Of a stretch of 44,891 bases of DNA, positions 1 through 44,891 are shown piece by piece (the first letter of the stretch is position 1; every line of letters starts with the position of its first letter). The stretch comes from Erysipelotrichaceae bacterium NK3D112. GTDB lineage: Bacteria > Bacillota_I > Bacilli_A > Erysipelotrichales > Erysipelotrichaceae. Both the position numbers and the translations under genes were made by a program. The stretch covers positions 1 to 44,891 of the forward strand of contig JNJQ01000021.1 of assembly GCA_000701725.1 (NCBI GenBank), given 5' to 3'. The notes under the pieces are model-generated. The model did not search any database. It had not been told where the DNA came from and saw only the letters and a list, made by a program, of their open reading frames with translations.

Positions 1-23
1 AGATCCACAAAAGGTACTTTCAT
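1..23 (-). CDS. DegT/DnrJ/EryC1-type aminotransferase, first codons only
   Basis: An ATG at 23 preceded by AGGAGA at the proper spacing opens a reading frame that runs off the window edge. The eight visible residues, MKVPFVDL, are the usual opening of DegT/DnrJ/EryC1 sugar aminotransferases (PFxDL). The start lies 3 bases after the stop of the FdtA-type isomerase, and fdtA-fdtB pairs are common, so an FdtB-type dTDP-3-keto-6-deoxyhexose aminotransferase is the best guess. Only the N-terminus is visible, so the family call rests on the motif plus context. Confidence 0.5.
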
Positions 24-26
24 GAT

Positions 27-434
27 TTATTCTCCTCTGCTTTCCACATATTTCAGAAACTCATCATAGTCTCTGATATAATCCGATTCCTCATAATAAG
101 TGGATGCCATGACCATCAATACGGCATCCGGTGAGAAATCATACATCACTCTCCACATATCCGAAGAGATATACAGGCCCTTGTTGGGCTCATCAAGCAC
201 AACCGTTTCCTTCTCTTTTCCGTTGTCGAGAAGGATTTTGCATGAACCGTGCACACAGATCAGGATCTGTTCCAGCGCCTTGTGGGCATGATGGCCTCTG
301 GCAACACCGGGGGTTGTGTCATACATGTAATAAACACGCTTCACCTCGAAGGGAATATCTTTATTTGCCTCGACCGCGACCAGCTGGCCTCTTGCGTCTC
401 CGTGAGGTTCAAAAGTATACATCTTGATTTCCAT
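27..434 (-). CDS. fdtA: FdtA/QdtA-type dTDP-4-keto-6-deoxyglucose 3,4-ketoisomerase
   Basis: A 135-residue cupin of the WxcM-like/FdtA family, full length for the family. It shows the RGxL motif near residue 15, the histidine cluster GHHAHK near residue 47 and the closing YxxSDYIRDYxEF signature. FdtA-type enzymes convert dTDP-4-keto-6-deoxyglucose, the product of RfbB, to the 3-keto isomer, the substrate of a FdtB-type aminotransferase. The start is set by GGAAGGAG 6 bases before the ATG. It sits directly upstream of the aminotransferase start at 23, and rfbA/rfbB lie in the same window, so a dTDP-3-amino-3,6-dideoxyhexose is the likely product. Whether the isomer has galacto or gluco configuration (FdtA or QdtA) cannot be told by eye. 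Confidence 0.85.
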   Translation of the reverse strand: MEIKMYTFEPHGDARGQLVAVEANKDIPFEVKRVYYMYDTTPGVARGHHAHKALEQILICVHGSCKILLDNGKEKETVVLDEPNKGLYISSDMWRVMYDFSPDAVLMVMASTYYEESDYIRDYDEFLKYVESRGE

Positions 435-476
435 ATGTTCTCCTTCCAGTTATCCGGCATTGAATGTATTCTTATA

Positions 477-905
477 CTATTTTAAAAATCTGTGAAGCCT
501 TGATCGTGACTTCAGATAAACGGCTTTTAAGTCAAAAAGATCTCCGACGAGAAAACCAAAAGCTCTCATATGGAGATCATCTGTCCTGATCTCCTTTCCA
601 TCTCTTACTATCGTTGTCAGTATCCCGATAATCTGTGATCGATCCACCGGCTGATCTTTGAAGGTATTATGATCTCCGGCAGTTATAATACGATCACCAC
701 TGATTTTCAGGATTCTGTGCAAAACATATTTTCCTTTATCCTTGAACAATACAATGTCATGTTTTTTCAGTTTACCAGCCGGCTTTCGGATAATAAGGAT
801 ATCCTTGTTCTGGCGCAAAAGCGGATACATTGAAAAACCCTTGCACGTATAAACCAAAACCTCATCTTCTTCAAGGATCTGCTCAAATGTTTTAGATTCA
901 CTCAT
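477..905 (-). CDS. S24/S26-family peptidase (signal-peptidase-like)
   Basis: A 142-residue protein with the Ser box GFSMYPLL (Ser near residue 25) and, about 40 residues later, VLHRI, where the general base position is His, as in SipW/ER-type S26 enzymes, rather than the Lys of usual bacterial signal peptidase I. The AGDHN motif near residue 97 is the conserved box E region. No convincing N-terminal membrane anchor is visible; the C-terminus is basic and moderately hydrophobic. Its start overlaps the end of the pqqD-like gene by 8 bases, implying translational coupling. Peptidases of this type next to PqqD proteins are typical of ribosomally made peptide (RiPP) clusters, but no radical-SAM maturase is in view. 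Substrate unknown. Confidence 0.75.
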   Translation of the reverse strand: MSESKTFEQILEEDEVLVYTCKGFSMYPLLRQNKDILIIRKPAGKLKKHDIVLFKDKGKYVLHRILKISGDRIITAGDHNTFKDQPVDRSQIIGILTTIVRDGKEIRTDDLHMRAFGFLVGDLFDLKAVYLKSRSRLHRFLK

Positions 906-1158
906 CTAATGCACCGATATTGCGAAGTGTTTCTAAAACACGATCGATATCCTTTTTTATTGTTTCCTGATCTGCATCATATTTCTTCATCATCTGATCA
1001 AGAATGTTTTCTTCATCAGTTTCTTCTTTAAGGCAGGAAATAATAAATGCTGCACTTGCATTCATCTTTACAATCCCTTTGAAACTGCTGGCCCCTGTGC
1101 CTACCATAATTTCCTTATCATCTACAGGATATGTCACATATTCGCTTTTCAATTTCAT
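898..1158 (-). CDS. PqqD-family peptide chaperone
   Basis: An 86-residue protein matching the PqqD/RRE fold: N-terminal beta strands, a central helix bearing the typical N-x-SAAFIISCL stretch, then two acidic helices. Full length for the family. PqqD proteins bind leader peptides of RiPP precursors and present them to a maturase. TAGGAG lies 7 bases before the ATG. It is coupled to the S24/S26-type peptidase downstream. No radical-SAM enzyme or clear precursor peptide accompanies it, so it may be a leftover of a larger cluster or act with a partner encoded elsewhere. Confidence 0.8.
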   Translation of the reverse strand: MKLKSEYVTYPVDDKEIMVGTGASSFKGIVKMNASAAFIISCLKEETDEENILDQMMKKYDADQETIKKDIDRVLETLRNIGALDE

Positions 1159-1663
1159 AACAAACTCCTATTTTCAGTTTTCACTGCATAGCTTATAAAC
1201 TAATTCATACATATTGCAGTATATAACATAACTGATTTGTTTATCACCAATTCTTTTTTCACCTCATTCGTTTTATGACTCTTTTCTGTTTTCAGCGGCA
1301 TTGTCCACGCATCAACCGCAAACCAGACTTTCAGCTCATGAAGCTGAAAAGCATACAGCCATTCAGTCATGATGCTGAACACATGTTTTGGTTTTCTATT
1401 ATAAGTCAGCCCCAGCCCGCTTTACGATTCTTCTGTCACTTCATCAGCCGATTATCCGATGACAGATTTATTCCGCATTGCACATTTACGATTTTCAGGA
1501 AGTGACAGGTCTTTATATCGGTTCTTCCTGGAAATTCAGCAGCTCTCCTGCAAACATCTCTTTATATCACTCGGAATTCAGCTGTTTTCGAATCAGTTCA
1601 GATTTTTATCTCATTTTTGGTTCTGATATAATTATCGAGAATCATCATAGATTGGGGGATAAA
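1159..1663. other. Intergenic, no convincing gene
   Basis: About 500 bases between the pqqD-like start and the acyltransferase. A minus-strand frame at 1200-1382 could encode 60 residues directly upstream of pqqD, where a RiPP precursor might be expected, but it has no recognisable ribosome binding site, leader/core pattern or family resemblance. The plus-strand frame entering the acyltransferase from 1478 is an in-frame upstream extension with no initiation signal. The stretch is AT-rich and may be decayed coding sequence. Confidence 0.4.
1624..1632 (+). promoter_or_regulatory. Extended -10 promoter of the acyltransferase gene
   Basis: TGATATAAT is a consensus extended -10 (TGn plus TATAAT). 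The upstream -35 is weak (T-rich), which is common with extended -10 elements. It lies about 30 bases before the ATG at 1664. Confidence 0.5.
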
Positions 1664-2653
1664 ATGAAGCAGCGAGATTTTAAAATTGATACTATTAAAG
1701 GAATAATGATATTTTTAGTTGTATTTGTTCATTGTATTGGTAAAGTTTCTGCCATAAACACAGATACGACCTGGCTAAAATATATTGTCCGTTGTGTTTA
1801 TCCTTTTCATATGCCTGTTTTTATTTTTATCTCAGGATATTTCTCATCTCCCGAAAATGGGAAGAAAGCTATTTCAAAATATCTGATCCCATACTTGCTG
1901 GCAAATGCATTATTCGGGTTATTAGGTTCATTCGTCAATTCTCAATTTTCATTTAGTGAGGCAGACCCATTCAGTCCACACTGGACCCTTTGGTACTTAC
2001 TCAGTCTGTTCTTTTGGAAAGTCTTCTTATCGAGTGTATTAGAATGGAAACATCCATTGCTGACGATGATAATCCTGGCTTTGATAACTGGTATTTTCAG
2101 TGCTGATTATTATTTATCTTTATCAAGAACGATTGCTTTCTTTCCGTACTTTATTGGTGGCTATCTTGTACGGAAAAATAACATACGTCATGAGTTGAAA
2201 AAAATCTTAAGCAAGTCAAATGCTATCCTATTATTTGTTATTTCCGAATTAATAGTTGCATTCCTTGCATATAACAACGTAAATGGTCTGGCTTTTCAGC
2301 TATGCTGCTCATACGAAACTATGAATCAATCAATTCTAACGGGCATACTATTACGTCTGTTCGCTTATATATCAGGAACTGCAGGGATAATATTTTTCTT
2401 TTCGATCACCCCAGAAAAAAAGAACTATTTCTCTGTATTAGGAAAGTACAGCCTTACAATATATTTGGCGCACTCATTTTGCCTGAGATTAATCTCAAAA
2501 TTTGTTCATTTGAACTCAGCAGCACCGATATTCCTGCTATCGGTGATAATAACAATAATCATTTGTGTTATCTTCGGTAATAAAAAAATGTCCAATGCAT
2601 ATAACTTTGTAATTTCTGGAATCACACGGTTATTGTTTATCGATAATCTGTAA
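1664..2653 (+). CDS. Membrane acyltransferase 3 family (COG3594-like O-acetyltransferase)
   Basis: A 329-residue integral membrane protein with about ten hydrophobic segments. It opens with the KxDTIKGIMIFLVVFVH signature of acyltransferase-3 proteins, whose His (residue 23) is the conserved catalytic/substrate residue, followed by FHMPVFIFISGYF. Closest in feel to the fucose 4-O-acetylase-like group, which moves acetyl groups from cytoplasmic donors onto surface sugars. The ATG at 1664 follows GGGGGA by 5-6 bases; the open frame reaches back to 1478, but that extension has no membrane-protein character or start signal. The gene is clearly more AT-rich than the glycosyltransferase cluster and stands alone on the plus strand, consistent with recent acquisition. 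The acceptor is unknown. Confidence 0.8.
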   Translation: MKQRDFKIDTIKGIMIFLVVFVHCIGKVSAINTDTTWLKYIVRCVYPFHMPVFIFISGYFSSPENGKKAISKYLIPYLLANALFGLLGSFVNSQFSFSEADPFSPHWTLWYLLSLFFWKVFLSSVLEWKHPLLTMIILALITGIFSADYYLSLSRTIAFFPYFIGGYLVRKNNIRHELKKILSKSNAILLFVISELIVAFLAYNNVNGLAFQLCCSYETMNQSILTGILLRLFAYISGTAGIIFFFSITPEKKNYFSVLGKYSLTIYLAHSFCLRLISKFVHLNSAAPIFLLSVIITIIICVIFGNKKMSNAYNFVISGITRLLFIDNL

Positions 2654-3177
2654 TTCAAATAAGCATATCCTGATGGACTATTTATAAGCAGCACGTCCGT
2701 TTCTGGCGCAAATTGCATATGTTTTAAAGAATCTCCCAAATGCTATAAATACTGAAGGGATTGAAAATAACTCTAAAGGATATTACCCAATATCGGACAC
2801 ATGCTGTCCAAGCATTGATTGCGAATGATGAAAACTGCTTTTCCTCTGCATTTGCATCAGCTGCGATTGCAAAAAAAGAAATGTCTTTCCTGCTATGAGA
2901 AAGAGTCTGACCCTGTTCCGCTAAATTGCTGAAAAGAAACGCATAACCGCTTAAGGATATTTACATAATCCTTCAAGGATTTTATTGTTATCATTCACTT
3001 CCTGTTTTAATCAGTGTTCATTCTGTTTTTCTATGCGGAATAGCCGAGCTGGTTGGATGTTTTGAATAAACTGCGTGGCGGATTCCCGAACTGTCTTGTG
3101 CAAAAGTCCCGATGCGATCTCAACAAAACACCAAAAGCAACCGACACAATGATATAAGGAATACTCAGAAGCTGTAT
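2654..3177. other. Intergenic, decayed sequence
   Basis: No intact gene. A plus-strand frame around 2756-2899 reads a plausible protein-like C-terminus (about 47 residues, ending FLL before a TGA at 2897) without a start, and other short frames nearby look similarly broken. I cannot assign them to a family. The region sits between an AT-rich acyltransferase and an epimerase fragment and is best read as debris from rearrangement. Confidence 0.35.
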
Positions 3178-3526
3178 TTCCTTATACCACTTTACAAACT
3201 CTCTCAGACCTTCCTCAACCGTAACGGAAGGATGAAATCCGAAGTCTTTTTCAAAGGCGGAACTGTCCGCGTACGTGACAGGCACATCTCCCGCCTGCAT
3301 GCCCACAAGTTCCTGATGAGCTTCAAAATCATCATCCTTTGGAAGGAGCCCTGCCCTGACCAGTTCAGTCTGAAGCGTACGGATAAAATCGAGCAGATTG
3401 ACAGGTGTGCCCCCCGCCGATGTTGTATACCGTATGCGGTGCCTTGGACAGTCCATCCTCTCCCTTTTCCTTTTCCGGTGCATTTCTGATCGCCCGGATC
3501 ATGCCTTCGAGGATGTCATCAATCGT
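3178..3526 (-). pseudogene. UDP-glucuronate 4-epimerase, C-terminal fragment with frameshift
   Basis: Two reading frames joined by a shift together give the C-terminal third of an extended-SDR epimerase. The upstream frame reads IDDILEGMIRAI, then KAPHTVYNIGG; the downstream frame reads GGTPVNLLDFI, then DVPVTYAD, DFGFHP and LREFVKWYKE. The break falls in a run of six C (plus strand) at 3410-3415, where one extra base accounts for the shift. The Rossmann N-terminal two thirds are absent and homology stops at both ends without start or stop signals. Family members interconvert UDP-glucuronate and UDP-galacturonate for surface polysaccharides. This copy cannot make a functional enzyme even if the homopolymer shift is a sequencing error. 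Confidence 0.8.
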
Positions 3527-3599
3527 TCATCGAGCTTTACTTTCAGACCATTCATGCATGTATTACTTTATCACATATCATACATAAGCTGATGCCCGC

Positions 3600-3630
3600 A
3601 AAAAAAGATATGCCCATGCGGACATATCTT
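3600..3630 (-). terminator. Rho-independent terminator after rplA
   Basis: On the minus strand AAGATATG pairs with CATATCTT, with inner CC/GG pairs around GCAT, followed by a run of seven T. It begins 15 bases past the rplA stop and ends the rplK-rplA unit, so rplJ-rplL are not cotranscribed here. Confidence 0.85.
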
Positions 3631-3644
3631 CGTAAGTGTTCAGC

Positions 3645-4322
3645 TTATTCAACTGTAACGTGGATACCAGGACCCATTGTTGTGGACAGTGTGAGGTTCT
3701 TGATGTAAGTACCTCTGACAGCTGCCGGCTTGATCTTGACGATCTGGTCATAGATAGCCTTGAAGTTTTCAGCCAGAGCCTCATCTGTGAAGGAGCACTT
3801 GCCGATCATGACGTTGACGTTTCCGTCTCTGTCTGTACGGTATTCAGCTTTACCCTTCTTGATTTCATCAACTGCCTGGGCAACATTCATTGTGACTGTG
3901 CCTGTCTTAGGGTTCGGCATCAGGCCCTTCGGACCCAGCAGACGGCCAAGCTTACCAAGCTGACCCATCATATCCGGTGTAGCGACGATCTTGTCGAAAT
4001 CGAACCAGCCGCCCTGGATCTTTTCGATCATGTCAGCGCCGCCGACATAGTCAGCACCTGCATTCTTCGCTTCGTCAACCTTGGCACCCTGTGTGATGAC
4101 GAGAACTCTCTGTGTCTTACCGGAACCGTTCGGAAGAACGATAGCGCCACGGATGTTCTGATCAGCCTGACGGGGGTCAATGTTCAGGAAGAATGAAAGT
4201 TCAACTGAAGAATCGAACTTTGTGGAAGCGAGTTCCTTCGCAAGAACGATTGCTTCCTTATAGTTGTAGAGTTTGGAGCGGTCAACCTTAGCCTTCGCTG
4301 CTTCGTACTTCTTGCCTGCCAT
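3645..4322 (-). CDS. rplA: 50S ribosomal protein L1
   Basis: 225 residues, close to the usual 229, colinear with bacterial L1: N-terminal [16 protein letters not shown], the [20 protein letters not shown] segment, [14 protein letters not shown] near residue 125 and the closing [16 protein letters not shown]1 binds 23S rRNA helices 76-78 at the mobile L1 stalk and in many bacteria represses its own operon mRNA. The gene starts 3 bases after the rplK stop and is followed by a strong terminator, so the operon here is only rplK-rplA. Confidence 0.98.
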
Positions 4323-4325
4323 GGT

Positions 4326-4745
4326 TTATGCCTCCTCTACTGTGATACCCATATTACGGGCTGTGCCGGCGATGATCTTCATCGCTGCTTCAACGTCATT
4401 GGCGTTGAGATCCGGCATCTTGTACTCAGCGATTTCTCTGAGCTGTGCCTGTGTGATCTTGCCTGCCTTGACTGTGTTCGGTGTTCCGGATGCCTTCTGA
4501 ACGCCTGCTGCCTTCTTGATCAGGAATGCAGCGGGTGTTGTCTTGATGACGAAGTCGAAAGACTTGTCTTCATAGGCTGTGATGATGACAGGGACAACTT
4601 CACCTTTTCTGTCCTGTGTCTTCGCATTGAAATCTGTGCAGAACTGCGGCATGTTGATACCAGCAGATGCGAGAGCGGGTCCCGGCTTAGCGCCGCCTCC
4701 AAGGAACTGGAGCTTGCTGACCTTAGCAATTCTCTTCTTTGCCAT
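4326..4745 (-). CDS. rplK: 50S ribosomal protein L11
   Basis: 139 residues, full length, with the [19 protein letters not shown] signature near residues 17-35, the [14 protein letters not shown] linker and the C-terminal rRNA-binding domain ending in [11 protein letters not shown]11 binds the GTPase-associated region of 23S rRNA. AAAAGGAGG lies 8 bases before the ATG. It has its own strong promoter 90-125 bases upstream and is not read directly from nusG, as it is in many Firmicutes. Confidence 0.98.
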
Positions 4746-4838
4746 GTGGGCTTCCTCCTTTTAGAAAATTACCACATGCAGTGGTTTTCACGGATGTCTG
4801 CGCATCCTCCCACGCATGCGCACACAAAAAATGTGTGC
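4746..4838 (-). promoter_or_regulatory. Structured rplK-rplA leader, possible L1 autoregulatory site
   Basis: The transcribed leader of about 90 bases holds three stems: GCACACA/TGTGTGC, GCGCAT/ATGCGC enclosing GTGGGAGG, and CCAC/GTGG just before the Shine-Dalgarno. GTGGGAG resembles the conserved strand of the L1-binding helix in 23S rRNA, so feedback by L1 is plausible. This is inference from motif similarity only. Confidence 0.4.
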
Positions 4839-4844
4839 CTAATA

Positions 4845-4873
4845 ATATTATCCGTTTCAGCCTTTCACGTCAA
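4845..4873 (-). promoter_or_regulatory. Promoter of rplK-rplA
   Basis: Minus-strand TTGACG (4868-4873) and TAATAT (4845-4850) are separated by exactly 17 bases, a near-consensus vegetative promoter with a predicted start near 4838. The rest of the 4746-5059 gap (about 4874-4966) shows nothing else. Confidence 0.8.
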
Positions 4874-4966
4874 TGCAAAAATCACCGGAATTCCGCATAA
4901 ATACGCTGTTTTCAGCGGTTTTGATACACAGCGAATATATCATCATGCCCTGCGCGTATGGAAAAC

Positions 4967-5054
4967 AATAAAAGCAGGCAGGATGGAAAAGTCATTATTC
5001 ATACAGATCCATGAATCCGGTATGTTTTCATCACACTTTTTTATCCTGTCTGCC
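4967..5054 (-). terminator. Possible terminator after the LTA-synthase-like gene
   Basis: GCAGACAGGAT (minus strand, just after the stop) can pair with ATCCTGCCTGC about 58 bases on, with one mismatch, followed by TTTTATTGTTTT. The loop is long, so this is tentative. Confidence 0.35.
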
Positions 5055-5059
5055 TTTTT

Positions 5060-7681
5060 TCAATGATTTGCGGCCGTCTCGCTTCCTTCATCCGAAGGCG
5101 CGATCACGGATGTCTGTGCCGCCTGGTATTCCTTGAGATTTCCGGTGATATCAGGCAGATGTGAATATTCACCCGATGTGTTGAGCACATCGATTTTGAT
5201 CACTGCGTCAGTGATATCGATATCCGAGATATCAATATTCTCTGCCCAGCCGTAGTTTTCCGTATTGTCGAGCTGGTAGGTTTTCTGGTTTCTCGGATTC
5301 TTTCTTCCGAAAACGGTCACTTTCACATCCGCAACGCCATCGCGAACTCCTGTGATGTCCTTGATGCGGATCGTCATCAGACCTGCTTCTTTGTTCAGCT
5401 GGGTGATTCTGACATCTCCCTGCGGAACACCCCAGCGGGTATCGAAGTAGGCATTGTTGGCCATCTCGCCGTTAACCTGATCCCAGACAACAACGTTGAT
5501 TCCCTTTGCGGAATTGCTGTACTGCTCATAACCCCAGTATCCCTGATTGGCGATATATACCGGTGCGGTTGTATAGGAGCTGACAATGATATACGGATAG
5601 CCGCCGGAAGTCACGCCATAGCGTTCCAGATACCATGAGGAGGAATCCTCATGAACCGTTCCGTCCGAGATCACCGCGAACCAGTAGAATTCCTGCTGTC
5701 CGCGCAGATCCGTCTGTACGCCAAGACGGAACAGGCTTTCCTGGATCTCATCTGTAATACCGTTGACCGCGTTGTCCTTAAGTGTGATAAATATCGCGTA
5801 GCGGCTCTTGTCCAGGGTGGCCAGTGTATCCAGATACGCTGCCGCATCATTCTGCACCGAGCCGAGGAAGAGAAGACTTGCGCCGCTGTATGTGAAGACC
5901 GTATCGCCCTTGATGCCGCTGCCGGGATCACCTGTCTGTTCAGAGATGACAATTCTGAGTCCGGTTGTCTCAAGCTCAGCCTCCGGCACGATCAGATCCG
6001 CCTGCCATGAGCCGTCGCTTGCCGCCTGCGCCTCATAAATCGTGGAGCCTTCCTCGTTTTCCGTGATTGCCATGACACGGTAGATCGGTCCGTTTTCATT
6101 GTGGATATCCTTGATGGCAATGCTCAGTGTTTCGCTCTCGCTGTCATAGCCAAGTACTTTGACCGTCGCATCCGCCACGATATGTCCTTCTGAAAGAAGA
6201 TCCTTGCTGGTCAGATCGATTCCGGAAAGGGATTCCATGAATTTCGACTTCTTCGAGATTTCAATCGTTTCTTCAGAAAGACCCATTTCCTCAGTCAGTG
6301 TTTTTCTGGATGAGAACAGATTTGTGCCAAGGCCGAGTCTGTCGCCTTCAATATAGGCGCCCATCGCCGCAAGGGTTGTCGGGAATTCATCCAGGGTGGA
6401 GAATACTCTTCTCTTTTCGGGATTCATCGGCTCAGCTGCCGAATTGATATAGCATGTGTAAACCTTGCGCTCATAATCCGCATCGATGTTTTCACAGTAG
6501 TCCACATCCATGGTCGGATGGTCGCCGGTGATCACGATCGTCGTGTTCTCATACCAGGGCTGTTCCTTGCACCAGTCGATAAACTCCGCGATCCGCTTTG
6601 ATGAACATGCCATGACATTGGAATACTGGGTGTCATATTCATCGTCGCAATCCGGACATACATAGCCATCCTCAAAATGGGTGTCCACCGTCAGCATCGT
6701 GACATTGAACGGTCCGTCCATCTGTGAATATTCGTCAAGAGTGCTCTTGGCCATGGAGATCAGATAGCTGTCCTCCATACCCCACCAGACATAATGTCCC
6801 TGTGGCACATAGCCGTGCTTGCCCGCCCAGTAATAATCACGGATCTCATAATTGCCGTGTGTTTCGAAATATGTCTTTCTGCCGCCGAACACCGCATCCG
6901 AGCCAAGCAGAAGCGTACTGTTATAGCCTTCCTTTTCCAGAATATCGCCGAGTGTCCAGATATCCGGGAAGAAGTTGAGCTGGGTGTCCATGTCATTGCG
7001 GTCAATGCTTGTCTGCAAAGGCAGTCCGGAGGTCTGGCCGAACATGGCGCCCATAGTCCAGGTTGTATAAGGAAGTGAGATGCCGCCATTGAGCGCTTCA
7101 TCGCTTCCGGAGAAATCCTCATTCTCCTTTGCCAGCTGCGTCAGTTCGGGAATATATGATTCATCAAACGCGCCGCCGCTTGCCTTGTCGGTGAATGTGA
7201 CTTCCATGGATTCCAGGAAGATATAGATGAGATTTCTCTTCTGTTCCGGGAACACCACATCCACTTCCTTCGGATCCGCGTAATTGTCGCGGATGAATTC
7301 GGAATTGGTTGTCTGGGCGGCGATATAATCTCCGACTCCCACCCTTGAATAGATGGAAGCACCCGCGCATATCAGTGAAGCGATGGAGATGATGATCATC
7401 CAGACTCTCAACTTGTGTTTCGGTTTTCCCTTCATCGCCACAAGAATACCGATCATCATGATGAATACCGCGAGGGTCGGCAATACACAGTGGATGCCGT
7501 ACTGACCGAACATTTCACCGCCGGTGCCGTAAAGTCCCTGCTGGAACTGGAACATGAGCTCTTCCATTTTCAGGTTTGGCCATGTTTCAAGTGTCCATTG
7601 CGCCGAGAAGCCCGCCAGGATTGACACAATGAAAAGAATCGATACCAATGTAGTGCTGACAACTGAAAAGAATTTCTTCAC
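5060..7681 (-). CDS. LTA synthase-like phosphotransferase with C-terminal ILEI/FAM3-like domain
   Basis: 873 residues from a GTG start placed 6 bases after AGGAGG; an upstream ATG at 7714 lacks any such site. Membrane segments lie near residues 4-26, 63-83 and 92-112, then an extracellular sulfatase/LtaS-type domain (about 148-455): IFLESME with metal ligand Glu157, SLPYTTWTM with a candidate nucleophile Thr206/207, and TGDHPTMD with Asp387/His388. Such enzymes move glycerol phosphate or similar groups onto surface polymers. After this come a beta-sandwich (about 505-595, like GBS Bsp repeats), an interleukin-like EMT inducer (ILEI/FAM3) domain (about 597-750, with KDNAVNGITDEIQ, a SLFRLG helix and GINVVVWD...FDT), and a second beta-sandwich (755-850). 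It lies alone between nusG and rplK. Substrate unknown; the tail may bind sugar or cell wall. Confidence 0.85.
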   Translation of the reverse strand: MKKFFSVVSTTLVSILFIVSILAGFSAQWTLETWPNLKMEELMFQFQQGLYGTGGEMFGQYGIHCVLPTLAVFIMMIGILVAMKGKPKHKLRVWMIIISIASLICAGASIYSRVGVGDYIAAQTTNSEFIRDNYADPKEVDVVFPEQKRNLIYIFLESMEVTFTDKASGGAFDESYIPELTQLAKENEDFSGSDEALNGGISLPYTTWTMGAMFGQTSGLPLQTSIDRNDMDTQLNFFPDIWTLGDILEKEGYNSTLLLGSDAVFGGRKTYFETHGNYEIRDYYWAGKHGYVPQGHYVWWGMEDSYLISMAKSTLDEYSQMDGPFNVTMLTVDTHFEDGYVCPDCDDEYDTQYSNVMACSSKRIAEFIDWCKEQPWYENTTIVITGDHPTMDVDYCENIDADYERKVYTCYINSAAEPMNPEKRRVFSTLDEFPTTLAAMGAYIEGDRLGLGTNLFSSRKTLTEEMGLSEETIEISKKSKFMESLSGIDLTSKDLLSEGHIVADATVKVLGYDSESETLSIAIKDIHNENGPIYRVMAITENEEGSTIYEAQAASDGSWQADLIVPEAELETTGLRIVISEQTGDPGSGIKGDTVFTYSGASLLFLGSVQNDAAAYLDTLATLDKSRYAIFITLKDNAVNGITDEIQESLFRLGVQTDLRGQQEFYWFAVISDGTVHEDSSSWYLERYGVTSGGYPYIIVSSYTTAPVYIANQGYWGYEQYSNSAKGINVVVWDQVNGEMANNAYFDTRWGVPQGDVRITQLNKEAGLMTIRIKDITGVRDGVADVKVTVFGRKNPRNQKTYQLDNTENYGWAENIDISDIDITDAVIKIDVLNTSGEYSHLPDITGNLKEYQAAQTSVIAPSDEGSETAANH

Positions 7682-7708
7682 ACCATGCCTCCTGTCAATC
7701 CATAAATG

Positions 7709-7726
7709 TAACACAACAATGTGTAA
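7709..7726. repeat. Inverted repeat upstream of the LTA-synthase-like gene
   Basis: TAACACA-ACAA-TGTGTAA, arms matching except one base pair, 27 bases upstream of the GTG start. It could be an operator or a small mRNA hairpin. No regulator is identified. Confidence 0.3.
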
Positions 7727-7870
7727 TTTATCAGAATTAATGCACAGTTTTTTTTAATTTTCATGTATGCATTTGCAAAGGTAAAAAAAGACAGCGCTTT
7801 CATTCATCCTCTGCATATCCGCACGATGCAGCAGCACCGTCTGTGCATGTATTATTCATAAGTCCTGAGT

Positions 7871-7897
7871 GTAAAAAAACAGCTTTTCAGCTGTTTC
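7871..7897 (-). terminator. Rho-independent terminator after nusG
   Basis: Immediately after the nusG stop, the minus strand reads AAACAGCT-GAAA-AGCTGTTT with the T run continuing to seven T. A classic strong terminator, so the LTA-synthase-like gene needs its own promoter. Confidence 0.9.
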
Positions 7898-8479
7898 TTA
7901 CTCCTCTTCGACTTTCTGAAGATCGTTGTAGTTGATGTCTGTCGGTGTCTCTCTTCCAAACAGCATGGTCAGAACACTTGCGGTCTGGGTCTGATCATTC
8001 ATGTAGGAAACTCTGCCTTCCATACCTGAGAAAGGACCGTTGAGAATACGGACAGTATCGCCGATCTCGAAGTTGACAACGACTTTCTTGTCGCTCTGAC
8101 CCATTCTTCTCAGAATGGATTCCATTTCATCCGGTGACACGGGGAAAGGCTTTGCGCCGCCGCCTGATGAACCGATGAATCCGGTGACTCCCGGAGTATT
8201 ACGGACAACATACCAGGCCTCATCTGTCATCTTCATTTCAACGAAGACATATCCCGGGAACATGTTTCTCATCTTTTCGACCTGCTTGCCGTTCTTGATT
8301 TCGATTTCCGGCTCCTCGGCCACGATGATTCTGAACAGGGAATCCTGGATTCCCATTGTTTCCAGTCTCTTTTCCAGATTGTCCTTGACTCTGTTTTCAT
8401 GTCCGGAGTATGTGTTTACCACATACCATCTTTTTTCATGTTCATCATCAATGACAGGGTTGATTTTCTTTTCACTCAT
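7898..8479 (-). CDS. nusG: Transcription termination/antitermination protein NusG
   Basis: 193 residues. The N-terminal NGN domain shows RWYVVNTYSGHENRVKDNL, MFPGYVFVEM and NTPGVTGFIG; the C-terminal KOW domain shows GDTVRILNGPFSGMEGRV. Slightly longer than the usual 175-180 because of an N-terminal extension before the NGN domain. NusG couples RNA polymerase to ribosomes or Rho and modulates pausing. It starts 2 bases after the secE stop and is the last gene of rpmG-secE-nusG. Confidence 0.98.
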   Translation of the reverse strand: MSEKKINPVIDDEHEKRWYVVNTYSGHENRVKDNLEKRLETMGIQDSLFRIIVAEEPEIEIKNGKQVEKMRNMFPGYVFVEMKMTDEAWYVVRNTPGVTGFIGSSGGGAKPFPVSPDEMESILRRMGQSDKKVVVNFEIGDTVRILNGPFSGMEGRVSYMNDQTQTASVLTMLFGRETPTDINYNDLQKVEEE

Positions 8480-8481
8480 GT

Positions 8482-8718
8482 TTAAGCTCCGATCCCGATA
8501 AATCTCAGCAGGAATGTGACAATGAAATCACACAGAACGAAGAATGCACAGAAGAATCCGGAGAAAATCAGCACTTCGCCAGTGTTGGCAGCGATACCCG
8601 GTGTATTGCCTTCTGTCTTCCACTTCGGCCAGCGAACACGCTTGGCTTCTTTTTTGACACCATCGATGGTCAGCCAGTGGTCTTTGACCGGTTTGTTTGT
8701 TTTCTTTTCATCAGCCAT
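8482..8718 (-). CDS. secE: Preprotein translocase subunit SecE
   Basis: 78 residues: a polar N-terminus, the conserved amphipathic segment VKKEAKRVRWPKW (the VxWP signature), and one membrane segment near residues 50-72. SecE clamps SecY in the translocase. Its ribosome binding site AGGAGG overlaps the rpmG stop, and nusG follows, the standard bacterial order. Confidence 0.95.
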   Translation of the reverse strand: MADEKKTNKPVKDHWLTIDGVKKEAKRVRWPKWKTEGNTPGIAANTGEVLIFSGFFCAFFVLCDFIVTFLLRFIGIGA

Positions 8719-8731
8719 AATGGGAAACCTC

Positions 8732-8884
8732 CTATTTTGTTTCCTTGTGGAGCGTTGCCTTCCCGCATCTCGGGCAGTATTTTTTCAGCTCCAGCCGTTT
8801 GGTTTTGTTCTTCGAGCGGTGCGTTGTGTAATTCCTGGACAGGCACACCTCACATGTCAGGATGACTTTATCATCTTTAGCCAT
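8732..8884 (-). CDS. rpmG: 50S ribosomal protein L33
   Basis: A 50-residue gene found by reading the minus strand directly: it begins [19 protein letters not shown], contains [21 protein letters not shown] and ends KETK before TAG. The two CxxC pairs (CEVC and CPRC) mark the zinc-binding form of L33. AAGGAG lies 9 bases before the ATG. First gene of rpmG-secE-nusG. Confidence 0.95.
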
Positions 8885-8913
8885 GACGAAAAACTCCTTG
8901 CAAATGCTTCCTT

Positions 8914-8942
8914 ACATTAACATAAGAAAAATATCTTTACAA
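8914..8942 (-). promoter_or_regulatory. Promoter of rpmG-secE-nusG
   Basis: Minus-strand TTGTAA (8937-8942) and TAATGT (8914-8919) with 17-base spacing, starting right after the upstream terminator's T run and about 30 bases before rpmG. Confidence 0.65.
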
Positions 8943-8945
8943 CAG

Positions 8946-8973
8946 AAAAAAGTCAGAACTTCTCAGTCCTGAC
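8946..8973 (-). terminator. Rho-independent terminator after the CapD-like gene
   Basis: Minus-strand GTCAGGAC-TGAGAA-GTTCTGAC (one G-T pair) followed by TTTTTT. It separates the LCP-CapD unit from the ribosomal genes. A short frame of about 20 codons (9025 to about 8966) runs into it, without evidence of being a gene. Confidence 0.85.
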
Positions 8974-9068
8974 TGTCCCATTCCTTTCTGCAGATTTTCA
9001 GTGTCTGGGCAATGACTTCATCCATTGCATACAGCTTACCGCATTGATTCTGACCGCATCATTCCTGA

Positions 9069-10913
9069 TCACGCGTCTTTTGTAATAATATTGATAATCT
9101 TCTCATTGTCAGGGGTTATCGACTCAACGAGTTCAGACAGCCTCTTTAATTTGTTATTGACTGTTTCCAGTGTGATATTTTCCGGTTCAGCCACAAAGAT
9201 GAGATTGTTGGCTGTTCTGGTGCATGACTTCGGATCAACCAGAAGCTCCTCATATAATTTTTCGCCCGGTCTCAATCCCGTATAGCGGATTTCAATATCC
9301 ACATCCGGAATCAGTCCGGCCAGCTGGATCAGGTTTCTGGCAAGGTCCGCAATCTTCACCGGATTGCCCATATCAAGAACGAAGATTTCACCCGAGTTTG
9401 CAAATGCACCGGCCTGAAGAACCAGCTGCGCGGCTTCGGGAATTGTCATGAAGTAACGGATGATGTTCGGGTCGGTTACCGTTACGGGTCCGCCGCTTTC
9501 AATCTGTTTTTCAAACAGAGGAATGACTGAGCCATGGGAACCCAGGACATTTCCGAAACGCACCGCACAGAGCTTTGTCACGCCGTTGTTGCGGTTTGCC
9601 TCAAGAATGAGTTCGCACATTCTCTTGGTGGCGCCCATGACATTGGTTGTTCTGACCGCCTTGTCAGTGGAAATCAGCACAAACTTTTCCGCTTTATGGG
9701 CAATCGCGCTTTCGATGACATTCTTTGTGCCGAAAACGTTGTTTTTGATCGCTTCAAGCGGAGAGTCCTCAACCAGCGGAACATGCTTGTGGGCTGCCGC
9801 ATGGAAGACGACCTGGGGATGATACATATCAAAGATCTGATCAATTCTCTTTCTGTCTCTGACCGAACCGATCAGGCATGTCACTACTGTTTCCTTCTGA
9901 TCTTTTCCGGATCTTCTGGCAATGTTGATCTCCTGCTGAAGCTCATACATTGTGTTCTCATAGATATCCACCAGAACAAGCTGTTTCGGTCTGAATTCCA
10001 TGATCTGTCTGACCAGCTCGGAACCGATCGATCCGCCCGCGCCGGTTACCATAATGGTCTTGCCGCCGAGGTAGCTGCCGATCTGTCCGTTGTTCAGGCT
10101 GAGTTCCCCTCTGCCCAGCAGGTCATCCATGGAAACATTTCTGACGGATGTTTCCGGCTTGTTCGGGTCCGCATGCAGTTCAAATGAGACGATTCTTGTC
10201 CGCAGATGCAGATCGCGGCACTTCTCAATCAGTTCTTTCAGATTTGATCTGGAGATGTTCTTGATGGCAATGAAGGCGGAATCGATATTGTATTCATTTA
10301 CAATTCTTTCCATGTCCCTGTCCGTGCCAAGAACCTGAACGCCGTTGAGCACTTTCTTCACTTTTGCGGGATCATTATCCAGGAAGCCGACAATCTTTGC
10401 GTCATAGCGGTTGGAATATGTGATCTCACGCAGAGCAGTGGCGCCTGCGCTTCCCGCACCGAGAATCAGCGCACGGTGGGAACGGTTGTTGATCGCATCG
10501 TTTCTTCTGACAATCCGGTAGATGATTCTCAGACCCAGCATCAATAACAGCTGGAACATCGCCGCAATGATCGGAATACTTCTGATGTATTCCGTAAAGT
10601 GCGCGACCATGACAATCAGGAACCAGATGAAGTTTCCGGTGAATACCGCCATTGCGACTCTGAGCGCCTCGTCAATGGAGATGTACATCCATAACGATCG
10701 GTTCAGTCTGAATGCCAGAATACTGCCGAGGTTAATGATGATAACATACGGCATCAGACGGATCAGAGAAGTCCATGCCAGATCATATGACAGTCTTCCG
10801 AGGTCCGTTCTCAGATAATATGCCCACAGATACGAGGCAAGCACCAGCGCTGTATCAATCAGCGCCATGATAATCTCCCTGTATCTGCTCATGAATTTAT
10901 ATAGTTTGTTCAT
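9069..10913 (-). CDS. CapD/WbpM-family UDP-sugar 4,6-dehydratase, membrane-anchored
   Basis: 614 residues, the usual size of the long CapD/PglF/WbpM form. Four membrane segments lie within residues 14-130; a first nucleotide-binding fold carries GAGSAGATA near 152; the catalytic Rossmann domain carries VTGAGGSIGSEL at 289-300 and the STDKAV motif at 415-420, in which Asp replaces the Tyr of classical SDR enzymes, as is normal for this group. These enzymes convert UDP-GlcNAc to UDP-4-keto-6-deoxy sugars, precursors of FucNAc, QuiNAc or bacillosamine. It follows the LCP gene by 31 bases with AAGGGCGG before its ATG, so the two are likely one operon, and it ends at a strong terminator. The exact product needs partners not seen here. 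Confidence 0.92.
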   Translation of the reverse strand: MNKLYKFMSRYREIIMALIDTALVLASYLWAYYLRTDLGRLSYDLAWTSLIRLMPYVIIINLGSILAFRLNRSLWMYISIDEALRVAMAVFTGNFIWFLIVMVAHFTEYIRSIPIIAAMFQLLLMLGLRIIYRIVRRNDAINNRSHRALILGAGSAGATALREITYSNRYDAKIVGFLDNDPAKVKKVLNGVQVLGTDRDMERIVNEYNIDSAFIAIKNISRSNLKELIEKCRDLHLRTRIVSFELHADPNKPETSVRNVSMDDLLGRGELSLNNGQIGSYLGGKTIMVTGAGGSIGSELVRQIMEFRPKQLVLVDIYENTMYELQQEINIARRSGKDQKETVVTCLIGSVRDRKRIDQIFDMYHPQVVFHAAAHKHVPLVEDSPLEAIKNNVFGTKNVIESAIAHKAEKFVLISTDKAVRTTNVMGATKRMCELILEANRNNGVTKLCAVRFGNVLGSHGSVIPLFEKQIESGGPVTVTDPNIIRYFMTIPEAAQLVLQAGAFANSGEIFVLDMGNPVKIADLARNLIQLAGLIPDVDIEIRYTGLRPGEKLYEELLVDPKSCTRTANNLIFVAEPENITLETVNNKLKRLSELVESITPDNEKIINIITKDA

Positions 10914-10944
10914 ATCCGCCCTTCTGTTTTATCAGCCGGTTCGT

Positions 10945-12507
10945 TCAGTTGCCGCTGCTGTAGTCATACTGCCAGTCATACATGCCTTCCGGCATTTCCT
11001 GCTGTTCGACGATCTCCCCGTTCAGAACCTCACCCATCACTTCAGAAACAAACCTGACCTGGTTGTCATAAGGGAATACAACGGAAAGCTCCATGCCGGG
11101 AGCGGATGCGCACTCTGCGAAATCCACAAGTCCGAGCACATGGTAGCTGACGATGTTCCAGTCAATATTCTCTTCCAGCTGTTTCCGGCACAGCGCATAG
11201 ATCGAATCTGAAGACAGGTTGGTCAGGAAAGTCCCTTCCAGCGCATCAAGAAGATCATCAACGTGTACGATGACCTCCGGACTGGTAATCTTATCAATAA
11301 TAGCATGCATCACCTGCTGCTGATGATAATTTCGTCCGAAGTCGCCGTCAGGAAGCGAATATCTCTCTCTTACGAACATTAAGGCATTATCGCCCTCCAG
11401 ATGGATGGGGCCTTCCGGGAAGTACATTTCGTTGATTGCAGTAAATTCATATTCGTTATAGATATCGACGCCTCCCAGCGCATCGATGATATTGCGGAAA
11501 GTCGTGAAGTTGATGACGACATAGTTGTCGATCTGATGGCCGAGATAGTCTTTCAGTCCTCTTAAAGTATTGTCGATACCCTGCATGCCGAGATGGGTCA
11601 GCTTGTCCCCGTACCCGAATGCGGGATTGTCCACATAGGAGTCTCTGGGCATTGAGACAATCGCGATCTGATGGGTGTTCGGATTGACCGTGACCATCAT
11701 ATCCACGTCGGTCTTGCCCTCAAGGTACAGATCGCCTTCCTCATCATTTCCGCCGAAGAAAACAATGAACGGCTCCTTTGTCAGAGCGGTTGTGCTTTCC
11801 GGCAGTTTGTTGTCAACTTCCTTCTGCGCACTGTAAATGATCTTGAGATCATTGCGGAAGTTTTCGTATTCCTCATTGTCAGCGATCATCGCCTCAAAGG
11901 AAGCGGACATGATCAGAACATCGCCTTCCCCGCGGTAAAGGGATTCAAGCGCCTCAACATAGGACGAACGGTCGGTTGTCTGAATACTGACATTGAAATC
12001 ATCTTTGACTTTTGAAACAGCCGTTGCCGCATTCAGCGCGTCCGCAGTGATTGAAGTGATGAACAGATCATTCAGATGATCTCTCATTTCATAGGAAACA
12101 GCGGATGTTTCAAACACCTCCGGATGTTCCGCGCGGTATTTTTCATTCACCACGTAGAAATTGATATTGGAAATATCACCGGTCACGATGTTGAACAGTT
12201 CCGTGAGTTTATTCTGATATACAGGCAGCAGCCATGCCATGATCAGCAGAACACCGCACAGCACAAGATTGAGTGTCTTGACCCCGTAGCTTTTCTGTTT
12301 GCGTGATGAAAAGATCAGCGTCACAAGCAGCACAAAGCCAAGAACACCTGCCGCGATCAGTGTCCAGCTGAACGGCAGCATCTCCAGTCTGCTGAATGAC
12401 ACAAGGAAAGCAGCCGCAGCCAAAGCTGACAGCAGCCACAGAAACTGCGCATTGATATATCTCTTCTGTTTTCTTCTTTTCTTAGCCATATTTTCGTTGG
12501 GGCGCAT
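10945..12507 (-). CDS. LytR-CpsA-Psr family glycopolymer-peptidoglycan ligase
   Basis: 520 residues. Three hydrophobic segments near the N-terminus (about 20-40, 48-67, 77-97), an extracytoplasmic region (about 110-250) that looks like a periplasmic-binding-protein fold, then the LCP catalytic domain (about 265-435) with SMPRDSYV, HLGMQGIDNTLRGLKDYLG, NYVVINFTTF and the Arg-rich FVRERYSLPDGDFGRNYHQQQV. LCP proteins transfer undecaprenyl-linked polymers (teichoic acids, capsule) to peptidoglycan. Two in-frame ATGs (12507 and 12489) exist and neither has a clear Shine-Dalgarno; the first is kept. A promoter lies about 35 bases upstream. Operonic with the CapD-like gene. Confidence 0.93.
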   Translation of the reverse strand: MRPNENMAKKRRKQKRYINAQFLWLLSALAAAAFLVSFSRLEMLPFSWTLIAAGVLGFVLLVTLIFSSRKQKSYGVKTLNLVLCGVLLIMAWLLPVYQNKLTELFNIVTGDISNINFYVVNEKYRAEHPEVFETSAVSYEMRDHLNDLFITSITADALNAATAVSKVKDDFNVSIQTTDRSSYVEALESLYRGEGDVLIMSASFEAMIADNEEYENFRNDLKIIYSAQKEVDNKLPESTTALTKEPFIVFFGGNDEEGDLYLEGKTDVDMMVTVNPNTHQIAIVSMPRDSYVDNPAFGYGDKLTHLGMQGIDNTLRGLKDYLGHQIDNYVVINFTTFRNIIDALGGVDIYNEYEFTAINEMYFPEGPIHLEGDNALMFVRERYSLPDGDFGRNYHQQQVMHAIIDKITSPEVIVHVDDLLDALEGTFLTNLSSDSIYALCRKQLEENIDWNIVSYHVLGLVDFAECASAPGMELSVVFPYDNQVRFVSEVMGEVLNGEIVEQQEMPEGMYDWQYDYSSGN

Positions 12508-12530
12508 TGAAAAAAATCGATATGCACCGA

Positions 12531-12564
12531 TTCAATTCTATCAATATTCAATATTTATGCAAAT
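12531..12564 (-). promoter_or_regulatory. Promoter of the LCP-CapD operon
   Basis: Minus-strand TTGCAT and TAGAAT with 16-base spacing, directly upstream of the LCP gene. Coordinates approximate to a few bases. Confidence 0.55.
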
Positions 12565-12600
12565 CGTAGCGGAAAATATTAAATGATTCGCGGAACAATT

Positions 12601-12638
12601 AAAAAGCCGGAACAGGATTTATGAGGCCCTTCCCGGCT
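12601..12638 (-). terminator. Rho-independent terminator after the HTH-cytidylyltransferase gene
   Basis: Minus-strand AGCCGGGAA pairs with TTCCGGCT (one bulged G) across a 17-base loop, followed by TTTTTAATT. Confidence 0.8.
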
Positions 12639-12669
12639 GTGTCTGTATATGAATTCAGTTGCCGATTCA

Positions 12670-13569
12670 TCACTGAAGCAGTGAGGCATAAGCGGGATCA
12701 AGTGCCGTCAGCTCCCTGAACGTATCGATTTCCGCGATATCCGCGAAGGAGCACTCTCTGATATGAACGATATAGTCATTCTTATGATACTGAAGCGGAA
12801 CCAGATCCCAGAATCTCTCTTTTCCGCCAGGCGCCAGGTAAACCTCTTCAATATGACCCGCAAGTTTTCTGCCGTCCTCCTCATTCCAGTATGAGATGCC
12901 GTACATGTGATAACAGTTCATTCCGCCGACCACAACGCCGGTGATGACATTTTTGCTGTTGACGGTGAAGCACCAGTCATCCGTGCGTTCCACCGGAACA
13001 CCCAGATAGTTTGATTCATACTGATATTTCTGAATAAGATCCGGATTGCGCAGAATGAGATCCCCTTCCAGGACATAGGCGTTGGAAAGCAGATCCTTCG
13101 CTCTTAATACCGAAGAGATATTGTTTGTCTCACGGTAGTCATCATTATCAATAAAGTGGATGTCCGGATATTTATACAGAAGCTGGTCAAACTGTTCTCT
13201 GAGATAGCCTCTGACAATATAGATTTCATGGATTCCCTTTGCATAAAGCGCATCGAGCATGGTGTCAATCATCCGCACACCATTGACGCGGATCAAAGGC
13301 TTGGGTGTGTTCAGGGTGATCGGCATCAGCCTGTCACCGAATCCCGCCGCCAGGATCACAGCCCGTTTCACTTTGTACGGTTCAAGTTCCTCATATCCTT
13401 TTTCCGTAACCTGACTTCCGTCAAAAAGACCTGCTGATCTGAGCTCGTCAAGAATGTGATTGACGCTGCCGGCTGAAATGCCCGCTTTCTGCGCAATTCT
13501 GCGCTGCGGCAGATGGGTATCCGAATTGGCAAGGATATTCAGAACTGAAAACTCTTTTTTATTTAACAT
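12670..13569 (-). CDS. HTH domain fused to LicC-like sugar-1-P/choline-P nucleotidyltransferase
   Basis: 299 residues. Residues 1-60 form a winged-helix DNA-binding domain (RRIAQKAGISAGSVNHILDEL is the recognition region). Residues 67-299 are a nucleotidyltransferase with LAAGFGDRL (73-81), the TPKPLI motif with Lys90, and EGDLIL with the metal Asp. Closest in pattern to CTP:phosphocholine cytidylyltransferases (LicC). The HTH fusion suggests that it senses substrate or nucleotide and controls its own locus. It is divergent from the second licC-like gene at 13747, across a 177-base region holding promoters for both. The acceptor could be phosphocholine, phosphoethanolamine or a related phospho-alcohol. 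Confidence 0.82.
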   Translation of the reverse strand: MLNKKEFSVLNILANSDTHLPQRRIAQKAGISAGSVNHILDELRSAGLFDGSQVTEKGYEELEPYKVKRAVILAAGFGDRLMPITLNTPKPLIRVNGVRMIDTMLDALYAKGIHEIYIVRGYLREQFDQLLYKYPDIHFIDNDDYRETNNISSVLRAKDLLSNAYVLEGDLILRNPDLIQKYQYESNYLGVPVERTDDWCFTVNSKNVITGVVVGGMNCYHMYGISYWNEEDGRKLAGHIEEVYLAPGGKERFWDLVPLQYHKNDYIVHIRECSFADIAEIDTFRELTALDPAYASLLQ

Positions 13570-13588
13570 GGCTTTACCTGCCCTAAAA

Positions 13589-13617
13589 ATATAATATTTT
13601 CATTAATATTTGTCCAA
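13589..13617 (-). promoter_or_regulatory. Promoter of the HTH-cytidylyltransferase gene
   Basis: Minus-strand TTGGAC (13612-13617) and TTATAT (13589-13594), exactly 17 bases apart, about 20 bases before the ATG. Confidence 0.7.
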
Positions 13618-13640
13618 TGTGTTCATTTCTTCCACCAATG

Positions 13641-13650
13641 TGATATGATT
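13641..13650 (+). promoter_or_regulatory. Extended -10 promoter of the licC-permease operon
   Basis: TGATATGAT is an extended -10 in the licC leader region, with only a weak -35 upstream. It would give a leader of about 90 bases before the ATG at 13747. Confidence 0.5.
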
Positions 13651-13659
13651 TGAACGTTT

Positions 13660-13714
13660 AAATGCGGCATTTATGGATATATTTGTTTAAAGTTTATTCT
13701 CGGCCGCATTTTTT
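13660..13714 (+). promoter_or_regulatory. Terminator-like hairpin in the licC leader (possible attenuator)
   Basis: AAATGCGGC (13660-13668) pairs perfectly with GCCGCATTT (13703-13711), followed by a T run. It lies between the predicted promoter and the coding start, where termination would shut off the licC-permease operon. The loop is about 34 bases. It could equally be an operator region; no known riboswitch class is recognised. Confidence 0.45.
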
Positions 13715-13746
13715 GAACAAATCTACAGACATAGAAAGGAATTTTC

Positions 13747-14445
13747 ATGACCAAAGCAATATTAATGGCAGCCGGACTCGGCACACGCATGAGACCGCTG
13801 ACCGAAACAATGCCCAAACCGATGATTCCGGTGAACGGCACACCGATGATTGAAACCGTCGTAAAAGGCCTGCTTGCCAACGGCGTTGAGGAACTCTACG
13901 TTGTTGTCGGCTACCTCAAAGAGAAATTCGCACCGCTTGCGGAAAAGTATCCGCAGATCAGACTGGTGGAGAATACCGAATATACGATCAAGAACAATAT
14001 CTCTTCCATTCACGCGGTGACGGATTACATGCACGGCGATGACTTCTTCATCTGCGAAGCGGATCTTTACGTATCCGATCCTTCCATCTTCGCCATCCAG
14101 AACAAACAGTCCTGCTATTACGGTGTCATGGTCAAAGGCCATTCCGACGACTGGGTGTTTGATCAGGATGAAAACGGAAGAATCACCCGTGTGGGCAAAT
14201 ACGGCGATGATGTCTATAACATGTGCGGCATTTCCTGGTTTGCACAGAAGGACATCGAAACACTGCGCGACTGCATCCTTAAGGAATATGAAAAGGAAGG
14301 CCATGAACAGCTTTTCTGGGATGAGGTTGTGGACAGAAATCTCGATATTCTGAATCTGACCGTATGCCCGATTGACAGAAAGCAGATCATTGAAATCGAT
14401 ACTGCCGATGAACTGAAGGCATTTGAAGAACAGCTTAACAGTTAA
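13747..14445 (+). CDS. licC: LicC-like CTP:phosphocholine cytidylyltransferase
   Basis: 232 residues, the normal length for LicC. The nucleotide-binding signature LMAAGLGTRMRPLT lies at 6-19, the catalytic Lys24 in MPKPMIPVNG, the metal ligand Asp106 in CEADLYV, and the C-terminal EIDTADEL typical of the family. LicC makes CDP-choline from CTP and phosphocholine for decoration of teichoic acids or capsule. AAAGGA precedes the ATG. It is followed by an APC permease in the same operon. No LicA choline kinase or LicD transferase is visible, so the substrate (choline or ethanolamine phosphate) is inferred from family only. Confidence 0.85.
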   Translation: MTKAILMAAGLGTRMRPLTETMPKPMIPVNGTPMIETVVKGLLANGVEELYVVVGYLKEKFAPLAEKYPQIRLVENTEYTIKNNISSIHAVTDYMHGDDFFICEADLYVSDPSIFAIQNKQSCYYGVMVKGHSDDWVFDQDENGRITRVGKYGDDVYNMCGISWFAQKDIETLRDCILKEYEKEGHEQLFWDEVVDRNLDILNLTVCPIDRKQIIEIDTADELKAFEEQLNS

Positions 14446-14468
14446 TGATTCAGGGGGAGCATTCAAAA

Positions 14469-15950
14469 ATGAGCACAAAAAACAATCAAAACGGACAACA
14501 GGGTGAGCTGAAACGCCAGCTCAGTCCCATGCATGTGTGGGCAATCGCCTTCGGATGCATTATCGGCTGGGGTTCCTTCGTCAATCCCGGCAAGAAATTC
14601 CTTCCCAACTCCGGCGTAGCCGGAACCGCCATTGCCATGGTCATGGGCGGTCTTGTCATGATGATCATCGCCATGAGCTATGCGTACATGGTTCCGAGAT
14701 ACCCGAAGGCAGGCGGTGAGTTCACATTCACCAAGGCGTGCTTCGGAAAACGCGCCGCATATGTGTGCGGATGGTTCCTGGTCGCCGCTTATCTGACCAA
14801 CGTTCCGATGAACTCCACCGCGATCAGTCTGATCGTGGACGGTCTTGACGGAACAGCGGATATTCTGAAATTCGGTTTCCATTACACCGTGGCAGGCTTC
14901 GATGTCTACATGGGTGAGATGCTGTTTGCGATGGCAATATTGATCCTGTTCGGCTATCTGAACATCATCGGCGTTGAAAAGGCCGGCTTCGTGCAGACTG
15001 TTCTCGCGACACTGCTCGTCGTATCCGTTTTCACCCTCACAATCGCCGCATTAATCAGTTCCAAAACAAGCTTTGCCAATATGGCTCCGATCTGGGGATT
15101 CGACAAATCAGCTGCTGTTGAAGCCTATAAAGCCGGCACATACACGTCGGTGGACGCTTATGCCAACCAGAACGTCATGTCCGCAATCCTTGCAACATTT
15201 GCCATCGCACCCTGGGCGTATGTCGGTTTCGACACCATTCCCCAGGCTGCCGAGGAATTCAAGTTCTCTTATAAGAAAGTCAGCTTCATCATGGTCATCG
15301 CGATCATCTTCGGCTGCTTTGTCTACACCGCAAACAACACAATCACTGCCGCCGCTCTTGAGAACTGGCCGGATCTGATTGTTGAGTCTTCATCCACACC
15401 CTGGCTGCTTCTGGCAGCTGCGGAAAGACTGCTCGGAACAGCCGGCAAAGCGCTTGTCGGTGTGGCTGTCTCCTGTGCCGTTCTCTCCGGTATCATGGGC
15501 TTCTATCTGGCTGCCAGCCGTCTGATGTATTCCATGAGCCGCGACGGCTATCTGCCTGAAGTCTTCGGTGTCATCGATGAAAAGCACGGAACACCGAAAA
15601 ACGCCATGCTCTTCTGCATCGCCGTCTCGCTTTCCGGACCGATCCTCGGCCGTGAGGCACTGGGATGGTTTGTGGATATGTCCGCGATCGGTGCATCCAT
15701 CGGCTTCATGTTCACATGCATGTCCACCATCGTCACGATGAAGAGAAACAACGACAAGAGTCCGTTCTTAAGATGGATGGCGGTTCTCGGCGCCACTTTC
15801 TCACTCACATTCATCGTTCTTCAGCTTGTACCGATTCCCGGACTTGAAGGCGTGCACTTCGGCGGTGAATCCTATGTGCTGCTGGTCGTGTGGATTGTGC
15901 TTGGCATTATGTTCTACATTCATCAGGTTGATGAAATCAACGCAGCCTGA
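14469..15950 (+). CDS. APC-superfamily permease (candidate choline/ethanolamine/amino acid importer)
   Basis: 493 residues with about 12 membrane segments. It has the N-terminal APC motif IAFGCIIGWGSFVNPGK (unwound first helix), APWAYVGFDTIPQAAEEF in helix 6 and the SRLMYSMSRDGYLP loop typical of amino-acid/polyamine/ethanolamine permeases. An ATG at 14445 overlaps the licC stop but has no binding site; GGGGGAG 9 bases before 14469 decides the start. Co-transcription with licC suggests uptake of the alcohol that LicC activates, replacing the LicB-type choline transporter; this is inference. The operon ends at a strong terminator. Confidence 0.82.
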   Translation: MSTKNNQNGQQGELKRQLSPMHVWAIAFGCIIGWGSFVNPGKKFLPNSGVAGTAIAMVMGGLVMMIIAMSYAYMVPRYPKAGGEFTFTKACFGKRAAYVCGWFLVAAYLTNVPMNSTAISLIVDGLDGTADILKFGFHYTVAGFDVYMGEMLFAMAILILFGYLNIIGVEKAGFVQTVLATLLVVSVFTLTIAALISSKTSFANMAPIWGFDKSAAVEAYKAGTYTSVDAYANQNVMSAILATFAIAPWAYVGFDTIPQAAEEFKFSYKKVSFIMVIAIIFGCFVYTANNTITAAALENWPDLIVESSSTPWLLLAAAERLLGTAGKALVGVAVSCAVLSGIMGFYLAASRLMYSMSRDGYLPEVFGVIDEKHGTPKNAMLFCIAVSLSGPILGREALGWFVDMSAIGASIGFMFTCMSTIVTMKRNNDKSPFLRWMAVLGATFSLTFIVLQLVPIPGLEGVHFGGESYVLLVVWIVLGIMFYIHQVDEINAA

Positions 15951-15972
15951 AACGATAGCGAGCTCAAAACTT

Positions 15973-16012
15973 GGAAAAACCGGTTCTCTTTACGGGCAGA
16001 ACCGGTTTTTCC
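15973..16012. terminator. Bidirectional terminator
   Basis: A perfect 15-base stem, GGAAAAACCGGTTCT and its complement, around a 10-base loop, followed by ATTTTTCT on the plus strand. It serves the licC-permease operon and the converging opine-dehydrogenase gene. Confidence 0.9.
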
Positions 16013-16034
16013 ATTTTTCTGTTCAGTTGTAATT

Positions 16035-17114
16035 TCAGTTCAGATAGAAACGGTCGAATGACTCTCTGTCTGTGATGCCGTAATCCGCATAACAGAATGA
16101 ATTTTTTTCAACGGCGATTTTCTGATACCAGTCCATCACCTCATCGATATTGGGTGTTTCCACACCGGCAAAACGCGCGATCTGCTGGATAATGGAAAGT
16201 CCGTATGAGAAATCAGCCGTGAAATATCTGGAATGCAGATCCGGAATATATCTTCCGTTGACTTCAACCGACGGTGTGGTGATTCCCCTGAATGCGCTGA
16301 TACCGGAAATCTTGGCTGTCATAGCCTCAACCGTCTGGCTTTCATAATGATCTCTGAGCGACTTCACAAAATTCAGATGATGCTCAGGCAGAGCACGGCA
16401 TATCGCCTGCACCTCATCATCGCATTTCATCAGCAATTCTGAAGACTGATCTGTCCAGTCCTCATAGAATAACGGAATACTTTCATATGTCACTCCGGGC
16501 TGATAATCCTCAAACATCGATTTCAGTCTGGTTGTGTGAAGAATCGGATTGGAGGGTGTCATGGTCAGATTCAGAATGCCCGGAATCACAATGCATTTCA
16601 TATCAAAGATACTGCTGATCAAAGCGGCGCACTCCTCTGCTTTGCTTTTGGGAAGCGCGGCCAGATGCAGTTCATCGCGGTAGCCGGTGGCTCTGACGAT
16701 ACTTCCCTTTTTCACAATACGCGCCACTGCCGGAACTCTCTCCAGCAGGAAGAATGTGTTTCCTCTTTCAATCAGACGATGAAAGACACATTCGCTGCCG
16801 CCGTTGCCCGGTACAGCGCCGATGATTGTTTCCGATGAAATATACGGTTCCATCGCTGCCGCTGCCTGTTTCATGACATTGGCCGGATAGGTCGCAATGA
16901 CCAGATCACAGTCTGTGAATGCGATTGACGGATCGCTGGTTGCTTTTTGGATATCTCCTTCGTGCGTGACATTGCCGCACTCATCCACAATCTGCAGATG
17001 ATTGTCATAGAGTTCCGGAGCGGATGTGTAAATCATGACATCATGATTTTTTTCAGCGCAATGAACCGCAAACTGTGTTCCGATATTGCCGCCGCCGACA
17101 ATTGTGATTCTCAT
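16035..17114 (-). CDS. NAD/NADP octopine/nopaline (opine) dehydrogenase family
   Basis: 359 residues. It has an N-terminal Rossmann fold with the GGGNIG motif (7-12), the DLVIATYPANV strand, AVPGNGGSE, then the all-helical opine-dehydrogenase C-terminal domain containing MTPSNPILHTTRL, which bears the conserved catalytic His. Family members reductively join an alpha-keto acid such as pyruvate to an amino group, giving N-(1-carboxyalkyl) compounds. It begins 10 bases after the stop of the nucleotidyltransferase-PLP fusion with little Shine-Dalgarno of its own, so it is likely translationally coupled. The amine may be the product of that fusion. Substrates are inferred, not shown. Confidence 0.85.
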   Translation of the reverse strand: MRITIVGGGNIGTQFAVHCAEKNHDVMIYTSAPELYDNHLQIVDECGNVTHEGDIQKATSDPSIAFTDCDLVIATYPANVMKQAAAAMEPYISSETIIGAVPGNGGSECVFHRLIERGNTFFLLERVPAVARIVKKGSIVRATGYRDELHLAALPKSKAEECAALISSIFDMKCIVIPGILNLTMTPSNPILHTTRLKSMFEDYQPGVTYESIPLFYEDWTDQSSELLMKCDDEVQAICRALPEHHLNFVKSLRDHYESQTVEAMTAKISGISAFRGITTPSVEVNGRYIPDLHSRYFTADFSYGLSIIQQIARFAGVETPNIDEVMDWYQKIAVEKNSFCYADYGITDRESFDRFYLN

Positions 17115-17123
17115 TTGTTTTTT

Positions 17124-18932
17124 TTATCCGATCTCTGCTCTTAAAGCAGCAAGTAATGTGTCATTATCCTCTTTGTTTCTGACGGCCAGACGAAGATAAT
17201 TCCTGCCGTTTGTTTTGGTTGTGAGTTCCTTGATCAGGATCTCATATTTGATCAGAAGCGTTTTGAGCAGCTCTTTGGGCGAGATGCTCTGATCAAGTTC
17301 CACCATGATGTAATTCGCCTGTGACGGAATCACACGGATGCCTTTGATCTGTTTCAGTTCTTCCGCAAATCTTGCCCGCTCTTTCCGCAGTTTTTTCAGT
17401 CCGGAAACATAATCCTTCCGGTATTTTTCTTCAATCTGCATATAGAACTCCGCAAAGGAGTTGATATTCCAGATCGCCACATCCTTTTTCATGAACTGAA
17501 TGGTTTCAGTATCGCCGGATGCCAGCACACCCAGTCTCAGACCGGGAACACCGTATGATTTGGAAATGCTCTTCATCACATACAGATGCGGACTGCCGTC
17601 AAGAATATCCTGAGCAATCAATGTGTTGTTTTCCTCATCCGAGAAGTCCGCAAATGATTCATCGATGACCAGGTTGATCTTTTTGTTTTCCGCCCAGCTG
17701 ATCATTCTGAGCAGATCCGCTTTCGGAATATAGTTGCCGCTGGGATTGTCCGGATTGACGACGATCAGGTTCTGAATGTTTTTGTCTTCAAAATAATTCA
17801 TCACATCATCCGCCGTATAGGAATAATCCTGATTTTCCGGAACGAAATCGACTGAATTCTCCCGGTCGTAGCGGTTGGGATATTCGTCAAAGGTCGGACG
17901 GATGAAGCCGGTTGTTCCGTTCAGTCTGCCCATCAGTGATTTGATCAGTTCCGCCGCGCCGTTGCCGACCAGAATATTCTCCTGGTGAACATCGAAGTTC
18001 TTCGCCGCCAGAAGGGAATTCACCTTCATGCCCGAAGGATATTCCGTCAGCAGAATATCAAAGTTGGCACGCAGCTCTTCTTTCATCTTCTTCGGGGGAT
18101 AGTACGGATTGACCAGATAGCAGAAATCCAGAAGTTTCGGATATCTCCAATAGCCGCCGTATCTGCTCTGGATCAGTCTGACCTTCTCATCTTCAACAGG
18201 AGTGAAGATGGACTCCGCGATATCAAGATCCTGGATATCATCGATCTCATACCATTTCTGACCGTTCAGTCTCTTGGCCCTGATTCCCGGATCATCGAGC
18301 ATTGTGATGACGCGCAGAACCTGTTCATAATATTCATTCTCACCAAGTGCCTTTTCATATGCATCAAGGAACGGCACATAATGGGTGGTTGAAAATTCCT
18401 TTGAGAATTTATAGATATTTACGGTTTTGTAGTATTCATCCTTTTCGTCGAATCTGAACCGCTTGCCCGGAACAAACTCCTCAATGGAATCATCATCGGA
18501 CAGCTTGACACAGGTGCCGTCCATCCATGATTCATACTTGTCCACAAGCGCGAGGGTGTCTCTTTCATCATTGAGCAGCTCATCCAGAACGGAATCCTCG
18601 AAAATCAGATCCGATTCAAACAGCAGCGTATCCTCTTTGCACAGCCAGTCCTTGGCCAGCGCGAGGGAATAGATATTATTGGTTTTGTTGTAGACGGGAT
18701 TGTTGATATATACAATCGGCATATTGATGCCCAGCGTATCAATGTAGTCAATGAGCTTCTGCCCTTCATAGCCAACAACGATCACGATCCGTGAAAGGTG
18801 CCGCGATTCAATCTGTCTGAGCATGCGCTCGATCAAAGTGACGCCATTCACCTTGACCATGCATTTTGTGTTGTTCTGAGTCAGTTCTTTCAGCCGTCTG
18901 CCCATTCCGGCGGCCAGTATGATTGCCTGCAT
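17124..18932 (-). CDS. Bifunctional nucleotidyltransferase / PLP-dependent aminotransferase-fold enzyme
   Basis: 602 residues in two domains. Residues 1-245 are a LicC/PntC-like nucleotidyltransferase: LAAGMGRRLKELT (6-18), Lys26-type NTKCMVKVNG, metal Asp in FESDLIF (about 108) and the closing WYEIDDIQDLDIAE. Residues 255-602 are a fold-type I PLP enzyme of the HisC/CobD branch: NPDNPSG (393-399), IDESF (Asp424) and SISKSYG with the PLP lysine Lys458, then GLRLG. The fold resembles aminotransferases and the threonine-phosphate decarboxylase CobD, so it could transaminate or decarboxylate a phosphorylated amino acid, and the first domain would attach CMP. It recalls the fusion of PntC with a phosphonate transaminase, but the PLP branch differs and no pepM/ppd genes are seen. 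TGGAGG precedes the ATG. Confidence 0.85.
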   Translation of the reverse strand: MQAIILAAGMGRRLKELTQNNTKCMVKVNGVTLIERMLRQIESRHLSRIVIVVGYEGQKLIDYIDTLGINMPIVYINNPVYNKTNNIYSLALAKDWLCKEDTLLFESDLIFEDSVLDELLNDERDTLALVDKYESWMDGTCVKLSDDDSIEEFVPGKRFRFDEKDEYYKTVNIYKFSKEFSTTHYVPFLDAYEKALGENEYYEQVLRVITMLDDPGIRAKRLNGQKWYEIDDIQDLDIAESIFTPVEDEKVRLIQSRYGGYWRYPKLLDFCYLVNPYYPPKKMKEELRANFDILLTEYPSGMKVNSLLAAKNFDVHQENILVGNGAAELIKSLMGRLNGTTGFIRPTFDEYPNRYDRENSVDFVPENQDYSYTADDVMNYFEDKNIQNLIVVNPDNPSGNYIPKADLLRMISWAENKKINLVIDESFADFSDEENNTLIAQDILDGSPHLYVMKSISKSYGVPGLRLGVLASGDTETIQFMKKDVAIWNINSFAEFYMQIEEKYRKDYVSGLKKLRKERARFAEELKQIKGIRVIPSQANYIMVELDQSISPKELLKTLLIKYEILIKELTTKTNGRNYLRLAVRNKEDNDTLLAALRAEIG

Positions 18933-19319
18933 AAAAACCTCCAGCTACAGTTATCAATCATCGGATTCACGGACAGGAATCAGCTGTCTGTCCGGAGTTG
19001 TGGAATATCCTGCATATATTGATGCAGGTGAATGATCGGCCGCATAAACCGCCATATAGTATAAATCCAAAAAAACCGGTAAATATTATGGTTTTTTATG
19101 ATCATATTATACATTTTATTCATCCATGCTGATTGTACATGTACGCAAACACAGCGTCAACTGAATATTTGTTCACAATAATTGTCGAATCAGGAGACCA
19201 TCATTGCCGTTTGCCGGTGCATTCTCCAGCCTTGCAAAGTCCGGATTTCATCCAGAAACTGTGCCAATTTTCCATCATCTTCATATATGATATATAGGTT
19301 GACACAGGAGGCTGCCGCA
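18933..19319. other. Divergent intergenic region with hairpins
   Basis: 387 bases between the nucleotidyltransferase-PLP fusion (minus) and the YidC-TagF gene (plus). The minus-strand leader holds two stems, CCTGCAT/ATGCAGG (19008-19028) and GGACAG/CTGTCC (about 18970-18992). A minus-strand TATACT near 19060 is a possible -10 with a poor -35. An AT-rich stem AAAAAACC/GGTTTTTT lies at about 19070-19097. A plus-strand frame from 19182 merges in frame with the YidC-TagF gene but has no start signal. No gene is supported here. Confidence 0.45.
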
Positions 19320-21434
19320 ATGGGTTTTCTCGGACAGTTATTAGGGCCGGTCATGGGTTTCTGCTATAACCTGACAAAGAACTACGGACTGGCAATCATA
19401 TTATTCACATTCTTCAGCAAAATCATTCTTCTTCCCATCTCTGTATGGGTTCAGAAGAATTCCATCACAATGGTAAAGATCGAACCGGATGTCAACCGGA
19501 TCAAGATCAAGCACTTCGGAGACAAGGATGCCATCGCAGAAGAACAGCAGAAGCTGTATAAAAAGGAAAAGTACAATCCGCTGGCTTCCCTGGTTCCTCT
19601 GATCGCCCAGATCGTATTGCTGATGGGTGTGGTCGAAGTCATCTATCATCCGCTGGATTACATTCTCCGTGTTCCTGCGCCTGTCGCTAAGGAAATGATG
19701 AATGTGACTCTGAACAATGTGGACTTCCTGGATGAGGAATCCAGTTCCATCCAGATCTACACGGTTGAGGATATCCAGAACGGCAATGAGGCGGATTATT
19801 ATCAGCTTCAGGAACAGTTCCCCGAAACAGATATGAATCAGATCATTGATTCATGCAGGAACTTCCATATGAAAGCCTTCGGCATTGATCTTGGCTGGAT
19901 CGCTTCCGAAGTCGGCGGAATCGCTCTGATCGCTCCGTTACTGGCAGGTCTTTCTTCCCTTCTGCTTGCGGTTGCACAGAATAAGATCAACGTTCTTCAG
20001 TCCGAACAGTCCAATGCCAACAAGTACGGCATGCTTGCCTTCTCGGTATTGTTATCCCTGTATCTCGGCATGTTTGTGCCGGCCGGCGTTGCCCTGTACT
20101 GGGTGGCGAGCAATCTGATGGCCATCATCCAGCAGTACTTCATGAACATGGCAATCAACCCTGCGAAGTATGTTGATTATGAAGCGCTGGAATCCACAAG
20201 GAATGAGCTGAAGTCATTGTCCGGCGGAGATAAGAAACTCAAGTTCAATGATCCGCTTGCCAAACGTGCCAAAGCAGACTATAAACGTTTCTTCTCAATT
20301 GAAAACAAACACCTTGTCTTCTATTCCGAAAGCAACGGCTTCTATAAATACTTCAAGGGAATGATTGAATACATTCTGAAATACACAAACATCCCGGTTC
20401 ACTACATTACAAGCGACCCCAACGACCAGATCTTTGAACTGGCAAAGACAAACGATCAGATCAAACCGTATTTCATCGATCCGATCACATTGATCACATT
20501 AATGATGAAAATGGATGCGGACGTGGTGGTTATGACCATGCCCGACCTTGAGACATATCAGATCAAGAGATCCTATGTCAGAAAGGATATTGAATATATC
20601 AATGTGTCCCATGGCATGGGTTCACTGAACCTGACCTTCCGCAAAGGCGCGCTGGATCACTTTGACACAGTATATGCCTCAGGCAAACACCAGAAAGAAG
20701 AGATTGAGAAACAGGAAGAATACTATCATCTTCCGAAGAAGAGAATCATCGAAGGCGGCTATCCGCTGCTGGATGATATGAGAGCTTCCTACGCGAAGAT
20801 GCCCAAGGTTGTTCATGAGAAGAAACAGATCCTCATCGCGCCTTCATGGCAGAAGGACAACATTGTGGACTCCTGCCTGGATGAGATCCTGAATCAGTTA
20901 AAGGGACACGGATATCAGATCACCGTGCGTCCTCACCCCCAGCATGTTCGCCACATGCCTGAGAAGATGGAACAGCTGAAACAGAAGTTCGCCAACGACC
21001 ATGACATCGAGATCCAGACGGACTTCTCCAAGACAAGCAATGTCTTTGAAGCGGACCTGATGATCACGGACTGGTCGGATATCTCCCACGAATTCGCATA
21101 TACAACCTATAAGCCGGTATTGTTCATCGACACACCGATGAAGATCATGAATCCGGAATATCAGAATATCGATACCGTACCGATCAATATCTGGGTCAGA
21201 AATGAGATCGGCATGGTGGTTGAGCTGGACAAGCTGGATGAGATTCCGGAAAAGGTTGATTACATGCTTAACCACACAGAGGAATATCATGAGCGGATCG
21301 ACAGACTCGTTCACGAATATGTCTATCACCTGGATGAAAGTGCGCCTTATGATGCGCAGTATATTATTGATGCGGTATTCCGCAAGACAGAAGAAAGAAA
21401 CGGACTGGTCAGTGAATATGCGGAAAATATGTAA
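19320..21434 (+). CDS. YidC/Oxa1 membrane insertase fused to CDP-glycerol glycerophosphotransferase
   Basis: 704 residues from an ATG placed 8 bases after AGGAGG. Residues 1-290 are YidC-like: YGLAIILFTFFSKIILLP (Lys34 at the position where Gram-positive YidC has a groove Arg), a cytoplasmic hairpin with KLYKKEKYNPLASLVPL, and further membrane segments near 95-115, 200-230 and 240-270 including FVPAGVALYW. From about 310 to the end is a TagF/TagB-type domain (PF04464): VSHGMGSL, APSWQKDN, VRPHPQHVRHMP and TDWSDISHEFAYTT, with the His residues and SD motif expected of poly(glycerol/ribitol phosphate) transferases. The insertase part may anchor the transferase or handle its lipid-linked substrate. 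It overlaps the next gene by 17 bases. Confidence 0.9.
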   Translation: MGFLGQLLGPVMGFCYNLTKNYGLAIILFTFFSKIILLPISVWVQKNSITMVKIEPDVNRIKIKHFGDKDAIAEEQQKLYKKEKYNPLASLVPLIAQIVLLMGVVEVIYHPLDYILRVPAPVAKEMMNVTLNNVDFLDEESSSIQIYTVEDIQNGNEADYYQLQEQFPETDMNQIIDSCRNFHMKAFGIDLGWIASEVGGIALIAPLLAGLSSLLLAVAQNKINVLQSEQSNANKYGMLAFSVLLSLYLGMFVPAGVALYWVASNLMAIIQQYFMNMAINPAKYVDYEALESTRNELKSLSGGDKKLKFNDPLAKRAKADYKRFFSIENKHLVFYSESNGFYKYFKGMIEYILKYTNIPVHYITSDPNDQIFELAKTNDQIKPYFIDPITLITLMMKMDADVVVMTMPDLETYQIKRSYVRKDIEYINVSHGMGSLNLTFRKGALDHFDTVYASGKHQKEEIEKQEEYYHLPKKRIIEGGYPLLDDMRASYAKMPKVVHEKKQILIAPSWQKDNIVDSCLDEILNQLKGHGYQITVRPHPQHVRHMPEKMEQLKQKFANDHDIEIQTDFSKTSNVFEADLMITDWSDISHEFAYTTYKPVLFIDTPMKIMNPEYQNIDTVPINIWVRNEIGMVVELDKLDEIPEKVDYMLNHTEEYHERIDRLVHEYVYHLDESAPYDAQYIIDAVFRKTEERNGLVSEYAENM

Positions 21435-23391
21435 AAAACTGCTGCGGTATGTTTATTTCCTGACCGCCTTCCTCTTTCTGTTCACGATCAATGTCAACGC
21501 GTATATCGATCCGTCGGTCATGACCTATGCCATTCAGGCACTGGCGGGAATCGCGATTGCCTTAGGCACATTCTTCGGCCTGTACTGGCGCAAGATCCGC
21601 AAACCGGTGCTTCGTTTCTTCAACCTGGATGAAACAGCCGGCAAGGAAGAGGAGAGCGATGAGCTTGTTTATTTCGATCCTTCCGTCATGAAGGAGGAAA
21701 GAAAGATCATCATCCGGAAAGATTTCAAAACCAAAGACGGCGTAAAGCCAAAAGGAAAGATCCGGACCATTCTGGAAGATATGATTCCGGCACTGTTCAT
21801 CACCCTTTCCGGATGTTTCATGGTCTGCATCTATGCGCCGCTGGATCTCTATTTCACCAACAAAACAGAATTCTGGTACAACTCCGCCACCCTGTCCGCA
21901 CAGCTGTTCAGAATGTTCGGCTATGCGGTGCCTGCGGTATTGCTGGTATATCTTGTATCAAGACTGATCAGTAAGAAACTGTACAACGGTGTATTGTTCA
22001 TCACCCTTACCGCATTCATCTGCTCGTACATCCAGGGAAACTTCAGAATCGCAAACCTTCCCGCAATGGACGGCAGAGCCATCGACTGGTCTGTTTTCGG
22101 AACAGAAAACATCATCACACTCATCATCTGGATCATCGTGACCGGATTGCTGGTGACAGTATACAGATTTGTGAAAGCGAAGGGTTTCAAATCCGTCGCT
22201 GAAGTTGTCAGCTGCGTCCTGCTTGTTGTCTGCACCATTTCATTGATCTCCTCATACATGGGATCATGCCATATCGTCAAGGAATCGGAATTTGTCACTT
22301 CGACGGATCACGAACTTGATGTGTCTGATACGGAAAACTTCTATATTCTGGTGCTTGATGCGCTGGATGCGGATACCTACCGCACGGTCAGTGAGAGCCA
22401 TCCGGAATATCAGGAATGGTTCAGCGATTTCACCTTCTTCCCCAACACAACCAGTCTTTATCCCTTCACCTCACATGCAATTCCCCATATTCTGAGCGGC
22501 ATTGTTTATGAGAATGAACGGGACTTCACCGAATTCGCGACAGAGGCACTGGATCAGAGTCCCTTCCTGAACACCCTGGAAAAGCAGGGATATCATATGG
22601 GAATCTATGAGCCCGATCTCATTTACGGCGGCGATCAGCTGAAGCGTTTCGACAATATCCAGACAGACAATATCCATCTGAATCCCGAAGCGAAAAACAC
22701 ATTCGTCAAGGAACAGATGAAAATGGTGCTGTTCAAATATCTGCCGTATTGCTTCAAGAAATATATCGACTGCGACACCAACATATTCACCAGCATGAAA
22801 GGATCCAATCCCTTCACCCCCTATAACCGTGACTTCTATCTCGATCTTCAGAACGGGGAAGTGAAACATATCCATGATAAGAACTTCCGTTTCTATCATG
22901 TGGAAGGCGCACACGTGCCCTTCAAGTATGACGCCGATGTCAATTACATCCCTTATGAACAGGGATCCTATGAGCAGAACATTGAAGCAAGCATGAAAGT
23001 CGCGGATACGTTCCTCAAAAAACTCAAGGATGCCGGTGTCTATGAGAAATCGACGATTATCATCATGGCAGACCACGGCTATCAGGCCGGATCGGAATCC
23101 AACCTTGACCGCTTCAATCCGCTGCTGATGATCAAAGGATTCAACGAGACACACGAGTACACAGTCAATGAGGCTCCGATCTCCTATCTGGATCTGCCCG
23201 AAGCCTATAACCGCCTGCTCGATCACAAAACCGCTGCCGAATGCTTTGACGCAAAGGAAGGCGACCAGCGTGACAGACGGATTCTCTATTTCGTCTATCT
23301 CCAGGAGGATCTGATCCAGGAATATATCCAGGACGGATACGCATCCGATTATGAGAATCTGAAACCGACCGGAAACGAATACAGACGATAA
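21418..23391 (+). CDS. Membrane sulfatase/alkaline-phosphatase-superfamily phosphotransferase
   Basis: 657 residues; the ATG at 21418 lies inside the end of the YidC-TagF gene, so it is translationally coupled. N-terminal signal-anchor (10-28) with AYIDPSVMTYAIQALAG and a second membrane segment, a charged cytoplasmic loop, then about five more membrane segments (roughly 125-305). The extracellular part shows LDALDADTY (metal Asp), LYPFTSHAIPHILSG (nucleophile Thr/Ser) and MADHGY (metal Asp/His), the pattern of sulfatase-fold phosphoglycerol or phosphoethanolamine transferases. It probably transfers or trims a phospho-group on the polymer handled by its fused neighbour. The gene ends at a terminator. 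Confidence 0.82.
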   Translation: MRKICKKLLRYVYFLTAFLFLFTINVNAYIDPSVMTYAIQALAGIAIALGTFFGLYWRKIRKPVLRFFNLDETAGKEEESDELVYFDPSVMKEERKIIIRKDFKTKDGVKPKGKIRTILEDMIPALFITLSGCFMVCIYAPLDLYFTNKTEFWYNSATLSAQLFRMFGYAVPAVLLVYLVSRLISKKLYNGVLFITLTAFICSYIQGNFRIANLPAMDGRAIDWSVFGTENIITLIIWIIVTGLLVTVYRFVKAKGFKSVAEVVSCVLLVVCTISLISSYMGSCHIVKESEFVTSTDHELDVSDTENFYILVLDALDADTYRTVSESHPEYQEWFSDFTFFPNTTSLYPFTSHAIPHILSGIVYENERDFTEFATEALDQSPFLNTLEKQGYHMGIYEPDLIYGGDQLKRFDNIQTDNIHLNPEAKNTFVKEQMKMVLFKYLPYCFKKYIDCDTNIFTSMKGSNPFTPYNRDFYLDLQNGEVKHIHDKNFRFYHVEGAHVPFKYDADVNYIPYEQGSYEQNIEASMKVADTFLKKLKDAGVYEKSTIIIMADHGYQAGSESNLDRFNPLLMIKGFNETHEYTVNEAPISYLDLPEAYNRLLDHKTAAECFDAKEGDQRDRRILYFVYLQEDLIQEYIQDGYASDYENLKPTGNEYRR

Positions 23392-23396
23392 CCCAA

Positions 23397-23422
23397 AAAA
23401 AGATGCGGAATCCGCATCTTTT
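23397..23422. terminator. Bidirectional terminator between convergent genes
   Basis: AAAAGATGCGGA-A-TCCGCATCTTTT: a long stem flanked by A and T runs on either side, 5 bases after the sulfatase-like stop and 24 before the rfbB end. Confidence 0.85.
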
Positions 23423-23445
23423 CATATGTTCTGTTTAACGGAAGC

Positions 23446-24465
23446 TTATCTGTTTCCGTACATCTCTTCGTAATAATTCTGGTATTCACCGGAAATGATC
23501 GGCTGCCACCAGGACTCATTGTCCAGATACCACTGGATGGTCTTCTTGATGCCGTCCGCGAACTTTGTTTCAGGCAGCCATCCGAGCTCATTGTGGATCT
23601 TGGTCGGATCAATCGCATAGCGCATGTCATGGCCCTTGCGGTCTGTGACATGGGTGATCAGGCTTTCCGGCTTGTCCAGAGCCTTGCAGATGAGCTTGAC
23701 GATGTCGATGTTCTTCATCTCGTTGTGTCCGCCGACATTGTAAACTTCTCCGACTCTGCCGTTGTGGATGATCAGATCAATCGCACGGCAGTGATCTTCG
23801 ACATAGAGCCAGTCTCTGACATTGAGGCCTTCGCCATAGACGGGAAGCGGCTTGTCATGAAGGCAGTTGATGATCATTAACGGAATCAGCTTTTCCGGGA
23901 AATGGTAAGGTCCGTAGTTGTTGGAGCATCTGCTGATGGTAACCGGCAGACCATAGGTTCTGTGATAGGCCAGAACGAGAAGATCAGCGCCTGCCTTTGA
24001 GGAGCTGTACGGTGAGCTGGTGTGGATCGGGGTTTCTTCTGTGAAGAAGAGGTCCGGTCTGTCCAGCGGCAGATCGCCATAGACCTCATCAGTGGAAACC
24101 TGATGATATCTCTTGATGCCGTACTTTCTGCACGCGTCCATCAGAGTCGCAGTGCCGATGATATTTGTGTTCAGGAAGATTTCCGGATTTTCAATGGATC
24201 TGTCCACATGGCTTTCCGCCGCAAAGTTGACAACCATATCGGGATGTTCTTCCTCGAACAGTTTATAGACGCCCTCTCTGTCACAGATGTCCAGTTTGAC
24301 AAAACGGAAGTTCGGATTGTCCATAACCGGCTGCAGTGTGGAAAGGTTGCCCGCATAAGTCAGTTTGTCCAGACATACAATTCTGTAATCCGGATGTTCT
24401 TTCAGCATGTGAAAGATAAAGTTGGAACCGATGAAGCCGGCTCCGCCGGTAACAATAATATTCAT
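23446..24465 (-). CDS. rfbB: dTDP-glucose 4,6-dehydratase
   Basis: 339 residues, normal for RmlB/RfbB. It begins MNIIVTGGAGFIGSNF (NAD-binding), and has STDEVYGDL (catalytic Asp/Glu pair), YSSSKAGAD (Tyr and Lys of the SDR triad), RCSNNYGPYHFPEKL and NVRDWLYVEDHC. It makes dTDP-4-keto-6-deoxyglucose from dTDP-glucose. The start at 24465 is chosen because the family begins here; the open frame runs back to 24528 inside rfbA. It follows the rfbA stop by 4 bases. No rfbC or rfbD is present, so the product probably flows to the FdtA/FdtB branch rather than to rhamnose, unless those genes lie outside. Confidence 0.97.
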   Translation of the reverse strand: MNIIVTGGAGFIGSNFIFHMLKEHPDYRIVCLDKLTYAGNLSTLQPVMDNPNFRFVKLDICDREGVYKLFEEEHPDMVVNFAAESHVDRSIENPEIFLNTNIIGTATLMDACRKYGIKRYHQVSTDEVYGDLPLDRPDLFFTEETPIHTSSPYSSSKAGADLLVLAYHRTYGLPVTISRCSNNYGPYHFPEKLIPLMIINCLHDKPLPVYGEGLNVRDWLYVEDHCRAIDLIIHNGRVGEVYNVGGHNEMKNIDIVKLICKALDKPESLITHVTDRKGHDMRYAIDPTKIHNELGWLPETKFADGIKKTIQWYLDNESWWQPIISGEYQNYYEEMYGNR

Positions 24466-24469
24466 AAGC

Positions 24470-25390
24470 TTATTTCTTCTCCCTTTTACTCTGTTTGTTG
24501 ATCGGATTCTGCACATGACCCTTGGCAATTGTTCTCAGATAATCGCCATACGGGCTCTTGCCGTAGTCATCCGCATGTTTCAGCAGCTGCTCTTCCGTGA
24601 TCCAGCCGTTGTAAAGCGCGATCTCTTCCGGAACGGAAATACGGATGCCCTGCACGTGTTCAATGGAGCGGACATAGTTTGTCGCTTCCGCCATTGATTC
24701 GATTGTGCCGGTGTCAACCCATGAGAAACCTCTGCCGAGGACCTGAAGATCCAGGCAGTCCTCCTCAAGGAAGATTCTGTTCAGATCGGTGATCTCATAT
24801 TCCCCGCGTGCGGAGGGTTTGAGATGTTTCGCATATTCAACGACACGGTTGTCATAGAAATACAGACCGACGACCGCATAATTGGACTTCGGATTGGCAG
24901 GCTTTTCCTCCAGTGAGATCACCTTGCCGTCATCATCGAATTCGGCAATGCCGAAACGTTCCGGATCATTGACATACTTTCCGAAAATGGTCGCTCTGTG
25001 GTTTTCCTCCGCATTGCGGACCGCTTCTCTGAGCATTCTTCCGAAATGGTTTCCGTAGAAAATGTTGTCGCCGAGAACCAGGCATGCGCAGTCATTCCCG
25101 ATGAATTCCTCACCGAGTGTGAACGCTCTTGCAAGTCCGTCCGGAACTTCCTGTACCTTGTATGAGAACTTCACGCCGAACTCGCTTCCGTCTCCGAGCA
25201 GTTTTTCGAAATTGGGAAGGTCATGCGGTGTTGAAATAATCAGAATATCCCGGATTCCCGCCAGCATGAGTGTGCTGATCGGATAATAAATCATCGGTTT
25301 GTCATAAACAGGCAGAAGCTGTTTGGATGTGACTCTTGTTAACGGATATAATCTTGTGCCGCTACCGCCGGCAAGAATAATACCTTTCAT
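24470..25390 (-). CDS. rfbA: Glucose-1-phosphate thymidylyltransferase
   Basis: 306 residues, normal for RmlA. It has [17 protein letters not shown] at the N-terminus, [34 protein letters not shown] and the WVDTGT motif. It makes dTDP-glucose from dTTP and glucose-1-P, the substrate of RfbB. The ATG at 25390 is the family start; an AAGGAG lies 13 bases upstream, rather far, and an in-frame TTG sits directly after it. An extended -10 (TGGTAAAAT) lies in the gap to the upstream gene, so the pair may have its own promoter. Confidence 0.97.
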
Positions 25391-25438
25391 AATAATAGAC
25401 AATCTCCTTAGTCAAACCTATTTTACCATACAGTTGGG

Positions 25439-27010
25439 CTAATTGCTTCCGGTTCCGGCAATCAGTCTGTAATCATAGTTTTTGTCAAAACCGTCATTGT
25501 AGAACGGATCATGGGCGATATAATCCGGATATGTTCTTTTGAACCAGTCCACTTCCTCAAAGAAGCGTCTGACAGCCTTTCTGTCCGTGTCGATTCCTCT
25601 GGACTTGGACTCATAATGGTAGAGTTCCACACAGGGCAGGAAGACATTGAAATATCCTTCTTTCAATAAGCGGATTCCGTAATCCACATCATTGTACTGG
25701 ACAGTCAGCTCCTCATTCAGTCCGCCGAGCTGTTCCCAGCATCTGCGGGATGTCATCAGGCATGCGGCTGTGCAGCATGCCACATCATTGGGCGCTTCGA
25801 GTGTGAACAGATAGCCCTTCTGATCTTTCGCACACTGATACCAGCGGTGTCCGGCATCCCCGCCTTTGCCGATAATGACGCCGGCATGCTGGATCGTATC
25901 ATCCTCATAATAAAGCTTCACGCCGACACTGCCGATATTGTCTCTTTGCGCATAGCCGAGCATCTGCTCAAGCCAGTCCGGCGTGATCACAGCTGTATCA
26001 TTGTTCAGAAGAACCAGGTATTCCCCTTGTGCCTCTTTGACGGCGGTATTGTTGATATAGGAATAATTGAACGGCGCGTCAATGCGCACTGTTCTTATAT
26101 TGGCATGTTCCTGCGTCAGGACGGAAAGATAATCCAGGGTTTCCGGTTTCTCGCTTCCGTTGTCCGCAATGATGATTTCATAATTGCCGTATGTCGTTTT
26201 CGCGAGAATGGAATCCACACACGTTTTCAGCATATCCGCACCGTCTCTGGTCGGAATGACAATTGAGACAAGCGGTTCACCTGCCACTTCATAATTCACC
26301 GTGCAGCTGATTCTGTCCGGATTGATTCTCACGTTTGCCTTTGTGCCGCTTTCTGCCAGATACTGTTTCAGCGTATCCGCTTCACAGACAAATCCTTTTT
26401 CATCCGAATATGCAATGGCGCTGACATGGCGGATATCAACGGACTGATCGCTGAGCTTCAGCAGCCAGCGGTACGGATTCCATCGTTCACCCTCAAACTG
26501 TTTCATCAGTTCTGTTTTCACAACAAAGCAGCGGCCGATGTAATTGAAGCTGCGAAGTGTGTCATAAGCGAAATCGGGTTTGAGAACCGGATCGGATCTA
26601 GTTCCTGTTCTGTCTCTATGGTCATGGTCAAAATAGATCACATCACCGTCCTTGGGCAGAATGAATCCCAGATCCGCATAGGAATGACAGCTGTCCGAAA
26701 TCACCAGCACATAATCCGTTTCAATGCCGCTCAGATCAAGCGTTTCACTTGCACCAAGACGGCTGATATCCTTCCGCAGTTTTCCTCTTGCGGCAGGCTG
26801 TCTGTATGAAAGCCACTTTGCATACTGTTCCTGATCCTCCGGCTCAAAATATCTGCATCCGTATTTCGCGATATTCCTGCGCTCATGCATGAATTTGCGG
26901 ATATACATCTTCAGCATTTCCCGGGGAATATAAAAGTGATACTGCTTCGCCCAGATGCGGAATGCTTTTTTGATCAGTTCAAGTTTGGATTTCTTCTTCA
27001 GATCTGTCAT
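25439..27010 (-). CDS. GT2 glycosyltransferase with N-terminal extension
   Basis: 523 residues. The first 230 or so are a helical/mixed region unlike the catalytic domain but containing SDSCHSYADLGFILPKDGD and YFDHDHRD, so it may be a decayed GT-like domain. From about 245 the GT2 fold is clear: VSIVIPTRDGADML, IIIADNGS, YLVLLNNDTAV (DXD-like), TIQHAGVIIG, and the YNDVDYGIRLL and YHYESKSRG motifs of rhamnosyltransferase-like GT2 enzymes. It acts at the inner face of the membrane on a lipid-linked or nucleotide-sugar substrate. Upstream is the LCP gene with its own terminator. Specificity cannot be told. Confidence 0.85.
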   Translation of the reverse strand: MTDLKKKSKLELIKKAFRIWAKQYHFYIPREMLKMYIRKFMHERRNIAKYGCRYFEPEDQEQYAKWLSYRQPAARGKLRKDISRLGASETLDLSGIETDYVLVISDSCHSYADLGFILPKDGDVIYFDHDHRDRTGTRSDPVLKPDFAYDTLRSFNYIGRCFVVKTELMKQFEGERWNPYRWLLKLSDQSVDIRHVSAIAYSDEKGFVCEADTLKQYLAESGTKANVRINPDRISCTVNYEVAGEPLVSIVIPTRDGADMLKTCVDSILAKTTYGNYEIIIADNGSEKPETLDYLSVLTQEHANIRTVRIDAPFNYSYINNTAVKEAQGEYLVLLNNDTAVITPDWLEQMLGYAQRDNIGSVGVKLYYEDDTIQHAGVIIGKGGDAGHRWYQCAKDQKGYLFTLEAPNDVACCTAACLMTSRRCWEQLGGLNEELTVQYNDVDYGIRLLKEGYFNVFLPCVELYHYESKSRGIDTDRKAVRRFFEEVDWFKRTYPDYIAHDPFYNDGFDKNYDYRLIAGTGSN

Positions 27011-27035
27011 AACCCACTTAAAATACCACTTTTAA

Positions 27036-27063
27036 ATTAAAAGGGGAAGTTCACTTCCCCTTT
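27036..27063 (-). terminator. Rho-independent terminator after the second LCP gene
   Basis: Minus-strand AAAGGGGAAGT-GA-ACTTCCCCTTTT followed by AATTTAA, 11 bases after the LCP stop. Confidence 0.85.
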
Positions 27064-27074
27064 ATCATATCAGA

Positions 27075-29087
27075 TCAGGCCCCTCCGCCTTCACCCGGAT
27101 TTTCAGGCGCGGGTTCTCCGCCGCCGTCAACCGGAGTTTCAGGTACCGGTTCCGCAGGTGTTTCCTCCGGAACAGGTTCAGGAGTCACTTCAGCTGCCGG
27201 CTCCGGTTCCGGTTCAGCGACTTCCTCAGGCGGTCCGCCGATGACGGTCGCTCCGACTTCGCCGCCATACCAGTCAGCCGAGATTGCCGGGGGCACAAAG
27301 TCCTCATTGCCTGCGCTCCAGCTGACGGATTCCGGAATGGAAGGAGTTGAATAGAGGTTGAGGTTTCTCTCAACATAGTTGTATGTGTCATAGCTTGCGC
27401 CTTCAAACGGGAAGTAGATGTAGAGATACATCGCAAGACTGTCATCCCATTTCATTGCGCTCCAGCCGGTGATTCTGGAATTGATGATATTCATGACACC
27501 GACAGGATTGTCCTGATCATAGTAGCGCTTTGCCTTCTTCATCGCATAGCTGACGAAGTTGACCATCTGGTCCGTGGACAGATTGGTTCTGATATTCGCT
27601 CCCGCCGCATCGAGGATCTTCAGATATGTGTTCGGATCTCTTGTCTCCATGACACGTCTGACAATCTCTTCGATCACTTCCTGCTGGTGCTGCTGACGGG
27701 CAAAGTCACCGTCTTCAAACGCATAGCGCTCACGCACGAAGCCGAGTGCCTGCTGGCCGTTCAGGTGAACATATCCCTGCGGAATCGGAAGTGTGACCAG
27801 GCTGTCTGATGCGACATCCCAGCACTGTCCGATGAATTCGACCGGGTTATAGACATCCACGCCGCCGACCGCATCGACAACCTGAATGACGGATGCGAAG
27901 TTGAACTCAACGGTATAGTCGATTTCGATTCCGGTCATATACTGAACGGTATCGACAAGACATGCCTCGGAAACCGCGTGGGCGGAATTGATTTTGCTGG
28001 ATGCGTATCCGTAGCATGTGATCGGAACATAGGAGTCTCTGGCAATGGAAGTCATGGTGACTTTCATTGAAACAGGGTTGACTGAAACGATGATGATCGT
28101 ATCCGCAAGACCTTCGTTTTCACCGGTGATCAATACGGTGAACGGCTCCGCGGTCAGGTCTTTTTCCGCGCCGTCCGTACCTTCCTGGACAACGCTGTCC
28201 CTGAAGGTGATCAGTGCGGCTGTATCGGGAATATACGGTTCCAGCACTTCTTCCGTGCCGATCGCATTGGCATAGTTTGCGGGAAGAATCGCACAGTCGA
28301 TCTCCTCACTGATCAGAGCCTTGAATGTTTCGGCGAATGACAGATAGTTCACGTAGTTGTAATTGATTTCTTCCGCGGTCAGTCTGTCCTTGCCGATTTT
28401 CGCACAATCCGTTCCGTCGACACCGCCGATTCTCTTGCCGTTAAGATCCGCAACTTCCATGATCGGCTCGCCGCTGCGTTTTGTATACGTCACAAGGGAG
28501 ACATTGATATCTGTATCATGTTCCTTGGCGGTGATCTCGGTCAGGTTGGTCTCAACACGGGTCAGCGCATATGCCGCATATCCGCCGGCACTGACACTGA
28601 CCACAAGAGCCAGGGCTGAGATAACAAACGGAATAATTTTCTTTGTTCTGATGGAAATCCATACCAGAATATCCAGTACCAGAAGAACCGCCATTGTCAC
28701 AAGGTTCACTTTTGTGAAAACATCCTTGTCCAGAGCGGAGAATCTGGTTGTGTAGAACAGTGAATAAATCACAACGACATGAAGCACGATATCAGCCAGC
28801 GTCAGCACGATATTCCACGGGGTCATATCTTTTGCAAACGCGCGCTTTTTCGGCTTATTGTTTCTGTTCGGCGCTGTTTTTTTCACAGCTGCCGGTCTTG
28901 TTTCAGATTCCGGTTCGATTTTTGAGGCGGCGGACAGTTCCGGATCAGCCGGGAACTGAATGTCCGGGTCTTCCGGAAAATCCGGTTCGGTCCGGTTGAC
29001 TTTAAACAGTGTGACACTTTCATCCATTGCCGGGTTTTCATTATCTCTGATAACGGAAAGCTTCTCAGTTTTGTTCAGATCCTTCAT
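27075..29087 (-). CDS. LytR-CpsA-Psr family ligase with binding-protein-like insert
   Basis: 670 residues. A cytoplasmic Pro/Lys-rich N-terminus of about 90 residues, three to four membrane segments (about 95-190), an extracellular region (about 200-305) with DLNGKRIGGVDG and LISEEIDCAILPANYANAI that looks like a periplasmic-binding-protein (SBP) fold, the LCP domain (about 315-540) with SIARDSYVPI, VEFNFASVIQVVDAVGGVD and the Arg-rich FVRERYAFEDGDFARQQHQQEV, and a Pro/Glu/Gly-rich tail. The start at 29087 has GGGGG 6 bases upstream; it lies 1 base after the preceding stop. Likely attaches the cluster's polymer to peptidoglycan. Confidence 0.92.
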   Translation of the reverse strand: MKDLNKTEKLSVIRDNENPAMDESVTLFKVNRTEPDFPEDPDIQFPADPELSAASKIEPESETRPAAVKKTAPNRNNKPKKRAFAKDMTPWNIVLTLADIVLHVVVIYSLFYTTRFSALDKDVFTKVNLVTMAVLLVLDILVWISIRTKKIIPFVISALALVVSVSAGGYAAYALTRVETNLTEITAKEHDTDINVSLVTYTKRSGEPIMEVADLNGKRIGGVDGTDCAKIGKDRLTAEEINYNYVNYLSFAETFKALISEEIDCAILPANYANAIGTEEVLEPYIPDTAALITFRDSVVQEGTDGAEKDLTAEPFTVLITGENEGLADTIIIVSVNPVSMKVTMTSIARDSYVPITCYGYASSKINSAHAVSEACLVDTVQYMTGIEIDYTVEFNFASVIQVVDAVGGVDVYNPVEFIGQCWDVASDSLVTLPIPQGYVHLNGQQALGFVRERYAFEDGDFARQQHQQEVIEEIVRRVMETRDPNTYLKILDAAGANIRTNLSTDQMVNFVSYAMKKAKRYYDQDNPVGVMNIINSRITGWSAMKWDDSLAMYLYIYFPFEGASYDTYNYVERNLNLYSTPSIPESVSWSAGNEDFVPPAISADWYGGEVGATVIGGPPEEVAEPEPEPAAEVTPEPVPEETPAEPVPETPVDGGGEPAPENPGEGGGA

Positions 29088-29088
29088 G

Positions 29089-29790
29089 TCAAACCCCCGT
29101 TTCTCCGATTTGCGCGATTTCCAGTCTTCCATCGTGATCTACCACATAGAAGACAGTTGCTTTCTGCATGGCGGATGTGTCCATGACCGTGTTTTCCTCA
29201 TAATCCCAGGATGCCTGCACAACATAGCAGTCCATCGATGTTCCATCTGCCAGTACAAACGGATCGGTCTGCTCGGCGCTGGCAACGCTGACCCATTTCA
29301 CCTGGCAGAGTTCGCTTCTGTCATACTGTTTGAGATACAGGTCCATATCCGCGTAGAAACCATATCTGGAATATTTTTCAAAGTCCGCGCGTCTGTCGGT
29401 GTAAATATACTGCATGCCGCCGATGTCATAGTTTCCGTCTTTGTTGGTCCATGTGTAGTATTCTGCCACAAAGCTTTTGACCAGCGCGGATGCGATATCG
29501 GTCTTGACCGGTGTTTCCGCTTCAACCGCTTCATCCAGCTGACGGAAATATTCCTTGTTCACTTCTGTCGCATTGTATCCGATCGAGTAGTAATCATTGG
29601 AATATTCATTGCCGACTTCCACCGGCTCGACTTCCGTCTCAATGGTCTCGCCTTCACCTGTTTCCTTTTTGCTGATACGGACAATATTGACCGCGAAAGC
29701 TATGATTGTCAGAAGAAAGGTCGCAATCAGTGCAATCACGAGCGCATTGTTGATCTTCCTGTTTCTTTTTCGTATTTCTCTTGTGCTCAT
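29089..29790 (-). CDS. Single-pass membrane protein of unknown function, LCP partner
   Basis: 233 residues. A short basic cytoplasmic start, one membrane helix (about 15-37), an acidic linker rich in Glu and Val, then an extracellular domain of about 170 residues with several Tyr/Trp residues and alternating strands that could be an NTF2-like fold (VKSFVAEYYTWTN, YSRYGFYADMDLYL, VVQASWDYEE). I do not recognise a family. It is transcribed just before the LCP gene with a 1-base gap, so it probably assists that ligase or its polymer. AGAGGTGG precedes the ATG. Confidence 0.75.
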   Translation of the reverse strand: MSTREIRKRNRKINNALVIALIATFLLTIIAFAVNIVRISKKETGEGETIETEVEPVEVGNEYSNDYYSIGYNATEVNKEYFRQLDEAVEAETPVKTDIASALVKSFVAEYYTWTNKDGNYDIGGMQYIYTDRRADFEKYSRYGFYADMDLYLKQYDRSELCQVKWVSVASAEQTDPFVLADGTSMDCYVVQASWDYEENTVMDTSAMQKATVFYVVDHDGRLEIAQIGETGV

Positions 29791-29819
29791 ATACCACCTC
29801 TCAGGCTGCAGGGTTAATC

Positions 29820-29848
29820 ATATCATAACCGGCTCATTCAATGTGCAA
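29820..29848 (-). promoter_or_regulatory. Promoter of the membrane protein-LCP operon
   Basis: Minus-strand TTGCAC (29843-29848) and TGATAT (29820-29825), exactly 17 bases apart, about 30 bases before the ATG. The rest of the 29791-30003 gap shows nothing definite. Confidence 0.55.
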
Positions 29849-30003
29849 TTCCATAAAGATTGTAGACAATATCCACATTGCAGGTATGCCTGATTTTTTC
29901 CTGCAACGCGGGTATATCCACCTGTATTGAAGCCACTTCAGTTTAACATGGCGGACAGAGTGTCTCAATATTCCGCCCGCCGGGGACTGTCTATCTTAAG
30001 AAA

Positions 30004-32160
30004 TCAGATTCGGATATCAAGATCCTCTGTCAGCTCTTCAAGCTGCTCTTTGGAATAGAACGGTTTTCCGACCTCATCGTGATACAGATTGCGCAGTGAG
30101 AAATCATTGCGGGTGATGGAAAGGTTCGGATTGTACATCGGATCGCCCTTCTCCATGAACTTTTCATATCTTCTGGCAAACCGGTAAATCTCGCCGTGGA
30201 ATCTTCTGAGCTTTTCCACATTGTCCTCCAGTCCTCTGGATTTGGATTCATAATGATGGAAGCTCGCGTACGGGTTATAGACAACCAGTTTTCCCGTTTC
30301 TCCGACTCTCAGACAGAAATCAATATCGTTGAAGGCGACCTCAAATGTCTCATCCAGGCCGCCGACTGAATCAAAGACTTCACGTTTTGTCAGAAGCACT
30401 GCGGCTGTGACTGCGGAATAGTCCTGGGCGATCATTGCCCGGCTGAAATAGATGGGCTCATCCAGCGCCTTCCCCTTGAATGCGTGATCGGCGATGCCCT
30501 GGATGCCGATGATGACTCCGGCATGCTGGAGGGTGTCATCCTCATACATCAGTCTGCAGCCGACAATGCCGACATCATCTCTCTGGCAGTAACCAGCCAT
30601 TTCCCTGAGTGAGTCGGGATTGATCAGCTCCACATCGTTGTTCATCAGAAGGATGTATCTGCCATTGGCAAACTGGGCGCCGAAGTTGTTGATTCTTGAA
30701 TAATTGAATCCGCCCTTGTAATAAACCACTTTGACATTCGGCATTTCTTCCTGGATCTTCTCATAATACTCAAATGTCTCTTCATCATCGGAATTGTTTT
30801 CCACAACGATGAATTCAAGATTCTTCCATGTTCCTCTTTCATAAAGGGAACGGATCGCCTTGTCCAGATCTTCCGTATGATCCTTGTTCGGGATGATGAC
30901 TGAAATCAGCTCTTCCTTCACATTGAAATATGTATGGTAAATGCCAAGACTCACGCCGTCTTCAATCTTTTCGATCTCAAGCTGCGGCCAGACTCTTTCG
31001 TAATGCGCCCTGATCGCTTTCTTTCCGGCCTCATAGGCATACAGCTTGCTTTCGGGATTGGCGGAAGTTGAGCCGATATGCGTTCTCCAGTGATAAAGCA
31101 CCTTCGGAATGTGGACAATCTGCCTTGCCTTTTCGGTTGTGCGGAAAATGAAATCATGATCCTGGGCGCCGTCATATTCCTCACGGAATCCGCCGGTCTC
31201 ATTCACAAGACTTCTTCTGACCGCATAAAGATGACAGATATAATTGACCGAGCATAACATGTCGATATTGAAATCGGGCTTGAAATGCGGATCAAAATAC
31301 AATTCTGATTTTTCGTCGACCTTGTCTTCATCCGTATAGATGCAGTCGCACTCCGGATTGTACTTCACAGCCTTTGCCAGCTCGTAAAGAGCCAGTCTGT
31401 GAAGCAGATCATCATGATCGCACAGGACAATGAAATCACCCGTTGCCATCTCAAGAGCGGCATTTGTGTTTCCGGAAATACCGCGGTTGCCGTCCAGATA
31501 TTTATAACGGATGCGGTGATTGTGTTTCTGATATTCCCCGATCAGCTTTTCAAGTCTGCTGTCCTGCGGGCTGCCGTCCGCGAAACAGACCTCATATTTC
31601 TGATATGTCTGCGCCTCGATACTGTCGATCAGTTCTCTGAGATACTTTTCAGGTGTTGCGTAAAGCGGAATCACAATCGAGAATGTCGGTGAATCCGAAG
31701 TCATCAGATCCTCTTTTTCAGACAGTCTGTCGATGCGGTTGATCTGCCTTCTGAAAATGGAATAGTCATACCGCTTGTCGAGCAGGCTTTCACGCCAGCC
31801 TTTTGAAGTCATGGAAACAGACAGCCTGTTCCGGAAGCCCCTGAAGCGGCTGATCCATCTGACCATTCCGCTCAGCATGATGCTCTTTCTGAAATTCTGC
31901 GAAGTCAGTTCCAGACTGTATTTGTTTCCTGAATGGTATTCAAATGTGACGGAGTAGCCGAAATCATTGAACTCCGCATCGCCGAACAGTTCCTGCGCGA
32001 CATCTTTTCGCGGATTTCTGTTGATTTCAGCGCTGATGCGTTTGTTATTCTCATGGACAGCGATCTTCACATGTTCCTTGTTGTCACCGACTGTCCATCC
32101 TCTGATTTCCAGCTTTCCGTCTTTCATGTACATTGCATCAATGCTGTACTTTATATCCAT
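30004..32160 (-). CDS. Tandem-domain GT2 glycosyltransferase with N-terminal beta-sandwich
   Basis: 718 residues. The first 100 form a beta-sandwich-like domain with an RGWTVGD start and a DVAQELFGDAEFNDFGYSV end. Two GT2 domains follow: the first (about 162-400) with FSIVIPLYATPEKYL, LCDHDDLLH and FDPHFKPDFNIDML; the second (about 420-700) with ISVIIPNKDHTEDL, LLMNNDVEL, TLQHAGVIIG, FNDIDFCLRV and YESKSRG. Dual-domain GT2 enzymes often add two alternating sugars. The ATG at 32160 follows AAGGTG by 6 bases; an in-frame GTG at 32169 lies within this site. The sandwich resembles those of the ABC exporter ATPase and the GT2 enzyme at 35008, so all may touch the same glycan. Confidence 0.88.
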   Translation of the reverse strand: MDIKYSIDAMYMKDGKLEIRGWTVGDNKEHVKIAVHENNKRISAEINRNPRKDVAQELFGDAEFNDFGYSVTFEYHSGNKYSLELTSQNFRKSIMLSGMVRWISRFRGFRNRLSVSMTSKGWRESLLDKRYDYSIFRRQINRIDRLSEKEDLMTSDSPTFSIVIPLYATPEKYLRELIDSIEAQTYQKYEVCFADGSPQDSRLEKLIGEYQKHNHRIRYKYLDGNRGISGNTNAALEMATGDFIVLCDHDDLLHRLALYELAKAVKYNPECDCIYTDEDKVDEKSELYFDPHFKPDFNIDMLCSVNYICHLYAVRRSLVNETGGFREEYDGAQDHDFIFRTTEKARQIVHIPKVLYHWRTHIGSTSANPESKLYAYEAGKKAIRAHYERVWPQLEIEKIEDGVSLGIYHTYFNVKEELISVIIPNKDHTEDLDKAIRSLYERGTWKNLEFIVVENNSDDEETFEYYEKIQEEMPNVKVVYYKGGFNYSRINNFGAQFANGRYILLMNNDVELINPDSLREMAGYCQRDDVGIVGCRLMYEDDTLQHAGVIIGIQGIADHAFKGKALDEPIYFSRAMIAQDYSAVTAAVLLTKREVFDSVGGLDETFEVAFNDIDFCLRVGETGKLVVYNPYASFHHYESKSRGLEDNVEKLRRFHGEIYRFARRYEKFMEKGDPMYNPNLSITRNDFSLRNLYHDEVGKPFYSKEQLEELTEDLDIRI

Positions 32161-32290
32161 ATTACTCACCTTCTGTAATATCAGTTGTTTATCAAAATCT
32201 GTTCAGCAGTCTGATCAGCCGATGAACAATTCACGGCTGAGAAAAATCAGGATCGTTTGTTAAAAGCCTGCTGAATCTGAGAGCAGAAAC

Positions 32291-33064
32291 TCAGAACTGC
32301 TCCGCGAATCCCTTCTCAAGTTTGTTGAATACAAGTGTGCCGATGCCAAGCATGATGAGTGCCACCGCACTCAGCGGCACCAGCATGCCGAAATCAGGCA
32401 GCCGATGATACAGGAAACAGTCTCTGAAGCCCATGACAATCTGGGTCATCGGATTCATCATGACCAGTTTTCCGAGAAGTCCCGCAGATTCAAACTGGCC
32501 GATGTCATATACAATCGGGGTTCCGTAGAACGCCAGCTGAAGCAGGAAGTTGACGATATATTCCAGGTCCTGGACATAGGCATCGCACGCACCGACGATC
32601 ATGCCGATGCCAAGCGCGAAGACGCCTTCGATCAGGGCATACAGCGGCACAAACACGATGTGCCATGAGATACCGACGCCGAAGATGATGCAGAACAGCA
32701 GGATGATCAGACAGGAGATGAAAAAGTTGATCAGACCGCTGATCATTGCCGAAAGCGGCAGGATGATCCTGGGGAAATAAACTTTCTTGATAATGCCCGA
32801 ATTCGCTTTGATGCATGTGCCGCATGTCTGGATCACCGTGGAGAAGAATGTCCACGGAATGATACCGGTAATCAGATAAACCACATAATTGTCCACGCGG
32901 TTTCCGATCAGATACGGAAACACGATCGCGTAAACAAGCACCTGCAGAAGCGGATTGACGAATGACCAGATCACACCGAGGAAAGATGCTTTATATTTAC
33001 CGCGTATCTCTTTTTTGACACTGGATTTCAGTAATTCTCTGTATTCATAAAGTTCTTTAAACAT
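32291..33064 (-). CDS. wzm: ABC-2 polysaccharide exporter permease (Wzm/TagG type)
   Basis: 257 residues with six membrane segments and the typical start FKELYEYRELLKSSVKKEIRGKYKASFLGVIWSFVNPLLQ-like pattern, then TGIIPWTFFSTVIQ and LNPMTQIV-type loop (MMNPMTQIVMGFRD). It pairs with the ATPase upstream (4-base gap) to move lipid-linked polysaccharide or teichoic acid across the membrane. GGGAG precedes the ATG. Confidence 0.93.
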   Translation of the reverse strand: MFKELYEYRELLKSSVKKEIRGKYKASFLGVIWSFVNPLLQVLVYAIVFPYLIGNRVDNYVVYLITGIIPWTFFSTVIQTCGTCIKANSGIIKKVYFPRIILPLSAMISGLINFFISCLIILLFCIIFGVGISWHIVFVPLYALIEGVFALGIGMIVGACDAYVQDLEYIVNFLLQLAFYGTPIVYDIGQFESAGLLGKLVMMNPMTQIVMGFRDCFLYHRLPDFGMLVPLSAVALIMLGIGTLVFNKLEKGFAEQF

Positions 33065-33068
33065 TGAC

Positions 33069-34214
33069 TCACTCCCGTATGCTCAGGCTCAGGCTCCGCT
33101 CTGTTATCACATTCTGCTTTTCATCCGTCAGACTTGCGGTGATGACCACTTTGCCGTTTTCAATCTGATCCGCAAAATCCTTGAGATTTATATCAGCCAC
33201 GAATCCGGTTGTCTCCTCATCCATGAAGCCGCCGTATTCCTCGGCGAAGACATTGATGACATCCTGTCTTGCCATGTTTTCAACAGCCTTGAACTCACGC
33301 TTTCCGACGCGGATGACAAATTCCGCATTTTCACAGTCGCTGATCTTCCAGCCCCTGACACGGACCGTATCATCCGCGGCAACCTGAATATAATTTTTCG
33401 GCTCGTCAAAGGTGATGATTCCCTTGTATCTGCCGCCGCCTTCCGCCATCAGCCTGCGCTTATGCTCGATGTTGTCGAGTGCGAGCTGTTTCAGATATTC
33501 GTCAATGACATAATCGGGATTGCCGTCCAGTCTGAAATGACCTTTGTAAATCCAGATGGCGCGGGTGCACAGATCCTTCACCACGTCCAGACTGTGCGAC
33601 ACAATCACGATCGTTTTATCACTGGCTTTCAGTTCACGCAGCTTGGCAAAGCACTTTTCCTGGAAGTTCTGGTCGCCGACCGCGAGAATTTCATCAATCA
33701 GCAGGATTTCCGCATCCACGTTGATCGCGATGGAGAACGCAAGCCTCATATACATGCCTGAGGAATAGGTGCGGATCGGCTCGTCGATGAATTCACCGAG
33801 TTCCGAGAACTCGATGATGTCATTCATTCTTCCTTCGATCTCCTCCTGGGTCAGACCGAAAATCGACGCGTTGAAATAGATGTTTTCACGGCCGGTGAAA
33901 TCAGGATGAAAACCTGCCCCCAGTTCAAGCAGTGAGGTCAGTTTTCCTTTTGTCTCAATCGTTCCGGAAGTCGGATATATGATTCTTGTCATCAATTTGA
34001 GAAGTGTCGATTTTCCGCTGCCGTTGGTGCCGATCAGGGCAACCGTTTCCCCTCTTTTGATATCGAGATTGATATTCTTCAGAACTTCAAGCGTCGTCTT
34101 TTCGTTGCGGCGGTTGAAATAAAGAATCATATCCTTCAAAGATTTCGCCTTGTCCGACTGAATCTTGAAACTCTTTGACATATTTCTGATTTCAATCACA
34201 TTTTCAGAATTCAT
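33069..34214 (-). CDS. wzt: ABC polysaccharide exporter ATPase (Wzt/TagH type) with C-terminal sugar-binding-like domain
   Basis: 381 residues. ATPase part (1-245): Walker A GTNGSGKST (62-70), signature SSGMYMR (151-157), Walker B ILLIDE (170-175) and switch His in VSHSLD. Residues 265-381 form an extra beta-sandwich with RVRGWKISD and RQDVINVFAEEYGGF, analogous in position to the O-antigen-recognising Wzt C-terminal domain. Such domains bind the finished polymer end before export. The same GW...DV...GF pattern appears in two GT2 enzymes of this cluster. AGAGGA lies 6 bases before the ATG. Confidence 0.93.
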   Translation of the reverse strand: MNSENVIEIRNMSKSFKIQSDKAKSLKDMILYFNRRNEKTTLEVLKNINLDIKRGETVALIGTNGSGKSTLLKLMTRIIYPTSGTIETKGKLTSLLELGAGFHPDFTGRENIYFNASIFGLTQEEIEGRMNDIIEFSELGEFIDEPIRTYSSGMYMRLAFSIAINVDAEILLIDEILAVGDQNFQEKCFAKLRELKASDKTIVIVSHSLDVVKDLCTRAIWIYKGHFRLDGNPDYVIDEYLKQLALDNIEHKRRLMAEGGGRYKGIITFDEPKNYIQVAADDTVRVRGWKISDCENAEFVIRVGKREFKAVENMARQDVINVFAEEYGGFMDEETTGFVADINLKDFADQIENGKVVITASLTDEKQNVITERSLSLSIRE

Positions 34215-34278
34215 AGCTGATCCTCTTAAACCATAGCATTATACTACAGTGCGCAGTTTTATAAAAACCTCCGCTGTC

Positions 34279-35004
34279 TTATCTGCTGTTCTTTCTGAAA
34301 CGGCTCCGTTTCAGCATTTCCTTCAGACAATACAGGCGTGTGGCAACTTTCTCATAAGCGGTTCTGGTGCTGTATTCACCGGCGTGAAGCGCTGTGCCCT
34401 CGTGCCTGCGGTAATAAATAAGCTGTTCATTCAGGACTTTGATATCCCTGTAAAATTCGCCGTTGTAGGCAAACCAGTAATCATACGGGCAGAGCTGCTG
34501 ATTCTCAGGGAACGGCAGCGTTCTGTCCAGGAACGCCCTGGTCATTGCCATGCATGCGCCGGTATAGCGGGTATACAGAAGTGTCCGCAGGAATCCCGGC
34601 TTAATGTTATATGTTTCAAAATGCGAGCGGAATCTGACAGTCAGATTCTCATCCGTCACCGCCGCATCATGCACGGCAAGGTTTTTCTCTTTCAGCGCTT
34701 CGCACATGATTCTGACCTTGTCGGGCTTCCAGACATCATCCTGATCCGAGATGAAGATGATATCGCCGTCCGCATGATTCAGCGCGTTCTCGAAATTCTT
34801 CGTATAGCCGTGTTCCAGCTCATTCTGAACAATCCGGATACGCGGATCATTGAATGAGCGGACGATATCCAGGGTGTCATCGGATGAGCCGTCATCCGAA
34901 ACGATCACCTCATCATCCTCAGACAGCTGCGGAAGAATGGAGCGGATCTGCTCGGCAATATATTTTTCTCCGTTGTATGTTGCCATACAGACTGATATTT
35001 TCAT
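34279..35004 (-). CDS. GT2 glycosyltransferase
   Basis: 241 residues, single GT2 domain: SVCMATYNGEKYIAEQI, IVSDDGSSDDTL, ISDQDDVWKPDK (DXD-like) and CPYDYWFAY, of the short rhamnosyltransferase-like type. No membrane segment; cytoplasmic or peripheral. Starts 3 bases after the upstream GT2 stop with GAGGTGAT before its ATG. Sugar and acceptor cannot be told from sequence. Confidence 0.9.
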   Translation of the reverse strand: MKISVCMATYNGEKYIAEQIRSILPQLSEDDEVIVSDDGSSDDTLDIVRSFNDPRIRIVQNELEHGYTKNFENALNHADGDIIFISDQDDVWKPDKVRIMCEALKEKNLAVHDAAVTDENLTVRFRSHFETYNIKPGFLRTLLYTRYTGACMAMTRAFLDRTLPFPENQQLCPYDYWFAYNGEFYRDIKVLNEQLIYYRRHEGTALHAGEYSTRTAYEKVATRLYCLKEMLKRSRFRKNSR

Positions 35005-35007
35005 TGA

Positions 35008-37491
35008 TCACCTCAATATATAAGGACCGTATTCAACTTCGAAGTTCGGATTGTAATAAGGATCTCCCTCAATCAGATAATTCATCCACTTTTCCTGGAA
35101 ATGTCTGACCTCATCATCAAAACGCTTCCGCTTCTCGAATGTGTTTTCGTATCCTCTGGTTTTGGATTCGAAATGATGGAAGAGCGCATCCGCGCAATAG
35201 ACAACCAGGTGTCCGGTCTGTCTGACTTTCAGACAGTAATCCACATCATTGGCGGCCACGCGGAATGTCTCATCCAGTCCTTCCACCTGTGTGTAAATGC
35301 TCTTCTTTGTCATGAGGCAGGCAGCGGTCACCGCGCTGTAATCGCAGTTGAGCTTTGCCCGCATCATAAAGCCCGATGAATCCTCATCCGTTCCGTTGAA
35401 CACATGGCCGGCATATCCTTCAAAGCCGATCACAACGCCCGCATGCTGAACGGTGTTGTCCGCGTAAAGCAGCTTGGCGCCGACAATGCCGACATCCTCA
35501 CGCATGCACACACCCAGCATTCTGGAGATGGCATCGGGGGAAATGACTTCAGTGTCATTGTTGAGCAGCAGAAGATATTCGCCCTTTGCGTGTGCTGCGC
35601 CGAAGTTGTTGATGGCGGAATAATTGAATCCTTCCTGATCCCATCTGATCACATGAATGTTTTCATGTTCGCTTTCGAGTTTTTGATAATAGCTGAAGAT
35701 CTCATCGCTGCGGCTGTTGTTTTCCACAATGAGAATCTCGATATTTGCGTAAGTGTTCACGTTCAGCAGGGAGTTCACGCATGTTTCAAGAACATCCTTG
35801 TTTTCACAGTTCGGGATAATCACGGAAACAAGCGGATTGCCTGTTGTCGCATATGTGGTTTTATAGCATCCGTAATAAGGTTTCGGAGCCAGTTCCACCG
35901 TTGCCTCAATGCCCGTTCTGTCAAAATGGCCCTGGATCGCCTTCTGTCCGGCGTAATAGCAGTACATCTTTGATTCGGGATTGCCGGCGGTGGAGGAAAC
36001 GTGCATGCGCCAGTGGTAAAGAATCTTCGGAATATGGAGAACCCCGTTCGCATTTTCAATGCAGCGGAAGATCAGATCATAATCCTGCGATCCGTCGTAT
36101 TCGCTTCTCAGTCCGCCGACTCTGCGGATCAGATCCGTTTTCGCGACAAACAGATGGGTGATGTAATTGTGGGAAGTGAACAGATCCGGATTCCAGTCCG
36201 ATTTGAGATTCGGATCATCATAGACCTTCTTGCGGTCATTGAACTTATCCTCATCCGTATAGATGACATCGTAATTCTTTTCCTGCAATGCCTTCACGAT
36301 TTCAAACAAAGCATCCGGCTCAACGAAATCATCATGATCATACAGCGCAGTATATTCCCCGCCCGCCAGTTCCAGAGCCTTGTTTGTATTTCCGGAAATA
36401 CCGTAGTTCTCATTCAGGAAGGTATATTTGATCCGGCTGTCCTTTGCCGCATATTCTTTGATCAGCTGCCGGCATGGATGATCCTCATCGCTGCCGTCCG
36501 CAATGCACAATTCCCAGTTGGGATATGTCTGGGCAAGAACCGTATCCGCCATTTCACGGAAGAAGTGCTCCTTTGTGTTGTAAGTCGGCACAATGAAGCT
36601 GAATGTGGGAGCGTAGCTGAACTGTGTGTTCTTCTGTTCCTCGATCTCCTGCTCTGTTACCCGGTTGCGCAGGAACCATTTGTTATAGTCGATATTGCCC
36701 AGTCCCTGGTATTGAAGGGTTCTTCTGATTGTTTTCATCAGACCGTCGGATCTGGAATAGGAATAGAACTTCCGCACATTCTCAAGATTGACATTGCGGA
36801 TAATGGTTTTCGCTCTGGAGAGAATATTTCTTCCCCTGGGCGGTTCAATGTAAAAGGATTCAATGCATTCCTTCTCAATGCCGCTGCCGTCTTCAATCTG
36901 AAGCCAGTAGCTCTGATTCTGCTCAAAGGGGAAATAAACGGTGAATCCGCTGAGCAGTTCCTCTTTTTCAATCAGGCCGTTTCTCAGCAGATCATGTTTT
37001 GCGCTCAGACGCAGCGTTGAATCAATCTCATTGCCGCTTTCATCGATGATATGAAAGCTGAGCCGATGATGGTCCAGGGAAGCGGCCCAGCCCGTTACCA
37101 TCGCCATCTTTGACGCATTGTCCTTTGTGTAACTCTCTGTTTTATAAACAATGCCGGTATCCGAGACTTTGTTTTTCAACCGTTCATCGGAAAGGTGCAG
37201 AAGCTCCTGCGTCTCATTGTTTCCTCTTGCGATCAGGCGGAGAGAACGGATGTTTCCGTCCAGCAGCGTATCGCTAAAAAAGCCGCATTCCGCAGCTGAA
37301 AAGGATAGTCCGTTGATTTCACAGACATTTGAACGTCTGACCCGTTTAAACTCCGCATGCACAGGCTGTCCGTTTACCAGCAGAAGATATTCCGCCGGCT
37401 TGTCATCCGCACCGACAGCCCAGCCGAAAGCGATGAAACGGAGTCCCTGTGCAGCTTTTTTCAATGTATAAAACTCAAGATCATATTTCAT
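35008..37491 (-). CDS. Tandem-domain GT2 glycosyltransferase with two N-terminal beta-sandwich repeats
   Basis: 827 residues. Residues 1-220 hold two beta-sandwich repeats, each with a GWA start (FGWAVGADD and TGWAASLDH) and a GF near the end. First GT2 domain (about 292-530): FSFIVPTYNTKEHFF, LYDHDDFV, HWRMHVSSTAGNPESK. Second (about 555-800): VSVIIPNCENKDVL, LLLNNDTEV, TVQHAGVVIG, ANDVDYCLKV and FESKTRG. Close in layout to the enzyme at 30004 and probably a paralogue with a different sugar pair. AAGGTGAG precedes the ATG. Confidence 0.88.
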   Translation of the reverse strand: MKYDLEFYTLKKAAQGLRFIAFGWAVGADDKPAEYLLLVNGQPVHAEFKRVRRSNVCEINGLSFSAAECGFFSDTLLDGNIRSLRLIARGNNETQELLHLSDERLKNKVSDTGIVYKTESYTKDNASKMAMVTGWAASLDHHRLSFHIIDESGNEIDSTLRLSAKHDLLRNGLIEKEELLSGFTVYFPFEQNQSYWLQIEDGSGIEKECIESFYIEPPRGRNILSRAKTIIRNVNLENVRKFYSYSRSDGLMKTIRRTLQYQGLGNIDYNKWFLRNRVTEQEIEEQKNTQFSYAPTFSFIVPTYNTKEHFFREMADTVLAQTYPNWELCIADGSDEDHPCRQLIKEYAAKDSRIKYTFLNENYGISGNTNKALELAGGEYTALYDHDDFVEPDALFEIVKALQEKNYDVIYTDEDKFNDRKKVYDDPNLKSDWNPDLFTSHNYITHLFVAKTDLIRRVGGLRSEYDGSQDYDLIFRCIENANGVLHIPKILYHWRMHVSSTAGNPESKMYCYYAGQKAIQGHFDRTGIEATVELAPKPYYGCYKTTYATTGNPLVSVIIPNCENKDVLETCVNSLLNVNTYANIEILIVENNSRSDEIFSYYQKLESEHENIHVIRWDQEGFNYSAINNFGAAHAKGEYLLLLNNDTEVISPDAISRMLGVCMREDVGIVGAKLLYADNTVQHAGVVIGFEGYAGHVFNGTDEDSSGFMMRAKLNCDYSAVTAACLMTKKSIYTQVEGLDETFRVAANDVDYCLKVRQTGHLVVYCADALFHHFESKTRGYENTFEKRKRFDDEVRHFQEKWMNYLIEGDPYYNPNFEVEYGPYILR

Positions 37492-37506
37492 ATTCTCACC
37501 TTGTGA

Positions 37507-39042
37507 TCAGGAATAGTACATAATCAGCAGATTCGCAGTCAGGTTTACCGCCGCGATCATAATGAACAGCGAATACTGATCAACCTTGCTGTATTTTGTA
37601 ATCCAGTTTCCGCGCAAAGCCAGCAGAACCGCCAGTTCCGTCGGGATAAAGTATCTTCCCTGAACACCCATGATTGCCCAGCCGACCGGTGAATATCTCA
37701 GCAGCATCGCACCGAACACGCTGCAGATGGCAATCCCGCTGCATGCCAGCACCCACGCCTTCTGCTTGCCGGTGAAATAGCTCTTTTCATCGCGGTTCTT
37801 GACGGCTGTCAGGAACAGTGCCGCATAGAGCATGTAAAGAACCGGGGTGTAAAGGTTGATTTCCAGCCAGCCGAAATTGTCGCCGATGCAGGATGAGAAC
37901 AGGCTCATGCCGTACTGGAAGAATGTCTGCTTGAGAACAAAGATCAGTTCATACGGCTTGTTGATAAAGAACTGGGGTGTATAACCCTGCAGCTCCGCGA
38001 AGCTGATGATGTTTTCCGGCTCCTCAAGAAGTGTTCCGCCTGCGAAATAGCGGTACACGGTAAACACGGCAATTAACACAATCAGGGTGTACGCAAACTT
38101 TTTCAGAATGGATTTGTATTTTGCACTCATCGGCTTTTCCGGCATGAAGATCAGAATCCACGGCATCAGGGAAATCGCGAAATAGACTTTTCCCTTAAGC
38201 GGCAGAAGAAGCACGCTGAGAACTGCGAGCACAATGTATTCCGCCCTGCGGACCGGCTGGCCCTCTTTTTTCGCCAGCATGATGCGGACCGTGAATACGG
38301 TGATCAGGATTGAAATGCTGTTGAGGAACCAGTCATAGCTGTATGACATGCCCTGCTGCAGCATCATCGGAGTAAGCGCCACAACCATCAGCACCATTTT
38401 TCCGACCGGAAGCAGTTTGATCGCGAAATAAATCAAGGTCACAAAGCAGGCCAGGGTGAACAGTCTTCCCAGAAGGAATGTTGTCAGTGTGTTCAGGTTC
38501 AGCAGTCTGCCAAGCGTGATTCCAAGAGCGCCCGGAATATACTGATAGAACATCGTTGCGACGGTGCCGTCATTTCTGAGAATGAGCTCCGTATTGCCGG
38601 TCGGCTCGAACAGATGTCCATAGTATTCATTGAACAGGCCGATTGTATATTTGACCGTGACCGGAAGCGTTCTGTCACAGGCTCTGTAATAGACACCGTC
38701 CGGTGAGGTTCCCACACCCATGAGCCGGTTGGACAGTTCATAGGCCGTATTCAGGTGAACCGGTTCATCCGGCACCACATAGATCGGGAAGATGATCAGG
38801 AACACAAGCCCCATGGCAATGCCGAAGGCAAGGTATACATTTTCCGTTTTCCATCCGCAGAGATAATGGCCGATGAAGCCGGTCAGAAGACCGACAAACA
38901 TGATCAGATTGGCAGTCACAGCCATGATTCCGAAAGCCGAAGCTCCGTAATGGCGGTACATATACAATGTTTCCGTCAACATGAAAATGCCCATCACAGC
39001 GGCAATCATCAATAATCTTTTTCTGTTAGCTGTCTCTGTCAT
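37507..39042 (-). CDS. DUF2142 membrane protein, likely GT-C glycosyltransferase
   Basis: 511 residues with about 11 membrane segments. The first extracytoplasmic loop holds YVVPDEPVHLNTAYEL with an Asp-Glu pair, typical of DUF2142 and of GT-C enzymes that use polyprenyl-phosphate sugars. It lies just after the DUF2304 and polyprenyl-P GT2 genes, a set that would make undecaprenyl-P-sugar, flip it and add the sugar outside the cell. AAAGGCG precedes the ATG. Function inferred from fold and neighbours. Confidence 0.82.
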   Translation of the reverse strand: MTETANRKRLLMIAAVMGIFMLTETLYMYRHYGASAFGIMAVTANLIMFVGLLTGFIGHYLCGWKTENVYLAFGIAMGLVFLIIFPIYVVPDEPVHLNTAYELSNRLMGVGTSPDGVYYRACDRTLPVTVKYTIGLFNEYYGHLFEPTGNTELILRNDGTVATMFYQYIPGALGITLGRLLNLNTLTTFLLGRLFTLACFVTLIYFAIKLLPVGKMVLMVVALTPMMLQQGMSYSYDWFLNSISILITVFTVRIMLAKKEGQPVRRAEYIVLAVLSVLLLPLKGKVYFAISLMPWILIFMPEKPMSAKYKSILKKFAYTLIVLIAVFTVYRYFAGGTLLEEPENIISFAELQGYTPQFFINKPYELIFVLKQTFFQYGMSLFSSCIGDNFGWLEINLYTPVLYMLYAALFLTAVKNRDEKSYFTGKQKAWVLACSGIAICSVFGAMLLRYSPVGWAIMGVQGRYFIPTELAVLLALRGNWITKYSKVDQYSLFIMIAAVNLTANLLIMYYS

Positions 39043-39080
39043 TTTGCGCCTTTCTGAAATAATCTGCTCAAACGGCCGGT

Positions 39081-39443
39081 TCAGTGTTTTTCTGTTTCTT
39101 TTTCGCGGTCAGCCTCATCGGTGCGCTCAATCGCCGAGCGCTGGGCCAGTTCGCGGATTTTGGTATCAAGCTGGGAAACTCTCAGTGTCAGCTTGAATGT
39201 GCGGATAATGAGAATTCCGATGATGAAGAGGAATACAAGATTGACCGGTGACTGGATGCCCAGCAGCGACGCGAAGAAGATCGCGATCTGCGGAAACAGA
39301 GCCAGTATCACGAAGATTGCCATGAAGAAGAACCACGGCAGGCTGTCGCTGATCTGAAGCTTTGCCTTTCTGACCTCATTGATCACAAACAGGAAAGCCC
39401 AGACAGCCGCGATGATCAACAATACTCTGAATGCAATACTCAT
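39081..39443 (-). CDS. DUF2304 small membrane protein
   Basis: 120 residues with three membrane segments and a charged coiled-coil-like tail (VSQLDTKIRELAQR), the pattern of DUF2304. AAGGTGA 4-5 bases before 39443 decides the start; the ATG overlaps the stop of the polyprenyl-P GT2 gene (ATGA). DUF2304 proteins are regularly found next to such GT2 enzymes and may help flip or present the polyprenyl-P sugar; no biochemical role is established. Confidence 0.82.
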   Translation of the reverse strand: MSIAFRVLLIIAAVWAFLFVINEVRKAKLQISDSLPWFFFMAIFVILALFPQIAIFFASLLGIQSPVNLVFLFIIGILIIRTFKLTLRVSQLDTKIRELAQRSAIERTDEADREKETEKH

Positions 39444-40132
39444 AAGTTCACCTTCGGCCGGAAACATCCGATCAATAAAATGGAAATACTCATAACGGTC
39501 ATATACTTGATGCTTGCCTTGAGATTCAGATAGCTTTCGCCGAAGAGTCTCTCATCCATTGTAACCTGTATTTCTTCTGTTTTCGCACCTGAACGCACCA
39601 GATACGCTACCGTGTCGGGTTCAGGTCCCATATTGATATTGCCGGCGAGAATTTTGATGATTCTGCGGCTGAACATGCGCATTCCGCTGGTCGGATCCTT
39701 GATGTTGGTTCCGGTGGTCAGACGGATGAACGACTGCAGGATGTTGCTGCCGAACATGCGCAGACTCTTCGGTTTCTCCTCCGTCACAAAGCGGCTGCCG
39801 ATGACGATATCCGCACCTGCTTCAATCCGCTCGGCCATTGCCTGGATATATTCGGGACGGTGCTGTCCGTCGCCGTCAAACTGCACTGCGGCGTCATAAT
39901 CATGTTCATAGGCATATTTCATGCCGGTCTGGAACGTTCCCGCCAGACCAAGATTGATCGGCTGATCAATCAGATGAAAGCCGTGCTCATAACAGAGCTT
40001 CGCGGTTTCATCCCTGCTTCCGTCATTGATGACAACATAATCGAACTGGGGATAGTTTTCGACAAGGTTGCTGACAACCCTGACGATATTCCCCGCCTCG
40101 TTGTATGCCGGAATAATAATCAGTACTTTCAT
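39440..40132 (-). CDS. Polyprenyl-phosphate glycosyltransferase (DPM1/GtrB-like GT2)
   Basis: 230 residues: VLIIIPAYNEAGNI, VVINDGSRDET, the DPM1-type NLGLAGTFQTGMKYA, FDGDGQHRPEYI (DXD), IGSRF and DPTSGMRMFSRR. These enzymes put one sugar on undecaprenyl phosphate at the inner membrane face. A C-terminal hydrophobic stretch (about 205-222) may anchor it. It overlaps the DUF2304 gene. AAGGA lies 6-7 bases before the ATG. Confidence 0.93.
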   Translation of the reverse strand: MKVLIIIPAYNEAGNIVRVVSNLVENYPQFDYVVINDGSRDETAKLCYEHGFHLIDQPINLGLAGTFQTGMKYAYEHDYDAAVQFDGDGQHRPEYIQAMAERIEAGADIVIGSRFVTEEKPKSLRMFGSNILQSFIRLTTGTNIKDPTSGMRMFSRRIIKILAGNINMGPEPDTVAYLVRSGAKTEEIQVTMDERLFGESYLNLKASIKYMTVMSISILLIGCFRPKVNL

Positions 40133-40181
40133 ATTGTTCCTTCCTGTATCCGCCGCAAAGACAGGCGGATCTCTTTCAGAC

Positions 40182-41450
40182 TTACTGCTTCAGAAATGAA
40201 TACATGTAATCCAGTATTTCTTCCGAGCGGTCCTCTTTCATTTCACCCATGTAATCATTCAGGACCTTCTTGCGCTCAGCGGCATTCGGATCGATGCCCG
40301 CAACGAAGTCATCCAGATGTTTCTCAACCTCTTCCCATGACTCTGTCCAGTATGAGGCAGACATCATCTTCATTCCGAATTCATTGAAATTCGCGCCGGT
40401 ATGGCAGTAGATCATCGGTTTGCATGTCAGCGTCCAGCCGACGATAATCGACGAAATATCCGTCACCAGGATGTCCGCATCCGTGAATGATGTTTTCAGG
40501 TCCGGTTTATTATCGTAGATCATTCTGTTTCCGTCAAACTGCGAAAGATATCTGTCCGCTTCCTCCTGGCTCATCTTGCCGGTTGAGACAAAGTGGTAGA
40601 AAGTCAGGGGATGGGGTCTGAAGATCAGACGGACATTGTCATGCGCTTTGACATAATCGACGATTTTATCCTTATATGTCAGGAAATTGCTGCCGCCGTG
40701 TTCCGGATCATCATTCCAGCGCGGCGTCCACAATACATTGATCATTCCGTCATCCGGACGTGTTTCCAGATGGGCGTACTGGGACAGGGACGGATAACCG
40801 AAACAGACCGCGGTGTTGGCGCCTGTCTCATATCCTTTCGGATGTCTCTTTCTGATAAAGTCGATTCTTCCCTGGTTTTCAGCGAAGAACAGCGCCACAT
40901 TGCGGAAGAATCTTCCGTTGTAGACATCATTCTCATTTTCCGTTGTCGTCTCATAGGTGTATGACATGTAGCACACCTTCGCATAGGCGGACACAACGGA
41001 ACTCTGATAAGGCTTGGGCAGATACTGATCATACGGACGCGGATAGAAGACATAATCCGGTTTCAGCTGTCTGATATCAAACAGATTATGCGGTTCCGTT
41101 CCGCTTCTGATCACTGCATTTTTGCCGTAAAGACTGACAAGTGATTTATAAGCGGCTTCGGGATCCTCGTCCATTTTCTCAGGAACAGTGACGATGTATG
41201 CCTCAAAGCGGCTGTCATCCTTCATCGCCTCATAGATATTTCTGACAACCTGCCAGTTGACTTTGTTCTGCTGAAGAAAGACAACCCGCACAGGTTCTGA
41301 GAAGTCATGTTTCATTTCCTTCTGTTTTCTGAGTCTTTGAAGCGCCTGAAGATTTCCGGCGGGAAATCCCTGAAGATACTGTTCACCAAACCAGTGAACC
41401 GGTCCGAATCCGGACAGTTTATGATAAATTCCAGCCAGCAGATCGTACAT
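40182..41450 (-). CDS. CDP-glycerol/ribitol phosphotransferase (TagF/TagB-like)
   Basis: 422 residues with the PF04464 motifs: VCYMSYTYETT at the place of the HG motif, LWTPRWNDD, IFRPHPLTFYHF and VTDISSIIVGWTL, with His in RPHP and Asp-Ile-Ser-Ser matching the phosphate-binding region. Such peripheral membrane enzymes add glycerol- or ribitol-phosphate to a lipid-linked sugar or polymer. The HG motif is altered here (Tyr-Thr), so the substrate may differ. AAAGGAAA precedes the ATG. It stands between the flippase and the polyprenyl-P GT2. Confidence 0.85.
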   Translation of the reverse strand: MYDLLAGIYHKLSGFGPVHWFGEQYLQGFPAGNLQALQRLRKQKEMKHDFSEPVRVVFLQQNKVNWQVVRNIYEAMKDDSRFEAYIVTVPEKMDEDPEAAYKSLVSLYGKNAVIRSGTEPHNLFDIRQLKPDYVFYPRPYDQYLPKPYQSSVVSAYAKVCYMSYTYETTTENENDVYNGRFFRNVALFFAENQGRIDFIRKRHPKGYETGANTAVCFGYPSLSQYAHLETRPDDGMINVLWTPRWNDDPEHGGSNFLTYKDKIVDYVKAHDNVRLIFRPHPLTFYHFVSTGKMSQEEADRYLSQFDGNRMIYDNKPDLKTSFTDADILVTDISSIIVGWTLTCKPMIYCHTGANFNEFGMKMMSASYWTESWEEVEKHLDDFVAGIDPNAAERKKVLNDYMGEMKEDRSEEILDYMYSFLKQ

Positions 41451-41471
41451 ACTAATTTCCTTTCCCCGGTA

Positions 41472-42749
41472 TCAGTTATCTGATTCCGGCGCATTGCGTC
41501 CGAACAGTTTTCTGATCACGACAATGCTGAATACAATCAGCACCACGCTCATCAGCAGTCCATAGAGGCATCCCGCCCCGAACAGCTGATAGCGGATGAC
41601 GATTCTGTTCATGAACAGAAGACAGAAGACCAATGCGGCGATATATCCGTAAAGAACGAATTTCTGTTCACGGATGATGGTGAGCACCACGACGAGAAAT
41701 GCATCGAGCGCGGAAATTCCGCCAAACAGCAGAAGCACAGTCAGAAGACCTCTCCACTGTGCAAGGTCGACACCGTACACAAGTCCGAGCATCCAGTAGC
41801 CGAACAGATATCCGCATACCGCCACAAAGACCGTGATACCGAGGATCATCACACATAATGTGAAGATCTGTTTTTTCAGCTGGGCAATCCGTTTTTCCTG
41901 CCAGCTGACGCCCATGCTGGCGACCATCGGGTTGTAGATGAACATGCTGAGAACGTTGATGACGAAGATCGGCATGAAGATAATGTTGAAGATCGCCTGG
42001 CTCTCTGCGTCCAGATTGGCCTCAATCGCATATTTCGGCGCGTTGGCAAGATAGTTGTAAAGCAGCGCGCTCGCGCATGTCGGGAAACATGTCACCAGCA
42101 GCGGAAGAACCTTATCGAATGAGACGGATGTCTTCAGATAAGGATATCTGCGCATGAATGACACATTGCATAATACATAAATCAGATGGGAAACCCCGGC
42201 CAGCACCGCGCTCGCAGTCACAAGATTGCGGGTCAGTGCATAGAATACCGCAAAGAGAGTCACAGAAACGGCAATTCTCAGACATCTGCCGATCGATGCC
42301 GCATCGAGTCTGCCCTTTTTCTGGATTTCCGCGTGATACACATCCTCAAGTCCGTCCGTTGTGCGGTAAATGCTCAGGCACGCGATGACGGCAAGACTTC
42401 TTGCCCCTCTTTGAAACAGAAGCCAGTATCCGCCGCAGCACAATAACATCAGCAGACATGTCAGCAGACGCGATGAATAATAAGTTTTGAAACTGTATTC
42501 ATCCTTGGCGTCGGAAACCTGGAAGTTTCTCATCGAATAGCTTCCAAGTGACGCGAACATCTGCGTGGTCACATAAAGGATGGAAAAGAATCCGGCCTCG
42601 TTCAGTCCGCCGATTCTGGTCACAATCAGCAACAATACCGCTGACTGCAGCGCATAGATCAGACTGGAACAGAGATTCCAGAAATACACACGCTTCTGGA
42701 CTCCGGCATCATCTTTGCCAAACAGCAGTCTGTCAATCGTGCCGGTCAT
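41472..42749 (-). CDS. Oligosaccharide flippase family (Wzx-like) membrane protein
   Basis: 425 residues with about 12 membrane segments and the MATE/MOP arrangement: RVYFWNLCSSLIYALQSAVLLLIVTRIGGLNEAGFF-type first helices, and FNIIFMPIFVINVLSMFIYNP in the middle. Flippases of this type turn lipid-linked oligosaccharides to the outer face. The start at 42749 overlaps the preceding gene by 17 bases; an ATG at 42782 would overlap more, and neither has a strong binding site. Finding it beside a Wzm/Wzt exporter in one cluster is unusual; no Wzy-type polymerase is obvious. Confidence 0.82.
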   Translation of the reverse strand: MTGTIDRLLFGKDDAGVQKRVYFWNLCSSLIYALQSAVLLLIVTRIGGLNEAGFFSILYVTTQMFASLGSYSMRNFQVSDAKDEYSFKTYYSSRLLTCLLMLLCCGGYWLLFQRGARSLAVIACLSIYRTTDGLEDVYHAEIQKKGRLDAASIGRCLRIAVSVTLFAVFYALTRNLVTASAVLAGVSHLIYVLCNVSFMRRYPYLKTSVSFDKVLPLLVTCFPTCASALLYNYLANAPKYAIEANLDAESQAIFNIIFMPIFVINVLSMFIYNPMVASMGVSWQEKRIAQLKKQIFTLCVMILGITVFVAVCGYLFGYWMLGLVYGVDLAQWRGLLTVLLLFGGISALDAFLVVVLTIIREQKFVLYGYIAALVFCLLFMNRIVIRYQLFGAGCLYGLLMSVVLIVFSIVVIRKLFGRNAPESDN

Positions 42750-44199
42750 GATCCGCGGATGCCTTTCTGTTTTTGAGGTCATTCATCTTCTGCTGAAGTG
42801 TGGTGAATGCGTAGAACGGCGCGTATTTCACATATGCGGCCGCCTTCTGCCCCTTTGTCATATTTTTGAATACAGCCCTTGTGCTGTAATAATTCAGTCC
42901 GCCCTGTTTCAGAGCGTTATAGAATTTCTGGCCGATGCCGAATCTCTGATCATACGGGTAAATATATTTCTCATAGATCAGACACAGGTCTTTCATGAAA
43001 CCGGCGCTGTATTCGCCGGAACTGGTGACACCGGACAGTTTGTACTCAACCGTGTAATGGTCAAGATAGCCGAATGTCTCACCGCTTTGCGCCAGCATCA
43101 TCCAGTACGGATAGTCCTCAATCAGACGGATCTCTTCATCGTGATAGCCGAATTTCTCAAACACCGCTGCCTTGTAGAAAGCGGCAGGGGCGGGAAGATA
43201 ATTGCGTTTGAAGAGATGGTTGAGTGTCTGCTTGGCATCAAACTGTTTCAGCTTGTCATAATCCGTGTCGCAGGAGAGCAGCTCATATTTGTATTCGCCT
43301 TCCGGCGTGACCCCGCGCAGCTTTCCGAAGCACACATACTTCGTGCTGTTTCTCATGAAGGCCTCATAGACTTCCAGGGTCTGCGGTTCGGATAACATGT
43401 CGCCGGCGCCGATCACCATCATATAGGTTCCCTTTGCAATTTTCAGGGCGCTGTTGATGTTTTTGACCGTGCCCTGATTTTCCGCATGTCTGTTGATCAC
43501 AAAGCTGATGAGATTGCTGCGTCTGTTTGCCGCGACATAATCATTGAGCTTCTGCTCATACTGATCAAAATCCGGTGTGCAGTCATCGGTGAGGATCAGC
43601 TCCACACATGGATAAGTCTGTTTCAGAATGCTTTCAAATGAGTCATATGCCTCATCGACATTTTTATAGGAGGTGACGATGACGGAAATGCACGGTTTCT
43701 GCTCATAGCAGAACCAGAGCAGATCATTCCCTTTGCCGTATCCTTTTGTCAGATAATCCGGCACTCTTCCCTCTTTCACTTCCGTGAAGCGGTTCTTTCT
43801 GTAAAAGCGGACCGCGCGGGGATTGCCGGCTGACACGCACCAGTAGATTTTATTCAGGCCGAGCTCATTCAATGCCTCATTCAGGATTTCGCGCATGCCG
43901 AAAATGGCCGCGCCGGTTCCCATCGCTTTGCGCCTGACGGTAATCGCGAATTCGCCGCAGCCAAGCTGCTTGTCAATGTCGCGCACCGAAACCGTGCCGA
44001 GATATTCATCCTCCTCATTGACGACTGCCCTGTGCACCGCGGTTCCATCCGCCTGTGCACCGGCAATGAAATTCAGGCAGTGATCAATGGTAAAAGAGCT
44101 GAAATCCTTGCGCATGCCGGCAACGACATCCGGATCGTGCATCCACTCAAGCATGAGCGGAGCGTCTTTTTCTTTCAGTTTCCTTATCTTCAATTCCAT
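42733..44199 (-). CDS. GNAT acetyltransferase fused to GT2 glycosyltransferase
   Basis: 488 residues. Residues 1-165 are a GNAT domain (LKEKDAPLMLEWMHDPDV, the CoA-binding region RRKAMGTGAAIFGM, and NPRAVRFYRKNRF). From about 172 a GT2 domain follows: ISVIVTSYKNVDEAYDSF, LILTDDCTPD, MMVIGAGDM (DXD-like position) and IEDYPYWMML. The two activities suggest acetylation of an amino sugar and its transfer by one polypeptide. The upstream gene is the FdtB-like aminotransferase, which would supply the 3-amino sugar. The start is 2 bases after that gene's stop with a weak binding site. Confidence 0.87.
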   Translation of the reverse strand: MELKIRKLKEKDAPLMLEWMHDPDVVAGMRKDFSSFTIDHCLNFIAGAQADGTAVHRAVVNEEDEYLGTVSVRDIDKQLGCGEFAITVRRKAMGTGAAIFGMREILNEALNELGLNKIYWCVSAGNPRAVRFYRKNRFTEVKEGRVPDYLTKGYGKGNDLLWFCYEQKPCISVIVTSYKNVDEAYDSFESILKQTYPCVELILTDDCTPDFDQYEQKLNDYVAANRRSNLISFVINRHAENQGTVKNINSALKIAKGTYMMVIGAGDMLSEPQTLEVYEAFMRNSTKYVCFGKLRGVTPEGEYKYELLSCDTDYDKLKQFDAKQTLNHLFKRNYLPAPAAFYKAAVFEKFGYHDEEIRLIEDYPYWMMLAQSGETFGYLDHYTVEYKLSGVTSSGEYSAGFMKDLCLIYEKYIYPYDQRFGIGQKFYNALKQGGLNYYSTRAVFKNMTKGQKAAAYVKYAPFYAFTTLQQKMNDLKNRKASADHDRHD

Positions 44200-44201
44200 A
44201 A

Positions 44202-44891
44202 TTACCCGTTGAACTGATTGATCACGTTAATGACATGGTCAATCTGTTCCTCACTCATTCCGTAATACATCGGAATGCTCAGAATGGTTCTGCTGATTTC
44301 CTCGGCAAGCGGAAGCGCGCCTTCGGGAATGTTCAGGCAGCTGTATGCCCCCTGCATATGCATCGGAATCGGATAATGCTTGACCGTGCCGATGCCGTTG
44401 TCATTCAGATATTTCTCAAAGGCATCACGCTGATCGCATCTGACTGCGAACACATGGTAAATATGCTCAAAGTCCTCATCGCTCTGCAGCGGAAGCTTAA
44501 TCAGCCGGTTGTGAATGCCGGCGAAGTATTTCTTCGCGGTTTCACGGCGCTGTGCATTCCACCTGTCCAGATGCGGCAGCTTCTTTCTCAGGAATGCGGC
44601 CTGCATCTCATCCAGACGGCTGTTCACACCCTGATAGATGTGGTGGTATTTGTAATCAGAACCGTAGTTTCTCAGAGCTCTGACCTTTTCGGCGATTTCA
44701 TCGTCATTTGTTGTCACGCATCCGCCGTCACCCAGGCATCCGAGGTTCTTGCCGGGATAGAAGCTGAATCCGGCCGCGTCGGAAAGCGAACCGGTCTGCT
44801 TTCCCTTGTAGCGGGCGCCATGGGACTGGGCTGCGTCTTCGAGAACTCTCAGATTGTATTTCTTCGCAATCGCATTGATCGGATCCATGTC
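44202..44891 (-). CDS. DegT/DnrJ/EryC1 (FdtB-like) sugar aminotransferase, C-terminal part
   Basis: The last 229 or so residues of a gene entering from the right edge; the true start is outside, since the family has about 130 more residues and the frame is open to the edge. It shows [13 protein letters not shown] (PLP-binding Asp), [16 protein letters not shown] with the PLP lysine in [19 protein letters not shown] and HIYHVFAVR. FdtB/QdtB enzymes aminate dTDP-3-keto-6-deoxyhexoses. It heads the visible end of the long minus-strand cluster, followed by the GNAT-GT2 fusion. Confidence 0.9.

Follow-up and report, generated by a model that had tools for sequence, protein, structure and literature searches.

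In a stretch of 44,891 nucleotides from Erysipelotrichaceae bacterium NK3D112 (hereafter the window, analysed at its full length), we identified a gene that joins a YidC/Oxa1-fold membrane domain to a TagF-type phosphotransferase domain in one polypeptide, and a neighbouring gene for an AlkP-superfamily transferase with which it forms a well-supported partnership. We tentatively propose that the fusion is a membrane-bound head-group transferase working in a lipid relay with this partner, which would act at the outer face of the membrane. The features of the window on which the argument draws are the following.

12670..13569, minus strand: wHTH domain fused to a LicC-like nucleotidyltransferase; 16 fusion loci hold relatives
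13747..14445, plus strand: LicC-like nucleotidyltransferase (PF12804/PF00483)
17124..18932, minus strand: bifunctional LicC/PntC-like cytidylyltransferase and CobD-like PLP enzyme, divergent from the fusion; relatives near the fusion in 19 loci
19306..19311, plus strand: Shine-Dalgarno site AGGAGG, 8 nt 5' of the ATG, read directly
19320..21434, plus strand: YidC-TagF fusion, 704 aa (single frame; about 80 full-length homologues)
19320..20189, plus strand: YidC/Oxa1-fold half, with five membrane helices predicted from the AlphaFold2 model (PF02096; fold match to 3wo7)
19419..19421, plus strand: Lys34, groove position (K in 75/76 sequences, R in 1/76)
19977..20009, plus strand: predicted cytosolic C2 loop, residues 220-230 (QNKINVLQSEQ), with N221, N224, Q227 and Q230 kept in fusions only
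20295..21395, plus strand: GT-B phosphotransferase half of the TagF/TarL fold (PF04464, E 1e-12; fold matches to 3l7k and 8va1)
20610..20612, plus strand: His431 of the HG motif, invariant; by motif, the position of the TagF/TarL catalytic base
20928..20939, plus strand: RPHP motif, residues 537-540, invariant
21069..21077, plus strand: DWS motif, residues 584-586, invariant
21418..23391, plus strand: membrane-anchored AlkP-superfamily transferase (EptA/PbgA/LtaS-like; PF00884), its start overlapping the fusion end by 17 nt

A single-frame YidC-TagF fusion

The initial annotation had described an uninterrupted frame with a strong ribosome binding site and had taken the fusion to be genuine. 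Both points are confirmed: 704 codons run from the ATG without an internal stop, AGGAGG lies 8 nt before it, and profile searches with the two halves detect PF02096 (E 1.1e-33) and PF04464 (E 9.9e-13). A single scan across 84,980 species genomes returned 179 relatives, of which 80, nearly all full-length and 45-93% identical, were kept. The presence of one frame in about 80 independent loci, including the intact fusions of loci L052 and L075, excludes a frameshift between the domains, an assembly artefact or a split gene. The AlphaFold2 model, built with 58 natural sequences as input, reaches a pLDDT of 90.6 and a pTM of 0.61, at which the modelled arrangement of the two domains relative to each other is uncertain. 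Separately, G000:C50:2000-4500 (locus L101) holds a near-identical second copy of the cytidylyltransferase-PLP gene at 17124-18932. Next to it are the remains of a YidC-TagF fusion gene, decayed, with an internal deletion and with 79% identity over residues 89-166. Either this is a duplicate of the locus that has broken down, or the assembly contains DNA from a second strain.

Many carriers are Bacillota of the gut; they belong to the Erysipelotrichaceae ('Solobacterium'), Lachnospiraceae, Oscillospiraceae and other Bacilli and Clostridia, and 13 Candidatus Saccharibacteria are carriers as well. The occurrence is patchy, with the fusion in 2/395 Bacilli-class and 10/250 Lachnospiraceae genomes, where the class and family names of both samples were derived from the named loci nearest to their centres, the window and R. 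inulinivorans. In a midpoint-rooted tree of 76 sequences, made by a quick method, the Saccharibacteria come out as a single group with full support, lying among Bacillota sequences. Their fusion loci share neighbouring genes across MAGs, which makes contamination unlikely, and the fusion has likely been transferred between phyla. These loci (L044, L047-L049, L051, L053, L056, L057, L060-L062, L065 and L069) often lie beside donor genes, and the carriers, where checked, have genomes of 0.7-0.8 Mb. A search of plasmids with the fusion gave zero matches. Four short, unannotated contigs from human faeces labelled 'Bacteriophage sp.' (MT838376.1, MT836947.1, MT836777.1 and MT839317.1, the last matching only in the YidC half) encode relatives and resemble bacterial sequence caught up in virome data. 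We therefore rejected the reading of a mobile or plasmid gene.

The YidC domain recognised in the initial annotation is supported by PF02096 over residues 22-276 (113-117 bits against a cut-off of 35), by TIGR03592 (109.7 bits against 84.3) and by the fold of Bacillus halodurans YidC (3wo7; Z 19.6, rmsd 3.5 over 204 residues, 26% identity). The host also encodes a separate, ordinary YidC (G000:C38:9752-10393), as do 11/12 other carriers tested, including the complete genome of GAM79 and R. inulinivorans. Compared with the ordinary YidCs of carriers, the fusions have invariant residues of their own: N47, N59 and Y85 at the cytosolic end of TM1 and in the C1 hairpin, N221, N224, Q227 and Q230 in the C2 loop, and P281 and L290 after TM5. 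The polar residues among them group on the cytosolic side. Conservation follows the same pattern, reaching 77% in the cytosolic C2 loop and 69% in the C1 region, against 25%, with zero near-invariant positions, in the variable extracellular insert (residues 110-199). Within the membrane, T30, K34, Q97, S246 and N265 are invariant residues of this half. The initial annotation had stressed Lys34 in place of the usual groove arginine. The residue is indeed highly conserved, but its peculiarity is not upheld, as the equivalent position is occupied by N, R, K or Y in the ordinary YidCs of carriers, and we no longer regard it as a special feature.

The second half was said to be a complete PF04464 domain with HG, RPHP and SD motifs, and this description stands. 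When the C-terminal half is scanned alone, or in the genome search, PF04464 matches about residues 326-675 at 48 bits against a cut-off of 22.1; the full-length scan of the fusion gave no PF04464 match, probably a filter effect. The profile detects 48/58 full-length homologues at E <= 0.001, and H431, R537-P538-H539-P540 and D584-W585-S586 are invariant in all 58, their correspondence to TagF/TarL being set by motif and not by side-chain superposition. TagF is the best fold match (3l7k; Foldseek E 5e-11, Z 21.8), followed by TarL (8va1; Z 20.5). In sequence the half is remote from TagF (about 16% identity), and a PDB sequence search with it found nothing, so that only fold comparison gave a match. 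Because the helices fit the YidC topology, the transferase half would by homology lie in the cytosol, where the CDP donors are. The minus strand of the window encodes, at 40182-41450, a further PF04464 protein, which is highly divergent (27 bits).

The AlkP-superfamily partner and the donor-making neighbours

The partner protein combines a membrane helix bundle with an AlkP-superfamily domain, and its group shows a mean column identity of 24%. D313, T350, H498, D551 and H552, which make up the Thr nucleophile and the metal-ligand set, are invariant in 58/58 members; with Thr at position 350 throughout, the partner is no sulfatase in the strict sense. Its best full-length Foldseek matches are PbgA/YejM, EptA and MCR-1, with low whole-chain TM-scores, and lone AlkP domains of sulfatases match equally well. 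An NCBIfam scan of the window's copy gave no match, and some members match LTA synthase weakly.

The partnership with the fusion is well supported by genome context. In 51/79 loci, no more than 500 bp separate the partner from the fusion; L052 and L075 can be added by eye, and the partner is present in 13/13 carriers examined. Among 250 Lachnospiraceae, 10 carry the fusion, nine the partner (E <= 1e-80) and eight both, two of the 10 carriers lacking a strong partner match (Fisher P = 1.2e-12, a figure that is overstated since genomes are treated as independent). The partner profile was built from fusion-adjacent genes, which does not in itself force the absence of the partner from most non-carriers. 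Furthermore, three Lachnospiraceae MAGs encode triple fusions, YidC-TagF-TM-AlkP, each in one frame: L066:9992-14068 (1359 aa), L068:1223-5482 (1420 aa) and L085:9998-14131 (1378 aa). In another locus (L042:102-9986), six partner genes stand in tandem before one fusion gene, where perhaps several glycan targets are fed by one donor.

Genes for making activated head groups also gather around the fusion. Donor modules occur within 3 kb in 47/79 loci, and thus not in every locus, and cytidylyltransferase and amino-alcohol modules account for 18% of the genes within 3 kb compared with 3% at 6-10 kb (P = 7e-10). Several sets of neighbours can be distinguished. Phosphonate genes comprise a PEP mutase with its own CTP_transf_like domain, phosphonopyruvate decarboxylase and a PhnW/AepZ-like transaminase, all three directly downstream of the fusion in R. 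inulinivorans (locus L059); a PhnS2/PhnU2 aminoethylphosphonate importer is also found among the neighbours. Choline genes comprise a choline kinase-LicC fusion, LicC with wHTH, and a BCCT transporter, and another set combines a TagD-like domain and an oxidoreductase with a HisC-like PLP enzyme. The cytidylyltransferase-PLP proteins, which the window encodes at 17124-18932, keep the PLP lysine motif in 19/19 cases. The window's product, whose best structure match is the threonine-phosphate-decarboxylase-like 6oux, probably makes a CDP-amino-alcohol, and it may convert a phosphorylated amino acid into CDP-ethanolamine or CDP-aminopropanol in one chain; its CobD-like PLP domain differs from that of Treponema denticola PntC, which is a class V AEP transaminase. 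These independent chemistries converge repeatedly on a CDP/CMP-activated small amine. A further fusion, of a GNAT acetyltransferase with a family 2 glycosyltransferase, is encoded at 42733-44199 (minus strand) in the surface-polysaccharide region of the window.

The donor evidence modifies one label of the initial annotation. It had called the second half a TagF-type glycerophosphotransferase, but in the neighbourhoods the supply of CDP-glycerol is far rarer than that of CDP-choline, CMP-aminoethylphosphonate or further donors of the amino-alcohol kind. Some fusion loci lie near TagD-like cytidylyltransferases, so that some members could use CDP-glycerol derivatives. Choline, ethanolamine and AEP have no second hydroxyl and can therefore be transferred and not polymerised; the fusion is probably a single-transfer head-group transferase and no teichoic acid polymerase. 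PEP mutase is enriched in Lachnospiraceae carriers (5/10, against 18/240 non-carriers; P = 8e-4). It is present in R. inulinivorans and GAM79 and was not found in the window's genome, whose donor is accordingly not home-made AEP. A general AEP transferase was rejected as a description, as only 5/23 PEP-mutase Lachnospiraceae genomes hold the fusion. LicD, another consumer of CDP-choline-type donors, occurs in 8/13 carriers, and some donor may go elsewhere for this reason. EptA draws the group that it transfers from PE, and LtaS from PG. PS decarboxylase is absent in 11/13 carriers, which leaves these without the usual PE donor for an EptA-like enzyme, so that another donor lipid is needed.

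A proposed lipid relay and its alternatives

The relay that we tentatively favour would proceed in four steps. Cytosolic enzymes and CTP would activate phosphocholine, 2-aminoethylphosphonate or an amino-alcohol phosphate obtained by decarboxylation. In the second step, the H431/RPHP/DWS site of the TagF-type half would take phospho(no)-X from CDP-X and attach it to a membrane lipid, either diacylglycerol or a glycolipid, at its hydroxyl. The resulting lipid may be held at the cytosolic mouth of the YidC half while its polar head passes through the hydrophilic groove to the outer leaflet, a step in which the YidC half would serve as a dedicated scramblase and not as a protein insertase. Finally, the EptA/LtaS-like partner, whose catalytic Thr would face outward, would pass phospho(no)-X from the lipid to surface glycans. 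The parts of this scheme differ in strength. Neighbouring genes argue strongly for CDP/CMP-activated amino-alcohols as the donor class; a membrane lipid as the acceptor of the TagF half is moderately supported; and flipping by the YidC half is a weaker suggestion. For the latter, there is precedent in the lipid scrambling of E. coli YidC in vitro and of Oxa1-family proteins in simulation (PMC10491306, preprint).

It is also possible, if somewhat doubtful, that the YidC/Oxa1 fold has become a dedicated lipid translocase here, with synthesis, flipping and, in the triple fusions, extracellular handover in one chain. The initial annotation had suggested a different use of the fold, which is plausible since carriers keep a separate YidC. 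It had left the choice between an anchor and a groove facing lipid. The link to the AlkP transferase and the invariant polar residues on the cytosolic side give better support to the groove, and the anchor is the less supported of the two.

The anchor in its fuller form is nevertheless the strongest of the alternatives, though unlikely in our estimate. It holds that the YidC half is an anchor and acceptor platform only, that phospho(no)-X is added by the TagF half, on the cytosolic side, to a glycan carried on a lipid, that another transporter flips the product, and that the AlkP enzyme acts later or on another lipid. LicD-type enzymes decorate lipid-linked glycans in the cytosol, several loci contain glycosyltransferases, ABC exporters and LicD, and the conservation of the cytosolic side would fit anchoring or acceptor docking equally. 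However, a five-helix YidC fold with five invariant residues inside the membrane exceeds what an anchor needs, and an EptA/LtaS-like enzyme that is paired with it almost exclusively, and fused to it in some loci, suggests that a head group is carried on a lipid and used outside.

We consider it quite improbable that the fusion is a polymerase of the teichoic acid type that works at the membrane, adding glycerol- or ribitol-phosphate from CDP donors with YidC in place of the N-terminal membrane-binding part of TagF. Such a role would agree with TagF and TarL as the best fold matches, with the TagD-like domains at some loci and with the weak LTA-synthase match of some partners, whereas the commonest donors of the neighbourhoods lack the second hydroxyl, and the PF04464 match of the fusion is remote, at 48 bits against 299 for the host's own C33 protein. 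Still less probable is that the YidC half is a working insertase dedicated to its polytopic AlkP neighbour, the transferase being attached so that the two are co-regulated. The conserved YidC fold and the constant presence of a polytopic membrane protein next to it are what such a role would predict, but in the triple fusions the client follows further along one and the same polypeptide, carriers already own a YidC, and the TagF half is left unexplained. Lastly, a housekeeping YidC with a vestigial C-terminus, which the initial annotation had raised and in whose favour we found nothing, is refuted for most carriers by their separate YidC, by the motifs of the C-terminal half that are invariant in 58 homologues, and by the patchy distribution.

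Significance and comparison with known systems

To our knowledge, no natural pathway depends on lipid scrambling by YidC; if the relay is true, the fusion family would be one. It might also answer how bacteria without PS decarboxylase feed an EptA/LtaS-like enzyme, and since the family extends to Saccharibacteria, a surface modification may be shared between phyla. Roseburia inulinivorans DSM 16841 and Lachnospiraceae bacterium GAM79 are named carriers open to experiment. The work on PntC described phosphonyl tailoring after installation of the C-P bond as enigmatic and, for the later transfer, pointed to LicD-like enzymes or glycosyltransferases (PMC6697681); our findings supply candidates for the late steps that follow CTP activation when gut bacteria tailor their surface with phosphonates and amino-alcohols. 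The initial annotation knew of no functional description, and in the open-access literature we likewise found none of a YidC-transferase fusion.

The fusion shares with the YidC/Oxa1/SpoIIIJ insertases (PF02096, TIGR03592) the fold, the five helices, the groove position and the cytosolic C-terminus. Unlike them, it has an attached GT-B transferase and invariant residues of its own, coexists with a normal YidC and is patchily distributed. With the polyol-phosphate transferases TagF, TarL and TagB (PF04464), its C-terminal half has in common the GT-B fold and the HG, RPHP and D-x-S motifs, whereas a YidC domain replaces their N-terminal membrane part, the identity is low, and the neighbouring genes mostly supply amine head groups. 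The partner resembles EptA, MCR, LtaS and PbgA in its AlkP domain, Thr nucleophile and D/H ligand set and, less certainly, in its N-terminal helix bundle, and differs from them in its link to the fusion and in the window copy's lack of an NCBIfam match. For the transfer of CDP-choline to a lipid, the LicD-family diacylglycerol cholinephosphotransferase Mf1 (NF045866) is a precedent by its NCBI family name, although Mf1 is an unrelated LicD domain with no YidC part. The LicC/LicD phosphocholine and PntC phosphonate pathways (PMC6697681) likewise decorate the surface using CTP-activated amino-alcohol phosphate or phosphonate donors; the transferase here would be the YidC-TagF fusion with its outer AlkP partner in place of LicD.
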